Under the pieces are notes generated by a model. That model ran no database searches. It was not told the DNA's origin and worked only from the letters and a program-made list of their open reading frames with translations. Made by a program: the position numbers and the translations under genes. A DNA stretch of 64,000 nt from contig NZ_JACJQB010000001.1 in assembly GCF_014696385.1 (NCBI RefSeq), positions 186,001-250,000 of the forward strand. The letters run 5' to 3'. The DNA comes from Pseudanabaena mucicola FACHB-723. Its GTDB lineage: Bacteria > Cyanobacteriota > Cyanobacteriia > Pseudanabaenales > Pseudanabaenaceae. Below, in pieces: positions 1-64,000 of this stretch (its first letter is position 1; the number at the start of each line of letters is the position of its first letter).

Positions 1-352
1 TTATGATCGCCATGACATTCATAATCCTTCCGAATTTGACTTTTTCCAAACCGATCATCAGTGGGGATACAACAGTTACTTAAATGATCTTTGTGGATTT
101 ACAGCTCCAGAGCATTATTTTCTTTCATTTCAACTGGAAGATTTAATTGCCAAAGAACGACTAATTCATAAACAGGCACATCATACACCGCTCTATACTA
201 CGGCTGCTTTTCGATACCGTGATGAAGTTGTAAAGACTAATGGTGAAAACAAAACCTATCATGCAGGGGCTTATCTTGGTGATGGTTTACATGAGGGTGC
301 GATTGCATCTGCTTATCGAGTTGCGGAATTACTTTCCCCTGTTGCGGTCTAA
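1..352 (+). CDS. FAD-dependent amine oxidoreductase-like protein (3' part)
   Basis: The window opens inside this gene. The frame starting at base 2 stays open to a TAA at 350-352 and gives about 116 C-terminal residues. Near the end is the stretch YHAGAYLGDGLHEGAIASA followed by YRVAELL. This resembles the last FAD-contacting segment of NAD/FAD-binding proteins of the flavin amine oxidase fold (COG2907-like), where a glycine-rich strand is followed by a helix. The substrate cannot be told from the fragment. A 13-bp-arm hairpin lies just downstream. The family call rests on this one C-terminal motif, so it is moderate. Confidence 0.5.
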   Translation, partial: YDRHDIHNPSEFDFFQTDHQWGYNSYLNDLCGFTAPEHYFLSFQLEDLIAKERLIHKQAHHTPLYTTAAFRYRDEVVKTNGENKTYHAGAYLGDGLHEGAIASAYRVAELLSPVAV

Positions 353-384
353 TCACGGTCTACAGCGATTTGCGCTCAAACAAA

Positions 385-419
385 TTAAAGGACTATGCTC
401 TCTGAACATAGTCCTTTAA
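385..419 (+). terminator. Hairpin after the oxidoreductase gene
   Basis: Two perfect 13-base arms (385-397 and 407-419, TTAAAGGACTATG and its complement) enclose a 9-base loop, 33 bases after the stop codon. There is no long T run, so it may act as a transcript-end stabiliser or a weak terminator. The remaining bases up to 636 hold no gene that I can see. Confidence 0.6.
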
Positions 420-636
420 CCGTCGTTTTGATTTTTCAGAATAACCTCCATTGATCAATCTAAAGCGAACTCGGAATGGAGAAGTTAGCGATTTTCTCTC
501 ATCGGTCTCTTTACCAGATTGTGGTCTAGCTCTACTCTTTAGAAGGAGTATCACTACTACGGTTGATGGTGAAAGAAGTTTACTACGACTCCACTAATAT
601 ATTAGCATAACTGCCAAAAATAGAACGACTTCAACC

Positions 637-891
637 TTAAATCAATTTGCGTTGAATATAACTAATCATGTCTTTTAGGGAAATCAATTTACCGTAGTCA
701 GCTTCGGGGATTTCGATGCTAAATGCCTCACTGAGGCCAATTAACAAGTTTAGAAAATCAAAGGAATCAATGCCTAAAGTGGTGCGGATATCTTCGTCCT
801 CACCAAGGCTATCGAGATCGGCTTCTGGCGCAATATTGCCCAATAGATTACCGATGGTTTCTTTAATTTGGAGTTCGCTAGTAATAGTCAT
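637..891 (-). CDS. Acyl carrier protein
   Basis: An 84-residue acidic protein with the phosphopantetheine attachment motif LGIDSFDFLNLL; Ser43 should carry the 4'-phosphopantetheine arm. The motif has DSF instead of the usual DSL of fatty-acid AcpP, which suggests a specialised carrier and not the housekeeping one. It is the last gene of a five-gene operon, 32 bases after the E2 gene. The operon encodes an acyl-CoA synthetase and a 2-oxoacid dehydrogenase E1/E2. A carrier here suggests that an acyl group made by the complex, or by the ligase, is loaded onto this protein; that role is inference. Confidence 0.85.
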   Translation of the reverse strand: MTITSELQIKETIGNLLGNIAPEADLDSLGEDEDIRTTLGIDSFDFLNLLIGLSEAFSIEIPEADYGKLISLKDMISYIQRKLI

Positions 892-923
892 AGAGAAATC
901 ACCTCTTATTATTTTCTAGTTAA

Positions 924-2153
924 TTACAGTGCTTCCACTGCTTGCAAATGAGCATTTAAAGCTTGTAGAAACTTCGCGCCAACCATGCCATCGGTGGCAC
1001 GGTGATCGCCTGCGATCGTTGCAGTCACGACAGGACGAGCGCCGACCATGCCATGCTCTGCCCAAGGTTGTTCCGCTATCTTGCCGAAACCAATAATTGC
1101 CACTTGTGGCGGATAGATGACACCATAGACTTTCTCTACGCCGATATCACCGAGATTGGTAAGTGTAATCGTGGCATCGGATAGCTCAGAACTGCGGAGA
1201 TGACCGCTACGGGTGCGGGCGATCAGGTCGCGCATCGCGGTCATCAGTTCGTCAAGATTTTTTAGATCGGCGTGGTGGATCGCTGGGGTGACTAATCCAC
1301 CTTGACGGAGGGAAATCGCAAAACCAATATGAATACCTTCCTGCACTTGCAGATGATCATCGACCCAATAGCCATTGAGTTCAGGAACATCCACTAGGGA
1401 CTTGGCTACGGCTTTAATCAACAAGACTACGGGCAAAATCCGATCCTTAATCGATCGCCGTTGATTTTCTGCTTCTAGCCATTGCAAGGGATGGCTCATA
1501 TCGATGCGAGTTTCCAAATAGTAATGGGGGATATCCCGATTTGCTAAGGACATCGCCGCCGCGATCGCTCGCCGCATTCCTGATTGAAAATCGCTGGTAG
1601 AAGTGGATTTAGCAGCAGGTTTCTCGGCAGGCGGCATAACAGTTGGCGATGGTGCAGATACGGGTTGTTTTTGCAAAGTCGCCGCCCGTTCGATGTCGGC
1701 TTTCTCAATTGCGCCATCAGCACCAGTACCTTTGACCGTCGTGAGGTCAACTCCCAATTCAGTAGCTAGTTTTCGTGCAAGCGGAGAGACGCGCAGACGT
1801 TCGGATTTTGCGATCGCAGGTGCAGGTGTTGATTGAGAAACCTCTTGAGAGATTTCTTTTGGTGCAGGTATAGAAGGTGCTGAAGAAGTGACTGGTACAA
1901 CCTCATTTTTGACAGTCTCTTCAGTGTGGATTTTTGCCATCACCGTTCCCACAGGAACCTTTGTCCCTGTCTCTAGCAATAACTCTTCAACCACGCCATC
2001 CATGAAGATTTCAATCTCCATAATCCCTTTGTCGGTTTCCACATCAGCGATGATGTCGCCACGTTTGAGGCGATCGCCTTGCTTGACTTTCCAATCCACT
2101 AGCGTTCCTGTTCGCATATCTGCGCCCAGACTAGGCATACAAAAATCAGCCAT
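924..2153 (-). CDS. 2-oxoacid dehydrogenase E2, dihydrolipoamide acyltransferase
   Basis: A 409-residue E2 subunit with the full domain order. A lipoyl domain at about 1-80 has the lipoylated lysine Lys42 in [11 protein letters not shown] proline/alanine-rich linker follows. The peripheral-subunit-binding domain is at about 118-155 ([17 protein letters not shown]). The catalytic acyltransferase domain is at about 190-409 and has the active-site motif DHRATDG near the C terminus. It transfers the acyl group from lipoamide to CoA. It overlaps the E1 beta gene by 8 bases, so the two are translationally coupled. No E3 (lipoamide dehydrogenase) gene lies in the operon, so E3 must be shared with another complex. 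Whether the substrate is pyruvate, acetoin or a branched-chain acid cannot be told. Confidence 0.9.
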
Positions 2154-3192
2154 GTTTACTCACCATTTTGCGTACAGTTTTGACAATCGTTTCAACTTGG
2201 GGCAGAGCCGCTTGCTCTAAGTGATGGGCATAGGGAATTGGCACTTCTACCGCACAAATACGCTCAACGGGCGCATCGAGTTCATAAAAAGCCTGTTCCA
2301 TAATCCTTGCGCTAATTTCTGCCGAGATACTGCCACTGCGCCAACCTTCATCTACGAGCAGAGCGCGATGGGTTTTAGCGATCGAAGCAACAATTGTGGC
2401 ATCGTCGAGGGGGCGCAAAGTTCGCAAGTCGATCACCTCTGCGTCAATACCTTCTTGAGCAAGGGTTTCGGCGGCTTCTAAGGCTTTAAATAGACTCATG
2501 CTGTAGGTAATCAAGGTGATATCACGACCAACCCGACGTACACAAGCGCGATCGATGTCCACGGCTCCTGCATCGGCGGCAATTTCGCCTTCCATGTTGT
2601 AGAGCAAAGTATTCTCAAATATCAGCACAGGATCGGGATCTTGCAGAGCTGTCCAGAGCATTCCTCTAGCATCTTCTAACACCGCAGGGACGAGGACTTT
2701 AATGCCGGGGATATGGGCATACCAACATTCCAAACTGTGGGAATGTTGGGCGGCTAGTTGCTTACCGCCGCCCGTACCCATGCGGATTACCAGTGGCACA
2801 TTTAACATGCCGCCTGACATATGCAAATAAGTAGCAGCAGTGTTGAGAATTTGGTCGGCGGCGAGCAAACTAAAGTTCACGGTCATGATTTCCACAATCG
2901 GACGCATTCCGCCTAGTGCTACACCAATCCCTGCACCTGTAAATCCTGATTCGCATAGGGGGGTATCGATAATGCGATCGCAACCAAATTCTTGCAGCAA
3001 TCCTTTACTCACGCCAAAAGCACCACCATAGCGCCCCACATCTTCACCCATGAGGAATACCCGTTCATCCTTACGCATTGCGTCACGCATCGCTTCACGT
3101 ACGGCTTCCCGATAGGTGATATGTATGGTTTTGGGAGCTTCAGGATTGACCTTGGGTTCTGTTTCCATAAACATATCCGTAAATGCGTTCAT
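2146..3192 (-). CDS. 2-oxoacid dehydrogenase E1 component, beta subunit
   Basis: A 348-residue E1 beta subunit. It shows the transketolase-like pyrimidine-binding half ([18 protein letters not shown], then [20 protein letters not shown], the glutamate region that activates thiamine diphosphate) and the C-terminal transketolase domain ([11 protein letters not shown]). With E1 alpha it forms the thiamine-dependent decarboxylase. It overlaps E1 alpha by 4 bases and E2 by 8. An extension of about 25 residues precedes the conserved start ([14 protein letters not shown]). Cyanobacterial housekeeping pdhA, pdhB and pdhC are usually scattered, so this clustered set is probably an additional complex. 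Confidence 0.9.
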
Positions 3193-4229
3193 ACTGAAAC
3201 CTCCTGCCGATCGCTCGATTCGGAATAAACAAAGCGGGTCAAGTCCTCAACGGGTTCCCAAGTACCAGCTTCGGCAAAGGCGATCGCAGTTTCAATTTCG
3301 CGATCGATGGCTTCTTGCATGGCTGTGAGGTCAGCATCACTTAGTAACCCTTGAGCTTGCAGTTTTTGGGTGAGATTTGCGATCGGGCAGCGTTGTCGCC
3401 ATTGTTCCACTTCAGCTTTATCACGATATAGCTCAGCATCAAACATAGAATGGGCGCGGAAGCGATAGGTAACGCATTCTAAGAAAAATGGTTTGACTCC
3501 TTCGCGCACTGCCGCCACCGCCTTTTGAGCCGCCGCTTCCACTGCTAATACATCCATACCATCGACCGATTGGCTATCGATGCCATAGCTACGGGCTTTT
3601 TCGGGAAAGTTATTCACGGAGTGCGAAAATCTAATCGCCGTACCCATAGCGTACTGGTTGTTTTCGCAAATAAATAGAATAGGAACTTGCCACAGGGCGG
3701 CTAAATTCAGGGCTTCATGGAATTCACCTTCGGCGGCGGCTCCATCACCAAAAAAGCAACAGGTAACTTGGTTTCTACCCATCTTTTTATCGGCTAAGGC
3801 AAGACCAACGGCAATGGGCAAGGCACTGGCGACGATCGCATTACCACCATAGAAGCGGCTAGCCTGATCGAATAGATGCATCGATCCGCCACGACCACGA
3901 CAGCAGCCTTCCAGTTTGCCAAACATTTCCGCCATCACCGCATTCATGGATACTCCTCGCGCCAAAGCCTGTCCATGTTCGCGATAGGTGGCGATAATTG
4001 CATCCTCTGGTTTTAAAGCTTGGATCACACCGACAGCAACCGCCTCTTCACCGTTGTAGAGATGCATAAAACCACGAATTTTCATGGCGCTATACAGTTC
4101 AGCACAGCGATCTTCAAAGCGCCGAATCCGCAACATTTGCTGGAGCAGATCGCGTAAATGCTGACTCTGATCGGGATCAATTATGGGAGCCTTTGCCACA
4201 GGCGGCTCCACAGCATTTTTACTCTTCAT
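3189..4229 (-). CDS. 2-oxoacid dehydrogenase E1 component, alpha subunit
   Basis: A 346-residue thiamine diphosphate-dependent E1 alpha subunit. The thiamine/magnesium motif [20 protein letters not shown] followed by ENNQYAMGT is intact, and the phosphorylation-loop-like segment [15 protein letters not shown] is present. It decarboxylates the 2-oxoacid and hands the acyl group to the lipoyl arm of E2. Its ATG overlaps the stop codon of the upstream acyl-CoA synthetase by one base (TAATG arrangement), and its end overlaps E1 beta by 4 bases. The family is certain; the exact substrate is not. Confidence 0.9.
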
Positions 4230-6034
4230 TAGTTTGTCTCCAATGTCGATAAATCGCCTTCAGGTAAGCCCAACTCACGGGCTTTGAGCAAGCGCCGCAT
4301 GATCTTGCCACTGCGGGTTTTTGGCAAGTTGTCTTGAAATTCAATCTCTTTGGGTGCGATCGCCGAGCCAAGTTTTTTACGGGCAAACCCGATTAAATCA
4401 AGCTTTAAGGTTTCACTGGGTTGATAGCTAGGTTTTAGGGATACAAAGGCTTTTACCAATTCGCCAATTGTGGGATTTGGTTTCCCAATTACTCCTGCTT
4501 CTGCAACGGCAGGATGTTCCATCAAAGCACTTTCTACTTCAAAAGGACCAACCATATGTCCAGAGGTTTTGATGATGTCATCTTCACGTCCGACAAACCA
4601 GAAGTAGCCATCCTCATCACGCATCGCTAAGTCACCTGTGATATACCAGTCACCCGTAGCTTCGCTTACAGAATCATTCAGAACGTCACTGACAAAGCAC
4701 TTACGATAGCGAGCATCATCATGGAGGTAGCCCCGAAACATCGACGGCCATCCAGTTCGCAAGGCAAGATCGCCATCAATATTCGGTTTATCGATGATTT
4801 CCATCGTGCCATCTTCATGTCGCCGCACGATGGCTGCTTCCATTCCTGGCAAAGGACGACCCATCGAACCAGGGCGAATATCCATTACCGCGTAATTTGC
4901 GATCGCAATGCCGCCTGTTTCCGTTTGCCACCAATTATCGTGAATTGGTAAACCTAGTTTTTCTTGACCCCAGACTACAGCTTCAGGATTGAGCGGCTCA
5001 CCAACGCTACAAACGAGACGGAGATGGCTCAAGTCATACTGTTGACGTGGTTCCATATCCATTCGCATCAAGCGCCGAATCGCAGTCGGAGCGGTATACC
5101 AGACCGTCACTTTTTGGGTTTCCAAAATTTTATACCAGCGATCGGCATCAAATTCTGCTTCATCAATGATGCTGGTGATGCCGTGGGTCAACGGCGCGAT
5201 AATGCCATAGGAAGTTCCCGTCACCCACCCTGGATCGGCAGTACACCAATAGATATCATTGGGGTGCAGATCGAGGACATATTTAGCAGTCATATAGTGC
5301 ATATAGACCGCTTGATGCACATGGATTGCCCCCTTCGGCATTCCCGTTGTGCCACTGGTAAAGTGTAGCAATGCCATGTCTTCTGGTTCTGTCACGACGG
5401 TGCGAAATTCCGTCGATGCGGATTGCATCAGTTTTGGTAATGACAGCAAGCCATCATCAACATCTTCTTCCGCATCAGCTAACAAAATGTATTGCAACTT
5501 GGGTAATCGCGATCGCAAAGACTCGACTTTTTGTTTGTAAAGTAATTTGGTGGTGATCAGCACCTTGGCATCACCGCGATCCATGCGTTGATAAATTGGT
5601 TCGGGACCAAAGGCTGAAAACAGTGGACAAAAAACGCTGCCATTCTTCAATGCACCAAGAGCGGCGATGTACAACGCAGGAATCCTTCCTGCCAAGACAA
5701 ATACGCGATCGCCTTTGGTCACACCTAAGCCTTGCAAAACATTAGCAAAGCGATTACTGTGCGCCTTCAGGTCGCCATAGGTAAAGTCGCTAATTGTCCA
5801 ATCCTTATCAATAAAACGCAGGGCAATGCGATGGGCTATAGCTTCTGTGGCATGATGCTCGATCGCAATATCGGCAATATTAATATTTCGATGGAGTCCA
5901 CGGAGATCGCTTGCACCTGTTAATTCCTTCGCGATCGTTTCCCAAGAAAAATCACGCCGCACTGTATCGTAGTCTGACAAGTTGGGCGGCGTAGATCCTG
6001 CTGATTGGGGCTTGTGAATGGGTTTCCAGTCCAT
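4229..6034 (-). CDS. AcsA-like acetate/acyl-CoA ligase (AMP-forming)
   Basis: A 601-residue ANL-superfamily ligase. It shows the phosphate-loop motif [16 protein letters not shown], the [10 protein letters not shown] adenine-binding motif, [12 protein letters not shown], and the C-terminal hinge and catalytic lysine region ([20 protein letters not shown] and [12 protein letters not shown]). These features and the length match AcsA-type acetyl-CoA synthetases, which activate acetate with ATP and CoA. The ATG at 6034 is preferred over one at 6055 because GGAGGTGA lies eight bases before it. It is the first gene of the operon with E1 alpha, E1 beta, E2 and an acyl carrier protein. A related short-chain acid is possible as substrate. 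Confidence 0.85.
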
Positions 6035-6412
6035 ACTCAGTTCACCTCCGAGCAAAAATAGAAAACTCGCACCTATAGATAATCAGAATTTATAGATAAA
6101 GTAATTCTTAAATGGGTTCTTACACAAAAAACATTCCACTCATGCCCTTAACAGATAAGGGACGTTAGGGTGTTAAGCCTATCTGTATAAGATTAGTAGC
6201 TAAATTACTGAAAAGCTATTTGTGTAAGTTTATGAAGTTAATAGAGCTTAAATATGTATAGGCTCATCCTTAGACTACTCCACATTTACAAACGAAAATA
6301 ATTAATGTCACACATCTTGATAATCTGACGTTTAGAGGCAATTTAGAAGACAATAAGGTTATAGATAGAATCTGCAAGTCATCAAGTCATAGGATTCAAT
6401 GAGAGGTGTGTT
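6035..6412. promoter_or_regulatory. Divergent regulatory region between the ligase operon and the AhpD-like gene
   Basis: A 378-base gap feeds two divergent transcription units. It contains two overlapping inverted repeats: CTTAACA (6147-6153) with TGTTAAG (6171-6177), and ACAGATA (6151-6157) with TATCTGT (6180-6186). These could be an operator or alternative stems in a leader. No gene is visible. A GAGAGGTG ribosome-binding sequence lies just before the AhpD-like start. Confidence 0.35.
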
Positions 6413-6775
6413 ATGTCTGAATCTATTGCCAAGACTTCTTATACCGATCAAATGAAGCGAGTGCGTAACCAAACTGGCAAGCTCTCTAGCGCTTTACCAG
6501 AAGTAATGAAAAACTTCTATGCTCTCAGCAAAGCTTCATCTACCGATGGTGTGATTGATGGCAAAACTAAAGAACTCATTGCCCTTGCGATCGCAGTGGC
6601 AATCCATTGTGATGACTGCATCGGTTTTCATACCAATTCTGCGCTGAAGGCAGGGGCAACGAAAGAAGAAATTATCGAAGTCTTAGGAGTAGCGGTGTTT
6701 ATGGGTGGAGGGCCAGCCTTGATGTATGCAACCCATGTCATGGAAGCAATGGAAGAATTGCAACCTAGTAGCTAA
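6413..6775 (+). CDS. AhpD-like carboxymuconolactone decarboxylase family protein
   Basis: A 120-residue, all-alpha protein of the CMD/AhpD family. The redox motif CDDC within IHCDDCIGFHTNSALKAGAT, followed by EEIIEVLGVAVFMGGGPA, is the standard AhpD core with two cysteines and the downstream histidine. Such proteins act as peroxidase or disulfide reductases; full AhpD reduces AhpC through lipoylated E2. The gene is divergent from an operon that encodes a lipoyl E2, so a functional link through lipoamide is possible, but this is inference. The last codons form one arm of a hairpin shared with the convergent EF-G-like gene. Confidence 0.85.
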   Translation: MSESIAKTSYTDQMKRVRNQTGKLSSALPEVMKNFYALSKASSTDGVIDGKTKELIALAIAVAIHCDDCIGFHTNSALKAGATKEEIIEVLGVAVFMGGGPALMYATHVMEAMEELQPSS

Positions 6776-6820
6776 ATAGCTTGTACCGTCAGCTAGACGG
6801 ACGGTACAAGCTATTTAGCT
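6770..6820. terminator. Bidirectional hairpin formed by the ends of two convergent genes
   Basis: Perfect 21-base arms (6770-6790 and 6800-6820) enclose a 9-base loop. The left arm contains the TAA of the AhpD-like gene and the right arm contains the stop codon of the EF-G-like gene. Each coding end is therefore part of a terminator that can serve both strands. Confidence 0.75.
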
Positions 6821-8863
6821 GGCGGAAACAACCTGACTGACTAATTTTTCGGGAACTTCCTGCAAGCGATCAAAGGTTTTACTGAAGAAGCCCACACCCA
6901 TGGTTTGCGATCGCAATTCGAGGATTAAACTCTGCATCTCCATTTCAGGAATATATGCCGAAACCTTATCCCAACGTTGCCAGCCAGCTTTGGACTCATA
7001 GCCGAGAATCTGTCCGCGCCGACCGCTTACCAAACGCAAGGCACTGGATGTATATTCTGTGGGAATCGAAATTTCTACAAGATTGATCGGTTCAAGGAGA
7101 ATTGGCTCACAGGTAGCCATACCCTCTTGCATCGCCAGTCTTGCCGCCTGTTTAAAAGCTTGCTCAGAGCTATCAACGGAATGATAGGAACCATTAGTCA
7201 AAGTGACCGCAATATCGACAATGGGAAACCCTAAGATGCCTTTATGCAAATATTCGCGGACACCTGTCTCGACACCCGCAATATATTGGCGTGGCACAAC
7301 GCCACCAACAATCGTTTCCGCAAATTTAAAGCCTTCACCCCTTGGCAATGGTTGAATATCGAGATAAACATCCCCAAACTGTCCATGTCCGCCCGATTGG
7401 TGCTTATAGCGACCGTGGGAATTGGTGGATTTGCGGATAGTTTCTTTGTAGAGAATTTGGGGTGCATGTTGGCTAATTGGTAAGTTATATTTGCGCCGCA
7501 TTCGATCAAGGGCAACTTGTAAATGGATTTCGCCCTGTCCCAAGAGCACAATTTCATGGGTTTCCGTGCGTTGCTCCCACCGCAGGGCAGGATCTTCTTC
7601 ACAGAGCTTGTTGAGAACGTTGCTGAGTTTCACTTCGTCATTACGCTTTTCGGCAGCAATTGCCCAAGCAAATACTGGCTCTAGGGAATTTGCGATCGCA
7701 AGTGGCTCAATATTTTGTCCTGTGGTCAAGGTATCGCCAGTTTTTGCACCTTCCAATCGCGCAACTGCCACAATATCGCCCGCCTCGGCGCTGGTGATGG
7801 GCTGCTGTTGCCCACCCATGAGTCGATACAAGCCGCCAATACGACTACCATTCAGTACCGTGCCATCGGTGAGCTTGCCGAGCCACAGACGTACCAGTGA
7901 GAGCTTGCCACCCTGTGGTGTGTAGTAAGTCTTCAGGACTTGGGCGACAGGCGCAGCAGCATCAGTGGGTACATAACTAGCAAGTTGCTGACGGTGGGCG
8001 ATTGTGGCTTCAGGTTGAGGAGATTCGATCACCAAGGCTTTGAGCAATGGACGCACCCCAAAATCTTGCTCAGCAACCCCAAAAAAGACTGGTACAATCT
8101 GGTCTTCGCTCAGTTCCTTTTGCAAATCGGCAAGCACTTCTGCTTGGGAAGGCTTAATTTCCGTCAGCAATTCTTCTAAGAGATGATCATCAAAATCGGC
8201 AATGGTTTCTAGCATGGCTTCCCGTTCCACCTGTTCCTGTGCTGCCAGTTCCTCGGATAAGGCGATCGCATCGGGAGCAGCATTGACGTGATATTGATAG
8301 GCTTGCTCGGTTACGAGGTCAATAAAACCAATCAAGTCGTTGCCAGAGCTAATCGGATATTGTTGGGCGACAAGGGGACGACTAGAGACGGTTTTGAGAG
8401 CTGCCAATTGCGATCGCAAAGCTTGGGCATGGTTGGTATCCCCAGTCAGCCGATCCATTTTGTTGATAAAAATCAGGTGGGGAATTTTCCAGTCGTCAAG
8501 GAATTTTAGTAATGGGGCAATTGTATTGACGCGATCTCCATTTGGTTCACAGACCACAATCGCCAAATCCACCCCCATCAGTGCATGATAGGTTTCTTGG
8601 AGAAATTCCACCGAACCAGGGCAATCAATCAAATTGAAGTGAATTCCTTCATAATCGATGCTGGCAACATTTACCTCCACACTCATACTGCGATCGCGAG
8701 CTTCGGTGGAACTATCCCCCACTGTGTTTTTATCGGTTACTTTACCCTTGCGAGAGATAGTCTTGGTTACGAAGAGAAGACTTTCTAAAAGTGTCGTTTT
8801 CCCGCTCAGATAAGAACCGACTAAAGCAATGTTACGTGTACTAGAAGTCTGCTTACTATTCAT
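6815..8863 (-). CDS. Elongation factor G-like translational GTPase
   Basis: A 682-residue EF-G paralogue. The GTPase domain has a P-loop (GSYLSGKTT), the G3 motif DCPGSVEF and the G4 motif INKMDR. EF-G domains II to V follow, including the domain IV region SGGHGQFGDVYLDIQPL. In G3, the catalytic histidine of canonical EF-G (DTPGH) is replaced by serine. This suggests altered GTP hydrolysis and fits the EF-G-like (EF-G2) group, whose role is not settled. It is slightly shorter than canonical EF-G (about 690-700 residues). It stands alone, not in the str ribosomal operon, so it is unlikely to be the main fusA. Confidence 0.85.
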   Translation of the reverse strand: MNSKQTSSTRNIALVGSYLSGKTTLLESLLFVTKTISRKGKVTDKNTVGDSSTEARDRSMSVEVNVASIDYEGIHFNLIDCPGSVEFLQETYHALMGVDLAIVVCEPNGDRVNTIAPLLKFLDDWKIPHLIFINKMDRLTGDTNHAQALRSQLAALKTVSSRPLVAQQYPISSGNDLIGFIDLVTEQAYQYHVNAAPDAIALSEELAAQEQVEREAMLETIADFDDHLLEELLTEIKPSQAEVLADLQKELSEDQIVPVFFGVAEQDFGVRPLLKALVIESPQPEATIAHRQQLASYVPTDAAAPVAQVLKTYYTPQGGKLSLVRLWLGKLTDGTVLNGSRIGGLYRLMGGQQQPITSAEAGDIVAVARLEGAKTGDTLTTGQNIEPLAIANSLEPVFAWAIAAEKRNDEVKLSNVLNKLCEEDPALRWEQRTETHEIVLLGQGEIHLQVALDRMRRKYNLPISQHAPQILYKETIRKSTNSHGRYKHQSGGHGQFGDVYLDIQPLPRGEGFKFAETIVGGVVPRQYIAGVETGVREYLHKGILGFPIVDIAVTLTNGSYHSVDSSEQAFKQAARLAMQEGMATCEPILLEPINLVEISIPTEYTSSALRLVSGRRGQILGYESKAGWQRWDKVSAYIPEMEMQSLILELRSQTMGVGFFSKTFDRLQEVPEKLVSQVVSAS

Positions 8864-8945
8864 GATTACAAGCCTCTGAATCTGCTCTGAAACTTGTGCT
8901 AAACACTAGTAATTAGCGCAAGCTCCGATTTTGATTTTGAACTAC

Positions 8946-10130
8946 TTAAGCAATGCTACTACGCTTCCGTGACTCCTTATAGGAAGTCGTCACATTGCGT
9001 AACCCAGACTTCACCATTTGTTGTTCCAAGATCGCAAAAAAGCGCCGCCGATCGCTACTTGTTACCACCGCTTGATTATGGGCTTCTGCTAAGGCGACAG
9101 GATAGCCATAGCCTTTTTGTACCTGTGCGAGGATGATCTGTAAAGCTTGCGATCGCAATCCTGCATCTAGGGCTGTCCAAGCAGGCATCTCCACTCTTGC
9201 TATTTCTGTACCGACATGGAGATAACAAAAATAAATATGATGTTCTCCATATTCTTGCAAAATCCGCGCTTGACTTTGCCAAAGCGGACTGCACTCGCCC
9301 ACTTTTAATAAACGCTGCCACAATGCGCCATCGCGCAAAGGCTGAAGTTGGCTACAAGGCGCAACATCTAAGGGATTAGCCGCGCAATAGGTCACGCAAT
9401 CAGGTTGCTCAAAGGGGCAAAGTTGTAATCGCAAAAAATTAGTTGCTTCCGTCGCACGGGGGGCGCTGATATAGCCTGCAAGGGGAATTCGTTGCGATTT
9501 CAAGTTGTCCCATGCAGCGATGATGTCTGGCAACAATTGCGATCGCGCTTCGGCAGGAATATCATCAAGTTCCCAATGAATTAATGCCCCATCGCTAAAG
9601 GCGAGCATTGGTAAAGGTGATCGCGATCGTGTTTCGATTGCTAGATTTACCAGCGCCACATTTTCGGCAACTGTCCGCCGCAAAGTCATCCATTGCTCAG
9701 TCTGGATGCCCCATTGTCGAGCCTTATAGAGATCTTCAGTTTTATAAAATACTTCAGGAAGATGATCGAGTAAGGGATAGATTCCCGAATTGTAGAAAAT
9801 CGCGACTCTACCAATATTAATTAAATAGCAATAGGCAATTTCATGGCGGCTCGGTGCAATTTGTGAACCATCGGTAGCGACGACAATATGTGGTGTAGTT
9901 ATGGGTATGATTTCCTGTCTTTGCGACAGATGCTCGACGGGTTCGGCACAATTAAAAATTTTGCGATCGCGAAACTGTTGGCTATGTTGACAAAGTTTGG
10001 CTTGGTTGACGGTAGCTTGCTGGAAAACAGTTTCAGCGCGATCGAGTTTGACGGTCAATTGCTGGGCTTCTCTTTGCAATTGTTCAGACATGCCTTGCAT
10101 CTGTCCCATCAATTTCTGTAAATCCAGCAT
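8946..10130 (-). CDS. NurA-domain DNA repair nuclease
   Basis: A 394-residue protein with the NurA signature: ATDGSQIAPSRHE at residues 85-97, where Asp87 is the expected metal ligand, then later conserved acidic positions including LAFSDGALIHWEL. The N-terminal 60 residues are glutamine-rich and probably helical. NurA is a 5' end-resecting nuclease that in archaea works with the HerA ATPase. No HerA gene is adjacent here, but a three-gene set with its own ATPase and nuclease diverges from this gene across a 242-base gap. NurA homologues are common in cyanobacteria, so it may simply be housekeeping. Confidence 0.75.
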   Translation of the reverse strand: MLDLQKLMGQMQGMSEQLQREAQQLTVKLDRAETVFQQATVNQAKLCQHSQQFRDRKIFNCAEPVEHLSQRQEIIPITTPHIVVATDGSQIAPSRHEIAYCYLINIGRVAIFYNSGIYPLLDHLPEVFYKTEDLYKARQWGIQTEQWMTLRRTVAENVALVNLAIETRSRSPLPMLAFSDGALIHWELDDIPAEARSQLLPDIIAAWDNLKSQRIPLAGYISAPRATEATNFLRLQLCPFEQPDCVTYCAANPLDVAPCSQLQPLRDGALWQRLLKVGECSPLWQSQARILQEYGEHHIYFCYLHVGTEIARVEMPAWTALDAGLRSQALQIILAQVQKGYGYPVALAEAHNQAVVTSSDRRRFFAILEQQMVKSGLRNVTTSYKESRKRSSIA

Positions 10131-10372
10131 AATTACTTCTCTATCAGATTACAAGATTGCAAGTTGTAGGATTCATTATCACATCAACTAATTTATTAAT
10201 TTCGTGAGTTTATACTTATTTTAAAAGCTTTTAATCCTTAGAAAATTTAGAAAAAAGGACATAAAAGTATTATCCTAAAAATAGTAGGTGTGGCGTTTTA
10301 GGTTTCATGTTGCGGCAAATTTTACAAATTTCTGGGGAATAGCCCTAAAAATCAATCAAGAGTATATTCAAG

Positions 10373-11005
10373 ATGTCTATTAACAATATTGAGATTCGTT
10401 TGCTTCTAAATCTATGGGATTTGGGGGCAGGTCAGGGCATGGTGAATAAGGGCAAGGTCTTACCGTCTTTTAGTGGTAAGGATAAGGATGTCAAGAAAGC
10501 TGAGTATAAAAATGCTTTGCAAGCTTTGATCGATGGTGGGGCGATCACTGCGTCTACTAAGTATTCACTGACGGATGCGGGTTTGCAAAGTTTGGCTGAT
10601 GGGTTGCGATCGCCTGATTTTAGTTTTCAAGGGGCAACGTTAGTCAGCAGTCGTTTGGCTAATGCAGCTTTGCGATGGTTTCAGCAAAATTCGGGTGAGG
10701 TTGCGGATGTTGAGTCTGCGCCGAAGATCTTGTCTTACGATGAGTTTAAGGTTGTGGCTTTAGAAACTTACGATCAACTTAACCGTGATTACAACTTTGA
10801 TAATCTTGTCCCTATTTATCGGATTAGACGGGCGATCGGTGAGCGCGTCACTCGTACTCAGTTTAACGACTGGATGCTAGAAATGCAATCAAATGAAATT
10901 TTGCAACTTGTAACTGGTTTAGTTACAGACCTCACGCCAGACAAGGAAGAAGACTCGATCACGACCGAACTCGGCGGTTTGCGTTACTACGCCAAACTTT
11001 TGTAA
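10373..11005 (+). CDS. Winged-helix-like protein, first gene of three-gene set
   Basis: A 210-residue soluble protein with no family I can name. Residues about 1-75 look like a winged helix (EYKNALQALIDGGAITASTKYSLTDAGLQSL: helix, turn, helix, then a short hairpin). A second helix-turn-helix-like stretch is at about 140-195 (IYRIRRAIGERVTRTQFNDWM), followed by a short beta hairpin (LGGLRYYAKLL). It is probably a DNA-binding or adaptor subunit. It precedes an AAA-type ATPase by 57 bases and a PD-(D/E)XK nuclease, and the three are likely co-transcribed. A spaced upstream region (10131-10372) holds no other gene. Confidence 0.6.
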   Translation: MSINNIEIRLLLNLWDLGAGQGMVNKGKVLPSFSGKDKDVKKAEYKNALQALIDGGAITASTKYSLTDAGLQSLADGLRSPDFSFQGATLVSSRLANAALRWFQQNSGEVADVESAPKILSYDEFKVVALETYDQLNRDYNFDNLVPIYRIRRAIGERVTRTQFNDWMLEMQSNEILQLVTGLVTDLTPDKEEDSITTELGGLRYYAKLL

Positions 11006-11062
11006 ATGAATATTGCTCTGGGCTAATGTAGCCAAATAAAAAATAATTTAAAGAGGTTTGTA

Positions 11063-12994
11063 ATGTCTACAGCGTCATCTCTTGAGGAACTTAATGCGCT
11101 CATCAAGAAAAATAATCCATTCGACGTACCACCAATCATCACAGGGCAAGATATTTGGAATGGTAGTTTTCCCGATCTGACGACTTTAAATGCCCATGCT
11201 TCGGATGCCGTATTTGAGACAATTGAGCAAGTTCGTTCTGGTAAGCCTAAAGTAACATCTCTTGCCTTTAGTGCTGAAATTGGCGTTGGTAAAAGTCATT
11301 TAATTAGACGAATTCGCCGAGGATTACAAGCAGAAAACAAAGCTTTTTTTGTTTACGCTAACAAGTATGGTGATTTAAACCTGATTCATTATCAATTTCG
11401 CCAGATTCTAGCAGACAGTTTTAAGCAGTCTAATGGTCATGGCGTTACCCAATGGCAGGAATTAGCGGCGGCAATGGTTAACCAAGTTGTTGCTCAACAG
11501 AATACAGCATTGGATCTGGTCAAGAGGGTTCCTCAAGCACTGGGAAGAAATCATGATCTGATTGATAGACTTACCAATGCAATTCTCAACGTAAAGCCAA
11601 AAGTAAGCGATCCTGACATTGTTAGAGCAATTCTATGGACATTGGGAAGTTCTGCCCACGCACCTTTTGCGATTAGATGGCTTGCAGGTAAAGAGTTGGC
11701 TGACGCAAAAGCAAAAGAATTAGGACTACCCAACTCAACCAAGGAAATTAAACTCCTAGAAGCAGATGCGCTAAGTGCTTCTTTACAAATTATTAGTCTT
11801 GCTTCGGACTACAATCCTATTATGGTCTGTTTTGATGAGCTAGAAGGGTTAGAAGTCAATGAGTCTGGCTATTTTAAGTCGCAAGTTGTCGGAGGATTAG
11901 TCAAAGATTTGTTTGATGCTATCGAACAGTCTGATGTAACGAAAGGAGTAGTTATTTTATCTGTAATACCTCCTGCTGTTTTGCGAGACCTGTTTAAGGG
12001 AGCGTCTTTAATTGGAATAAGCGATAGGCTATCTTCAAAATATAAAGAACCTATTGAACTAAAGTATGCGGATGGTGAAACTGTTGTTAGGATTGTTGCT
12101 CTCTGGCTTCAGGATTTTTATCAGTCTCATAACCTTGTCCCTCCAACTCCTGTATTTCCTTTTGAAGAAGAGAAATTAAGATCTTTGGGCAATGAAAGAC
12201 CAACCATCAGACAACTATTAAAATGGTGTCGTGACAATTTTGTTATATCTGATGTAGTTATTGACCCTCAAGAGGTATTACAGAAAGCCTATGAGCGTGA
12301 AAAATCTATTCTTGAAAATGACAAAGAGAAAGACTGGCTGGATGACAGTGATCTGATCGCTAAGGCAATCTATCTAAGTCTAACAACACTAAAGGGACAG
12401 ACAGTTGAAAATGTTCTGATTACAGATGTTGAAGATAAAGTTAGACCACTAGCTGAAAACAAAGGCGCTCTGCAATTTAGAATTATTGCTGTTGAAGATG
12501 GAGTAGAACAACGGATCGGTGTAGGCGTAGTCCAGCAAACTCATGGCGGTACTGTATGGGCGAAACTGTGGCGCTTGGTTTCGTATGAAACTTTTAACCT
12601 AACAAGAGGTTGTTTGATTCGTTCACCAGAGCGACAATTCAAGAAGAAATGGGAAGCACTTACTTATTTAGGCTGGTTAGTTAATGATATGGGAGGAGAA
12701 TATGTTCATTTGAAAAATGAGGAAATTGAACCACTTTTAGCTATTCTGTTTGTCTATGATAAATATGAGACTTATGGAGTCAATCAAACTGATGTTTTAG
12801 AGTACATTACAAACTCTGGAATTGCCTTTAATAATCCATTGATTAGAGAGATTTTGAGCGATCCATCTAGTGTAATTACTGCCGAAGACATTGAATCTGA
12901 CTCCCCAGAAGACAAGCCAAAAATCGAAGAAAGTCCTGTATTTTTAGATATTACTGATGATAGCAGTATTGATCTAGAGAGTTTTCTAAGATGA
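11063..12994 (+). CDS. AAA-type ATPase, second gene of three-gene set
   Basis: A 643-residue ATPase. Walker A is GVGKSH at residues 74-79 (Lys77) and Walker B is IMVCFDELEG with Asp258-Glu259. A sensor-2-like stretch NERPTIRQLLKWCRDNF is near residue 380. This order resembles Orc/Cdc6-like AAA+ proteins found in defence and mobile loci. The C-terminal third (about 430-643) contains QFRIIAVEDGVEQRIGVGVV and a possible helix-turn-helix, and ends in an acidic tail. A ribosome-binding sequence (AAAGAGG) precedes the ATG. The gene lies between a winged-helix protein and a nuclease, so it may be the motor or sensor of that set. No known system name can be assigned. Confidence 0.65.
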   Translation: MSTASSLEELNALIKKNNPFDVPPIITGQDIWNGSFPDLTTLNAHASDAVFETIEQVRSGKPKVTSLAFSAEIGVGKSHLIRRIRRGLQAENKAFFVYANKYGDLNLIHYQFRQILADSFKQSNGHGVTQWQELAAAMVNQVVAQQNTALDLVKRVPQALGRNHDLIDRLTNAILNVKPKVSDPDIVRAILWTLGSSAHAPFAIRWLAGKELADAKAKELGLPNSTKEIKLLEADALSASLQIISLASDYNPIMVCFDELEGLEVNESGYFKSQVVGGLVKDLFDAIEQSDVTKGVVILSVIPPAVLRDLFKGASLIGISDRLSSKYKEPIELKYADGETVVRIVALWLQDFYQSHNLVPPTPVFPFEEEKLRSLGNERPTIRQLLKWCRDNFVISDVVIDPQEVLQKAYEREKSILENDKEKDWLDDSDLIAKAIYLSLTTLKGQTVENVLITDVEDKVRPLAENKGALQFRIIAVEDGVEQRIGVGVVQQTHGGTVWAKLWRLVSYETFNLTRGCLIRSPERQFKKKWEALTYLGWLVNDMGGEYVHLKNEEIEPLLAILFVYDKYETYGVNQTDVLEYITNSGIAFNNPLIREILSDPSSVITAEDIESDSPEDKPKIEESPVFLDITDDSSIDLESFLR

Positions 12995-13024
12995 TCAAAT
13001 ATATTTCTATTGTAGGAAATTAGC

Positions 13025-14407
13025 ATGGTATCTATTAATAACGCTCTAAGATTACCACAGAAAAACTTAGAGCTACTGGTGAATGGTAAATCTATCAACT
13101 GCTTATCTAAGACGTTTGTTGTAACTAATCGTTGTTTTGCACTCTATCCAGATATACAATCTCAAGAATTAGATTTTATAGATATTGATTACTGGGCAGA
13201 GTGTACAGATTGCAAAGCTATTGGTGAAGATTTCTCAATACCAAGATTGTCAAATTTAATAGGTATATCAATAGAAGAAATTACCGAAATTTTCCAGAAG
13301 CGCAAAAATATTTTCCTGACATCATTGCGAACTTATAAATTACCTAATTCATTACAAGTTGTATATCAATCCACAGGTAATTTTATACCTTTGTCAGAAA
13401 TAGTTAATATCAATGAACTGTTTTCTGTGATTAGTGATCATGATTTTAATAAACTTATAAATGAGACAAAAGAGCTAGAGCTAACTATTGTGCCAGAGTT
13501 TACTTTAGAAAGTGAAGACACAATCATTGATCAAAATGAAATTTTTTTGCAACTCAAAGAAGAATTTCTAAATAATAATGATGAAGATAAAACAAAAGAG
13601 ACAAAAAAAACTTGGCTCAATATCAAAGATCTAAGCTGGATAGAAGATATCTCTAAGTATGGCGATCGCAGTATTGAGACGGATACAGGTAGAAATAACT
13701 GGCAAGCAGGTACAGATTTTGAAAATATCGCAAAACAAAGCTTAGAATTTCTAGGTTTTACAATTGATGAGGCTCACAAAGGAGGCGCAGGGGGATTAGA
13801 TTTATTTTGTTCAAAGCCTTATCCATTAACAGGAGAATGCAAAGCAGGGAAAAGTGTTCCTAGTCGCACAACTGAAGAATTACTTAAGCTTGGAGGTATG
13901 AGATTAGGTAGAGAAAGATTTTTAGAATCTAAGAAACTAATTGTTGGTGCTGGTAAAGTCAGCAAAGATGTAATTACAGCCGCTCACGAATGGAAAGTAA
14001 GCATTATCAAAGCTATGACATTACAAAAACTCGTTGAACTCAAAGCTAAATATGATGGTGCGATCAATCTATTTGAACTCAAAGATTATTTGCAAGCAGG
14101 GCAAATTGACGACAAGATTGATGAGTATATCCAGAAAGTTGAAGGCAAAATTAAAATACGATCTCGGATTGTTCAAACAGTTAAGGAACTTCAAGATGCA
14201 GACTCTGAATATCCTAGCCCAATCGAAATTCGGACTCATTACAACGCTAGAAAACAAGGTGCTAACGTTAGTCTTGATTCCACTAAAGAAATTTTAATCG
14301 AGCTTTCTTCGCCATTGGCGGGATATTTGGGAAGAGATAAGGGTGCTGGCGGAAATTGCGATCGCTTTTACTACTTACGAGATTTACCATGTGATACACA
14401 AGACTAA
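13025..14407 (+). CDS. PD-(D/E)XK-type nuclease, third gene of three-gene set
   Basis: A 460-residue protein. The central part has a restriction-endonuclease-like core: WQAGTDFENIAKQSLEFLGF (helix), then GGLDLFCS with Asp259 and GECKAGK with Glu271 and Lys273, giving D-x11-E-x-K. This is the Mrr/PD-(D/E)XK metal site. Residues 1-200 are acidic and of unknown fold. The C-terminal 90 residues (IRSRIVQTVKELQDADSEYP to the end) look like a winged helix. It follows the ATPase gene by 30 bases. About 70 bases of its 3' end occur again at 15233-15303, beyond the toxin-antitoxin genes. DNA cleavage is inferred from the motif. Confidence 0.65.
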   Translation: MVSINNALRLPQKNLELLVNGKSINCLSKTFVVTNRCFALYPDIQSQELDFIDIDYWAECTDCKAIGEDFSIPRLSNLIGISIEEITEIFQKRKNIFLTSLRTYKLPNSLQVVYQSTGNFIPLSEIVNINELFSVISDHDFNKLINETKELELTIVPEFTLESEDTIIDQNEIFLQLKEEFLNNNDEDKTKETKKTWLNIKDLSWIEDISKYGDRSIETDTGRNNWQAGTDFENIAKQSLEFLGFTIDEAHKGGAGGLDLFCSKPYPLTGECKAGKSVPSRTTEELLKLGGMRLGRERFLESKKLIVGAGKVSKDVITAAHEWKVSIIKAMTLQKLVELKAKYDGAINLFELKDYLQAGQIDDKIDEYIQKVEGKIKIRSRIVQTVKELQDADSEYPSPIEIRTHYNARKQGANVSLDSTKEILIELSSPLAGYLGRDKGAGGNCDRFYYLRDLPCDTQD

Positions 14408-14468
14408 AATTTCATGTAAATCCAAGCATTTTCCGTTATAATGCAAATACTATGGATAGGTGAAGCCA

Positions 14469-14717
14469 ATGGTAACAGCAATTAAGCAAATAGGAACTGT
14501 GGGCAAAGATGGCAAAATTGAACTTTATACTCCAGAGTTAATAGAAGGTACAAAAGTTGAGGTGATTTTATTGGTTGATCATCAAGACGAAACGGAGTAT
14601 TTGCTCTCCAATGCTGCTAATGCCAAAAGATTATTAGAAGCGATCGCCAATGTAGAAAAGGGTGAAGGATTGGTAACGTTCTCGGCTGAAGAATGGCATG
14701 AGAAATATAGTATTTGA
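14469..14717 (+). CDS. Antitoxin of a YoeB-type pair
   Basis: An 82-residue protein whose beginning (AIKQIGTVGKDGKIELYTPELIEGTKVEVILL) is an AbrB/DUF104-like strand pattern. The C terminus is helical (AKRLLEAIANVEKGEGLVTF, EEWHEKYSI) and would bind the toxin. It overlaps the YoeB-like toxin gene by 20 bases, the usual arrangement. A GTG at 14460 could extend it by three residues; the ATG at 14469 has the better-spaced GATAGGTG. A TATAAT box at 14437-14442 lies about 26 bases before the start, within a short gap after the nuclease gene, so the pair probably has its own promoter. Confidence 0.75.
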   Translation: MVTAIKQIGTVGKDGKIELYTPELIEGTKVEVILLVDHQDETEYLLSNAANAKRLLEAIANVEKGEGLVTFSAEEWHEKYSI

Positions 14718-14937
14718 GCCGCAAGCGTTTCAGGATTTTAATAACTGGGCAAAGGAAGATAAGAAAGTTTACGGCAAAATTGTTGGCTTGATTGATGACA
14801 TCTTACGCAATCCTTTTAGTGGTATTGGTAAACCTGAGCCGCTTAAATATGAGTTAAAGGGATGTTGGTCAAGGAGAATTACTGATGAGCATCGCTTGGT
14901 TTATAGGATTAATGAAGATGCTCTGACAATTATTTAG
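14698..14937 (+). CDS. YoeB/Txe-family toxin, C-terminally truncated by a frameshift
   Basis: A 79-residue RelE-fold ribosome-dependent mRNA interferase that aligns along its length with E. coli YoeB. GKPEPLK (Glu47) and SRRITDEHRLVY (Arg66) keep two catalytic positions. The frame stops after ALTII. If one T of the TTT at 14933-14935 is ignored, the frame continues SCKFHYER and ends at 14962. This restores the terminal His-Tyr pair that YoeB needs for catalysis, in the exact register of E. coli's CRYHY end. As read, the toxin lacks these residues and is probably inactive. Sequencing error or slippage at the T run are the alternatives. Confidence 0.8.
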   Translation: MRNIVFEPQAFQDFNNWAKEDKKVYGKIVGLIDDILRNPFSGIGKPEPLKYELKGCWSRRITDEHRLVYRINEDALTII

Positions 14938-15001
14938 TTGTAAATTCCATTATGAAAGGTAGATCCTAATCAATGGATTCAATTTACAGGGAGAAAATAA
15001 A

Positions 15002-15232
15002 ATGAATAAATATCATGTATGCGGCTCAAATGAAATTCACAACGAACTGATTGATGAAATTTTCTATATTTCAGGCAAACCCGTTTTAGTCGAGCATATT
15101 CCCACAAAAGTTTGCAGTCAATGCGGAGAACAAACCTTTAGCCGCCAAACAACAGAACAAATTCGCCTAATGCTTCACAGCCAAGCAAAACCAGTTAGAG
15201 CGATCGCTATTGACGTTTTCTCATTAGCCTAA
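15002..15232 (+). CDS. YgiT-type zinc-finger antitoxin-like protein with a damaged metal site
   Basis: A 76-residue protein of the YgiT/MqsA N-terminal family (SGKPVLVEHIPTKVCSQCGEQTFSRQTTEQI). These domains bind zinc with two CxxC pairs. The second pair is Cys38 and Cys41. At the first, only Cys7 remains and the expected cysteine at position 4 is tyrosine (TAT, one base from TGT). The helix-turn-helix half of full MqsA is absent, as is usual for the short members. No toxin gene is next to it on this strand; the DUF4258 gene that often accompanies this family is on the other strand 350 bases away. Confidence 0.7.
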   Translation: MNKYHVCGSNEIHNELIDEIFYISGKPVLVEHIPTKVCSQCGEQTFSRQTTEQIRLMLHSQAKPVRAIAIDVFSLA

Positions 15233-15303
15233 GATATTTGGGAAGAGTTAAGGGTAATGGAGGAAATTGCGATCGCTTTTACTACTTGTGAGACTTACTG
15301 ATC
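15233..15303 (+). repeat. Second, diverged copy of the nuclease gene's 3' end
   Basis: These 71 bases match 14322-14392, the end of the PD-(D/E)XK nuclease gene, with about eight mismatches and no gaps; 26 bases around GCGATCGCTTTTACTACTT are identical. In the corresponding frame the copy reads YLGRVKGNGGNCDRFYYL and then a stop, against YLGRDKGAGGNCDRFYYL in the gene. The two copies bracket the three toxin-antitoxin genes at 14469-15232. The copy is therefore a remnant of a related nuclease gene and a sign of recombination. Confidence 0.8.
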
Positions 15304-15401
15304 TGAGTTGTTAATCTGGTGATTGAATAGACAATCGCTGTTTATGGGATGGATAGGCGATTGCCGTTTGTTTTTCTCACAATTAATCTCCAACACAATC
15401 A

Positions 15402-15596
15402 TTAAGCAGCTAACATAGCAGCTACAGAATCCTTAGACATAAAGCGACGAAAATCCAGAATTTCAACTAGAACCAGCTTATCGTCTGGTGAATAATGCAA
15501 AATCACTTGACCATCTTCTTCTGCATAGGCGATCGCATCATTAGAGATTTCAATCAAGAGCGCATCAACATCTTTGCTATAGCTAATCTTTTTCAT
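15402..15596 (-). CDS. DUF2283 family protein, probable antitoxin
   Basis: A 64-residue protein with the DUF2283 pattern: ISYSKDVDALLIEISNDAIAYAEE, then a strand pair and LVEILDFRRF. This small beta-rich family is repeatedly paired with DUF4258 proteins. The gene overlaps the upstream DUF4258 gene by 14 bases on the same strand. The pair is regarded as a putative type II toxin-antitoxin module; the toxic activity has not been shown from this sequence. Confidence 0.75.
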   Translation of the reverse strand: MKKISYSKDVDALLIEISNDAIAYAEEDGQVILHYSPDDKLVLVEILDFRRFMSKDSVAAMLAA

Positions 15597-15843
15597 ATCT
15601 AGATCTCCTACCAGGATAAAGGGTGATAATTAAAATGAATGAGCCAAAATCTCGATAAACAACTCGAAGCACTAAACTTGGGTCTAGAGTTTGTTGCGCT
15701 ATCAGTTTATCTTCTTCTCCAGTTTCTAATTTATCTGGCGATCGCACTGTTTCAGTAACAAAATCGAGATCGATAATTACGCCACGACTTGCTAAAACAT
15801 TTATTTTTAATCGAGCGTGTTCGCTAAATCGAATTTCTTTCAT
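15583..15843 (-). CDS. DUF4258 family protein, probable toxin
   Basis: An 86-residue protein from the ATG at 15843 (97 residues from 15876). It has the DUF4258 start (MKEIRFSEHARLKINVLASRG) and the end VLRVVYRDFGSFILIITLYPGRR, which resembles the RelE/BrnT-like beta-sheet. A histidine and an arginine in FSEHARLKI are the best conserved positions of the family. It overlaps the DUF2283 gene by 14 bases and is the first gene of that pair. The start at 15843 fits the family better than the longer form. Confidence 0.7.
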   Translation of the reverse strand: MKEIRFSEHARLKINVLASRGVIIDLDFVTETVRSPDKLETGEEDKLIAQQTLDPSLVLRVVYRDFGSFILIITLYPGRRSRYEKD

Positions 15844-16196
15844 AAACTGTTGATAGCATGATTTTATTTTAACCACACTAGCTAGGCGATCGCTGGGGCA
15901 CTGGTCAGCTAATCGAGGATAAGCGCTGAAATGCCCATTTCATTCCGACAAAAAAGGCGCAAATACGTTGATCACACTTTAACTGTCCAGTGCCGACATT
16001 CATAAAAAAACGAATAAATGGTGTCTGGGCGATCGTCCTCTATTTTCTCCAATAATTATTCACCACTACCCATCACACTCACATTGCAAAACTTCTGAAC
16101 AGTTTGTCTGACGCTACGGTAGCTTTGCGCCACCACAAAAAGTAACTGCAATTACATTGCATGACTACAATTTTTTGGTTCTATTGTGTCAAAATG
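15844..16196. other. Intergenic region before ribF
   Basis: About 350 bases without a gene. It holds an imperfect inverted repeat, GGCACTGG at 15897-15904 and CCAGTGCC at 15987-15994, about 80 bases apart. I see no transposase fragment or RNA gene that explains it. Confidence 0.4.
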
Positions 16197-17168
16197 TTAA
16201 GCGTGAGAGTAATTTTTGACCCAACCCAAATTTCTCGTCCTACTGCGATCGCCCTCGGAAACTTTGATGGCGTACATGTAGGACATCGCCATGTGATCGC
16301 GCCGATTTTGCCTCAATCTCTAGGCGATCGCAATCCAAGGCTAACGAGTACCGTTGTTTCCTTTTCGCCCCATCCCCAAGAATTTTTTAGCGGTAAATTG
16401 CGATCGCTACTTGCCCCCTTCGATGAAAAAGTGGCTTTATTAGAATCTCTTGGTGTCGAGCAATTAGTGTTGCTGCCCTTCGATGCAGAGCTTGCGAAGC
16501 TAAGTGCCGCCGATTTTATGCAAAAAATACTGATTGACTCCATGCAAGTCCAGTTAATCAGTGTTGGTTTTGATTTTCATTTTGGGCGAAAAAGACAAGG
16601 CAATGTTAACGATCTAAAAAATATTTGGGGCGAGCGGCTCACAGTTATTCCTGAACAAAAAATGAATGTGGGTATTACCGATCAAGCACCTGTCAGGATT
16701 AGTAGTTCTAACATTCGCACAGCACTAGCCCAAGGCGAAATTGACCTAGCCAATGCCCTGTTGGGTCGTCCATACAATTTGGTTGGTAAGGTCATCCGCG
16801 GTAAGCAACTGGGGCGCACGATTGGATTCCCCACTGCAAATCTAGAACTGCCACCTCAAAAATGCTTACCCCGTGATGGAGTCTATGCTGTCCAAGTACA
16901 GGTTAACCAAGGCAATGCCTCAGCACCAGCTTTCGGGGTGATGAATATTGGTCTGCGACCAACAGTAGATGGTACTCAGCGTTCTGTAGAAGTACATTTG
17001 TTTAACTGGCAAGGAGACTTGTATGGTCAAGAACTAAGCGTCAACCTAGTTCAATTTATTCGTCCTGAGCAGAAATTTGACTCACTTGATTTTCTCAAAG
17101 CCCAGATTCAGAAGGATTGCCAGACAGCACTAAGATATTTAGTTGCGGAACCAACCCTCATTTGTTAG
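16197..17168 (+). CDS. ribF: Bifunctional riboflavin kinase / FAD synthetase
   Basis: A protein of 323 residues from the ATG at 16197 (335 from 16161). The N-terminal FAD synthetase half has ALGNFDGVHVGHRHVI, the nucleotidyltransferase signature, and the SSSNIRTALAQGEIDLAN motif. The C-terminal riboflavin kinase half has GKVIRGKQLGRTIGFPTANLE, with the GxxxPTAN magnesium-ATP motif. It makes FMN and then FAD from riboflavin. It stands alone and ends in a hairpin shared with a convergent gene. The shorter start fits the family, which begins just before the nucleotide-binding strand. Confidence 0.93.
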   Translation, partial: LSVRVIFDPTQISRPTAIALGNFDGVHVGHRHVIAPILPQSLGDRNPRLTSTVVSFSPHPQEFFSGKLRSLLAPFDEKVALLESLGVEQLVLLPFDAELAKLSAADFMQKILIDSMQVQLISVGFDFHFGRKRQGNVNDLKNIWGERLTVIPEQKMNVGITDQAPVRISSSNIRTALAQGEIDLANALLGRPYNLVGKVIRGKQLGRTIGFPTANLELPPQKCLPRDGVYAVQVQVNQGNASAPAFGVMNIGLRPTVDGTQRSVEVHLFNWQGDLYGQELSVNLVQFIRPEQKFDSLDFLKAQIQKDCQTALRYLVAEPTLIC

Positions 17169-17175
17169 ATATTTA

Positions 17176-17210
17176 AGACGAGTGACTGAACTTCGTGCCG
17201 CCACTCGTCT
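17176..17210. terminator. Convergent terminator hairpin after ribF
   Basis: Nine-base arms AGACGAGTG (17176-17184) and CACTCGTCT (17202-17210) lie between the ribF stop and the convergent acetyltransferase gene, with a 17-base loop and a short T-rich tail. Confidence 0.5.
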
Positions 17211-17238
17211 TCTCTTATAGTTATATTTGCTAGCCAAA

Positions 17239-17814
17239 TCAGGTGCGTTTCCGTAGCTTTGGGCGGTTACGCTCAGCCTTATCGCGTTCGTAATTGATTA
17301 GTCTGCCGTAATATTCATGCTTGGCTAAATTGAGCGATAAAAATACATGTTCTCTAGCATTGCCAAACCCTTTACGGTTAAAGAAATTAATTGCTGGAGT
17401 ATTCGCAGGATCAGTATCAACAAGCATCAAGCGAACATTGTCTTCAATCATCCGCTCAATGATTTTATCAACAAGGCGATCAGCAATGCCTCGGCGCTGA
17501 AAGTTGGGGCTAACACCTAGCCAAGTGATGTAACCATATTTCCATGAAGCTTTGTTGATGATTGTGCCAAGGACAAAACCCGCTAACTGATCATCAATTT
17601 CTGCGACTAAGCAATATTCTGAATCGGTGTTATACATACCGATCACCTCCCACTCATCCCATGTGCGGTATAGATAGGGGTATAGGTCACTCGTAAATAA
17701 TTGTTCACCTAAGTGAAAAATTGGTGCAATATCGTCAATATTCATTTCACGAATATTGACACTGCTAGACTCGATACGCTCGGAATCGCCTTCCTGATTA
17801 GGTAAATTATTCAT
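17239..17814 (-). CDS. GNAT family N-acetyltransferase
   Basis: A 191-residue protein from the ATG at 17814. The acetyl-CoA-binding motif is LGVSPNFQRRGIADRLVDKIIERM, preceded by the strand AGFVLGTIINKASWKYGYITW and followed by VDTDPANTPAINFFNRKGFGN. This order matches RimI-like GNAT enzymes. The substrate is not evident. A longer frame (to 17913) would run into the upstream DUF4335 gene, so the internal start is chosen. It follows that gene by 41 bases on the same strand and may be co-transcribed with it. Confidence 0.8.
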   Translation of the reverse strand: MNNLPNQEGDSERIESSSVNIREMNIDDIAPIFHLGEQLFTSDLYPYLYRTWDEWEVIGMYNTDSEYCLVAEIDDQLAGFVLGTIINKASWKYGYITWLGVSPNFQRRGIADRLVDKIIERMIEDNVRLMLVDTDPANTPAINFFNRKGFGNAREHVFLSLNLAKHEYYGRLINYERDKAERNRPKLRKRT

Positions 17815-17855
17815 GATTGAGAATTTATTTTCCCATTTTAAAACATATATTTCAT

Positions 17856-19193
17856 CTATGAAAACTGTAAGACTAGGCGAATTTTGCCTGTAACTGCTTG
17901 AGGTGAACGCCATTGCTGTAATAACTTTTCTAACTTTGCGATCGCAGTTTTATCTTCTAGCGTAGTCACTTGGCGATCAATTTCAATCTGACTAATTCGA
18001 TCATTGGTCGCCACCAAATCAAGGGCAACCACTCCTGCGATCGTCGTAAAGCGTTGTTCTTGGAGATATTTAACTAAGGCTGTATTGACTTCATTGGGCA
18101 ATGCCGACTGGATTTGTAAAACTTTGATATTTGTGGTGAGTGCTACCTGATTATTTGGTGCATTACCACTAGCCCCAAGGGTTGAGGGACTTGCCATTCT
18201 CGAAGATGGATTAATGGCGGCAGGAGCAGATGGCGCAGATTCTAGGGCAATCGTTCTATCCATTTGGAGTTTGTCATTAGCGATAGTTCCTACAATGCTC
18301 GATGATGGACTCGGCTTTGTGGCACTGGTTGCAACCGAAGGCAAAGCTGACGAGTCCGCCGTAGATTCACGTCCTCGACTCAAATCAGGAGTAGCTAACG
18401 CAACTTGATTGTTTTGAGCCGCATTATTTTTAGCATCCAGATCTTGGGTCGCTGATGGTGATTGCTCAAGTCGATAGGGAGTCGGTGCTGCTGGAGTAGC
18501 TGGAGTAATCGGTGCGATCGCAAAATTAGGCTGTGCCGCGCTGGGAGATACTTCTTGTCTTCCTGTTTTAATTTCTGCCTTCGGGGCAGATTTTGACTCA
18601 GATTTTGCAGCTATGTTGGGTTCTAAAACTGCAACTGGAGGAATTGACTCAAGGGGTTGCCCAAGGGGTTGCTCCGAGGCGGCAGGAGTCACCGCCATTT
18701 GCCAACTGGGTTGCTCACGGGAGACTAGCCGAATTGCGCCAATGCTCAAACCAATAATTGCGATCGCACCTGCCACAACCTTGAGCCAATTAGGACTGAG
18801 GCGGCGCACCTCTAGCACCAGACTAGGCAAAATCACAAACTCATTGGCGCAAAGCTCTAGACTTTCGTATAAATCAAATAGTTGTAGCGTTGAAAGTCTG
18901 AGTTTGGGCAGTTTGGGGATATTAATATCATGATTGAGACTCACCAACTCATCTTGAGCTAGCCAGCGATCGCAGTAAGCAGTAATCGCCTCAATCAAGT
19001 TCAAAATTTGTTGCTGGTTGCCCTTAATGACCTTGCGACCATGGGCTAATTGCAATCGAAAATGCAGATTTTGCGCCACCACCTGCGATTGCCAATCGGA
19101 CAAAGGCGAGCGCTCAGTCCAGACCTCTAGCAAGCAAGTTGGTAACTCATAGCGACGACTCAAAGTATTTGATTGTGAAAATGAGTTACCCAT
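17856..19193 (-). CDS. DUF4335 domain-containing protein
   Basis: A 445-residue protein from the ATG at 19193, matching the cyanobacterial DUF4335 family at its N terminus ([40 protein letters not shown]). A single membrane segment at about 140-160 ([19 protein letters not shown]) is followed by a long proline/alanine/serine-rich region. A C-terminal domain of about 85 residues ends the protein. The layout suggests a membrane-anchored protein with a long disordered linker; the function is unknown. It diverges from trpB. Confidence 0.8.
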
Positions 19194-19320
19194 AGCGCTT
19201 AACTGGTTTAGGGACACTGAAAGGTGGAAAACGATCAATGATCGGAAAACCCTTCATTTTGTTATCCTAGCAAGAAGACAACAAGTATTGCCAACTAGGC
19301 TCCAACCAAGACTCACCGCA

Positions 19321-20559
19321 ATGACCACAACGCCAATCGCTCCCCAACCCACTGCCCCAAATACTGCATCAACCAGCAATCGTCCCGATGCCCTCGGACG
19401 TTTCGGGATCTTTGGTGGCAAATATGTCCCCGAAACCCTAATGAGTGCTCTCACTGAGCTAGAAACGGCTTTTTATCATTACAAAAATGATCCCGACTTT
19501 AATCGCGAACTCGATGGATATTTACGCGATTATGTCGGCAGACCTAGCCCACTCTATTTTGCTGAAAGACTAACGCAGCACTACGGCACTGCTCAAATTT
19601 ATCTCAAACGTGAAGATCTGAATCACACTGGCGCACATAAAATCAACAATGCCCTCGCTCAAGTTCTCCTTGCCATCCGCATGGGAAAAAAGCGCGTAAT
19701 TGCGGAAACAGGCGCAGGACAGCATGGTGTCGCCACCGCCACAGTTTGCGCCCGATTCGGCTTGCAATGTGTGATCTACATGGGTGTGCAGGATATGGAG
19801 CGGCAATCCCTCAATGTATTCCGCATGAAATTAATGGGAGCAGAAGTCCGTCCCGTTGAAGCTGGCACTGGCACTCTCAAGGATGCCACTTCCGAAGCAA
19901 TTCGTGACTGGGTAACCAATGTTGTCGATACCCATTACATTCTTGGATCTGTGGCTGGCCCCCATCCCTACCCAATGATTGTGCGTGACTTCCATGCTGT
20001 GATCGGCAAAGAGAGCCGTCGTCAAAGTCAAGAAAAGTGGGGCGGACTACCCGATATTTTGTTGGCTTGTGTTGGTGGTGGCTCCAATGCGATGGGGCTA
20101 TTTCATGAATTTGTGGATGAACCAACCGTGCGTTTGATTGGTGTCGAAGCCGCAGGTAAAGGCACAAATACCGAATTCCACGCCGCAACCCTGACCCTTG
20201 GACGTGTTGGCGTACTCCATGGTGCAATGAGCTATCTATTGCAAGACAACCAAGGACAAGTCCAAGAAGCCCACTCGATCAGCGCTGGCCTCGATTATCC
20301 TGGTGTTGGCCCTGAGCATAGCTATCTCAAGGATCTTGGTCGTGCTGAATATTACAGCGTGACTGACCAAGAGGCTCTAGATGCATTCCAACGTCTATCT
20401 CGCTTGGAAGGAATTATTCCTGCATTAGAAACATCCCATGCGATCGCCTATCTCGAAACGCTCTGTCCACAGCTCACTCCCGATCAACGCATTATCATTA
20501 ACTGCTCTGGTCGTGGCGATAAAGATGTGAACACAGTCATCCAATATCTAAATCTCTAG
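19321..20559 (+). CDS. trpB: Tryptophan synthase beta chain
   Basis: A 412-residue TrpB. Lys107 in HTGAHKINN forms the Schiff base with pyridoxal phosphate. The glycine-rich phosphate loop [12 protein letters not shown] and the C-terminal [10 protein letters not shown] are intact. It joins indole and serine to give tryptophan, with TrpA, which is not in this window. The ATG at 19321 is chosen; one at 19288 would add 11 residues. The protein begins with about 20 threonine/proline-rich residues before the conserved [15 protein letters not shown]. It is followed by a strong hairpin terminator, so it is probably monocistronic, as is common in cyanobacteria. Confidence 0.95.
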
Positions 20560-20565
20560 ACATCC

Positions 20566-20600
20566 AAAAGAAAAGGGACACAGAGCGTCCCTTTTCTTTT
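20566..20600 (+). terminator. Rho-independent terminator after trpB
   Basis: Perfect 14-base arms (20566-20579 and 20587-20600) enclose a 7-base loop. The core AGGGAC/GTCCCT is flanked by A and T runs, starting 7 bases after the trpB stop. Confidence 0.8.
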
Positions 20601-20785
20601 GCTTATACCAGTCTAAACAAGTGCAAAAATCTGCGCCAACTGCGTATTGAACAGCACAAACTTCGATAGAAAAAGTGTTACGTGACGAAATATATCGCAA
20701 ATAGTTGGAGATTCCGCATTAATGAGATAATGCTTGAAAAAATGAAGCTACATCACCTCTAAGTCGATTCTAGATCGATAAAATT

Positions 20786-21046
20786 ATGGATATTAAGCTC
20801 ATCAACATTGGCTTTGGCAATATTGTTTCCGCAAACCGAGTTGTGGCAATTGTTAGCCCCGAATCTGCACCAATCAAGCGCATCATTAGCGATGCCCGCG
20901 AACATGGCAAGTTAGTAGATGCCACTTATGGCAGACGTACCAGAGCTGTAATTGTCACCGATTCTAGTCATGTAGTTTTATCGGCAATCCAACCTGAGAC
21001 TGTTGCGAATCGTTTTGTGATCAGTAAAGAAGGTGCTGCTGACTAA
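20786..21046 (+). CDS. RemA-like DUF370 DNA-binding protein
   Basis: An 86-residue protein of the RemA/DUF370 family ([47 protein letters not shown]), including the conserved [10 protein letters not shown] segment. In Bacillus, RemA activates matrix and osmoprotection genes by wrapping DNA as oligomers; the cyanobacterial role is not established. It sits just upstream of gmk, a neighbourhood seen in many bacteria. A hairpin follows at 21065-21097, so co-transcription with gmk is uncertain. Confidence 0.88.
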
Positions 21047-21064
21047 CCACCTGACTAACCAGAT

Positions 21065-21097
21065 TTTTAAAATCCTTGCTTTACAAGGATTTTAAAA
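21065..21097 (+). terminator. A/T-rich hairpin between the RemA-like gene and gmk
   Basis: Perfect 14-base arms (21065-21078 and 21084-21097, TTTTAAAATCCTTG and complement) enclose a 5-base loop. It may attenuate transcription into gmk, whose start is 55 bases further. Confidence 0.65.
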
Positions 21098-21151
21098 TAT
21101 AATTTGAATCCTAAGTAAAGCGCTATCAATTTCACAGGAATTTACAAAACG

Positions 21152-21718
21152 TTGAGTGAAGGTCAATCAGAAGGCAGATTAATCGTTGTCACTGGCCCCA
21201 GCGGAGTTGGCAAAGGAACTCTCCTCCAAAAACTACTAGAACGCTATCCCGATCGCATTCTCTTTTCAATCTCGGCAACCACCCGATTGCCGCGTACTGG
21301 AGAAGAGCATGGTCGGGAATATTTTTTTTGGAGCCGTGCCGAATTTGAGCAGAAACGCGATGATGGCGAGTTTCTAGAATGGGCAGAATATGCTGGGAAT
21401 CTTTACGGTACACCACGACAGGCGATTGATCAGGCAATTGCTCTAGGGCGAATTGTCCTTTTAGAAATTGAACTGGCAGGGGCGCGACAAGTGGCGCAAT
21501 CATTTCCCAGTGCCAAGCGAATTTTTATTGCCCCACCTTCGATGCTTGTGTTAGAGAGTCGACTTCGAGATCGCAGTACCGACAGTGATGAACAAATTGT
21601 CAAACGATTGCATCATGCCGAATTGGAAATAGCCGCCGCCTCTGAGTTTGACATTACGATCGTTAATGATGATCTAGAGATTGCCTTGCAACAACTGGAA
21701 AGCGCCATGTTTGACTAG
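21152..21718 (+). CDS. gmk: Guanylate kinase
   Basis: A 188-residue guanylate kinase. The P-loop is GPSGVGKGTL near residue 15. The GMP-binding region (SISATTRLPRTGEEHGREYFFW) and the lid are complete. It phosphorylates GMP to GDP. The best start is a TTG at 21152, with CAGGAA upstream; no ATG lies before the P-loop. It ends one base before the ATG of the dacB-like gene, so the two are probably co-transcribed. Confidence 0.93.
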   Translation: MSEGQSEGRLIVVTGPSGVGKGTLLQKLLERYPDRILFSISATTRLPRTGEEHGREYFFWSRAEFEQKRDDGEFLEWAEYAGNLYGTPRQAIDQAIALGRIVLLEIELAGARQVAQSFPSAKRIFIAPPSMLVLESRLRDRSTDSDEQIVKRLHHAELEIAAASEFDITIVNDDLEIALQQLESAMFD

Positions 21719-21719
21719 A

Positions 21720-23087
21720 ATGATTGTGCTTGAAGGCATATTTATTGCTAGTTTATTTTTAGTTGTGAGTTTGTGTATGACAACATGGAGTTTTGTGGGC
21801 GCTCTGTTGCTATCGGTTTCGACTCAGGTACTCGATGGGCGCGAGGTGGGGGCAGTTCCCCGTGCGGTGATGAGCTATGCAAATCGCCCTGTTTTTGCAG
21901 CAGATGTCACCCAAGCCAACCCTGTCGCCAAACAAGCAATTGAGGCAATGCTCGCCGATCTCCAGAAAGCAGGGCTAACTAATCCCAATCAGGGGGTATG
22001 GATTCAGTCCAATGATGGGACTATCGCCGCAGGTCGTCTATCCGATCGAGCCTTACCATCTGCCTCGCTCACAAAAAATGCGACGACACTTGCCTCTCTG
22101 CAAACATGGGGTTCAAATCATCGCTTTATTACCAAAATCAGGACAACGGGTAAATTGACGGGGGACACTCTCGCAGGGGATTTGATTATTGAAGGTGGTG
22201 GCGACCCCTTATTTGTTTGGGAAGAAGCGATCGCCCTCGGTAATAAACTCAATCAGCTAGGCATTAAGCGCGTTAGCGGGAATCTCATCGTCACTGGTAA
22301 CTTTGCGATGAACTTTGAAACTGATTTACAGAAATCTGCGGATCTATTGCGTGTTGCCCTTGATAGTAGCCAATGGGAAGGCGAAGTGAGTCAACAATAT
22401 GCTGCCATGCCCATAGGAACACCCAAGCCACAGGTAATGATTTCGGGTGATACGAGAATAGTCCGTAACCTCGCGATCGCCAATGATTCTACTAGTAAAT
22501 TAGTGATTCAGCATTCCTCATTACCGCTGTGGCAATTGCTCAAACGAATGAATACGTTTAGTAATAATGCGATGTCTGAGATGCTTGCGGCTCAATTGGG
22601 CGGAGGAAGACAGGTGGCACAAATCGCCGCTAGTGCTACGGGTATGCCCATTTCAGAAATTCAATTAATTAATGGCTCAGGCTTGGGTCAAGCTAATCAA
22701 ATTTCCCCTCGTGCGAGTGTGGCGATTTTGATGGAAATCCATAATCGCGCTCAATTGGAAGGGCTGACCCTTGCCGATTTATATCCCCTTGGCAATTGTG
22801 ACTGTGGCACGATTGAGGGTCGCAAAATTACGAAAGGTGCAATTGTGAAAACGGGGACGCTCTCGGATGTGAGTGCGTTGTCAGGTATTGTCCAAACCCA
22901 AGAGCATGGAGCAATTTGGTTTGCGATCGTCAATCGTGGTGAGGGGGATATTGATGCTTTTCACCGATCGCAAGAGCGCGTATTACAAGTTCTTGTAAAT
23001 AAATGGGGATTGCCTAAGTCATTTAATCCGCTCTTTGCCGAAACTCCTTGGCAAGATCGCGATCGCAATGAGGTTGTTGTTAATTAA
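21720..23087 (+). CDS. dacB: D-alanyl-D-alanine carboxypeptidase/endopeptidase (PBP4, DacB family)
   Basis: A 455-residue serine peptidase of family S13. An N-terminal hydrophobic segment (IFIASLFLVVSLCMTTWSFV) acts as signal peptide or anchor. The three active-site motifs are SLTK, SNN (in FSNNAMSEMLA) and KTG (in VKTGTLSDVSALSG). It trims D-alanine from peptidoglycan or cleaves cross-links in the periplasm. The ATG at 21720 lies one base after the gmk stop; a frame to 21681 would overlap gmk. It is followed by a long hairpin. Confidence 0.88.
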   Translation: MIVLEGIFIASLFLVVSLCMTTWSFVGALLLSVSTQVLDGREVGAVPRAVMSYANRPVFAADVTQANPVAKQAIEAMLADLQKAGLTNPNQGVWIQSNDGTIAAGRLSDRALPSASLTKNATTLASLQTWGSNHRFITKIRTTGKLTGDTLAGDLIIEGGGDPLFVWEEAIALGNKLNQLGIKRVSGNLIVTGNFAMNFETDLQKSADLLRVALDSSQWEGEVSQQYAAMPIGTPKPQVMISGDTRIVRNLAIANDSTSKLVIQHSSLPLWQLLKRMNTFSNNAMSEMLAAQLGGGRQVAQIAASATGMPISEIQLINGSGLGQANQISPRASVAILMEIHNRAQLEGLTLADLYPLGNCDCGTIEGRKITKGAIVKTGTLSDVSALSGIVQTQEHGAIWFAIVNRGEGDIDAFHRSQERVLQVLVNKWGLPKSFNPLFAETPWQDRDRNEVVVN

Positions 23088-23120
23088 TATAGCTACAGCC
23101 AGTTAAGTTAGGATAAAACC

Positions 23121-23173
23121 AAAACCTAAAAGAGAGGTGCGGCGTGAAGCGCCGCACCTCTCTTTTAGGTTTT
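23121..23173. repeat. Long perfect hairpin, AAAACC/GGTTTT-bounded repeat
   Basis: Perfect 24-base arms (23121-23144 and 23150-23173) enclose a 5-base loop. The outer part is A/T-rich and the inner part is GC-rich (GGTGCGGCG and complement). It lies between the convergent dacB-like and acetyltransferase genes and can terminate both. It shares its layout with the hairpins at 31327, 48064, 48151, 48298 and 60236. Confidence 0.8.
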
Positions 23174-23193
23174 GCTGAACAGCTATATGGCGA

Positions 23194-23799
23194 TCAATAG
23201 CCACTATCTGCCACACAAATACCTTGGCACTTGATGCCATTGCTAGCAGTCCGCAGACAATGGGGGCAAAGGATTTCTTCCTGTGCTTCAGATTTATTCT
23301 CAGTTTTGAGATTCATTGCCATATTGGTGAGGGCCTCACCCATAACTCGGCAGATACGCCAATCGCGAAGCACTTCTGCACCCATGCGTCTATAAAATGC
23401 GATCGCAGGTTCATTCCAATCTAAAACTGACCACTCAAATCGTCCATATTGGCGATCTATGGCAATTTGAGCTAGTTTCGCAATCAAGGCTTTGCCGATC
23501 CCCATGCCGCGATATTCCGACAAGACAAACAGATCTTCTAAATAAATGCCACGGCGGGTTAAGAATGTGGAATAGCTCGTAAAAAACAAGGCAAATCCGA
23601 CAACCTGAGAGGATTCTACTTCTGCAACAATCGCTTCAATGCAAGGCTGATCGCCAAATAAATCGACTTGTAAAGCCTCAATGCTACCTGTGAGCTGATC
23701 TGACAGTTTTTCGTAATCGGCAAGTGACTCAATTAGGGAAAATATAGCAGGGACATCGCTAATGGTGGCAGGATGAATCGTAAATTGGAGTGAGGTCAT
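23194..23799 (-). CDS. GNAT acetyltransferase with a C-terminal zinc-ribbon-like tail
   Basis: A 201-residue protein. Residues about 1-160 form a GNAT domain (EDLFVLSEYRGMGIGKALIA is the acetyl-CoA loop; WNEPAIAFYRRMGAE follows), closest to diamine/spermidine acetyltransferase-like GNATs. The last 25 residues hold CPHCLRTASNGIKC and CQGICVAD, a four-cysteine, zinc-finger-like tail. I recall this motif as a separate short protein in cyanobacteria, so this appears to be a fusion. The ATG at 23799 fits the domain boundary better than one at 23844. Confidence 0.8.
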   Translation of the reverse strand: MTSLQFTIHPATISDVPAIFSLIESLADYEKLSDQLTGSIEALQVDLFGDQPCIEAIVAEVESSQVVGFALFFTSYSTFLTRRGIYLEDLFVLSEYRGMGIGKALIAKLAQIAIDRQYGRFEWSVLDWNEPAIAFYRRMGAEVLRDWRICRVMGEALTNMAMNLKTENKSEAQEEILCPHCLRTASNGIKCQGICVADSGY

Positions 23800-23901
23800 G
23801 GGTTGTAAAGATCGCAAAGCAGTGCTTTCAGAAAACATTAGCATGTAGGATTAAAGTTAACAAAAATTAACTTTATTAAGTCAATCTTAATTTAATCAAC
23901 G

Positions 23902-24306
23902 ATGAATTTACCTATTCCGCCTTCACAGGTACTGCTCTATGGAATTGCGATCGCAGCAGGGCTGATTTATTTGCCCTATGCGGTAGTTGCCTATGCAAGA
24001 GTAAGCATTGGCATCGATATGAGTGCGCCTAGAGCGATGTTTGATCGCTTACCCGACTATGCCAAACGTGCCACATGGGCGCATCAAAACTCCTTTGAAG
24101 TCTTTGCCCTATTTGCGGCAGCAGCACTCACGGCTTATGTGACCAATGTTGCTTCTGACAAAACCTCTCTTTATGTGTTGGCATTTTTAGCCGCAAGGTT
24201 TTTATTTAGTTTGTTTTATATTCTCGATTTGCCTTGGTTGCGATCGCCGATGTGGGTGGTCAGTATGGTATGTATTGCTAGCCTCTTTTCCTCGAGTCTT
24301 TTATAA
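23902..24306 (+). CDS. MAPEG family membrane protein
   Basis: A 134-residue protein with four predicted membrane helices. The MAPEG-like pattern is AHQNSFEVFALFAAAALTAY, then LAFLAARFLFSLFYILDLPWLR. MAPEG proteins include glutathione-dependent transferases, but many bacterial members have no known activity. It diverges from the acetyltransferase gene and ends at a strong terminator. Confidence 0.85.
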   Translation: MNLPIPPSQVLLYGIAIAAGLIYLPYAVVAYARVSIGIDMSAPRAMFDRLPDYAKRATWAHQNSFEVFALFAAAALTAYVTNVASDKTSLYVLAFLAARFLFSLFYILDLPWLRSPMWVVSMVCIASLFSSSLL

Positions 24307-24340
24307 AAAAGAAGCGGCACATTGTGCCGCTTCTTTTTTA
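24304..24340. terminator. Convergent terminator, GCGGCAC core
   Basis: Perfect arms of about 17 bases (24304-24320 and 24324-24340) enclose the loop ATT. The GAAGCGGCAC core is flanked by A and T runs, so it can end transcripts from both sides. The core GCGGCAC-NNN-GTGCCGC recurs at 51593-51619. Confidence 0.8.
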
Positions 24341-24346
24341 TTTCTT

Positions 24347-25876
24347 TTATTTCTGGAATGTAGAAAGATCTAAGCCATCAATGGGTTGCAAGAAAGTGAA
24401 TAACCGATTCGCAATCTTATCAACGCCACCTTGAATATTTGATTCAATATTTAAAGGCATCACAGGATCATGTAATGAGAGCCTCAGTAGAAACCAACCA
24501 TTCTCATCGTCAGAAGTGCAGGAAACGCGGATACCCTCATAGTTATTGGGGACAATTTGCCAGTCAGTTTGAGTATTGGCAAAGGTTTGCAAATCTTTAA
24601 TCACACTCTCGCCTAAAGTTTTAAAATCTTCCACTAGCATCTTGATCCGAAACTCTTCACTCTCCATCGGTTCTTGCAAATTAATGATTAAATCCGTGAG
24701 CGATTTTCCTGCCAGTTTTGACTTCGCTAATTCAATCAAGAGTTTACTTACCAAATAAGCACCATCATCAAGGAAATGATTTTCCTTCATTGCGCCATGT
24801 CCTGAAGTCTCGATCGCTAACCAAGACTCTTGCCCTGAATGGTTCAGTCGAATTGACTCGTTAATCACATTCTTGTAACCACGCTTGAAGCGATGATGTA
24901 CACCTTGCAAATCCTCGGCAATGAATTTGGCTAATCCATCGGAAGTGATGGAATCAGTGACAATAGTTGATTTGGGATGCTCTTTGAGAACAATTGCAGA
25001 AATAAGAGCAATTAGTCGATTACGATTTAGCTCTTTACCGTATTGATCAACTGCTGCACTGCGGTCAACATCGGTATCAAAAATAATTCCAAAATCCGCT
25101 TGATGTTTAATTACGGCTTCACAAATGGAAGCCATCGCTACTTTGTCTTCAGGATTGGGAACATGATTGGGAAACGTACCATCGGGTTCAAGAAATTGAC
25201 TGCCTGTGATATCTGCACCCAGAGGCTCTAAGACTTTATTAGCATAGAATCCGCCAGCACCATTACCTGCATCAACGATAATTTTTAAGCCCTTTAATGG
25301 TTGTGCATAATCTTCAGGATGGTTGACGGCAACACGAATCTTATCCACAAATTGCTGAGCATAGATCGAGATAAAATCATGCTCAGTGATATTTCCTTGA
25401 GCATCGGCGATCGCAAATTCATTTTTTTCAGCAAGATTGAGAATATCCGTAATATCTTTTTTCTCTAGCCCACCCTGCGCGGTAAAAAACTTTAAGCCAT
25501 TGCGATTAAAGGGTAAATGACTGGCGGTGAGCATAATCGCACCATCGCAGTTAAAGCCATCGGTAATCGTACTCATAAACATGGCAGGTGTGGATGCGAT
25601 CGCAAAATCATACACGCGAGTACCAAGGGAATTAATCCCTGTCATTACTGCTTTCATTAGTTCGGAGCCTGATAGCCGACTATCCCGACCCACAGAGATT
25701 AATAGTTCGCTGGTGGGTTTATTTAATTGCTGAGATAGCCAAGTGGTAAAGGCTTGACCTAAAATTTTGGCAACGATGGGTGTGAGGTTAACCTCTTCAT
25801 TGGGAACACCTGCGATCGCCACACCACGAATATCTGAGCCATTTTGCAGCTTTTTCCAATTAAAATCTTGAGTCAT
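24347..25876 (-). CDS. Phosphomannomutase/phosphoglucomutase family protein
   Basis: A 509-residue alpha-D-phosphohexomutase. The phosphoserine loop is TASHLP (Ser119), the metal loop is FDTDVDRSA and the sugar loop is ETSGHGAMKE. The phosphate-binding domain is at the C terminus. It interconverts hexose 1- and 6-phosphates. The length of 509 is longer than bacterial ManB/AlgC (about 460) and similar to the cyanobacterial and plant-like group. The sugar specificity cannot be set from sequence. The gene is monocistronic by spacing. Confidence 0.88.
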   Translation of the reverse strand: MTQDFNWKKLQNGSDIRGVAIAGVPNEEVNLTPIVAKILGQAFTTWLSQQLNKPTSELLISVGRDSRLSGSELMKAVMTGINSLGTRVYDFAIASTPAMFMSTITDGFNCDGAIMLTASHLPFNRNGLKFFTAQGGLEKKDITDILNLAEKNEFAIADAQGNITEHDFISIYAQQFVDKIRVAVNHPEDYAQPLKGLKIIVDAGNGAGGFYANKVLEPLGADITGSQFLEPDGTFPNHVPNPEDKVAMASICEAVIKHQADFGIIFDTDVDRSAAVDQYGKELNRNRLIALISAIVLKEHPKSTIVTDSITSDGLAKFIAEDLQGVHHRFKRGYKNVINESIRLNHSGQESWLAIETSGHGAMKENHFLDDGAYLVSKLLIELAKSKLAGKSLTDLIINLQEPMESEEFRIKMLVEDFKTLGESVIKDLQTFANTQTDWQIVPNNYEGIRVSCTSDDENGWFLLRLSLHDPVMPLNIESNIQGGVDKIANRLFTFLQPIDGLDLSTFQK

Positions 25877-25922
25877 TGTTTTTTAATACAGCAGTTTCTT
25901 AGTAGCTCAGCATAGTTAAAAA

Positions 25923-25984
25923 CTAAAAACCAATTTTGTTTGGGCTGCCCGCGTAGCGGGCAGCCCAAATCTCTAGGTTTTAGT
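25923..25984. repeat. GC-rich hairpin repeat with AAAACC/GGTTTT outer arms
   Basis: Core arms of 14 bases (25939-25952 and 25956-25969) enclose the loop GTA. Outer CTAAAAACC at 25923-25931 can pair with GGTTTTAG at the far side, leaving an internal loop. It stands upstream of the phosphohexomutase gene and downstream of the ABC exporter gene. Confidence 0.65.
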
Positions 25985-26070
25985 GTTACTTATGCTGAAT
26001 TACTTAAAACATAGTAAGAGCAATTCATTGATCCCCATTGACTCCACATCAAGTTTTTATGATTTGGAGA

Positions 26071-27915
26071 TTAACGATAACCTGCTGCTTGCAGCGAAAA
26101 AAGATGGGCATAGCGTCCATCTGCTGCCAATAACTGTTCATGACTGCCCTGCTCGATAATTCGACCATTTGCCATCACCACAATTTTATCTGCCATGCGG
26201 ACTGTGGAAAAACGATGGGAAATTAACACTACCATCTGATCCTTAGTGAGCGAACGGAAATGATTGAAGATGTTCATCTCTGCTTCGGCATCCATCGCCG
26301 CAGTTGGTTCATCGAGAACGAGAATGTCCGCTTGCGATCGCATAAAGGCTCGTGACAGCGCAATCTTTTGCCATTGACCGCCCGAAAGCTCTTGACCACC
26401 CTTAAACCATCTTCCTAACTGTGTCCCAAATTTGAGGGGCATATTTTCGATAAAGGGTTTTGCCATGCCTTTTTCCGATGCAACGTCCCATTCTTGAGCA
26501 TCATTGAGGCGTTCCACATCACCGACTCCGACATTCTCTCCGACGGTGAATTGATACTGCACAAAGTTCTGAAAAATTACTCCAATTCTGCGACGTAATG
26601 TATCCAGATCCCAATCGTTTAAATCAATGCCATCTAAGAGAATGCGACCGCTACTAGGCGTATAGAGACGAGTTAACAGCTTAATTAATGTAGTCTTACC
26701 AGAACCATTCTCGCCCACAATTGCCAGTTTTTCGCCATGTTTGAGATGCAGAGAAATATCTTTTAACACTGGTTCTTGGCTGTCGGGATAGCAAAAGGAA
26801 ACATTCTCAAATCTAATTCCCTCTAGGGCAATTCCTTGAATCATCCTGCCCTGAGATTGGGGAATTGGCTGTTCTAAGAATTCGTAGAGATTGGCTAAAT
26901 AGAGGTTGTCTTCATACATGCCACCAATGGAAGTTAATGCGGCGGAAAAAGTGGCTTGCCCTTGGCGGAACACGACTAGATACATGGTCATTTCCCCAAG
27001 ACTAATACGCCCTGCGATCGCCTCCATCACAATCCAAGCATAGGCTGCGTAAAATGCGCCCGTACTCAATAATCCCAATAAATAGCCCCAAAATCCCTTT
27101 TGGATGGTGAGGTTGCGATCTTCATCGTAGAGCCGATCAAATATATTTCGATAGCGCTCTAAAAGCATTTCTCCCAATTGATAAAGTTGGACTTCCTTGG
27201 CATAGTCTTCTCTTGCCAGTAATGTTTCTAGATAATGCTGTTGGCGGGTTTCAGGCGAGCGCCAGCGAAACAATCGAAACGCATGTTCTGAAAATCGAGT
27301 TTCGGCAATAAAGGAAGGAATCGCGGCTAATACCAACACAATTACCGCCCAAATTGAGAAGTTCCATAATAAACCACTAAAGGTAATCAGGGTTAGGGCA
27401 GATTGTCCTAAGCCAAAGGTGCGGCTAATCAGGGCAAGGGGACGACTAGAGGCTTGCGATCGCGCCTGTGTCATCTTGTCATAAAATTCGGAGTCCTCAA
27501 AGTGGGCAAGGTCGAGGGTGAGCGCTTTTTCTAAAATTAAGACATTAACGCGCTGTCCTAATAAAACCCGCAGCAACGATTGACAGACGGTTAAGCCCTT
27601 TTGCGAAGCCGCTAATCCCATAATTAAAACTGCTTCGATCGCTACATAGCTCAGTGCTGAATTGCGATCGCTAATTAAGCTACTATTCGCCGCTAAGACG
27701 ACGCTATCGACGATCAATTTGCCCACATAGGCGATCGCCGCAGGTAACAACCCATTTACCAATGTAAAAATTGCGATCGCAATGGTTAATGCTCGGCTAG
27801 TAGTCCAGACTAGACCTAATGCCTTGATGCCATAGCGAAATATCGATAGGGATTTACGGAACGACTTTTTAAGGGATTTATTGCCCTTTAATTCACTTTT
27901 TTTCTTGCTAGCCAT
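26071..27915 (-). CDS. ABC exporter, fused membrane and ATP-binding domains
   Basis: A 614-residue half-transporter with six predicted membrane helices in residues about 45-340. An ATPase domain follows, with Walker A GENGSGKTT, signature LSGGQWQKIALSRAF, Walker B ILVLDEPTAAMD and the H-loop ISHRFSTVR. It would work as a homodimer exporting a lipid, peptide or drug. The substrate is unknown. The first 25 residues are lysine- and serine-rich and probably cytoplasmic. Confidence 0.9.
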   Translation of the reverse strand: MASKKKSELKGNKSLKKSFRKSLSIFRYGIKALGLVWTTSRALTIAIAIFTLVNGLLPAAIAYVGKLIVDSVVLAANSSLISDRNSALSYVAIEAVLIMGLAASQKGLTVCQSLLRVLLGQRVNVLILEKALTLDLAHFEDSEFYDKMTQARSQASSRPLALISRTFGLGQSALTLITFSGLLWNFSIWAVIVLVLAAIPSFIAETRFSEHAFRLFRWRSPETRQQHYLETLLAREDYAKEVQLYQLGEMLLERYRNIFDRLYDEDRNLTIQKGFWGYLLGLLSTGAFYAAYAWIVMEAIAGRISLGEMTMYLVVFRQGQATFSAALTSIGGMYEDNLYLANLYEFLEQPIPQSQGRMIQGIALEGIRFENVSFCYPDSQEPVLKDISLHLKHGEKLAIVGENGSGKTTLIKLLTRLYTPSSGRILLDGIDLNDWDLDTLRRRIGVIFQNFVQYQFTVGENVGVGDVERLNDAQEWDVASEKGMAKPFIENMPLKFGTQLGRWFKGGQELSGGQWQKIALSRAFMRSQADILVLDEPTAAMDAEAEMNIFNHFRSLTKDQMVVLISHRFSTVRMADKIVVMANGRIIEQGSHEQLLAADGRYAHLFSLQAAGYR

Positions 27916-27956
27916 ATTGCCATTTTATGACATCGCTAGATGCAAGTCGGCTATCA

Positions 27957-28223
27957 CTATTCATAATGACACCACATTCGATAGATTTTGATCAATTTTT
28001 CTGATTCAAATACTTCGTAAACTACCCGATGTTGTTTATTGATACGGCGACTGATTAACCCTTTCATATCTCCTTTCAATAACTCATAGTCTGGTGGGTA
28101 CTTTAATGGATTTTCTTCAATTATTTTGATAAGTTGCAGGATTTTTGCTTTGAGTCCACTGGAAGCAAGCTTTTTAGCATCTTTTTGAGCTTGCGTCATG
28201 AAAATTACTTTGTACATTACCAA
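27957..28223 (-). CDS. YoeB/Txe-family toxin (intact)
   Basis: An 88-residue RelE-fold mRNA interferase. ELLKGDMKGLISRRINKQHRVVYEV keeps the catalytic Arg, and the C terminus MWCHYE keeps the terminal His-Tyr pair. This contrasts with the frameshifted copy at 14698. It overlaps the antitoxin gene by 7 bases, with the antitoxin first, as in yefM-yoeB operons. An internal ATG would shorten it by two residues. Confidence 0.88.
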   Translation of the reverse strand: MVMYKVIFMTQAQKDAKKLASSGLKAKILQLIKIIEENPLKYPPDYELLKGDMKGLISRRINKQHRVVYEVFESEKLIKIYRMWCHYE

Positions 28224-28435
28224 TCTAGATTATCTATGGTTATACCTTGTTCAATGGGTTCAGCACGGGCGGCTTTGATACTTTGAACCATTCCCTCAAT
28301 TCCCCTCAAATACTCGTCATCACTGGCATAATCAGATTGGTCTAAAATTTTAATCTCATCTCTCGAGAATCTGTCAAGCAACCATAGAAATTTGTCGCTA
28401 ACGCTATCATCAATTTGTAAGGTGATTGTTCGCAT
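28217..28435 (-). CDS. Antitoxin partner of the intact YoeB-family toxin
   Basis: A 72-residue acidic protein (MRTITLQIDDSVSDKFLWLL, ending IEQGITIDNLDW). The N terminus looks like a short DNA-binding strand-helix and the C terminus like the toxin-wrapping tail. The assignment rests on overlap with the toxin gene and on its size. A probable promoter lies in the 120-base gap towards the divergent PBP gene. Confidence 0.75.
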   Translation of the reverse strand: MRTITLQIDDSVSDKFLWLLDRFSRDEIKILDQSDYASDDEYLRGIEGMVQSIKAARAEPIEQGITIDNLDW

Positions 28436-28555
28436 AAGTTAACCCCTTATTTTCTGTATAAATTACTTTTACATTGAGATTTATACTTTTCCATCCTATC
28501 ATCTTTGTCTTGACTACTGGAAACCACGCTCTCCAAAAATACGTCTTAGCCATCT

Positions 28556-30814
28556 ATGAAATCGTCAAAACCACCACAACCGCAATCGCAGCCCAAGCCG
28601 CCTAAATCCAAGTTGATGACCCAGCTCAATCAACTGACGCAGGTGGTTAATGGCGTATTAAAGATCAACCCCAAAGAGCGAGTTCCCAAGCTAGAAGTAC
28701 GTCGATCGCAAAAAGATAAACCCGAAATTTATGACCTCGTTGGCGATCGCTATGTGCTAGGACGCAATACAGGTAAATGCGATATTGTCGTGCAGACACC
28801 ACTCGTTAGCCAAATTCATGCCCAACTAGTTCGCGATCGCACTCAGAAAAAAGCACAATTTATTCTCCAAGACCAAGACTCCACCAACGGTATTTATCGT
28901 GATAAACAACGCTTAAAATCCGTGCCAATGCGTCACAAAATGAAAATTACGCTTGGCCCCCCCGAACTCGCCGAAGCGGCAAGTATTCGTTATATTGATC
29001 CGCCACCTTGGTACGTTCGCTATGTGCAGTATGCAGGCATAGGCGTAGGGTCGATCGTAGGCTTATTTGTATTGGCAATCGGCTACGAACTCAGTCGCGT
29101 GCCGTCACTCAAACCCTTGCCCGTCACTCAACAAGGCCCCGTAGAAGTGTTTGCAGGAGATGGAATCAAGCGCCTTGATCCCACAGATATCGCCAATCAC
29201 ACCGAATACTCAACCCTCGCTGAGTTTGGGCAATTTATTCCCAAAGCAGTTATTGCATCTGAAGATACTTCCTTTTATTGGAATATTGGCGTTGACCCTG
29301 TGGGTGTCGCCAGAGCCTTAGTTACCAACGTCAGTAGTCGGGGAACAAGACTAGAAGGGGCTAGCACAATTACGCAGCAGTTATCGCGCAACTTGTTGGG
29401 TAAAACCTATGTGGGTACAGATGACTCGGCGGGACGCAAATGGCGCGAAGCCGCCGCCGCCATTAAGCTCACTTTTACCTACAACAAAGATGAGATCATG
29501 CGCCTGTATCTCAATCGAGCCTATACAGGATACGGGGTATATGGATTTAAAGATGCCGCCAAACTCTATTTTAATAAAGAAGCCTCAGAATTAACACTCT
29601 CTGAAGCTGCAACTCTGGTTGGGTTACTGCCCTCTCCTGAAACGATTAATCCCTTTAGAAATAAAAATTTAGCGATCGAATATCGCGATCGCATTCTCAA
29701 CCGCATGGCAGAGTTGGGCATGATCACCGACAAGGATGCAGAACGGGCAAGGCGATCGGTCTTAATTCTCAACGAAGCGGCGAAAACTAACCTCCAAGGC
29801 TCAGTTGCCCCCTATTACTACAGCTATGTCTTTGAGGAGTTACAGGAAATTCTTGGTGATAACTTTGCGCGAGAGGGAAATCTAATCGTCGAGACCAATC
29901 TCGATCTAGCCATGCAACAAGCCTCAGACAAAGCTTTACGCGACGCGGTAGATCGTGATGGTGGCAGCTTTGGATTTAGCCAAGGTGCGATTGTCACTGT
30001 CAACTCCAGCGATGGTGCATTGTTATCGATGACTGGTGGCGTTGATTACAAGGCGAGCCAATTTAACCGTGCTTCCCAAGCATTACGTCAACCAGGTTCC
30101 ACCTTTAAGCTATTTAGCTATGCCTCGGCTCTAGAGCAAGGTATATCTCCCAATACTGCCTTTTCCTGTAGCCCTCTATCGGGAATTGTGGGTTGCCGTG
30201 GTGGTGGTGGCGCAGTCAATATGTATCGGGGCTTTGCCCTATCTGAAAACGTTGTAGCCGTAAGAGTTGCCGAAAGTGCAGGGCTAAATAATGTGATCAA
30301 GACTGCTAAGAACTTGGGGATCACCGCCAATCTTGATCCTTCGAGCAATATGGTATTGGGGGGCAATGAGGTAAAGATCCTCGAAATGGCAGGAGCCTAT
30401 GCCACCGTCGTTAATGAGGGGAAGTATATTAAACCCCACGCCATCCGCCGCATCCTTGACAGTGCCGATTGTCAAAATCCGAAAGATCGTAAAACCTGTC
30501 GGGTTATTTTCGATGCCAATGCTTTTATCCAGCCCCGTCAGGTCATTGATGCAGGGGTGGCAAATACGATGGTCGAGTTAATGCGTGGTGTCGTCCAAAA
30601 TGGCACAGGCAGTTCAGCCGCGATTCCTCAAGCAGCGGCGATCGGCAAGACAGGAACTACCGATGAAGGACGGGACCTTTGGTTTATTGGTGCAGTGCCA
30701 AGTCGCAATTTGGTGACAGCCGTCTGGCTGGGTAATGATGAGGGAGTGACTAATGGCTCAAGTGCAGTTGCGGCAAAGGTTTGGGGCGAGTATATGAGTA
30801 GGGCTGTGCGTTAA
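28556..30814 (+). CDS. FHA domain-containing class A penicillin-binding protein (PBP1A family)
   Basis: A 752-residue bifunctional peptidoglycan synthase. An FHA domain is at about 45-145 (YVLGRNTGKCDIVV, VSQIHAQL, DSTNGIY). One membrane segment is at about 160-185. The GT51 glycosyltransferase has IASEDTSFYWNIGVDPVG and EGASTITQQLSRNLL. The transpeptidase has SxxK in PGSTFK, SxN in SEN and KTG in GKTGTT. The cytoplasmic FHA domain should read threonine phosphorylation by Ser/Thr kinases; FHA-PBP1A fusions are typical of cyanobacteria. It is transcribed alone. Confidence 0.93.
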   Translation: MKSSKPPQPQSQPKPPKSKLMTQLNQLTQVVNGVLKINPKERVPKLEVRRSQKDKPEIYDLVGDRYVLGRNTGKCDIVVQTPLVSQIHAQLVRDRTQKKAQFILQDQDSTNGIYRDKQRLKSVPMRHKMKITLGPPELAEAASIRYIDPPPWYVRYVQYAGIGVGSIVGLFVLAIGYELSRVPSLKPLPVTQQGPVEVFAGDGIKRLDPTDIANHTEYSTLAEFGQFIPKAVIASEDTSFYWNIGVDPVGVARALVTNVSSRGTRLEGASTITQQLSRNLLGKTYVGTDDSAGRKWREAAAAIKLTFTYNKDEIMRLYLNRAYTGYGVYGFKDAAKLYFNKEASELTLSEAATLVGLLPSPETINPFRNKNLAIEYRDRILNRMAELGMITDKDAERARRSVLILNEAAKTNLQGSVAPYYYSYVFEELQEILGDNFAREGNLIVETNLDLAMQQASDKALRDAVDRDGGSFGFSQGAIVTVNSSDGALLSMTGGVDYKASQFNRASQALRQPGSTFKLFSYASALEQGISPNTAFSCSPLSGIVGCRGGGGAVNMYRGFALSENVVAVRVAESAGLNNVIKTAKNLGITANLDPSSNMVLGGNEVKILEMAGAYATVVNEGKYIKPHAIRRILDSADCQNPKDRKTCRVIFDANAFIQPRQVIDAGVANTMVELMRGVVQNGTGSSAAIPQAAAIGKTGTTDEGRDLWFIGAVPSRNLVTAVWLGNDEGVTNGSSAVAAKVWGEYMSRAVR

Positions 30815-30994
30815 TCAAAGTCGATCGCAATAGAGTAAATACCTATTGATTGCTTTGCTCTGAGCCACAAATTTCAAAAGTTTTGTCAAAAGCGCTTGAC
30901 GGCTGCCATAGGTGCTGTAGTATTGATTCCGTCTAAATGACTGCAATCTCTAAAAAATCAAGTCTTAATCTCAAGCCACATAGGAGCTACATCT

Positions 30995-31270
30995 GTGAAT
31001 AAAGGTGAATTAGTAGATGCGATCGCCGAAAAGGTAAATGTATCTAAGAAAAATATTGAAGTGATCGTTACTGCTGCCCTCGAATCAATTGTTGATGCTG
31101 TAGCTGAAGATGATCGCGTTACTTTAGTTGGTTTCGGTTCTTTCGAGGCGCGTGAACGCAAAGAGCGTGAAGGTCGTAACCCTCGCACTGGCGAAAAAAT
31201 GGTCATTGCTGCTACTCGCGTTCCTGCATTTTCAGCTGGTAAGCAATTCAAAGAAAAAGTTGTTGAATAA
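30995..31270 (+). CDS. HU family nucleoid protein
   Basis: A 91-residue HU/IHF-fold protein (MNKGELVDAIAEKVNVSKK, VTLVGFGSFEARERKEREGRNPRTGEKM) with the DNA-intercalating proline arm. The start is a GTG preceded by AGGAGC. A gap of 180 bases precedes it. It is followed by a terminator and by a second, longer hairpin. A paralogue lies at 59527-59826; this copy lacks the longer helix-2 insertion (AAEKGLSVNKKTADEV) of the other. Confidence 0.92.
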   Translation: MNKGELVDAIAEKVNVSKKNIEVIVTAALESIVDAVAEDDRVTLVGFGSFEARERKEREGRNPRTGEKMVIAATRVPAFSAGKQFKEKVVE

Positions 31271-31287
31271 TTTATTCTTACAACATC

Positions 31288-31315
31288 AAAAAGGGACGAT
31301 TAGCGTCCCTTTTTT
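31288..31315 (+). terminator. Rho-independent terminator after the HU gene
   Basis: Eleven-base arms (AAAAAGGGACG and its complement) enclose a 5-base loop and lead into a T run, 17 bases after the HU stop codon. Confidence 0.8.
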
Positions 31316-31326
31316 GGTGATTTTAT

Positions 31327-31383
31327 CCAAAACCAAAAATAGAGTTGCGACGCTTCACGTTGCAACTCTATTTTTGGTTTTGG
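31327..31383. repeat. Long hairpin repeat, CCAAAACC/GGTTTTGG-bounded
   Basis: Perfect 22-base arms (31327-31348 and 31362-31383) enclose a 13-base loop in which ACG and CGT can pair. It immediately follows the HU terminator, so termination alone does not explain it. Confidence 0.75.
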
Positions 31384-31455
31384 GTTTGTCATAACATAAC
31401 TGGCTACAGCTATAATTCAAAAGATAGCGGGCGGCAAAGTATTTAGGAGAAGATT

Positions 31456-32397
31456 GTGTCGGAAATGTTGTGGTCTGTGGTTGTGCCAACCTATAACCGT
31501 CTTCCTATTTTGCAAAAGTGTCTAGCAGCATTAGAAAAGCAAACCATAACTGAACCCTACGAAATTCTGGTCATTGATGATGGTTCATCGGATGGTACAG
31601 TGGAATTTTTGCGGTCTAACTGCGATCGCTATCCCCATTTGCGCTTATTGACTCAAGACCATGCCGCTGCCGCCACTGCTCGCAATTATGGCATCGACTC
31701 TGCGATCGGTAAATATATTGCCTTTGTTGATAGTGACATTACGGTTAATCCTGAATATCTTCAAGCTCATACTGCAGCTCTTGCCCAAGGCGAAAAAGTT
31801 TATAGTTACGGACGCATTATCGATACTAGTAACCTTGAAGCTCCCGATTCTGAGCCTGTATCGGCTGTGCCATATTTTACGGCGGCTCTATTTGATACCT
31901 GCAATTTAGCGATCGCACGTAAATGGCTAATAGAAGCAGGAAAATTTGATACGGGCTTCTTTCAGTATGGTTGGGAAGACTTTGAGCTAGGGATGCGCGT
32001 CAAAAAGTTAGGACTCAAGCGGGTGACCTGTGCAGGTGCGATCGCATTTCATTACCATGCACCGTTCTCCATCGATAAAATGCCACGCTTGCTAGATCTT
32101 GAAGAACAACGCGGCAGGATGAGCATTATCTTTTATCAGAAGCATCCCACATGGGAAGTGAAGTTAATGATTCAAAAAACTTGGTTGCATTTAGCTCTAT
32201 GGGGAATTTTGACTCTTGGCGGCACGCTCAATGATCGCACTCTCAAGCCCTTGTTAACATGGCTATGCGATCAAGGCAAGTCCGAAGTCGCCATGGAAAT
32301 ATTCCGTATTTACATGAACTGGTACACCGTAATCTGGATGTATCGTAATTGGGATAAAGAAAGTAAGTTGCTTTTTAATAATGCTAGTGCGCGGTAA
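31456..32397 (+). CDS. Family 2 glycosyltransferase
   Basis: A 313-residue GT-A enzyme. It shows VVVPTYNRLPILQKCL, EILVIDDGSSDGT, the DXD-like DSD (AFVDSDITVNP) and GWEDFELGMRVKKLG, the acceptor-side motif of chondroitin-synthase-like GT2 enzymes. It transfers a sugar from an NDP-sugar; donor and acceptor are unknown. The start is GTG at 31456, preceded by AGGAGA. Its TAA abuts, with no spacer, the stop codon of the convergent response regulator gene. Confidence 0.88.
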   Translation: MSEMLWSVVVPTYNRLPILQKCLAALEKQTITEPYEILVIDDGSSDGTVEFLRSNCDRYPHLRLLTQDHAAAATARNYGIDSAIGKYIAFVDSDITVNPEYLQAHTAALAQGEKVYSYGRIIDTSNLEAPDSEPVSAVPYFTAALFDTCNLAIARKWLIEAGKFDTGFFQYGWEDFELGMRVKKLGLKRVTCAGAIAFHYHAPFSIDKMPRLLDLEEQRGRMSIIFYQKHPTWEVKLMIQKTWLHLALWGILTLGGTLNDRTLKPLLTWLCDQGKSEVAMEIFRIYMNWYTVIWMYRNWDKESKLLFNNASAR

Positions 32398-33060
32398 TTA
32401 GCAGCCATTATTGAAATAAATTGAGATCGCTTGTTTGCGATCGCTTACTCCTAACTTATGCAAAATTGCATGAATATGCACCCTTACTGTCCCTGACGAA
32501 ATATAAAGGATCTCCGCGATTTCTTGATTGGTCTTGTATTCAGACATTAAAACGAGAATCTCTTTTTCTCTTCGCGTCAAAGTATCAATTTTTGCTCCAG
32601 ATGAATCATCTAAAGTAAGTTCAGAAGATTGATTTTGAAAAGTATGCTGGATTTCAGCGGTAGCAGTAGCATCCCACCAAGAAGCCCCAGCAATCACCGA
32701 TCGCATTGCCAGAATTAACGTCTCGGCAGCAACTCCCTTAAGACAGTAACCCTGTGCGCCTGCGGTGACTAAACGGGAAATAAGCGATCGCTCATTACGT
32801 GAAGTGAGTACTAAAATTGGTAAGTTCGGATGATTGATCTTGATTTGGCGACAAGTTTCTAGTCCACCCAACCCTGGTAAACCAATATCAAGAAGCACGA
32901 GATCAAAGGGCTGCTGTTTAGCAAGATCGATCGCTGTTTCTCCATCATTTGCTTCTGCTAAAACTGCAATTTTAGTTTCCTGTTGCAAGCGCACCTGTAG
33001 ACCGAGGCGAAAGAGTTCGTCGTCTTCAACTAAAAGGATTTTGAGGTGATCTAAGGTCAT
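32398..33060 (-). CDS. NarL/FixJ-family response regulator
   Basis: A 220-residue regulator. The receiver domain at 1-125 has the acidic pocket VEDD, phospho-accepting Asp58 in LVLLDIGLPG, and the conserved Thr/Ser (LVLTSRNER) and Lys (CLKG). The LuxR-type helix-turn-helix at 155-218 has LTRREKEILVLMSEYKTNQEIAEILYISSGTVRVHI. It lies 32 bases after a histidine kinase gene on the same strand, so the two form a two-component pair. Its targets are not visible here. Confidence 0.92.
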   Translation of the reverse strand: MTLDHLKILLVEDDELFRLGLQVRLQQETKIAVLAEANDGETAIDLAKQQPFDLVLLDIGLPGLGGLETCRQIKINHPNLPILVLTSRNERSLISRLVTAGAQGYCLKGVAAETLILAMRSVIAGASWWDATATAEIQHTFQNQSSELTLDDSSGAKIDTLTRREKEILVLMSEYKTNQEIAEILYISSGTVRVHIHAILHKLGVSDRKQAISIYFNNGC

Positions 33061-33092
33061 TTTTTTAGAATAAACTTCGGTGTGGCGGTCGT

Positions 33093-34205
33093 TTAGGTAA
33101 TGTTATGGGATGAATAGGGCAAAGCTGGCAGACGAAATCCAAAGATTGCGCCATTGGGAATACGATTTTCTGCCCAAATTGTACCGCCATGGGCTTCAAT
33201 AATCTGGCGAGTTAGGTACAAGCCTAGCCCAGAACCAGTAGCTAAGCGATCGCTCTGCCCTTGATAGAATCGCTCAAATAAGTGCGGCTGCTCGTCAGGC
33301 TTAAGCCCTGCACCAACATCAATTACTTGGACAATCTGGTGCGAAGATTGGGTTTCTAGCACTAATTCTACTTTTGCACCTCGCGGAGAATGATTAATTG
33401 CATTGGTCAGTAAATTTGTAAAAACTCGCCGCAATTGGAAGGCATCACCATTCACCCACAGGAATTTGCGAAAGTCTGATTCTCCATAATGTAGGTTCAA
33501 ATAAACGCGACGACTGGTAGAGAGACTCAAAAGTGAAGTTGCCACATCTTCCGCTAGAATGGCTAAATTAATTGGTTCTAATTGTAATTGTAAGCCTTCT
33601 ATTTCATAGCGATAGACATCAAGGAGAGTTTCCACTAGTTGCAAACTATTCTGATGACTACGGATCATCATGTTCACCACAGTTTTTTGTTTAGCATCAA
33701 TAGTTCCAAATTGTTCACGATCAAAAGCTTGGAGAGTTTCGATCGCACCAAGTAAGGGAGTTTTTAAATCATGAGCTAATGTAGAGGCAAAGTCTTCGCG
33801 CACATTCATGATTTTCTCTTGCGCTTGAAGTTTGGCTTGTTGCTGCACTAAAATTTGCTGTGTTTGTCGATTGCGATCGCAGAGGATCGCGGTCACGACT
33901 AGAGCTAAGATAGTCACCAAGCGATTGACAATCATGGAAACCTGAATTGTCTGATGATAAGGAATCCAGATATTGATGAGCGTCAACACCACCGATGCAA
34001 GTGTGAACAGAAAGGTACTAGGACGGCTCAATTGGGAATTAGCGATCAGAATCGGACTGATGTAGAGATAACCCATCACATAGTCTGGCGGTGTAGAGAA
34101 TTCTAAAACAATCACCGCCCAAATCAATCCTACAATCATCCAAAATGTAGGCGATCGCCAAGGTGATGCTTGTTTAGCCATGTATGTCGAATTTCCCACA
34201 ACCAT
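33093..34205 (-). CDS. Membrane sensor histidine kinase
   Basis: A 370-residue kinase. Residues about 18-110 hold several membrane helices with short loops and no periplasmic domain, so the stimulus may be sensed in the membrane. A coiled coil at about 112-138 leads to the dimerisation helix with His145 (STLAHDLKTPLLGAIE). The catalytic domain has TNLLTNAINHSPRGA, DVGAGL and GSGLGLYLTRQIIEAHGG. It is encoded just before a NarL-type regulator, the likely partner. An ATG eight codons in (34181) is also a possible start. Confidence 0.9.
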   Translation of the reverse strand: MVVGNSTYMAKQASPWRSPTFWMIVGLIWAVIVLEFSTPPDYVMGYLYISPILIANSQLSRPSTFLFTLASVVLTLINIWIPYHQTIQVSMIVNRLVTILALVVTAILCDRNRQTQQILVQQQAKLQAQEKIMNVREDFASTLAHDLKTPLLGAIETLQAFDREQFGTIDAKQKTVVNMMIRSHQNSLQLVETLLDVYRYEIEGLQLQLEPINLAILAEDVATSLLSLSTSRRVYLNLHYGESDFRKFLWVNGDAFQLRRVFTNLLTNAINHSPRGAKVELVLETQSSHQIVQVIDVGAGLKPDEQPHLFERFYQGQSDRLATGSGLGLYLTRQIIEAHGGTIWAENRIPNGAIFGFRLPALPYSSHNIT

Positions 34206-34248
34206 TTGCCTTTCTCAAAAATTAATTAAATAGCGCTCATTTACTCCT

Positions 34249-34683
34249 CTAGCGAAGATTCTCCAAGTCTGCTAGATCTTGAAGTCTGCCAGATGCTAAT
34301 TTATTCTTTTTAAGGTTATCAAGATCGATGAATTTAACGGCTATATCGTCAAGCATTACTTCTATTTTAGATGCGTAACAGATTTGGAAGTCAATGCCAT
34401 CTGGACTGGTGATTAAGTCAATTCGGTTAGGAGGATAACCGAGTTGAATAATTTGATGTGGTTCTTGAAAGTCTTGGGCAGTCAGTCCTAAGCTACCAAA
34501 GCCAAATTCTGCTAAAGCAGTAATTATTTTTTGTGAGTTCTCTTCGCTGATTTCTATCCAAATATCGATGTCTTTGGTATATCGTGGATGTCCATGTACG
34601 GCAACGGCATAGCCGCCGATGACTAAATAATTAACTTGGTTGTCGTTTAATAATTGTATAAATTCTTTGAAATCTTGGTTGAG
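34249..34683 (-). CDS. Nucleotidyltransferase-fold protein (DUF6036/AbiEii-like)
   Basis: A 144-residue protein from the ATG at 34683. It begins with LNDNQVNYLVIGGYAVAVHGHPRYTKDIDIWIEI, the minimal nucleotidyltransferase motif GG-x-DxD with Asp-x-Asp in DIDIW. A third acidic position follows in RIDLI. Such proteins occur in toxin-antitoxin or abortive-infection pairs and as stand-alone genes. It overlaps by 53 bases the end of a small upstream gene. A frame to 34725 exists but starts deeper inside that gene. Confidence 0.8.
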   Translation of the reverse strand, partial: LNQDFKEFIQLLNDNQVNYLVIGGYAVAVHGHPRYTKDIDIWIEISEENSQKIITALAEFGFGSLGLTAQDFQEPHQIIQLGYPPNRIDLITSPDGIDFQICYASKIEVMLDDIAVKFIDLDNLKKNKLASGRLQDLADLENLR

Positions 34684-34819
34684 CATTGTATTTGTACTGA
34701 TGGTATTCTTGGCGAATTTGTTCAAGGGTTTCTAGTCGCTTTTGGGGCGTTTGTTGCTGCCAATATTGAAAATCACTATTTTGTTGTTTGATATTAGTTT
34801 TGGTGATTACTTTTTCCAT
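34631..34819 (-). CDS. Small basic helical protein paired with the nucleotidyltransferase
   Basis: A 62-residue glutamine- and arginine-rich protein (FQYWQQQTPQKRLETLEQIRQEYHQYKY) that is likely one or two helices. Short proteins of this type precede nucleotidyltransferase genes of the same family in other bacteria. The 53-base out-of-frame overlap suggests translational coupling. The antitoxin or partner role is inference. Confidence 0.6.
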   Translation of the reverse strand: MEKVITKTNIKQQNSDFQYWQQQTPQKRLETLEQIRQEYHQYKYNAQPRFQRIYTIIKRQPS

Positions 34820-34903
34820 TTTTTTGAGTTGTAGTTAGTTCTATCTTTTTAAAGGATTATTTCTATTCTAATTAATCGCTTATTCCCTCCCTAGAGATTG
34901 CTC

Positions 34904-35521
34904 CTAAGTAAGATAGCGACATGGTGTTTCCCGATCTAATACATCAATCATATCCTCAATTGATAGCTTCTTATGAGTACCAACTTTAAAGGAGCATTGA
35001 TCAGTATAAAAGACATCAAAATGGTTCAATGGATGATATGTAGCATTGGCATTTTTAGGATCATGATCAAACCTTATATAGCCATCTTCAAAGAAAAGAA
35101 GCTCTCTAACTAAATGCCAGATTTGCTTATCTGTATTTGCATTGGTATCAATATACTCAGCAAAATCAAGGATATCTGGAAAATCAAATTCTGATGAGAA
35201 TATCGAGATAACGCTAGAAGTCACTGTACTGTCTATATTCTCAACATATACTGAACTAATAGAAAGGTCTTCTTCACTTTCTCTAATAACAAATGGGAAG
35301 CGAATTGAAAATATTTTTGCCTCAGATTCAAAGAATAACCTACTCATTTTCGAGACAAGCAGAGTAATTTCGCCCCCCTTACGGTTCGGATCAACGGGTA
35401 CTTTTGAATTAATCAGCTTGACTGTCTTCATTAAAAGAAGAATAACATCACGCTTATCTCTAATAGGTGAAAAGAAATTGCTTAGCTCCCAGTTCCCAAT
35501 ATCAAAATTATGGCGCTTCAT
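34904..35521 (-). CDS. Unknown protein, partner of SF1 helicase
   Basis: A 205-residue soluble protein that I do not recognise. It is mixed alpha/beta, rich in acidic and aromatic residues, with no membrane segment, no clear metal-binding motif and no P-loop. The last part (HPLNHFDVFYTDQCSFKVGTHKKLSIEDMIDVLD) has a strand-turn-strand look. It begins two bases after the stop codon of the helicase gene at 35523, so the two are one operon. HIP1 octamers are absent and codon use is A/T-rich, unlike the flanking genes. Confidence 0.55.
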   Translation of the reverse strand: MKRHNFDIGNWELSNFFSPIRDKRDVILLLMKTVKLINSKVPVDPNRKGGEITLLVSKMSRLFFESEAKIFSIRFPFVIRESEEDLSISSVYVENIDSTVTSSVISIFSSEFDFPDILDFAEYIDTNANTDKQIWHLVRELLFFEDGYIRFDHDPKNANATYHPLNHFDVFYTDQCSFKVGTHKKLSIEDMIDVLDRETPCRYLT

Positions 35522-35522
35522 G

Positions 35523-37577
35523 CTAAGTACTAATTAGTTCATCTTTGTTCATCTTTTGGTAGAGATCCATTATGAGATCTGCAATTGGAAACTTGTTGTA
35601 GTCAATATTTTCTCCAGTCATAAGCTTAACAGTCTCATACAGACGTTTTTGTAAAGGTTGGGGTACATTTTGTTTCTCAAACTCTTGGTATATGTAGTCA
35701 ATATAAGAGAGATTAGTATCGTTATAGTTAATTCGCATACGGAGCTTTTTCTTTTCATCATCAGAAGGTACATCGACTGAAAGAAATCCCTTGGAATTTA
35801 TAGTCTCTAGACATTCTTCAATACATTGAAGAAGATTAGGCTCATTTAGTTCACCAGAAACAAGCAAATATGACTGAATAAATGAGCGTGTAAGCATCAT
35901 GTAAAGAGAGTTTCGGTAATTTAGAGCGCTCATGATTTTGCCTGTTACACAAATAACGAACGGAAACTCTAGCCCTTTGACATTGTTACGATTACTAATA
36001 AATATTGCATCCTGTGAAGCTTGTTTTGTCTCGTAGGCTTTATTAACTTTCCAGCCAAGAGATTCTGGGATGGCACGCTCTAAATAATCTGCTGTTGCAT
36101 AAGTTTGCGAACCTGAATTAATAAAGATGATTCCAATATCACTTGGTAATACTGTTGGATGAGATTGTTTAATCTCATTTAAGATTCTGATTATGGCTAC
36201 AACTTCATTTTCGTTATCGCTTACCCCAGTTTTTACAATTGAAACACTTGGAATCCCTTCTTGCTTAAGGTCTTCAAATCTGCTCAAAGGCTCTCTAGTT
36301 AATGTGATCTGAGTATGTTCTTGATTATAATCAACAAGATAGCCACAGGCAGTCCACTCATTTTCTTCTAACCATCTAATTGGTGGAGACTCAAATAGAC
36401 CCATCCCAATTGCATGAGCAAACATAAGTGTTCTAGGATCTGTTCTGTAACATTTACTTAGAAGATAATCTGGGTCAATATCTGAAATAATTACGACATC
36501 AAAAATACTTTGAAAAATATCACCAGCTATATAGACAGATTTTTTTGTTACCATTTCGCATAGGTCAAAGAATGATTCGGGAAAATCTTGACTTTCATCA
36601 ATTAACATATAGTCAAAGGCATAACCAAATTCACTTAACTTATGCTCAGTCAACTGAGATATAGCTTGCTTACAGACGTAATCAAATGGCTGAGTTCTCG
36701 ACCAAGGCAGAAACGTTATCCCATAGTACTTACAAATATAACTGTATGTTCCTGAATTTGCTTGAGCGTGAGATCCCCATGCATGAACGCACCACAATCT
36801 TTTTTCCCATTGGATTTGCTCTTCAACCTTCATAAAATCGAAGAAGTCAGGTATGCGAATACGAAGTTTGTCGGCTAGTATTTTATTGTGACAAGTAAAA
36901 ATAATTCTATTTTCTTTACTTGATGTGTATAACTCCCGAAGCTTATGAAGTAATAGCTCCGTCTTTCCAGTTCCCGAAAGTCCTTGAATCAAAATCCTTT
37001 TTTTGTTTGGTTTTGTATAGATAAAGCGTGTCTGTTCACCATCAAAGAGGACTATTTTTTGTTTAATCTTATCAAGAATATTATCAGGGATATTTGCTTT
37101 TACTTTCTCTACATCATTGATGCTTCCAGTTAAAAGAGATATTAGAAGTTCAATGCTTCGCTTTTGCTTACTATCTATAACAGAATTCTCAGCAATAAAC
37201 ATATCGAGATCAAGCATTTCATCCGTATAATCATGTTCTGCAATAAGATTCTCTTTCCAATATCTAGCCCTTCCGATAATATCTTTGTATCTGTACTTAT
37301 CTGCAATTGCGGCAAGATCTTCAAGGAAATCTTCACAAAATTCTTCAAATGAACTATTTGGTGAACCGAAGTTAATCAAGAGTATCTTGGTACTTGGCGT
37401 TAAAACTATTAAGTGGTTTGTGTCTTTATAAGAGTATTTACTATCACCCAAAGGTCTATCAATAACGTAGAATTGTTTCTTGCGAGTTTCTGCGTAATCC
37501 TCAACTTCATTTATGAAATCTGAATTAGATGAGTTCTTTTCAGCTTGCAAAAAGAAATAGCTGTTTCTTTTATTCAT
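35523..37577 (-). CDS. SF1 (UvrD/Rep-like) helicase-type ATPase
   Basis: A 684-residue protein. After an N-terminal region of about 190 residues of unknown fold come the SF1 motifs: I GLSGTGKTE (Lys205), II IDESQD (327-331), III AGDIFQSI, IV CYRTDPRT, V KGLEFPFV and VI YMMLTRS. The last 110 residues are helical. The motifs predict ATP-driven translocation on nucleic acid. The N-terminal region could be a nuclease or sensor, but no PD-(D/E)XK pattern is clear. The gene lacks HIP1 sites and is A/T-rich, which suggests recent acquisition. It forms an operon with the 205-residue gene. Confidence 0.75.
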   Translation of the reverse strand: MNKRNSYFFLQAEKNSSNSDFINEVEDYAETRKKQFYVIDRPLGDSKYSYKDTNHLIVLTPSTKILLINFGSPNSSFEEFCEDFLEDLAAIADKYRYKDIIGRARYWKENLIAEHDYTDEMLDLDMFIAENSVIDSKQKRSIELLISLLTGSINDVEKVKANIPDNILDKIKQKIVLFDGEQTRFIYTKPNKKRILIQGLSGTGKTELLLHKLRELYTSSKENRIIFTCHNKILADKLRIRIPDFFDFMKVEEQIQWEKRLWCVHAWGSHAQANSGTYSYICKYYGITFLPWSRTQPFDYVCKQAISQLTEHKLSEFGYAFDYMLIDESQDFPESFFDLCEMVTKKSVYIAGDIFQSIFDVVIISDIDPDYLLSKCYRTDPRTLMFAHAIGMGLFESPPIRWLEENEWTACGYLVDYNQEHTQITLTREPLSRFEDLKQEGIPSVSIVKTGVSDNENEVVAIIRILNEIKQSHPTVLPSDIGIIFINSGSQTYATADYLERAIPESLGWKVNKAYETKQASQDAIFISNRNNVKGLEFPFVICVTGKIMSALNYRNSLYMMLTRSFIQSYLLVSGELNEPNLLQCIEECLETINSKGFLSVDVPSDDEKKKLRMRINYNDTNLSYIDYIYQEFEKQNVPQPLQKRLYETVKLMTGENIDYNKFPIADLIMDLYQKMNKDELIST

Positions 37578-37675
37578 AGTCTTTATTACCAGTAATTATA
37601 TTTTGATTAAAAGCCAGTTTAGTTAGTAGATATTTTAGCAACTATAGTCAAGTGATGGCTATCATCAAAAAACAA

Positions 37676-37999
37676 CTAAGCAACTTTAGCTAAACCTCTT
37701 GTTTGGATTTTAATAGAAGCACTTTCTAAACTGCTAAAAGTAAACTCAGTCCTAAATCCGAGCTTATCTAACATTGAAAAAAGCATATCCAAAGTAAATT
37801 TATCAATTTTTCCATTCACAATATCAGATACACGCGGCTGAGTAACCGCTAACCTTTCAGCCGCTTCCTTTTGAGTCCAACCTTTATTTTCAATTATGTC
37901 TCGAATCATGATCGTCAAGTCAGCCTTCAAAACTGACTTACTAGCGACTTCAGGCTCCTCGATCGCATGAAACGGACTTTCGTAAAACTTGATCGACAT
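37676..37999 (-). CDS. XRE-family regulator, HigA-like antitoxin without an adjacent toxin
   Basis: A 107-residue protein with a central helix-turn-helix (ENKGWTQKEAAERLAVTQPRVSDIVNGKIDKFTLDML). The pattern matches COG5606-type XRE antitoxins, which normally follow a Gp49/HigB-like toxin gene. The bases upstream on its strand (38000-38262) hold no such gene, so it appears to be an orphan. It could regulate itself or the neighbouring accessory genes. Confidence 0.8.
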   Translation of the reverse strand: MSIKFYESPFHAIEEPEVASKSVLKADLTIMIRDIIENKGWTQKEAAERLAVTQPRVSDIVNGKIDKFTLDMLFSMLDKLGFRTEFTFSSLESASIKIQTRGLAKVA

Positions 38000-38304
38000 A
38001 GTTTTGAATTACATATACCTAAAATACTAGTAAATTATATAAAATTTTATATAATAAGTCAAATATAGATTTAGCGATCGCCTGTGCACTTAACCATGAA
38101 ATGGCGGGGCGATCGCTAACTAAACACCATCTAAACGCTATCTAAACAGCGCAATCTCGAAAGTGTTTAAAACCTATGCTTAAGTAAGCACAAGGATTCT
38201 AAACAAAAAGATATACCTTGTCAGAGTAGAGAAATAGGTTGATGATTTGACTATCACAGCAATTGCTTGATACTTCATCGACTCAAAAGGAAGCAGAAAT
38301 TTCC
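38000..38304 (+). promoter_or_regulatory. kdp promoter region
   Basis: About 300 bases between the XRE gene and kdpA. It contains three CTAAAC boxes at an 11-base period (38120-38147), an A/T-rich stretch near 38030-38065 and a small hairpin near 38177 (TGCTTA-AG-TAAGCA). No c-di-AMP riboswitch core could be recognised. Confidence 0.55.
38120..38147 (+). promoter_or_regulatory. Three direct CTAAAC repeats, 11-bp period
   Basis: CTAAAC occurs at 38120, 38131 and 38142, exactly 11 bases apart, and the last two share ATCTAAAC. Direct repeats of this spacing are the usual binding site of OmpR/PhoB-family regulators, such as cyanobacterial Pho boxes. It lies about 158-185 bases before the kdpA start. 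Confidence 0.6.
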
Positions 38305-40002
38305 ATGCTACAAGGATGGATTCAGATAGGAATTACGCTGGTGCTGATTGTAGCGATCGCCCCGATTTTTGGGCGCTACATCGCAAGGGTTTTCTTAGGA
38401 CAAAAGACTTTACTGGATAGAGCTTTGAACCCACTGGAGAGTTTGATATTTACTCTTAGTGGAGTTAATTCTCAAACGCAAATGACAGGTTGGCAATATG
38501 CCCGTTCGATTTTGTATAGCAATTTAGTAATGGCAATCATGCTATTCCTGATGCTCATGTTTCAGGGAGCCTTACCGCTAAATCCGACAGGCTTGAGCGC
38601 TCCTAGTTGGGATCTCGCTTTGCATACGACGATTTCCTTTATTACCAATACCAATCAACAACATTATTCTGGTGAAACTACCCTTAGCTACTTTACCCAG
38701 ATGCTAGGTTTAGGATTTCTATTTTTCACCTCGGCGGGAACTGGAATTGCGGTAGCGATCGCCTTTATTCGAGGTTTAACTGGGCGATCGCTTGGTAATT
38801 TCTATAGAGATTTAACTCAGGCGATTACGAGAATCCTATTACCAATTAGCATTGTTGGAGCAATAATTTTTATCGCCGCAGGTGTTCCTGAAACCTTGTC
38901 AGCGCCTGTAATTGTTCCAACTTTAGAAGATGCAAATATCAGTCAGGCGATCGCGATCGGTCCAGTGGCGCATTTTGAGATCATTAAGCAACTCGGCGAA
39001 AATGGCGGTGGTTTTTTTGGTTCTAATTCTGCCCATCCCTTTGAGAATCCCAATGGCTTCACAAATCTGATTCAGATTTTGACAATGATTTCCATACCTA
39101 CAGCGTTGATTTTTGCCTATGGCGAAATTGCCAATAGTCGCAAGCAAGCATGGCTGATATTTGGCATGGTGTTCACTCTTTATGTCATTTTTATTGCTGT
39201 AGCTGCCATTGGCGAATATCAGGGCAATCCTTTAGTAAATGCAGTATTAGGTTCGCAAAGTCCCAATCTAGAAGGAAAAGAAGTTCGCTTTGGTTGGGCG
39301 CAATCGGCATTATTTACGGTGACGACAACGGGAACGATGACTGGTGCGGTTAACTCAATGCATGATTCCCTAATGCCAAGCGGCGGCTTTATAACTTTAT
39401 CGAATATGTTTCTACAAATTATATGGGGTGGGCAAGGAACGGGAACTGCTTATCTATTTGCCTATTCGATTTTGGCAGTATTTGTGACTGGCTTAATGGT
39501 GGGTCGAACTCCCGAATTTCTAGGGCGCAAGATTGAGAAGAATGAAGTGGTTTTGACGAGTTTTTTGATTTTGTTAATCCATCCTATTTTTATTCTCATT
39601 CCCAGTGCGATCGCCTTAGCATTTCCTGATCAGTTAGCTGGAATTAGCAATTCAGGATTTCATGGACTCTCACAGGTGGTTTATGAATATGCTTCGGCAG
39701 CCGCAAATAATGGCTCTGGATTTGAAGGACTAGCGGATAATACGCTCTGGTGGAATCTCAGCACTTCCGTTAGTTTGTTGGGTGGGCGTTATATTCCTTT
39801 AATTGCTTTATTGCTGTTAGCCGATGGCATATCGCGTAAGCAACCTGTGGCGATGACAACAGGAACATTGCGTACCGATACTGTTCTTTTTACGAGCGTT
39901 ACCGCAGGCGTGATTTTAATTATGGGTGCATTGACTTTCTTTCCTGTATTGGCTCTTGGTTCAGTAGCTGAAGCTTTTTTGATTGCTAGAGGTGGCGTAT
40001 GA
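38305..40002 (+). CDS. kdpA: Potassium-transporting ATPase subunit A
   Basis: A 565-residue channel-like subunit from the ATG at 38305 (579 from 38263). It has about ten membrane helices and the four selectivity-loop repeats typical of KdpA (for example [56 protein letters not shown]). It binds and passes potassium in the KdpFABC complex. It overlaps kdpB by 4 bases. Confidence 0.95.
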
Positions 40003-42080
40003 ATAATTCAACCAAATCGATGCCTAGCGGCACTCGCGACTCGCGTAAACATACGCCCAAAGCCTCAATGGTGGGACTTTATCAACGTGCTGTTCGTGAT
40101 GCTTTCCGTAAACTTAATCCCAAGATTGCGGTGCGAAATCCTGTCATGTTTATGGTTTGGGTCGGTACAATTGTGACTTTGCTAGTTACAATCGATCCCA
40201 ATCTCTTTGGAACAGTTAAAGGCGACCCCACTCAGGAGCGAATTCTCAACGGCTCAATTACGATAATTCTCTTCTTTACGGTAGTATTTGCCAACTTTGC
40301 TGAGGCGATCGCTGAGGGACGAGGTAAAGCGCAAGCCGACTCATTACGCACAACGCGATCGGACACGATCGCTCGTAAAATGCTTCCCGATGGCACAATT
40401 CAGCCAACTAGTTCTACAGAATTGCGGCGTGGTGACTTAATCAAAGTAGCGATCGGGGAAATGATTCCTGCCGATGGTGAGGTGATTGGGGGACTAGCCT
40501 CAGTCGATGAGTCCGCGATCACAGGCGAATCGGCTCCCGTTCTCAAGCAAGCTGGTACAGATATTTCCAGTTCAGTTACAGGCGGTACGCGCGTAGTTTC
40601 CGATGAATTAACAATCAAGATTTCGGCTGACCCCGGACAGGGGTTCATCGATCGCATGATTGCCCTAGTTGAAGGAGCCGAGCGCTCTAAAACACCGAAT
40701 GAAATTGCATTGACGGTGCTGCTGACGGTGCTAACTCAGGTATTCTTAATTGTCGTCGCCACAATTACGCCGATCGCTAATTATGTAAATACACCCACCA
40801 CGATCGCAATTTTAGTTTCTCTATTGGTTGCCCTGATTCCTACCACGATTGGCGGATTGCTCAGCGCGATCGGTATTGCAGGCATGGATCGTGTCGCTCA
40901 GTTTAATGTAATCGCCACATCAGGTCGCGCCGTTGAGGCTTGCGGTGATATCAATACTCTGGTGTTAGACAAAACTGGCACAATCACGCTGGGCAATCGC
41001 CTCGCTGATGAATTTATCCCTGCGAATGGACATACTCTGGCGGAAGTTGCCACGGTTGCTCTTGCTGCAAGCATTTTTGATGAAACTCCAGAAGGTCGTT
41101 CCATAGTTCAACTCGCGGAACAATCAGGAGCCGTTGTCAAATTTGATCGCAACCAAGCTAAAGGAGTAGATTTCTCAGCTCGAACTCGCATGAGTGGAAC
41201 GGATTTGCCCGAAAGTATCGAAGTTCGTAAAGGCGCAGTGGATGCGATTCGTGGCTTTGTGCGATCGCGTTCTGGAAATGTTCCAGAAGAATTTGAAGCA
41301 GCCTATGAGAAAGTCTCAAGACTGGGCGGCACACCTTTGGGAATCTGTCAGGGTGGCGATCTCTATGGTGTGATCTATCTCAAAGATATTGTCAAATCAG
41401 GACTGCGCGAACGTTTCGATCAACTACGACGCATGGGTGTCCGCACAATCATGCTCACAGGTGATAACCAGATTACAGCTTCGGTGATTGCCGAAGAAGC
41501 GGGAGTTGATGATTTCATCGCTGAAGCCACACCCGAAGACAAGATCGAAGTAATTCGTCGAGAACAGTCTCAGGGCAAGCTAGTTGCCATGACAGGTGAT
41601 GGAACCAATGACGCACCAGCCCTAGCCCAAGCAAATGTCGGTGTTGCCATGAACTCAGGTACACAGGCTGCCAAAGAAGCTGCAAATATGGTGGACTTGG
41701 ATAGCGATCCGACTAAGTTGATTGATCTTGTAGCGATCGGTAAACAATTACTGATCACTCGTGGCGCATTGACCACTTTCTCGATCGCCAATGATATCGC
41801 CAAATACTTCGCGATCATCCCCACCATCTTTGCCACCGCAGGGATTGGCACTCTAAATGTAATGGGTCTAAAAAGTCCCCAATCGGCAATTCTCTCGGCT
41901 CTAATTTACAATGCCTTAATTATTCCTGCCTTAATTCCCCTTGCGCTCAAAGGCGTAAAATTCCGACCTCTTACTGCCGATCAGCTATTACAGCGGAACA
42001 TTTTGCTGTATGGGCTAGGTGGTGTAATCGCTCCATTTATTGCCATCAAATTCATTGATATTCTCCTGCCAATTGCCTAA
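39999..42080 (+). CDS. kdpB: Potassium-transporting ATPase subunit B
   Basis: A 693-residue P-type ATPase. The phosphorylation motif is [11 protein letters not shown], and TGES (ITGESAPV) and [14 protein letters not shown] are intact. It hydrolyses ATP to drive potassium uptake through KdpA. It overlaps kdpA by 4 bases; the next gene begins 22 bases later. Confidence 0.96.
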
Positions 42081-42102
42081 TACAAAAAATGTCTCCACAA
42101 CT

Positions 42103-42366
42103 ATGAAAAAAACTACTTCCCACATTTCTCCAAGCTTCCCCATAGACGATCTTAGCGATCTCTGGCAACACTCTCTTAAACAGAAATATCCTATCTATCT
42201 GTTTCTAGCGATCTGCTTTAATCTCATCATTGCTCCTGCGGTCTATGCCGCCAATGCCGAAAGCTTCACTAAATTCCAAGCCTATGCTCTAGGACTTCTA
42301 GGAATTGTCACCTTTGCCTTCTCAATTTATCTATTTGTCGTCATGTTTCAGCCTGAGAAGTTTTAG
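42103..42366 (+). CDS. KdpF/KdpG-like small membrane subunit
   Basis: An 87-residue protein from the ATG at 42103; the frame is open from 42040, but that would overlap kdpB. It has two hydrophobic segments: YLFLAICFNLIIAPAVYAA, possibly a signal-like segment, and a C-terminal helix (AYALGLLGIVTFAFSIYLFVVMFQP) that matches the KdpF single helix. Cyanobacterial kdp operons carry such a longer protein at this place (kdpG in Anabaena). It probably stabilises the Kdp complex. Confidence 0.75.
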   Translation: MKKTTSHISPSFPIDDLSDLWQHSLKQKYPIYLFLAICFNLIIAPAVYAANAESFTKFQAYALGLLGIVTFAFSIYLFVVMFQPEKF

Positions 42367-42373
42367 TTTTGGG

Positions 42374-42492
42374 TTGTTAGCTGTTAGCGATTAGCTGTTA
42401 GCTAACAAACTTTAAAAAGCCAAAAGCTAAAAGCCAAAAGCTAAAAGCCAAAAGCCAATTACCAATCCCCAATTACCAATCCCCCAATTATG
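42374..42492 (+). repeat. Array of degenerate 7-base repeats between kdpF/G and kdpC
   Basis: The whole gap reads as 17 consecutive heptamers in one register. The first block is of the type NNNTTAG (TTGTTAG, CTGTTAG, CGATTAG, CTGTTAG). The second alternates AAAGCCA and AAAGCTA six times. The third alternates ATTACCA and ATCCCCA/C. The last heptamer runs into the kdpC ATG. Such short tandemly repeated heptamers (STRR) are known from cyanobacteria. Confidence 0.85.
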
Positions 42493-43080
42493 AACGAAAT
42501 CATTAAATCTATCCGCGTCACCATTGTCCTTTGGGTACTCGTTGCTGTGATCTATCCTTTAGGAATGCTAGCGATCGCACAGTTGCCATTCCTCTCATAT
42601 CAAGCCAATGGTAGCCTCATCCGCAATGCTCAAGAGCAAGTTATCGGTTCGTCTCTAATCGGACAACCATTTACAAGCGATCGCTATTTCCACAGCCGCC
42701 CCAGTACTACCAACTACAGCACCGCTGATCCGAAAGCAGATACAGCGAATATTCTCAAAACAGGTGTTTCAGGTGCAAGCAATCTCGCGCCAAGCAATCC
42801 TGACTTGCTAAAGAGAATTAAAACGGATATATCTAAACTCCAACAATCAGGAATCTCTCCAACTGCTGATTTGGTCTATACTTCTGGCTCTAGTCTTGAC
42901 CCCCACATCACTCCTGAGTCTGCAAAGGCGCAAATTACCAGAATTGCTCAAGTCCGTAAACTTGAACCTAGCCAACTCGAGCAGCTAATCGATCAAAATA
43001 GCGATCGCCGTTTTCTCGGTATATTTGGTGAAGATGGTGTGAATGTTTTAAAGCTTAACTTGGCTTTAGATTCTTTATGA
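42490..43080 (+). CDS. kdpC: Potassium-transporting ATPase subunit C
   Basis: A 196-residue protein with one N-terminal membrane helix and the KdpC signatures GSSLIGQPFTSDRYFHSRPS and SGSSLDPHITPESA. It ends with DRRFLGIFGEDGVNVLKLN. It raises the ATP affinity of KdpB. Its TGA overlaps the ATG of the kdpD-like gene by 4 bases. The start lies at the end of a heptamer-repeat array, so no clear ribosome-binding site is seen. Confidence 0.94.
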   Translation: MNEIIKSIRVTIVLWVLVAVIYPLGMLAIAQLPFLSYQANGSLIRNAQEQVIGSSLIGQPFTSDRYFHSRPSTTNYSTADPKADTANILKTGVSGASNLAPSNPDLLKRIKTDISKLQQSGISPTADLVYTSGSSLDPHITPESAKAQITRIAQVRKLEPSQLEQLIDQNSDRRFLGIFGEDGVNVLKLNLALDSL

Positions 43081-44177
43081 TTAAAACCCATCGGCGCGGC
43101 AAACATAAGATATTCATTGGCATGAGTCCGGGGGTAGGCAAGACCTATCGAATGCTGGAGGAAGGGCATCGTTTAAAAGCTGAAGGTATTGATGTGGTAA
43201 TTGGTTTACTCGAAACCCACAATCGGGCTGAAACTGCGGAAAAAGCTCAAGGTTTAGAGCTAATTCCCCGTCAACAGATTAATTGGGAATCAGTATCGCT
43301 CACAGAAATGGATACCGATGCAATCCTGAAGCGGCAACCACAACTCGCTCTAGTCGATGAACTAGCCCATACTAATGTCCCCAATACCGATCGCGAAAAG
43401 CGCTATCAGGATGTAGAGGTTCTACTCGAAGCAGGAATTGATGTCTATTCCACTGTAAATATTCAACATATTGAGAGCTTAAATGATACGGTCGCCAAGA
43501 TTACAGGGGTGATCGTGCGCGAGCGCATCCCCGATCGCATTTTAGAAGATGCTGATGAAGTGGTGGTGGTTGATGTTACGCCTGAAACCCTTCAGGAACG
43601 GTTACGGGAAGGTAAAATCTACGCGCCTGAAAAAATCGATCAATCGCTAAACAACTTTTTTCAGCGTCGCCATTTAATTGCTCTAAGAGAACTAGCACTA
43701 AGGGAAATTGCTGACAATATCGAAGATGATCTAGAAGCTCACGATCAGTCAGGTTCGGCAACGAACCTCGTTTGTAATATTCACGAAAGGATTTTAGTCT
43801 GCGTTTCCACTTATCCCAATTCCCTTCAGTTGCTACGCAGGGGGGCAAGACTGGCTAATTATATGCACGCCCAGCTTTATATCTTATTTGTCGATGATCC
43901 CGATCGCTTTTTGACCAAAGCTGAAAGCTTACATATCGAGACTTGTGAACGTTTATGTAAAGAGTTTGACGGTACTTTTATTCGTGTGCGAGATAGCAAT
44001 GCTTTAAGAGCGATCGTGGAAACGGCTCAAAACTATCGGATTACCCAAATTGTGATGGGTGAAAGCCAAAAGTCACGCTGGCAGATTTTGTTTAAGGGAT
44101 CGCTGACGCAAAGGATTTTACGATTACTCAAAAATGTGGATATTCATATTATCTCAACGAGTAAAACGAAAGAATAA
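43077..44177 (+). CDS. kdpD: Short KdpD (sensor domain only)
   Basis: A 366-residue protein that equals only the cytoplasmic N-terminal part of KdpD. The KdpD domain at about 1-210 has Walker A GMSPGVGKTY and Walker-B-like LALVDELAHTNVPN. A universal-stress-like domain is at about 230-360. The membrane helices and the histidine kinase of full KdpD (about 890 residues) are absent. Short KdpD forms are known from cyanobacteria. No kdpE follows, so regulation must use a separate kinase and regulator. Confidence 0.9.
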   Translation: MIKTHRRGKHKIFIGMSPGVGKTYRMLEEGHRLKAEGIDVVIGLLETHNRAETAEKAQGLELIPRQQINWESVSLTEMDTDAILKRQPQLALVDELAHTNVPNTDREKRYQDVEVLLEAGIDVYSTVNIQHIESLNDTVAKITGVIVRERIPDRILEDADEVVVVDVTPETLQERLREGKIYAPEKIDQSLNNFFQRRHLIALRELALREIADNIEDDLEAHDQSGSATNLVCNIHERILVCVSTYPNSLQLLRRGARLANYMHAQLYILFVDDPDRFLTKAESLHIETCERLCKEFDGTFIRVRDSNALRAIVETAQNYRITQIVMGESQKSRWQILFKGSLTQRILRLLKNVDIHIISTSKTKE

Positions 44178-44194
44178 TAATCAAGACGGCAAAT

Positions 44195-44635
44195 TTACAA
44201 AAACCACCACATCAGCAAGACTCCCAAAATTGAGCCAGCCACAACCTGAGCGGGTGTATGTCCTAACAGTTCCTTGAGTGGATCATGCTCTTCTTCAAAA
44301 ACTTCCACCATGATTTGATTGAGAACCTTAGCTTGCTTACCTGCGGCGCGGCGGATACCTGCGGCATCGTACATCACGATAAAAGCAAACACGGTTGCGA
44401 TCGCAAATTGAGGCGTATCCCATCCTTGAGTGCGCCCAATACCTGTGGCTAGAGCCGAAACTAACGCTGAGTGAGAGCTAGGCATACCACCTGTTTCAAA
44501 TAGCACCTTAAATCTCACCTTACGAAACTGAGCTAACTCAATAAATAGCTTCAGAATTTGAGCAGTTAGGCTAGAACATAGCGCAATTAGCAGAACGTGG
44601 TTATCAAGGATTTCGCCAACAGGATGGAGGTTCAT
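44195..44635 (-). CDS. Divergent PAP2 family protein (DUF212)
   Basis: A 146-residue membrane protein with the DUF212 pattern: FKVLFETGGMPSSHSALVSALATGIG, VMYDAAGIRRAAGKQA and HTPAQVVAGSILGV. These correspond to the PAP2 phosphatase motifs. The family is found in plants and bacteria; the substrate is unknown. It lies 43 bases after crtE on the same strand, a neighbourhood common in cyanobacteria. Confidence 0.88.
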   Translation of the reverse strand: MNLHPVGEILDNHVLLIALCSSLTAQILKLFIELAQFRKVRFKVLFETGGMPSSHSALVSALATGIGRTQGWDTPQFAIATVFAFIVMYDAAGIRRAAGKQAKVLNQIMVEVFEEEHDPLKELLGHTPAQVVAGSILGVLLMWWFL

Positions 44636-44678
44636 ATCAATTGCAGGAAGTAGTTCAAGAGAGAGTTTAAGCGAGAAT

Positions 44679-45590
44679 TTAATTTTTGCGAGCAGTAATG
44701 TAATCCGCCAAAGCCATCAATGGCAAAGCTGCATCACCATAGCTAACCAGTTGAGCCTTAGCTTGCTCCACTAGTTCCTGAGCCTTTTGCTGAGAAGCTT
44801 CAATTCCCCACAGGCTAGGATAAGTAACTTTTTGGGCAGTTAAATCTTTGCCTGCGGTCTTACCAAGTTGCTCAGAAGTCGCTGTAATATCGAGGATATC
44901 ATCGATAATTTGGAAGGCTAAACCAATGTTATTAGCATAGGTGGAGAGCCGATTGATGTCAGTATCATTTGCACCAGCAAGTAATGCCCCACAGATCACA
45001 CAGGACTCCAACAGAGCAGCGGTCTTATGGATATGGATAAATGTGAGGGTTTCGGCAGTTACATCTTGCTTACCTTCACATTCGAGATCAACCACCTGAC
45101 CACCGACTAGCCCCGTTGCTGCCACAGCATGACCAAGATTGGCGATCGCTTTTAAAATCCTTTCTGCAGGTACACCTTGAGTCTGTTCTGCAATATATTC
45201 AAAGGCATAGGCGAGCAATGCGTCCCCCGCTAAAATCGCAATGTCATCGCCATAAACCTTGTGATTGGTGGGTCTACCTCTACGAAAGTCATCATTGTCC
45301 ATGGCGGGCAAATCATCATGGATGAGGGACATGGTATGTACCATTTCCATCGCACAGGCAGTGGGCATCGCGCTCGCAATTTCTCCTCCTAGCAATTCAC
45401 AGGCTGCAAGACAGAGAATCGGACGTAAGCGCTTCCCCCCAGCCATAAGTGAGTAACGCATAGATTCATAAATTTTTTCGGGATAGGTAACGGCGATGGA
45501 GGCATCAAGGGCCGCTTCTACCTCTTGTTTGCGATCGCGTAAATACTTATCTAAATTGAAAGCTACTGATTGGGACGATGTTGGACGCAT
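44679..45590 (-). CDS. crtE: Geranylgeranyl/farnesyl diphosphate synthase
   Basis: A 303-residue all-alpha trans-prenyltransferase. The first aspartate-rich motif is [15 protein letters not shown] and the second is [22 protein letters not shown] and the KTAALL region are present. It condenses isopentenyl diphosphate with allylic diphosphates to supply carotenoid, chlorophyll-phytyl and quinone chains. The chain length fits GGPP in cyanobacteria, but that is not certain. It lies 113 bases from folD on the same strand. Confidence 0.9.
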
Positions 45591-45703
45591 GACTTGACAA
45601 TGGGTTTGACAATGATCTGGTGTCAGGAGTTGAGGGTTTGGAAATGTATTTAGGAATGTATTTAAAAACGTACCAGAATGTATATACTACAGTGCTTTAG
45701 GCT

Positions 45704-46570
45704 TTATTGTATAAATTTGCGGCGATAGCTACACACAGTATTGTGTAATAGCATCGTCACAGTCATTGGTCCCACACCACCGGGAACAGGGGTGATATGC
45801 GAAGCAACGGCACTTACACCCGCATAGTCCACATCCCCTACCAACCGAGATTTACCTGCATCATCAGTGACACGGTTAATTCCCACATCAATTACCACTG
45901 CATCAGGTTTGACCATATCGGCAGTAATCATTTCAGGTCTACCGATCGCTGCGATTAAGATGTCAGCCTTGCTTGTAATCTCTGCCAAATTTTTGGTGCG
46001 TGAATGCACAATGGTCACGGTGGCATTTTTTTCTAGCAACATGAGCGCCACAGGTTTACCGACAAGGATGCTACGACCAATCACCACCGCATTTTTGCCT
46101 GCGATGTCAATTTTGGCTTCGGCGAGTAACTCCATCACTCCTGCGGGGGTGCAACTGCGTAAGCCATCTTCGCCGCGCACCAATTTACCAAGATTATTCG
46201 GGTGTAAACCATCAGCATCTTTTTCGGGAGCTAAACGATTTAATAATGCGATCGCATCAAGATTTTCAGGTAGTGGCAATTGAATCAAAATGCCATCCAC
46301 ACGATCATCGGCATTTAGTTGATCAATAACTTGCTCTAATTCTGATTGGGTAACGCTTGCAGGAAAATGTTTGCCAAAGGAGGTAATCCCCGCCCGTAGA
46401 CAGGCTGTTTCTTTGTTTTTGACATAGGCAGCACTAGCGGGATTGTCGCCAACCATCAGCACTGCTAGCCCCGGAGGACGACCATACTTTGCTTGGAGTT
46501 GTGCGACTTCTGCTGCGATCGCACTTTGCATTTTTTTCGCGAGAGCCTTGCCATCAATAATTACTGCCAT
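45704..46570 (-). CDS. folD: Bifunctional methylenetetrahydrofolate dehydrogenase / cyclohydrolase
   Basis: A 288-residue FolD from the ATG at 46570; five more residues are possible from 46585. It has the catalytic lysine region [15 protein letters not shown], the signature [13 protein letters not shown], the NADP loop [11 protein letters not shown] and the C-terminal [16 protein letters not shown]. It interconverts one-carbon folates. The long hairpin at 46639 separates it from petD upstream. Confidence 0.94.
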
Positions 46571-46638
46571 CGATTTCTTTTGCAATTACCCAATAAACGC
46601 TAATACTTAAATGATTGTATCGTCTGATGTCATATCCA

Positions 46639-46679
46639 AAAAAAAGAGGTGGTGTGCAAAGCACACCACCTCTTTTTTT
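46639..46679 (-). terminator. Terminator hairpin after petD
   Basis: Perfect 19-base arms (46639-46657 and 46661-46679) enclose the loop AAA. A GAGGTGGTGTGC core is flanked by A and T runs, directly after the petD stop codon. Confidence 0.85.
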
Positions 46680-46687
46680 GATAGCGC

Positions 46688-47173
46688 TTAGAACAAGCCC
46701 AAGGTCAATGACTTGTCAATTGGCAAGGCGGAGCCAATACCCAAATAGAGGGTAAAAGCAGTACCAAACAAAAATACTGCCATCGCGACGGGACGACGGA
46801 AAGGATTTTGGAACTTGTTTACATTCTCAATGAAAGGAATGAGGATCAAGCCAACGGGAATCAAACTTTGAAGCAGTACACCCAAAAGCTTGTTAGGAAC
46901 AATCCGCAAAATTTGGAATGCAGGATACAAGAACCACTCTGGCAAAATTTCCAAAGGAGTTGCAAAAGGGTTTGCAGGTTCACCAACAATAGTTGGATCA
47001 AGTACAGCCAAACCAGTAATCAAGGCGATTGTGCCAGTGATTACAACGGGGAACATGTATAGCAGGTCATTCGGCCAAGCTGGTTCGCCATAGTAGTTGT
47101 GACCCATGTTCTTTTCCAACTTTGCACGCAAAATTGGATCATTTAAATCGGGGAGCTTCTCAGTCTTTGCCAT
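46688..47173 (-). CDS. petD: Cytochrome b6-f complex subunit IV
   Basis: A 161-residue membrane protein with three helices and the highly conserved sequence [20 protein letters not shown], then [17 protein letters not shown] and [15 protein letters not shown], the PEWY motif at the quinol-oxidation site. It is part of the cytochrome b6-f complex in thylakoid membranes. It follows petB by 86 bases, the usual petBD operon. Confidence 0.97.
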
Positions 47174-47259
47174 GTTATTGCTCTATTTATTATTGCGTTA
47201 TGGTTTTCTAAAATTATCTAATAGGAAAATCCTAAAACTGGTGACTACGATAAGAAACC

Positions 47260-47907
47260 TTACAAAGGACCAGAAATACCTTGCTTACGAATCATCAAGA
47301 AGTGAGCAAGCATAAATACAGCAATCAACCAAGGCAATACAAAGGTGTGCAAGCTGTAGAAACGGGTAAGGGTTGCTTGGCCAACGCTTTGACCACCACG
47401 CAATAGCTCAACTAGGGTTCCACCAACGACAGGAATTGCATCGGGTACGCCAGATACGATTTTTACTGCCCAGTAGCCCACTTGATCCCAAGGTAGGGAG
47501 TAACCAGTTACGCCGAAGGTAACGGTGATCACCGCCAAAATTACGCCAGTGATCCAAGTCAATTCGCGAGGTTTTTTGAAACCACCAGTTAGATACACGC
47601 GGAAAACGTGCAAGATCATCATCAATACCATCATGCTGGCTGACCAACGGTGAACCGAGCGAATCAACCAACCGAAGTTAACATCGGTCATGATGTAGCG
47701 TACTGATTCAAAGGCTTCTGTTACGGATGGCTTGTAGTAAAAGGTCATCGCGAATCCTGTCGCGAACTGAATTAGGAAGCAAGTGAGGGTGATGCCACCT
47801 AGACAGTAAAAAATATTGACGTGAGGGGGAACGTACTTGCTAGTAACGTCCTCTGCGATCGCCCCCACTTCAAGGCGATCGTTAAACCAATCGTAAACTT
47901 TACTCAT
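47260..47907 (-). CDS. petB: Cytochrome b6
   Basis: A 215-residue protein with four membrane helices. The heme ligands His86, His100, His187 and His202 and the covalent heme cysteine Cys35 are at the canonical positions. It carries electrons across the membrane in the cytochrome b6-f complex between the photosystems. It is the first gene of the petBD operon; an upstream gap of about 450 bases contains three long hairpins. Confidence 0.98.
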
Positions 47908-48063
47908 GTAATTGAAAAACCCAAGATTGCTGAACTAGTTAACAATTTTTTGATAGCTGTAACTTATTTTAATACTTATGATCAAGTGTAGGCAAACCTA
48001 AAGACGTTTTTTAACAACTTTCCCTAAGTTTATAAGTAGCTAGGCGCAATTAAATATAAAACT

Positions 48064-48106
48064 CTAAAACCTGTGGCGCACGCGCAGCGTGCGCCACAGG
48101 TTTTAG
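48064..48106. repeat. Hairpin repeat, CTAAAACC-bounded, GGCGCACGC core
   Basis: Perfect 20-base arms (48064-48083 and 48087-48106) enclose the loop GCA. The core GTGGCGCAC also occurs in the hairpin at 59414. Confidence 0.8.
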
Positions 48107-48150
48107 CTCTGGGTTTTAATTATATAGCAAAAAAATTTTGCTTAGGACAT

Positions 48151-48203
48151 AAACCCAAGAATCGAGTGGCGGCGCTACGCGCCGCCACTCGATTCTTGGG
48201 TTT
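48151..48203. repeat. Hairpin repeat, AAACCC-bounded, GTGGCGGCGC core
   Basis: Perfect 25-base arms (48151-48175 and 48179-48203) enclose the loop TAC. It is the longest perfect stem in the window. Confidence 0.8.
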
Positions 48204-48297
48204 TGATTTTTTTCACTCTAGGCTAAGTTTTGCGCCAAAAATAGCTAGTGAGAAGTGTTTCCGTGCGGCGGCAACGTGAAGTTTTTAGTTAAGACAA

Positions 48298-48354
48298 ACT
48301 CCAAAAACAGAGAGTTGCGGTGCAAAACACCGCAACTCTCTGTTTTTGGGGAGT
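48298..48354. repeat. Hairpin repeat, GAGAGTTGCGGTG core
   Basis: Arms of about 25 bases (48298-48322 and 48328-48354) enclose the loop CAAAA. One arm has two extra G bases, which give a bulge. It ends seven bases before the stop codon of the FHA-protein gene and can terminate it. Confidence 0.75.
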
Positions 48355-48361
48355 TATATGG

Positions 48362-49129
48362 CTAAGGGTTGAATTGAAATATAAAGCTAACCTTGTCACC
48401 TTTGCCAAGGGAAATACGATCGCCTGCACGCAATTTATGGCGATTACCTGCGGGAAGTGGCAAGTTGTTGATGTAAGTACCGTTAGAACTGCCTGTATCT
48501 TCAAAAAAGAATGAACCAGCTTCCACTCGAATATCGGCATGAATGCGTGAAACAATATCGGAATCGGGAAATCCAGATACATCAATATCAGGTGGAATTA
48601 CTGCATTAGGTTTGCCGATATGGACAACTGGTAAATGGGGCGGAATTTCGAGTGTTAGATTAGTTTGGACATGCAGTAAAGATGCCGAAAATTGCTGTAG
48701 TTGGGTTTTGAGTGCGGCATTGGCGGGTGCGCTTGCTTGTTCTGTCGGTGAAGGACTCTCTGTGGCAACGACAGCAATATTAGGGATTTCAGAGACAATA
48801 TTTTCCTCGAAGTCAGGAATAGAAGTATCGTCACTATTACTTTGATCAGGGAAAGAATTGGTCATAGGGCTAGTAATGGGGTGAGGGACAAGAACTTCGG
48901 TGGATGGGGCAAGGTTTGTCGAGGGAATCGGAGGAGTGATACTCGGATTAACAATAGTTGCTTCGCTGAGGTTAAACCCGCAATGTCCACAAAATTTGGC
49001 ATCTGACAATACAGACGAATGGCAATTTGGACATTGTATATGTTGCACAGTCGGTAATGGCGTAAAACAGGACTCGCAGTTTACGGCTCCAACGGGATTT
49101 GAATGGGCGCAATTAGGACAGGTGATCAT
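48362..49129 (-). CDS. FHA domain protein with two N-terminal zinc ribbons
   Basis: A 255-residue protein. Two zinc-ribbon units have cysteines at 4, 7, 18, 21 and 33, 36, 47, 50. A proline/serine-rich linker follows to about 160. The FHA domain at about 165-250 has VHIGKP, SRIHADI and DTGSSNGTYINN, the phosphothreonine-binding residues. It should read Ser/Thr kinase signals. It lies 88 bases after a VWA-protein gene on the same strand; FHA and VWA proteins often occur together. Confidence 0.85.
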   Translation of the reverse strand: MITCPNCAHSNPVGAVNCESCFTPLPTVQHIQCPNCHSSVLSDAKFCGHCGFNLSEATIVNPSITPPIPSTNLAPSTEVLVPHPITSPMTNSFPDQSNSDDTSIPDFEENIVSEIPNIAVVATESPSPTEQASAPANAALKTQLQQFSASLLHVQTNLTLEIPPHLPVVHIGKPNAVIPPDIDVSGFPDSDIVSRIHADIRVEAGSFFFEDTGSSNGTYINNLPLPAGNRHKLRAGDRISLGKGDKVSFIFQFNP

Positions 49130-49217
49130 AGGAGCGACTTAGACTAGCAGTTTATCAAATCTGACTCAGAGGTGATTCAGTGATATTTAATATCACTAAA
49201 CATGAATCTGGAAGAAA

Positions 49218-50489
49218 TCAAGAATTGTTAGGGGTTTGTAGTACAGTTTTGGAGGCAATTCGAGTTTTTTTGCGATCGGATTCGCTCAGGGTTGTACCTG
49301 TTTGCAAACGAGTGGCATTGTCTTGCAGGATTGTTGAGCCATGACGATCCCCCATTTGCAGAGCAGTTTTCGCAGCAGATTGTAACATTGTCGCAGCCCC
49401 AGCGCGATCTCCTGCTTGGAGTTTCTGTTCAGCAAGCTGTGTCTGACGATATTTAGCAAGGGCTAATAAGTGAGTCTGTACAACAGGATCGACTTGTGGT
49501 GTAAAGTCCTGTACCAGATTGGCAGTGATGGTTTCTGCGTCAGACAGGACATTGATTTGCCCAAGTGCAGGGATGTCATAGCGGACTTGGGCGGTCAAGA
49601 TTGGCAGCATGGCACTGGGGCTAGTGGCGGTAAAACCTTGGGGATTTATGTAGAGATTGCATAGAATGACTCTCTCCACATCGGTCATCAAGTCACCGAT
49701 TCGCACAATGATTGCATCGCCTTCGGCCTGATAGTTTAACTCGATCGTATCGGGGGCAACCTGTGCGATCGGCTTTAGTTCCGCTAGCCTGACATGGGGG
49801 GCAAGTTGCAAAATCAAATAGGCATTAGTTAGACCGACTGCCTGTACCCGTTTTAATAGTTTCTGAAATTCCGCGCCTGCAGCCGAGGGTGAAGGAATAT
49901 ACGCCATTGCGCCGCCACCAGCATCGGCAATTTGTTCTAGTACATCTTGATTCCAGCTATCCCCAAAGCCGAGGCTGTGCAAAGTCATGTTGTACTCCGT
50001 GGCGAGGCGCGAGAACTGAAAGCAACGGTCATTATTGCCATGCTCATTTTCGCCATCGGTCAGCAAAAAAATTTGACTAATTCTACCATCTTTGCCTTTA
50101 GAGCTTTCTTGTAAACCTAGCTTAATGCCGTCGTCAATACATGTGCCCCCAGACGCTTTTAGCGATTTAATCTTGTTTTTGATGACTTCGCTGCGATCAA
50201 TTGATTGATTTTCGACAACCACATGGGCTTTGTGATCAAAGCCAATCACACTAATCCGATCTTCGGGGTACATCTGATCGATGAGGTCACAGGCGGCTTG
50301 TTTGACTGTCTCTAGGGGTTGACCACCCATCGAGCCGCTATGGTCTAGGACTAGACAAAGATTGAGAGGGGCATTATTCCCATCAGTTGCAGTATTTGCT
50401 GACACTGCGATCGCAATTTGCCTCTGACTATTGCCTTGATTGCTATCCAGATTGCGATCGCTGAGTTTACAGGTCAAATTTATGCTCAT
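49218..50489 (-). CDS. von Willebrand factor A domain protein
   Basis: A 423-residue soluble protein. The VWA domain at about 40-215 has an intact metal site: DHSGS (Asp49, Ser51, Ser53), a conserved threonine (GGTCIDDG) and LLTDGENEHG. A beta-rich middle part and a helical C terminus (KLQAGDRAGAATMLQSAAKTALQ) follow. It resembles YfbK/TerY-like VWA proteins used in protein scaffolding. A start at 50489 is ATG. It diverges from a second VWA gene. Confidence 0.88.
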   Translation of the reverse strand: MSINLTCKLSDRNLDSNQGNSQRQIAIAVSANTATDGNNAPLNLCLVLDHSGSMGGQPLETVKQAACDLIDQMYPEDRISVIGFDHKAHVVVENQSIDRSEVIKNKIKSLKASGGTCIDDGIKLGLQESSKGKDGRISQIFLLTDGENEHGNNDRCFQFSRLATEYNMTLHSLGFGDSWNQDVLEQIADAGGGAMAYIPSPSAAGAEFQKLLKRVQAVGLTNAYLILQLAPHVRLAELKPIAQVAPDTIELNYQAEGDAIIVRIGDLMTDVERVILCNLYINPQGFTATSPSAMLPILTAQVRYDIPALGQINVLSDAETITANLVQDFTPQVDPVVQTHLLALAKYRQTQLAEQKLQAGDRAGAATMLQSAAKTALQMGDRHGSTILQDNATRLQTGTTLSESDRKKTRIASKTVLQTPNNS

Positions 50490-50578
50490 TTAAGTCACTA
50501 TCGCTAAGGTTTCATCAATTGCTTTGAAGGTGGGAGGTAGAACAAGGCCAATATCACAGTTTATCGGCAAACCGAGGG

Positions 50579-50606
50579 GTTTGATCATGTGTTCTCATGA
50601 TCAAAC
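50579..50606. promoter_or_regulatory. Palindrome between divergent VWA genes
   Basis: Perfect 11-base arms (GTTTGATCATG at 50579-50589 and its complement at 50596-50606) enclose a 6-base spacer. It lies in the 196-base gap between the two divergent genes, where an operator is expected, though a hairpin is also possible. Confidence 0.45.
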
Positions 50607-50685
50607 TAGGCAGATTTAGCGGATTAACTTTGCTAGACTTAGGTCATTCTTGAGACATACTACATAAGGAATCGGGTAAGTTTAT

Positions 50686-51576
50686 ATGCCTTACTCAGCA
50701 GAGATCAGCCGCCGTCAGCCCAGTTGTTTCTTATTTCTCATCGATCAGTCAGGATCGATGGCTGATGCTTTTGCTAGTAATAGTGCTAGTAAAGGGACAA
50801 GCAGAGGCGTTAATGAAAGTTTACACAAAACCAATGAGCCAATTCAAAAGGCAAAGGCAGTTGCCGATGCTGTCAATCGACTGCTGGATTCATTGGGGCA
50901 ACGTTGCGTTAAGGGTAATGAGATCTATGACTATTTTGATGTAGGTGTAATTGGTTATAACAGTGAAGTTGCTTCGGCACTAACGGCAATCACTGGGGAA
51001 AGTGCGATCGCACCCATTGGCAAGATTTATGAAAATCCGACTGAGTTAGAAAAACGCGCTCAAAGGCTTCCCGATGGTATGGGTGGGTTGGTTGAAGTTT
51101 ATAATGACTTTCCCATTTGGTTTAAGCCTGTTGCCAATGGTGGCACAGCTATGTGTAGTGTCTTTGCGATGGCGCGAATTTTGCTAGAGGAATGGATTGA
51201 AAAGCATCCCAATAGTTATCCACCAACGATTATTAACATTACTGATGGTGAGTCTACTGATGGCGACCCTACCGAAGAAGCAACGGCTCTCAAAAAGTTG
51301 ACTACCTCAGACGGTGCGGTGTTGCTCTACAACATTCATCTGTCCGCAGAATATACACAACCCGTATCTTTCCCAAGTACGGTGGAGGTATTAAGTGATC
51401 CCTATGCAAAGTTGATGTTTGAAATATCGAGTCCATTGCCTTACTCTGCCCAAAAAGCGGCGGAGAAGGAAGGTTACAAAATTGCCCCTGATGCTAGGGC
51501 TTTTATGTTCAATGCTGACCCTGTCAAGCTGATTCAGTTTCTCGATATCGGCACACGTACTGAAAATTTACGCTAA
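50686..51576 (+). CDS. von Willebrand factor A domain protein
   Basis: A 296-residue protein with a VWA domain over nearly all its length: LIDQSGSMADAF (Asp20, Ser22, Ser24), GGTAMCSVF (the metal-site threonine) and INITDGESTDGDP. A segment of about 30 residues after the metal site is serine-rich. It is divergent from another VWA gene and an FHA gene, so the three may form one signalling group. No enzymatic function is visible. Confidence 0.85.
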   Translation: MPYSAEISRRQPSCFLFLIDQSGSMADAFASNSASKGTSRGVNESLHKTNEPIQKAKAVADAVNRLLDSLGQRCVKGNEIYDYFDVGVIGYNSEVASALTAITGESAIAPIGKIYENPTELEKRAQRLPDGMGGLVEVYNDFPIWFKPVANGGTAMCSVFAMARILLEEWIEKHPNSYPPTIINITDGESTDGDPTEEATALKKLTTSDGAVLLYNIHLSAEYTQPVSFPSTVEVLSDPYAKLMFEISSPLPYSAQKAAEKEGYKIAPDARAFMFNADPVKLIQFLDIGTRTENLR

Positions 51577-51592
51577 CGGTAATACCTCTACT

Positions 51593-51619
51593 AAAAAGCG
51601 GCACATAGTGCCGCTTTTT
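51593..51619 (+). terminator. Rho-independent terminator, GCGGCAC core
   Basis: Twelve-base arms (51593-51604 and 51608-51619) enclose the loop ATA, 17 bases after the VWA gene. The core is the same as at 24304-24340. Confidence 0.8.
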
Positions 51620-51655
51620 TCGTTTAGCGCACAAGCAGCGTACGTCACAAGTTAC

Positions 51656-52495
51656 TTAATAGAAACTTTCGTTATTGGCAGAGACTAAAACTGCGGCAGT
51701 AATTGGGACAACTCCTACTTCATCACTATTTAATGCGATCGCAGCGGCATGGGACAAGTCTAAATTGCGATCGCCAAAATATGGTCCACGATCATTAATT
51801 CTGACGACAACTGACTTGCCATTACTTTGATTGGTCACCTTGAGGTAAGTATCAAAGGGCAAACTAGGGTGCGCGGCGGTAAAATCCTGCTGTTCAAACT
51901 GTTCCCCTGAAGCGGTTTGTCTACCTTGGAAATAGGGACCATACCAAGAGGCAATCCCATTAATCTCCTCGCCTGTGTATGCCAACCGATACATTTGTTG
52001 TTGCGCTTCGACCAAAGTTAATGGCTCAGCCCCTGTGGACACTCGCAGATTATTGATCCATTGGGTGAGATTGAGTGAAGCATTTGCCACCTCACCTTTA
52101 GCAACTTTGAACAGGATTGCATCTTTATATTTGCCAATGTATTCATTATTTATAACTATTGGCTCTAGGTAATCAGGATCAAAATCTGGAGCATTCATGA
52201 TTACTGATAACTTGGTTGCGGTAATCATGGCGTTAGGTAAATCTTTAACTACAAAAGTAGGCTGATTATTTACCATAACCATCCATTCATTCATTGAATT
52301 AGCCTTAAAATCAATGATGTGTTTAGGCTTATTTTGATTGGATAATTGTTTGTCTTTAGTCGGATTTTCTTGCTGTGCGACTAGAGCTTTAGAGATATCA
52401 AGCTGAGCAATAACTGTAGTTAAGTCTATTGGTAATGAAGCACTAGAAAGAATTGTACTGAGGGATATAACCCAGAGTACGGATGAGTTAGGCAT
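51656..52495 (-). CDS. RlpA-like double-psi beta-barrel protein
   Basis: A 279-residue secreted protein from the ATG at 52495. The N terminus (SSVLWVISLSTILSSASLP) is a signal peptide. The C-terminal RlpA domain has NGIASWYGPYFQGRQTASGE, AAHPSLPFDTYLKVTN and VRINDRGPYFGDRNLDLSHAAA. The catalytic-type aspartate (NDRGP) and histidine are present. RlpA proteins are septal lytic transglycosylases on denuded peptidoglycan. A central region of about 120 residues is unassigned; no SPOR domain is seen. Confidence 0.87.
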   Translation of the reverse strand: MPNSSVLWVISLSTILSSASLPIDLTTVIAQLDISKALVAQQENPTKDKQLSNQNKPKHIIDFKANSMNEWMVMVNNQPTFVVKDLPNAMITATKLSVIMNAPDFDPDYLEPIVINNEYIGKYKDAILFKVAKGEVANASLNLTQWINNLRVSTGAEPLTLVEAQQQMYRLAYTGEEINGIASWYGPYFQGRQTASGEQFEQQDFTAAHPSLPFDTYLKVTNQSNGKSVVVRINDRGPYFGDRNLDLSHAAAIALNSDEVGVVPITAAVLVSANNESFY

Positions 52496-52955
52496 ATATT
52501 TTCGTTGATTTAATAATATAGATGCTTGTAGTTTTAGTATTTGCAAATAGGCTTTTCCGAAAGACCATTGATTGCAAATTCATAAAAAAGAACTTTATTT
52601 AAATGGTGAATCAATTTTTAAGCATGTATAGCTTGGATATGGGGTGAATACACTTAAAAACAACAACCGCTCTTTAACCTACGATATTAGTGGGGATCAT
52701 AAATCATCCTTGAGAAGTAGATAGAATGAACTACATCTAATCCGCTTCAATCATATATCTGTTAATTTGCTGATTATTGGATTTGGATTTGAGTTGGTGT
52801 GATCCCCGCATAAATTTGCGATCGCAAGTTGCAATCTATATCTATTAATTGTTTGACGCATTCATCGTCTTCAAGAAATATGCGCTTAAAAAAGCGAGTT
52901 TACCGAAAAAATCGGACTCGTTATCCAAACATTAAGTTATGCAAAAATGTATTAA
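52496..52955. other. Intergenic region
   Basis: About 460 bases without a supported gene. It should include the RlpA promoter on the minus strand. A weak inverted pair, CGAGTTTACCG and CGGACTCG, lies near 52895-52920, possibly a terminator for neither gene. No tRNA or known RNA pattern is visible. Confidence 0.4.
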
Positions 52956-53579
52956 TTAGTCAGACAAAAGCAGCAAAAACATGATTCCAGTTAACAATCC
53001 GTAAACTGCACCGATGGTTAGGGTTAAAAAATAGCCGAGATCCCTAATCAATAGTCTGCCGAGCATGACACTGGCATACCAACTCACGGTAGTAGCGAGG
53101 ATCCACCATTCGGCGTGGTTAAATCTTTTCTTGAGTAGAAACCACTGTGCTAAGCCTGTAGACATGCCTCGTAAACAGGCATATATCGCCACCAGATCAA
53201 TAGCATCGCCATAGGTTATGGCTAGCTGAAAACTTGCCATCATACTGATCCGTCCCCCCACAGTGCCACCGATCAACGTTGCCCATAGCCATCCCATCCC
53301 ATCGAGTTGTTTTCTGAGCTGTTTTCTGATCACGAGCCACTGTGCCATCCCCATTGTCATACTCATCACGGCAAAACTGCTCCATACCCCCAGATCACCT
53401 GCAATGTAATCGGTGACAAAGCCACTAATAAAGCCACCGATGGAATAACTGAGTGCCGTAGCAACGATCCAAAGCGGCATAAATTGCCAAAGCCACTTTT
53501 TTACGGTTTTTTTTACGGTTATCGCTTTTGACCTAAACTTATTTGACAAAGGTTTGCGCCTGATATTTGAGCCTAACAA
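52956..53579 (-). CDS. Polytopic membrane protein of unknown function
   Basis: A hydrophobic protein of up to 207 residues with five or six predicted membrane helices and a basic N terminus. The tryptophan-rich motif MAQWLVIRKQLRKQ recurs as LAQWFLLKKRFNHAEWW, which suggests an internal duplication. The longest frame starts at a TTG (53579), directly against the ATG of the divergent gene; the ATG at 53480 gives 174 residues and is a more plausible alternative. No family can be named. Confidence 0.7.
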   Translation of the reverse strand: MLGSNIRRKPLSNKFRSKAITVKKTVKKWLWQFMPLWIVATALSYSIGGFISGFVTDYIAGDLGVWSSFAVMSMTMGMAQWLVIRKQLRKQLDGMGWLWATLIGGTVGGRISMMASFQLAITYGDAIDLVAIYACLRGMSTGLAQWFLLKKRFNHAEWWILATTVSWYASVMLGRLLIRDLGYFLTLTIGAVYGLLTGIMFLLLLSD

Positions 53580-54587
53580 ATGAGAAGACTATACTTTTTG
53601 CTGCCGGGAACTACAAATAAATTTGCCTGTGGGGGCTTGTGGGCAGAAATAAAAACTATGGAACTAGCAAAAACTGTTGTCTCTGCGGAAATAGTGACCT
53701 ATCGGCAACGAGAAAAAAATCATCTGTGGCTCAAGGATCTATTGCAAGCTGAGGATGCTGCACAGCAATTGCAGGATGTAATTTTTGTGGTTAGTTGGGG
53801 TTTTGATGTGCCAAAACTTGTTCCCAAACTAAAAAGGTTTAATGTGATTTACCATGCCCATAGCGCCGAATATGGGTTTCGGTTACCTGCCAGTGTGCCA
53901 ATTATTACGGTTAGCCGCAACACCATGGGCTACTGGGGACAGCGTTCCCCCCATTCTTTGATTTACTATCTCCCCAATGAAATTTCTGGTAAATTTCATA
54001 ATCAACATCGCGATCGCAATATTGATGTATTGGTGCAAGCAAGAAAATCTTCGCACTATTTGATGCAGCAATTAATTCCTGCCTTGCAAAAACAATGTCG
54101 CGTGGAAGTAGTCGATCGCTATGTCGATGATTTAGAAACTTTATTTAATTCGGCAAAGGTTTATTTGTACGAATCGGCGGAATATTGGGCAGTGCAGGGA
54201 GTGACCGAAGGGTTTGGGCTGCAACCGATGGAGGCACTTGCCTGCGGTTGTCAAGTGTTTTCGAGTGTTAATCATGGCCTGTCGGACTATCTCGATCCTG
54301 CCTTTAACTGTTACAAAATTGCAGGTTACTCCCAAGGGTTTGATACGCAAAGGATCTTACAAGCACTGCATAGCTCTCAAAAACTGACCTTATCAACTAA
54401 TGTATTGGATGAATATCGTGCTGAAAATATCATTGCGCGACTGCAAGTAATTTTGGAAGAACTAAATGAGTTTTTTGATTACAAGCAAATCTATCGAGGG
54501 GATATTGCGGACTTGAGCTATTGGCAAATTATGAAATTGCGATCGCAAAGAATATTTGCCAAAGCTCGACAGAAGTTTAAAGCTTAG
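53580..54587 (+). CDS. Glycosyltransferase (GT-B, GT4-like)
   Basis: A 335-residue protein. The C-terminal half has VTEGFGLQPMEALACGCQVFSS, the E-x7-E nucleotide-sugar motif of GT4 enzymes, after a Rossmann-like N terminus (FACGGLWAEIKTMELAK). It transfers a sugar to an unknown acceptor. Its ATG abuts the longest possible start of the divergent membrane-protein gene, so the promoter must lie inside that gene or its start is shorter. Confidence 0.8.
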   Translation: MRRLYFLLPGTTNKFACGGLWAEIKTMELAKTVVSAEIVTYRQREKNHLWLKDLLQAEDAAQQLQDVIFVVSWGFDVPKLVPKLKRFNVIYHAHSAEYGFRLPASVPIITVSRNTMGYWGQRSPHSLIYYLPNEISGKFHNQHRDRNIDVLVQARKSSHYLMQQLIPALQKQCRVEVVDRYVDDLETLFNSAKVYLYESAEYWAVQGVTEGFGLQPMEALACGCQVFSSVNHGLSDYLDPAFNCYKIAGYSQGFDTQRILQALHSSQKLTLSTNVLDEYRAENIIARLQVILEELNEFFDYKQIYRGDIADLSYWQIMKLRSQRIFAKARQKFKA

Positions 54588-54682
54588 AAAAGCTTGATAT
54601 TAGATCGGTGCTGTAAAATTTGGGAGGGGGAGTAAAAACTTTGAGGTGTAGGCAAAATAATACCCACCTAAAAATCTAAATC

Positions 54683-57346
54683 ATGAATGAGTTAGAAATT
54701 TTACAGTCGAATATCATTGAGTTAAAAGCGGAAAATTGCCGATTAAGAGAGCAGTTATCAGAATTTGTTAGCACAAACTCAGCTTTTGATCTAGGTGGGA
54801 AGTTAATTGCCGATCTAGCGCAAAATATTGTCGAAAACTTGCATACAGCGATCGTGGTTCATGCTCCTGACACCAAGATTTTATTTGCCAATAAATCCGC
54901 AGCCAAAATATTAGGACTAATTCAATCGGAACTAGCGGGCAAGTATGTTACCGATCCAGATTGGCATTTCTACCATGGTGATGGTCGCTTGATGGGGCTA
55001 GACGACTTTCCTGTTAATAAAATATTGCGAGAAAAACAACCTCTCCAAAACTATGAAATGGGTTTGTATCGCTCTGATATCGATGATATGGTCTGGGCGA
55101 TCATCAATGCCTATCCTGAGTTTGATTTGCAAGGCGAAATTAAGCACATCGTGGTTACTTTTGTCGATATTACACAGCTCAAGCAAACTGCGATCGCATT
55201 GGGAGAGAGTGAAAAACGCTATATTGCTCTCAACGCAGAGCTAGAGAGGACTCGCAATTTTCTCCAAAGCACAATTGATCATTTGCCTGTGGCTGTCTTT
55301 GTCAAGGATGGCAAACCAGAAACTTTTGGGCAAATGTTGCTCTGGAATCGGACTAGTGAAGCGCTGTTTGGTTTATCCGCAGAAGAGGCAATTGGTACAA
55401 CGGTCTATGATCAGTTTCCCAAAAAACAGGCTGACTTTTTTCATCAAAAAGATCTAGATGCTTTTGCCAACCAGTCGATCGAGGATATTCCTGAAGAACC
55501 TGTAGATAGCCATAGTTTAGGCAGAAGAATTTTGCATACAGTCAAGGTACCTCTCTATGACTGTGAGCAACAGCCGCAATACTTACTATGCTTTGCCGAA
55601 GACATAACTGAGCGCAAACAGTCAGAAACAGCATTGCGAGAGAGCGAAGAAAAGTTTCGCCAAATGGCAGAAAATATCCAAGAAATATTTTGGATGGTAA
55701 AGCCTGATTTCTCAGAGTTTATCTATATCAATCCTGCCTATGAGGCGATTTCAGGGCGTACCTGTACCAGTATTTATGCAGACCCCAAATCCTTTTTTGA
55801 TGCGATTTATATAGAGGATCGCAAAATTGCGATCGCAACCGCCAAGGAACATGCTCATGTGGGATGGAGTATGGAATATCGGATTGTCCAACCCAATGGC
55901 GAAATCCGATGGTTGTTTGAACGTGCCGCGCCAATTTTCAACGATCTAGATGAACTGCAAAGTATTGTTGGCATTGGACAAGATATTACTGACCGTAAAT
56001 TTACTGAAGAGCAACTAATTCATCAAGCCTTTCACGATAGTTTGACAGGCTTACCCAATCGCGTCTTATTTCTAGATCGCCTAGAAATGGTACTCAAAAA
56101 ATCAAAACGAGTTACTAATCATCTGTTTGCGATCCTCTTCATTGACTTAGATCAATTTAAAGTGATCAATGACAGTTTGGGGCATCTGGTTGGCGATCTC
56201 CTATTAGTAGAGGTTGCCAAGATCCTTGAAAAATCGGTGAGATCCTTTGACACCGTGGCAAGACTTGGCGGCGACGAGTTTACGATTTTGCTTGATGACA
56301 TTGCTAATCTTCAAGAAGCCATTAATGTCTCTGATCGGATTCATGCCCAACTGCGATCGGAAATTGCGATCGGTACGCACACAATTTTAGCTAGTGCCAG
56401 TATTGGCATCGTGATTGGTTCCCATGCCTATGAACAGGCTAATGATCTATTGCGAGATGCCGACATCGCTTTATATAGAGCCAAAGAAAAGGGTCGGGAT
56501 TGTCATGCAGTCTTTAATCGCTCTATGTATGACCTTGTTGTGAGCCGATTACAACTAGAAAGTGAATTGAGGCAAGCAATCGAGCGCCGAGAATTTTTGG
56601 TCTATTACGAGCCAATCGTTTGCTTGAAGACCATGCAATTAAAAGGATTTGAAGCCTTAGTGCGTTGGCAACATCCCATCAGAGGCTTACTCACCGCAGG
56701 AGAATTTATCCCTGTTGCTGAAAATACTGGTCTCATTGTTGATTTAGGTAAGTGGGTATTACACAACGCTTGCTATCAGTTAAAACTATGGCAAGACCAG
56801 TTTCCGTCCCTTGACTTGACAATCAACATAAATCTATCGGGCAAGCAACTTAGAGATCCGAATATTGTGGATACGATCGATGCCGTATTGCAAAAATCTG
56901 GACTTGCCACAAGTTGCTTAAATCTAGAAATCACAGAGACTTTATTAATTGAAAATACGGAAATTGCCGTTAAAGTCTTCCAAGAATTGCGAGCTAGAAA
57001 TATCCATTTAAGTCTGGATGACTTTGGCACAGGTTACTCTTCGCTGAGCTATCTCCAAAAATTTCCTGTCAATACGATCAAAATTGATCGATCATTCATC
57101 AGCCAAATCCATGGCGAAGAATCCGATCGCGATCGCAATATCGCCATTGTCAAAGCAATCATTGCCCTTGGTCATGCCATGAATATCAAAATCATTGCCG
57201 AGGGCATTGAGCTGCCAGAACAAATAGTGCAACTACAAGCGTGGGACTGCGACTTTGCCCAAGGGTACTTCTTCTCGCGTTCCCTATCAGTTCAAGTTGC
57301 AACCAACTTACTAGACAAAGCAGCGCAAAACGCCGCCTTGTTTTAG
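54683..57346 (+). CDS. PAS-GGDEF-EAL cyclic di-GMP enzyme
   Basis: An 887-residue cytoplasmic protein. A short N-terminal coiled coil is followed by three PAS/PAC domains (about 45-170, 190-310 and 315-440). The GGDEF domain (about 450-615) has the intact RLGGDEF near residue 529. The EAL domain (about 630-880) has GFEALVRW, NLSGKQL, LEITETLL, DDFGTGYSSLSYL, KIDRSFI and IIAEGIE. All main catalytic motifs of both domains are present, so it could make and break cyclic di-GMP. No membrane segment is seen. Confidence 0.93.
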   Translation: MNELEILQSNIIELKAENCRLREQLSEFVSTNSAFDLGGKLIADLAQNIVENLHTAIVVHAPDTKILFANKSAAKILGLIQSELAGKYVTDPDWHFYHGDGRLMGLDDFPVNKILREKQPLQNYEMGLYRSDIDDMVWAIINAYPEFDLQGEIKHIVVTFVDITQLKQTAIALGESEKRYIALNAELERTRNFLQSTIDHLPVAVFVKDGKPETFGQMLLWNRTSEALFGLSAEEAIGTTVYDQFPKKQADFFHQKDLDAFANQSIEDIPEEPVDSHSLGRRILHTVKVPLYDCEQQPQYLLCFAEDITERKQSETALRESEEKFRQMAENIQEIFWMVKPDFSEFIYINPAYEAISGRTCTSIYADPKSFFDAIYIEDRKIAIATAKEHAHVGWSMEYRIVQPNGEIRWLFERAAPIFNDLDELQSIVGIGQDITDRKFTEEQLIHQAFHDSLTGLPNRVLFLDRLEMVLKKSKRVTNHLFAILFIDLDQFKVINDSLGHLVGDLLLVEVAKILEKSVRSFDTVARLGGDEFTILLDDIANLQEAINVSDRIHAQLRSEIAIGTHTILASASIGIVIGSHAYEQANDLLRDADIALYRAKEKGRDCHAVFNRSMYDLVVSRLQLESELRQAIERREFLVYYEPIVCLKTMQLKGFEALVRWQHPIRGLLTAGEFIPVAENTGLIVDLGKWVLHNACYQLKLWQDQFPSLDLTININLSGKQLRDPNIVDTIDAVLQKSGLATSCLNLEITETLLIENTEIAVKVFQELRARNIHLSLDDFGTGYSSLSYLQKFPVNTIKIDRSFISQIHGEESDRDRNIAIVKAIIALGHAMNIKIIAEGIELPEQIVQLQAWDCDFAQGYFFSRSLSVQVATNLLDKAAQNAALF

Positions 57347-57368
57347 TTGATCGTGTTTGAGATTGGGC

Positions 57369-58232
57369 TTAGCTGACAAGCCCCGTTAATGGGGAACTGG
57401 CACTAGCATAGGCTTTAACAGGAATTCGACCCGATAAATATGCTGCCCGCCCCGCCTCAGTCGCCATTCCCATGGCTCGCCCCATCGCCACAGGATTATT
57501 TGCACAGGCAATCGCGGTATTAATTAACAAAGCATCTGCACCAAATTCCATCGCCGCCGCCGCTTCACTAGGCACGCCAATACCTGCATCAACGACAACA
57601 GGGACTTTAGACTCTTCAATAATGATTTTGATGTTGGCAGCATTATTAATGCCTTGCCCCGAACCAATTGGCGAACCGAGAGGCATCACCGTTACGCAAC
57701 CAATTTCTTCAAGGGTTTTCGCCAAACGTGGATCAGCATTGATATAGGGTAGTACCGCAAAACCTTCTTTAACCAATTGTTCCGCCGCCTTGCAAGTCCC
57801 AAGCGGATCAGGCAACAAATATTTGAGATCGGGAATTACTTCCAGCTTCACAAAATTATTATCTTCTTGACCCAAAATTTTTGCCATCTCACGTCCCAAT
57901 CTTGCCACACGCACCGCTTCATCAGCAGTCTGACATCCCGCAGTATTGGGCAACAGCCAATATTTGCTCCAGTCAATCGCTTCAGCTAACCCTTCATGTC
58001 CTGCGGCATTGGTTTGCACACGTCGCACTGCCACAGTAACAATTTCACAACCACTAGCGATGAGGGCCTGACGCATCACATCGAAGTTAGTATATTTCCC
58101 TGAGCCAGTCATTAAACGCGATCGGAACTTACGCCCCGCAATTTCAATCAGATCGTCCGAGGACTCAGTAATATCAGATATTTGGCTATTTGTTGTAAAA
58201 ATTGGGTTAAAGGAAGGGGAGGAGGCGATCAT
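57369..58232 (-). CDS. thiG: Thiazole synthase
   Basis: A 287-residue TIM-barrel enzyme. The pattern [42 protein letters not shown] and [20 protein letters not shown] is that of ThiG; the Schiff-base lysine is in the VKLEVIPD region. It forms the thiazole of thiamine from deoxyxylulose phosphate, dehydroglycine and ThiS-thiocarboxylate. An extension of about 25 residues precedes the core. No thiS or other thiamine gene is adjacent. I could not recognise a TPP riboswitch upstream. Confidence 0.93.
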
Positions 58233-58443
58233 AGCAAAGGATTAAAAGGTTATTTTGCAGATTTTTGACAATAGATCTACGTCAGCAGATTTATTACTAT
58301 GCTAATCAATTTCAAGGATATACATTAGTTTGCGGTTTGAAGGCGCAGTTTTTTATTAAGATACTTACTTAGGATACTGTAAGTGTCTTCTGTGATATAT
58401 CAAATTTTCCATAGTATTCAATAGCAAGTAGCAATTTAGTTTC

Positions 58444-59391
58444 ATGGCTAACCTCAAATCTATCCGCGATCGCATCGGCACTGTTAAGAATACTCGCAAG
58501 ATAACTGAAGCAATGCGTCTTGTCGCCGCCGCAAAGGTCAGACGCGCTCAGCAGCAAGTTTTGGCAACCCGTCCTTTTGCTGATCGCCTCGCTCAAGTTC
58601 TCTATCGTCTTCAGCAGCGCATCACCTTCGAGGATGTCAGCTTGCCTCTACTAGATAAGCGTCCTGTAAAAACTGTTGGTCTTCTGGTAATTTCAGGCGA
58701 TCGTGGTCTTTGTGGTGGCTATAACTCAAATATTATCCGCCGCGCTGAAGCCCGTGCCAAAGAACTAAAGGAACAAGGTATTAATTACACCTTTATTCTG
58801 GTCGGTCGTAAAGCGGCTCAGTATTTCGCGCGTCGTGATCAACCGATCGCCGCGACTTTTACGAACCTTAATCAAATTCCCAACGCATCTGAAGCAAACA
58901 AAATTGAAGACGAAATTACCTCAGCATTTTTGGCTGGCGTGATCGATCGTGTTGAATTGATTTATACCCGTTTTGTATCTCTAATTAGCTCACGTCCTGT
59001 AATCCAAACCTTGCTGCCCCTTGAGCCTCAAGGTCTAGAACCTCAAGACGACGAAATTTTCCGCCTGATTACTCGTGGTGGTAAATTCCAAGTTGAGCGC
59101 GAAAAGATGGAAATCACGGTTAAGGAACTGCCCAAAGAATTGATTTTTGAGCAAGAGCCTGAGCAAATTTTGGATGCTTTATTGCCTCTCTACCTCAGCA
59201 ATCAAATTCTGCGTGCCTTGCAAGAATCTGTAGCTAGTGAACTAGCTGCACGGATGACAGCTATGAACAACGCTAGTGAAAATGCTGGAGACCTCATCAA
59301 GGTTTTAACTTTGCAATACAACAAAGCTCGTCAAGCTGCGATTACCCAAGAAATTCTCGAAGTTGTTGGTGGTGCGGCTGCGCTTACATAA
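58444..59391 (+). CDS. atpC: ATP synthase F1 gamma subunit
   Basis: A 315-residue gamma subunit. The N terminus ([36 protein letters not shown]) and the C terminus ([23 protein letters not shown]) form the coiled-coil rotor shaft. The segment at about 195-235 ([20 protein letters not shown]) is the insertion found only in photosynthetic ATP synthases. The gene stands alone, between thiG and a second HU gene. In many cyanobacteria it follows atpA; neither atpA nor other atp genes are in this window. Confidence 0.95.
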
Positions 59392-59413
59392 ATAATTTCT
59401 AAGTAGCTAGGCT

Positions 59414-59452
59414 CAAAGACCAGTGGCGCACAGCGTGCGCCACTGGTCTTTG
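59414..59452. repeat. Hairpin repeat after the gamma-subunit gene
   Basis: Perfect 18-base arms (59414-59431 and 59435-59452) enclose the loop AGC. The core GTGGCGCAC is shared with the hairpin at 48064. Confidence 0.8.
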
Positions 59453-59481
59453 CTTTAGGCTTGAGCGTAAAGCGCGAGTAC

Positions 59482-59516
59482 AAAAAAGAGGCGGCGCATT
59501 GCGCCGCCTCTTTTTT
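59482..59516. terminator. Convergent terminator, GAGGCGGCGC core
   Basis: Perfect 16-base arms (59482-59497 and 59501-59516) enclose the loop ATT, flanked by A and T runs. It is 10 bases from the end of the HU gene, so it can end transcripts from both sides. Confidence 0.85.
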
Positions 59517-59526
59517 ACAAAGCAAA

Positions 59527-59826
59527 TTAGTCGGAAGGAGGGCTAACTTGCTCTTTGAAAGACTTGCCAGCAGAGAATGCAGGTACTTTGGTGGCGGGGA
59601 TTTCCATCTTTTCGCCAGTCTTAGGGTTACGACCTTCTCTGGCTTTGCGATCGCGAGCTTCAAAGGAGCCGAAGCCTACCAAAGTTACTTTTTCGCCGCT
59701 AGCAACAGTATCGATGATTACTTCAAGGGTGGCAGAAAGAACTTCATCAGCAGTTTTTTTGTTTACTGACAAGCCCTTTTCGGCAGCTTTTTTAGCAATA
59801 GCATCAACTAGTTCACCTTTATTCAT
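59527..59826 (-). CDS. HU family nucleoid protein (second copy)
   Basis: A 99-residue HU protein from the ATG at 59826. MNKGELVDAIAKKAAEKGLSVNKKTADEVL is followed by the arm motif KVTLVGFGSFEARDRKAREGRNPKTGEKM. Compared with the copy at 30995 it has a longer first helical region and a C-terminal tail (FKEQVSPPSD). A GGGGAAACC stretch precedes the start. It probably has a separate role or expression from the other copy. Confidence 0.92.
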   Translation of the reverse strand: MNKGELVDAIAKKAAEKGLSVNKKTADEVLSATLEVIIDTVASGEKVTLVGFGSFEARDRKAREGRNPKTGEKMEIPATKVPAFSAGKSFKEQVSPPSD

Positions 59827-60401
59827 AGGTTTCCCCTTATATATGGATGAGTTAAATGTCAAATTAAAATCAAAGTCAAAGCCATGTGATCGCTTTCGAC
59901 GAAACCTTGACTGACTATGACTTGTGATTGTTCATTCTAATAGCAACTTGCCACTTGTGTATATACACAACGTTTATTTTGTATGGTTTTGAGCAGTTTT
60001 TTTTAATTACTTATTGGCTTGATTCTTATCTGAATCCCCAAAACCCTTGACTGGTAAAGCATTTCAGGATCGCAACCTGTTGTTGCAATAGTGTAACGCA
60101 TACAGGGTAAGCACTTCACAAAAGTTCAAGTTTTTTTGGAAATGTCATGATATATCTCTTCACTCTTGCCAATAAAAATAAAAAACAAAACTAGCTACCT
60201 ACTCCATTCTCACCGAAGAAATAGACCTATAAAACCAAGAAATCACGGTGCGCGACAAAGCCGCGCACCGTGATTTCTTGACTGGGAAGAGAGTATCTAC
60301 TAGATCTGAAACCCAATCTTGGTTTTGATCACGATAATATTGTTAATACTTCTTAGCATTCTTGCAATCAAACCCTGCCAGTCTAACCGCACATCTAAAC
60401 T
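59827..60401. other. Intergenic region with HU promoter and hairpin repeat
   Basis: About 575 bases without a supported gene. It includes an A/T-rich stretch near 59990-60010 and a perfect hairpin at 60236-60280. A second TCTTGGTTTT at 60317-60326 can pair with the outer AAAACCAAGA at 60231. Confidence 0.6.
60236..60280. repeat. Hairpin repeat, AAAACC-led, GGTGCGCG core
   Basis: Perfect 19-base arms (60236-60254 and 60262-60280) enclose a 7-base loop. It is not close behind any gene, so a terminator role is unlikely. Confidence 0.75.
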
Positions 60402-61475
60402 ATGGATTCATCTAAGCCAGCGATCAGTTTGGGGCTAACTCGCCAGTCTCCGTTAATCATTGCGCCATTTTTCCTCTGGGGGACAGCTATGGTGGTGATG
60501 AAAGCCCTATTGCCAGAGACAAGTCCAATGTTTATGGCGGCGGTGCGACTCATTCCCGCAGGTATCCTCTTGGTAGTTGGTGGAGCTTATTTTGGCAGAG
60601 AGCAACCCAAGAGTTGGCAAGCATGGCTATGGATTAGCCTATTTGCGTTGGTTGATGGCACGATGTTTCAGGGCTTTTTGGCTCAGGGTTTGGTGCGTAC
60701 CAATGCAGGGCTAGGCTCGTTGCTGATTGATTCACAACCCCTTGCTGTGGCTGTGCTAGCCGCCGTTTTATACAAAGAGCGGATTGGCATTGCCGCAACC
60801 CTTGGTCTATTAGTGGGCATCATTGGGATTGGGCTAATCGGTTTACCTACGGAACTAATGACAGCCTTGCTGGCGGGAGATGTGGGGACGGTGATCAAGG
60901 CTGGGGTGTTTACCCTTGGTGAATGGTTTATGCTCGGCGCATCATTGTCGATGGCGGTGGGGACAATTTTGATTCGTCCTGTGGTGCGCTATGCCGATCC
61001 TGTGATGGCGACTGGATGGCACATGATTATTGGTGGCTTGCCCCTACTGCTGTTTTCACAGCAGATCGAGCAGCAGCAATGGCAACACCTGTCGACTTGG
61101 GGATGGCTAGGCATGGCATATATGGCGATTATGGGCAGTGCGATCGCCTATGGATTATTTTTCTTGTTTGCATCTTCTGGCAGTTTGACGACCTTGAGCG
61201 CTTTGACTTTTTCGACCCCCGTATTTGCATTGATGTTCAGCAGTTTATTTTTAGGCGAAAACCTGACCTTGGTGCAGTGGCTCGGTGTAATTTTGACTCT
61301 GAGTAGTATTTATCTTGTCAGTATGCGTGGATCTGGTAAGGAGCATCAAGCTCCTATTGACGACCAACAGGAAATAGGAGATATTGCCACAACAAATCTT
61401 CTACCTGTGGCTGAGCAGGTTAGCGTGAGTTCACCTCTGCCAGTTTTGCAAAACCCTGTGAATGAACCACGATAA
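60402..61475 (+). CDS. EamA/DMT family transporter
   Basis: A 357-residue protein with ten predicted membrane helices in two EamA repeats (TAMVVMKALLPETSPMFMAA and VGTILIRPVVRYADPVMA mark the start of each). A hydrophilic tail of about 55 residues follows the last helix. Members export amino acids, nucleotides or metabolites; the substrate is unknown. It lies 14 bases before a glycosyltransferase-like gene, so the two may be co-transcribed. Confidence 0.88.
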   Translation: MDSSKPAISLGLTRQSPLIIAPFFLWGTAMVVMKALLPETSPMFMAAVRLIPAGILLVVGGAYFGREQPKSWQAWLWISLFALVDGTMFQGFLAQGLVRTNAGLGSLLIDSQPLAVAVLAAVLYKERIGIAATLGLLVGIIGIGLIGLPTELMTALLAGDVGTVIKAGVFTLGEWFMLGASLSMAVGTILIRPVVRYADPVMATGWHMIIGGLPLLLFSQQIEQQQWQHLSTWGWLGMAYMAIMGSAIAYGLFFLFASSGSLTTLSALTFSTPVFALMFSSLFLGENLTLVQWLGVILTLSSIYLVSMRGSGKEHQAPIDDQQEIGDIATTNLLPVAEQVSVSSPLPVLQNPVNEPR

Positions 61476-61489
61476 AACCTAGGAAAGCT

Positions 61490-62569
61490 ATGCCTACTTT
61501 ATATGCTGCAATTACCAATCATGGTTTTGGTCATGCTACGCGCACGGCAGCCGTCCTTTCTGAGCTGCAACGTCTAGCCCCTGAGATTAAACTGATCATT
61601 GCGACGACGGCTCCCCGTTGGTTATTGGAGGAATATATTGACGGGGATTTTATTTATCATCCCCGTGTGTTTGATGTGGGCGTAATTCAGCTTGATAGTT
61701 TGCAGGTCGATCGCGAGGCAACTTTTGCTGCATGGCAAAGGGTTTGGGAACAGCAGGCGGATTTGATTGCGGCTGAGGTGAAGTTTTTAGCCGAGCATAA
61801 GGTTGATTTAATTTTTGGAGATATTCCGCCGATGGTGGTGGAAATTGCGAAGGCTGCCAAGATTCCCTGCTGGATGGCAGGCAATTTCGGATGGGATTTT
61901 ATTTATCGCGATTGGGGCGGCAAGTTTCACCAATTGGCGGATCATCTATCAGAAACCTACAGTTATTGCGATCGCTTGTTTCGGTTGCCCTTTGCCGAAT
62001 CAATGAGTTCATTTTCCCATATTGAAGATGTGGGGCTAACTGGTGCAAAACCTAAGCATACGGCGGCATATCTGCGCGAGAAATTTAAGTTAGATAGTGA
62101 TCGCCCTACAGCGCTGCTTACCTTTGGGGGACTAAGTTTACAGGCAATTCCCTATCAAAATCTCGAAAATTTTGCTGATTGGCAATTTATCACCTTTGAT
62201 CGAGATGCACCTGACTTACCGAATCTCATTAAAGCTAATTGCGATCGCATTCGTCCTGTAGATGTGATGGTAGTTTGCGATCGCATTGTGACTAAACCCG
62301 GTTATGGCACGTTATCCGAGGCTTTGCGGATCGGTGTGCCTGTGGTATGTCTTACCCGTCAGGGCTTTTTAGAAGCAGAAACCCTGATCAATGGGGTGAA
62401 AAAATATGCTGAGCATCTGGTAATTGATCCGCAAGACTTTTATGCAGGGGATTGGTCATTTTTGACGGCTCCACTCCAACAACCCAGTTTAGATGATGTC
62501 CAAAAGCTGGATATGCATGGTGAAACTACAATTAATCAAGCAATTATAAATTTTTTGGTTGACAAGTGA
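61490..62569 (+). CDS. GT-B glycosyltransferase-like protein (MurG-like)
   Basis: A 359-residue protein. The N terminus MPTLYAAITNHGFGHATRTAAV resembles the GxGHxxR glycine loop of MurG and monogalactosyldiacylglycerol synthases. TKPGYGTLSEALRIGVPVV at about 265-285 is the nucleotide-sugar site. The acceptor and donor are unknown. It overlaps by 11 bases the longest frame of the next gene. Confidence 0.75.
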   Translation: MPTLYAAITNHGFGHATRTAAVLSELQRLAPEIKLIIATTAPRWLLEEYIDGDFIYHPRVFDVGVIQLDSLQVDREATFAAWQRVWEQQADLIAAEVKFLAEHKVDLIFGDIPPMVVEIAKAAKIPCWMAGNFGWDFIYRDWGGKFHQLADHLSETYSYCDRLFRLPFAESMSSFSHIEDVGLTGAKPKHTAAYLREKFKLDSDRPTALLTFGGLSLQAIPYQNLENFADWQFITFDRDAPDLPNLIKANCDRIRPVDVMVVCDRIVTKPGYGTLSEALRIGVPVVCLTRQGFLEAETLINGVKKYAEHLVIDPQDFYAGDWSFLTAPLQQPSLDDVQKLDMHGETTINQAIINFLVDK

Positions 62570-62648
62570 TAACCTGCTTGTTTTGATACACTTGGGATCT
62601 ATTGGCGGCGTAAACTACAAATCTCTGTCGCTGTGGAATCGACAAACT

Positions 62649-63584
62649 ATGGAACTCGATCAATGCTACAAACTTTTAGGCTTGACACCTAGCGCGACTT
62701 TAGAAGAAGTCAATAAAGCTTATAAAATCCTAGCGCTCCAATGGCATCCCGATCGCATTCCTAGAGAGAATGTACATCAGCAACTCCATGCCCAAGAAAA
62801 ACTGAAAGAAATCAATCATGCAAGGGATAGCCTGCGGAAAGCGGCTGAGCAGAAAGCGTCACACACCCATACCAAATATACGCATACCTATCAAAGTTCT
62901 TATCAAACTGCTCACCAAACTGCTCATCAAAATCGGCAATATCACCAGCACCAGACGCGCTATCAAAGTCGTTACCAAAGCGCCTATCAAAATACGCAGG
63001 CGCAACAACAGGCTTCGCAGCAAAGTTCACAACAGACATCAGAGCGATCTTCAGAGCGTCATCGGTCTTACCAATCGCAATATCAGTCTCAAGCATCGCA
63101 AGCCTATCAGGCTTACAAGTCATCGCAGTCGGCGCAAGCGAGTCAAGCAACACCATCAGATACCTACAGCAAGTCTCAGCAACCCGCCGAAACTCCACCA
63201 AAAACACCGAAAACGGATCTCACAGGAGCCGACTTAAGGGGTGCAGATTTGCGGGAAAAGTATTTAGAGGGACGCAATTTAAGCTATGCCAACCTCAGCA
63301 ACGCTAACTTAACGGATGCTTTTTTGCACCGCATCAATCTGCAAGGTGCAAACCTCCAAGGCGCAAATTTATTTCGAGCTAATTTATTTCAAGCTAATTT
63401 GCGGGATGCGGATCTACGGGGCGCAAATTTGATCGGGGCAGATCTGAGTGGAGCAGATTTAAGTGGAGCAAATTTGACGGGAGCTAAGGTGGGTTATGGC
63501 GAAAAAGTTATGGTAAAACTCACAAATGTTAACTTGCACGGTGCAACGATGCCTAATGGTGCAGTTTATTCATCGCGAAATTAA
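62649..63584 (+). CDS. DnaJ domain and pentapeptide-repeat fusion protein
   Basis: A 311-residue protein from the ATG at 62649. A J domain at 1-60 has HPD at residues 33-35 (ALQWHPDRIP), so it can stimulate an Hsp70. A low-complexity stretch at about 75-185 is rich in Gln, Ser, Tyr and His with YQS-type tetrapeptide repeats. A run of about 18 pentapeptide repeats A(D/N)LXX forms a right-handed beta helix at about 192-280. A longer frame to 62559 exists but begins inside the preceding gene. The combination suggests a co-chaperone tethered to a scaffold. Confidence 0.87.
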   Translation: MELDQCYKLLGLTPSATLEEVNKAYKILALQWHPDRIPRENVHQQLHAQEKLKEINHARDSLRKAAEQKASHTHTKYTHTYQSSYQTAHQTAHQNRQYHQHQTRYQSRYQSAYQNTQAQQQASQQSSQQTSERSSERHRSYQSQYQSQASQAYQAYKSSQSAQASQATPSDTYSKSQQPAETPPKTPKTDLTGADLRGADLREKYLEGRNLSYANLSNANLTDAFLHRINLQGANLQGANLFRANLFQANLRDADLRGANLIGADLSGADLSGANLTGAKVGYGEKVMVKLTNVNLHGATMPNGAVYSSRN

Positions 63585-64000
63585 GCGATCCCTGCTCAAT
63601 CCGACAGATCTAATGGCAAATGTGTAGATAAAAAATGTATATCTTTGCTTTTTTCTGTCAAAATAAAAATAGCGGGTATTGCCAAACGTTAGTTAGCAAT
63701 CCACGCTATAGAGGAATTATCCGAGACATCGCAACACTCTATCGACAAAAAATCAAATCTACATCAGCAAAATTGCTTGACTTTAGATTCGTAGATATTG
63801 TCATAGAATTACAAAAAACTGGCATTTTTTGTCAGTATCCAGACCTCGCAATGCATTCTGCCATTTTTCAAGTAAAAACCTTGCTTTGAAATTTAGCGTT
63901 TTTGCAAAGCGGGGTCTATTCTTTTCTGTGGCGGTGCTTGGTGGACTGCCACTAGACTAAAATATAAGCTCACCATAGGCTCAAAAAGCTCAAAAATAAT
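63585..64000. other. Intergenic end of window
   Basis: About 416 bases. An open frame of 84 codons (63635-63889, plus strand) begins MYIFAFFCQ and has no recognisable motif or ribosome-binding site; I do not call it a gene. No hairpin of the local type is seen here. Confidence 0.35.

Follow-up and report, generated by a model that had tools for sequence, protein, structure and literature searches.

Downstream of a conserved three-gene operon, the last ~66 bp of its nuclease gene (gene C) appear again as direct repeats, and these flank toxin-antitoxin cassettes. The toxin-antitoxin genes beside the operon are not incidental to it; with them begins an array whose units are exchangeable. Comparison of the repeats places the exchange point within a ~31-bp core (GCGATCGCTTTT...GAGACTTACC) which, inside gene C, forms part of the reading frame. 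That the operon heads a gene-cassette platform, with exchange carried out by its own proteins, is a reading we hold to be evenly poised.

A conserved three-gene operon

The window (the whole 64,000-nucleotide stretch of Pseudanabaena mucicola DNA that was analysed) contains three genes in a single direction, for which we recovered the same ORFs, strand and gaps (57 and 30 bases) as the initial annotation:

10373..11005, + strand, gene A, ORF of 210 aa
11063..12994, + strand, gene B, ORF of 643 aa
13025..14407, + strand, gene C, ORF of 460 aa

The neighbours are also as described there, with a divergent NurA gene to the left and YoeB-type toxin-antitoxin genes to the right. The three genes form a real, conserved operon: among 79 loci collected via gene A homology, all of them cyanobacterial, 75 keep the order A-B-C on one strand, which is co-occurrence far above chance, and gene A is upstream of gene B in nearly all. 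The neighbourhood survey that the initial annotation had suggested thus finds the genes kept together, not rarely associated, and together with the predicted nuclease fold of the third protein it supports the earlier view of a conserved but unassigned adaptor, ATPase and nuclease set. In other cyanobacteria the operon often sits among housekeeping genes, and at three loci (L121, L126, L130) gene C is present in two complete tandem copies. A tblastn search of 72,556 plasmid and 50,697 phage records with gene B gave no match, and a plasmid or phage origin of this gene was rejected on that basis.

The product of gene A (210 aa) is a probable winged helix with a conserved C-terminal region, 'VPIYRIRRxIGDRVTRxQFNDW'. 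Its best matches are indeed winged-helix proteins, eS10 and RIO2, as the original assignment would have it, but they are weak (E about 0.02-0.1). Gene B encodes a 643-aa AAA+ ATPase whose Walker A (K77) and Walker B (D258/E259) residues, read from the single sequence in the first place, hold across 27 homologues: none departs from G74-x-G76-K77 or Asp258, and at least 90% keep Glu259. Its predicted fold resembles those of TnsC and ORC/Cdc6, the two tied, the model aligning with TnsC (7mcs) at Z 14.6 (rmsd 4.6 A, 262 aligned) and with ORC/Cdc6 at Z 14.2; BrxC is also near (Z 12.8).

The 460-aa product of gene C has an ASCH/PUA-like DUF1802 N-terminus, a PD-(D/E)XK core of FokI/Mrr-like kind (D259, E271, K273) and a C-terminal winged helix. 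The D259-x11-E271-x-K273 motif proposed initially is well preserved in 31 nuclease homologues (Asp259 invariant, Glu271 and Lys273 kept in at least 90%), 15 of which match the Mrr_cat profile, and structure prediction gives the expected nuclease fold, with Z about 14-15 against FokI and BspD6I. Motif, profile matches and predicted fold agree in making the third protein a PD-(D/E)XK nuclease. The TnsA Pfam profile matched none of the 31 gene C members, Mrr_cat and DUF1802 being found instead. Fold searches returned no full-length single relative of B or C, an absence from those lists that is no evidence either way.

Repeats and cassettes

A second copy of the 3' end of gene C, 89% identical over 66 nt, lies at 15233-15298, a feature that the initial annotation overlooked and that is the main point of the locus. 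The window holds two repeats and one cassette, which carries YefM/YoeB plus an MqsA-like gene:

14322..14357, + strand, repeat 1 left arm, coding, within gene C
14358..14388, + strand, repeat 1 core, GCGATCGCTTTTACTACTTACGAGATTTACC, encoding DRFYYLRDLP of gene C
14389..15232, + strand, cassette 1, starting inside the final codons of gene C; toxin-antitoxin genes
14460..14717, + strand, YefM/Phd-like antitoxin in cassette 1 (homologues begin at ATG 14469)
14698..14937, + strand, YoeB toxin in cassette 1 (E 1e-31)
15002..15232, + strand, MqsA-like antitoxin gene in cassette 1, its end abutting repeat 2 exactly
15233..15268, + strand, repeat 2 left arm, non-coding
15269..15299, + strand, repeat 2 core, non-coding

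Given this start, cassette 1 supplies both the terminal 'CDTQD' of the nuclease and its stop codon. The same cassette start is also found as an internal cassette at two other loci (L042, L048).

Repeats are present in 24 of 26 Pseudanabaena genomes, where they cluster at one locus per genome (two in G000 and G013) and are not scattered; Pseudanabaena other than the window's have up to seven repeats. The catalogue comprises 60 cassettes in recurring families; those that recur are nearly all toxin-antitoxin-like, their genes nearly all point in the direction of the repeat, and the same cassettes reappear in differing order across species, sharply bordered. A downstream repeat of the locus's own gene C 3' end occurs at 29 of 72 loci, always on the + strand, compared with 29 matches in 1779 tests for tiles from elsewhere in the operon, and those matches all fall at 6 loci where operon genes are duplicated or displaced. 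The gene C end is likewise repeated, each time in the lineage's own sequence, in Nostoc, Symplocastrum, Leptolyngbya and Coleofasciculaceae. Across 242 genomes the exact 29-nt core pattern has 52 matches, virtually every one of them within an array or at a gene C end. A dispersed repeat or REP element was rejected, copies being confined to arrays, and tandem duplication of the operon would explain only the three loci with a second C gene.

Operon and array do not always travel together. Most operons outside Pseudanabaena lack an array, and the operon is missing from 10 of the 24 array-bearing Pseudanabaena genomes, so that the array persists, and perhaps changes, in the operon's absence. Heading the operon-less arrays are HsdM/HsdS, an Eco57I-BsuBI/PstI fusion, and an AAA_15 ATPase with DUF3226, which are known restriction systems or other, likely defence-type genes. 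The cassettes and array heads examined contained no recognisable recombinase. A search of open-access journal papers found neither a description of such arrays nor anything on the function of DUF1802.

The exchange point

Two independent analyses place the putative exchange point at GCGATCGCTTTT, inside the last codons of gene C; in the window we infer it to be the left part of the repeat 1 core (14358..14388). Linkage was first analysed by cassette family, which suggested that the repeat's left part tracks the cassette to its left; a second analysis, using broader groups, gave a weak signal, and similarity within arrays was slight. The clear breakpoint came from linkage analysis limited to recent exchanges, and falls between repeat positions about 49 and 64. 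Repeats with the same right cassette and different left ones have a core mismatch of 0.055 (background 0.177) and an arm mismatch of 0.338 (background 0.308), while with the same left cassette and different right ones the arm mismatch is 0.162. Nostoc repeats also start at GCGATCGC, and their left arms are without similarity. Within GCGATCGC are GATC and CGATCG, both of them sites of methylation in cyanobacteria (PMC4390886).

Judged by their substitutions, non-coding repeat cores retain coding-like, mostly synonymous variation (102 synonymous vs 23 non-synonymous changes), as opposed to arms and spacer (51 vs 226). Since the core is coding in gene C, the exchanged unit consists of the core, the cassette genes and the left arm, and with the exchange point inside the last codons of gene C, each cassette insertion rewrites the nuclease C-terminus (last ~10 codons).

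Comparison with known systems

As in integrons, including large chromosomal (super)integrons, the cassettes here are small and promiscuous, many are toxin-antitoxin cassettes and most share one orientation; they have a shared bounding site with a fixed exchange point within it, and are reshuffled between species. Arrays without head machinery also have a counterpart in the integrase-less CALIN arrays. Integrons differ in that no integron integrase lies beside the array here, and in that the site is part of a nuclease gene's coding sequence, at its 3' end, and not beside a machinery gene. The integrase (IntI, TIGR02249) scores above cut-off in 13 of 26 genomes of the genus, far from the array, and has no such match in at least six array-bearing ones (among them G000, G008, G012, G015, G016 and G022). 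RNAalifold on 21 repeats gave 2 pairs at -0.39 kcal/mol with no covariation, and no attC-like hairpin is conserved. Integron membership was rejected for want of both an integrase near the array and attC-like folding.

The predicted AAA+ fold of gene B resembles that of TnsC of Tn7-like elements, though no more than that of ORC/Cdc6, and the combination in gene C of a restriction-like nuclease fold with a C-terminal winged helix is an architecture known from TnsA. The operon nevertheless lacks a TnsB-type transposase, no transposase profile matches its three genes, the Pfam profiles TnsA, TnsC and TniB do not match its proteins, and those elements transpose, whereas the exchange proposed here would be conservative, at the core. 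Islands targeted to tRNA genes also insert at a gene 3' end that incoming DNA restores, but here the target is protein-coding and the cassettes are in tandem, about 1 kb or less, and integrase-free. The pdif/dif modules that exploit XerCD are small toxin-antitoxin modules between short recombination sites, as are those here; the present site differs in being about 31-66 bp long, coding and in direct orientation, with a nuclease operon at the head and no dif-like sequence seen. Type IV or Mrr-like modification-dependent restriction systems share the ASCH/PUA-type domain, the Mrr/FokI-like nuclease and the AAA+ partner, but not the cassette array, and no PADLOC 2023 family matches the window proteins. 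The earlier failure to match the set to a known defence system is upheld in this respect; operon homologues gave scattered weak PADLOC matches only.

Proposed mechanism and alternatives

The three proteins may form a capture platform unrelated to integrons, a complex of winged-helix protein, TnsC-like ATPase and FokI-like nuclease that performs site-specific exchange at the core; we rate this specific proposal a little short of even. C, with its FokI-like nuclease and winged helix, would act on the core, cutting or nicking it both in the chromosome and in the cassette, whether circular or linear. B (TnsC/ORC-type AAA+) and A would bring the sites together or license them, with joining left to host repair or strand exchange. 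With the exchange site at the end of the nuclease's reading frame, an active enzyme would be tied to an intact array head, and the nuclease would take its last residues from each toxin-antitoxin or defence cassette captured, while toxin-antitoxin cargo would stabilise the array, analogous to large integrons.

The main rival to operon-driven exchange is that the operon is a modification-sensing, restriction-like defence system and the array a passive hot spot, with natural transformation followed by ordinary homologous recombination at the repeats to swap cassettes and whole defence systems between strains. We consider this rather unlikely. The operon may have a role in defence, given the ASCH-like domain in the nuclease and the defence-type genes heading operon-less arrays; gene C joins that ASCH/PUA-like domain to a FokI/Mrr-like nuclease, an architecture that equally fits a restriction enzyme. 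The ten array-bearing genomes without the operon, the absence of an array from most operons outside Pseudanabaena, the lack of any strand-transfer enzyme encoded in the operon, that restriction-like architecture of C, and the fold of B, for which TnsC is tied with ORC/Cdc6 and BrxC is close, all count against exchange by the operon's own proteins, and the mapped exchange point is the most conserved stretch of the repeat, which RecA-dependent recombination would likewise favour. Yet repeats of just 66-83 bp and about 85% identity offer little length for homologous recombination to work efficiently, the narrow exchange point does not differ in Nostoc despite dissimilar left arms, and a passive hot spot leaves unexplained why gene C's own end serves in several lineages.

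The end of gene C could instead be a safe attachment site for a site-specific recombinase encoded elsewhere, in the way that tRNA gene ends are for many islands, the operon being a mere landing site. A gene end made whole again by the insertion is the classic mark of attachment by an integrase, and tyrosine recombinases are present in 26 of 26 genomes and integron integrases in 13; but the cassettes and array heads examined yielded no recombinase, integron integrases have no match above cut-off in at least six array-bearing genomes and are elsewhere distant from the array, and the core is without the usual arm-spacer-arm inverted repeat, so we find this improbable. Still harder to credit, and already disfavoured, is that the repeats are old debris of a dispersed element or of tandem duplication at the operon end, among which toxin-antitoxin genes gathered by chance. 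The tandem C genes noted above speak for it, but the repeats are not dispersed in the genome, the 3' end alone is repeated, the same cassettes are ordered differently from species to species and are sharply bordered, and substitutions in non-coding cores still resemble those of coding sequence.

Implications

The textbook platform for gene-cassette capture in bacteria is the integron. Should the operon drive the array, it would constitute a second such platform, in cyanobacteria, with different enzymes and a different kind of site, and of unusual design in that the nuclease gene itself contains the attachment core. The exchange point has been mapped narrowly enough for direct testing. Even with the operon as a landing site only, the arrays would represent a new way to stock and swap toxin-antitoxin and defence modules.

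A conserved cyanobacterial operon

The three open reading frames proposed by the initial annotation, separated by 57 and 30 bases, lie where it had placed them, and the active-site residues that it cited in the ATPase and the nuclease are conserved in homologues. The features discussed here are as follows.

10373-11005 (+): A, 210 aa, probable winged-helix protein
11063-12994 (+): B, 643 aa, AAA+ ATPase
13025-14407 (+): C, 460 aa, PD-(D/E)XK nuclease
14322-14357 and 14358-14388: left arm and ~31 bp core of the repeat, within the 3' end of C
15402-15876 (-): two overlapping genes, one of them DUF2283 and the other small, which follow the last repeat in the opposite orientation and do not belong to the cassette pattern

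An alignment of A served as query against 84,980 species genomes and returned 79 loci, every one cyanobacterial (Pseudanabaena, Nostoc, Calothrix, Leptolyngbya, Planktothrix, Oscillatoria and others), of which 75 carry A, B and C in this order on one strand with short gaps. This conservation indicates that the operon is a real unit. Housekeeping genes frequently surround it outside Pseudanabaena. C is matched in 45 of 145 relatives, part of these through repeat copies only. A has no Pfam match, and profile searches with it retrieve winged-helix proteins weakly; the matches of B are to AAA_16 and AAA_22, and those of C to DUF1802 (E = 8e-12 for the window protein; 29 of 31 homologues) and, in 15 of the 31, to Mrr_cat. 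Some members of the C family may be inactive, as in locus L064, where the catalytic E-x-K motif is lost. At L121, L126 and L130 the operon is directly followed by a second complete C gene, a paralogous nuclease pair, and stand-alone DUF1802-type proteins (~195-236 aa) occur beside or in place of the nuclease fusion in genomes G075, G138, G152, G157, G176 and G210.

The predicted structure of C (pLDDT 84) combines an ASCH/PUA-like N-terminus, a nuclease domain whose nearest folds are FokI and BspD6I (Z 14-15), and a winged helix at the C-terminus; the repeat core codes for the last strand of this winged helix. In the model of B (pLDDT 85) the AAA+ domain is nearest to TnsC (Z 14.6), in a tie with archaeal Cdc6/ORC (Z 14.2), with BrxC at Z 12.8. 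The likeness to TnsA/TnsC is a lead only: unlike Tn7-like elements the operon has no transposase, and membership is unsupported by sequence profiles.

Repeats and cassettes in Pseudanabaena

Many short stretches without open reading frames downstream of C match its last residues. Positions 14322-14387 recur at 15233-15298 (89% identity, 66 nt), and iterated profile searches revealed arrays in other Pseudanabaena, with two to seven copies each, throughout on the strand of C and spaced ~0.3-2.1 kb apart. The repeats, present in 24 of 26 genomes of the genus, are not dispersed but occupy a single place per genome, except in the window's genome (G000) and G013, which have two. The second array of G000 (contig 78, L067, ~7784-8711 after orientation) begins with an AAA_23 (SMC-like) protein and two more genes rather than with the operon.

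Cassettes, the segments between repeats, start immediately 3' of ...ACTTACC and stop immediately 5' of GATATTTGGG. The sixty catalogued fall into recurring families, and a given family turns up in different species and at different array positions. Their genes, arranged as pairs and in nearly all cases in the orientation of the repeat, are nearly all of toxin-antitoxin type (DUF433/DUF5615, DUF4258, PIN (VapC), ParE, HepT/nucleotidyltransferase, YoeB, MqsA-like). The last residues of C in the window, CDTQD, and the stop codon after them are themselves YefM/YoeB cassette DNA: an identical start heads internal cassettes in L042 and L048.

Mapping the exchange point

Recent exchange was sought in pairs of repeats with a nearly identical cassette on one side and a different cassette on the other. 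Where the right cassette was nearly identical and the left different, the difference was 0.338 in the left arm (background 0.308) and 0.055 in the core (background 0.177; bootstrap 0.016-0.10); in the converse case it was 0.162 in the arm and 0.132 in the core (near background). The switch falls between repeat positions ~49 and 64, GCGATCGCTTTT, also the best conserved stretch of the repeat. Nostoc repeats start at GCGATCGC, with unrelated DNA leftward, an independent placement of the same exchange point. Earlier, coarser tests of cassette-repeat linkage were weak. Cores are no more alike within one array than between arrays, so reassortment is free.

With exchange at the core's left edge, each insertion would displace a once-coding core downstream. 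Seventy downstream non-coding copies, scored against the consensus in the frame of C, carry 102 synonymous and 23 non-synonymous core changes (expected synonymous share 0.20-0.33), the former including first-position swaps at Leu and Arg, and 51 and 226, respectively, in the left arm and spacer, a neutral share; these counts are not independent events because the repeats are mutually related. Among distinct variants only, the contrast is smaller, with synonymous changes making up 13 of 30 in the core and 14 of 76 in the left arm and spacer.

Arrays in other lineages

For each operon we sought its own C 3' end downstream, with 160-nt tiles from elsewhere in that operon as control. It was repeated in 29 of 72 loci, on the + strand every time; control tiles gave 29 matches in 1779 tests, all in six loci where operon genes are duplicated or displaced. 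Without the three loci that have a second C gene and the two whose match is short and outside the core, copies remain in Nostoc, Symplocastrum (four downstream), Leptolyngbya (two), Coleofasciculaceae and others, weak single matches (L114, L123, L134, L150) among them. The exact 29-nt core pattern occurs at 52 places in 26 of 242 genomes of the class, essentially all in arrays or C gene ends. Nostoc modules are other gene pairs, frequently on the opposite strand, and the single-copy site of L095 aligns with both junctions of occupied Nostoc sites. A two-gene module (~105 aa and ~120 aa proteins, neither with a Pfam match) recurs in Nostoc L089, L091, L094, L102, L111 and L140; by our own reading the ~120 aa protein resembles a retroviral-type aspartyl protease.

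Arrays without the operon and the mechanism of exchange

B is absent from ten array-bearing Pseudanabaena genomes, where the heads (genes at the array start) include type I HsdS and HsdM, an Eco57I-BsuBI/PstI methylase-nuclease fusion, AAA_15 with DUF3226, AAA_21 and a UvrD-type helicase. In two of these arrays all that is left of A is its first ~112 residues (L048 2496-2840, L074 6330-6674, oriented), and the head gene that follows is an unrelated AAA_21 or helicase gene; the fragment is either an operon relic or a separate use of the A domain. The arrays of G023 and G025 lie at the same locus, next to uvrC, and have the distal four cassettes in common; their heads and proximal cassettes are different, which fits change at the proximal end.

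Two defining features of integrons, an integrase adjoining the array and a foldable attC, are absent, and we rejected membership; true integron integrases (TIGR02249 above cut-off) occur in 13 of 26 Pseudanabaena genomes, far from arrays. Our literature search, which was not exhaustive, found no description of such arrays, and an earlier one may exist elsewhere.

The array, its borders, reassortment, the exchange point and the rewritten end of C can be read directly from the sequences; we infer further that A, B and C would themselves perform the exchange. The main rival holds that the operon serves defence and that the site next to it is a passive hot spot where homologous recombination swaps cassettes, and the coincidence of exchange point and best conservation suits it as well. 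Against operon-driven exchange, the operon is missing from ten arrays and arrays from many operons, and we know of no strand-transfer enzyme here. The operon-less arrays run parallel to integron arrays after integrase loss, and equally allow that the operon is merely one among several head modules. In favour of exchange by A, B and C, we count the lack of any recognised recombinase in the cassettes and heads examined and the failure of integron integrases to follow the distribution of the arrays; the core, moreover, is part of C in several lineages independently and is found almost nowhere else, and the folds of the three proteins fit a complex for DNA recognition, ATPase activity and cutting.
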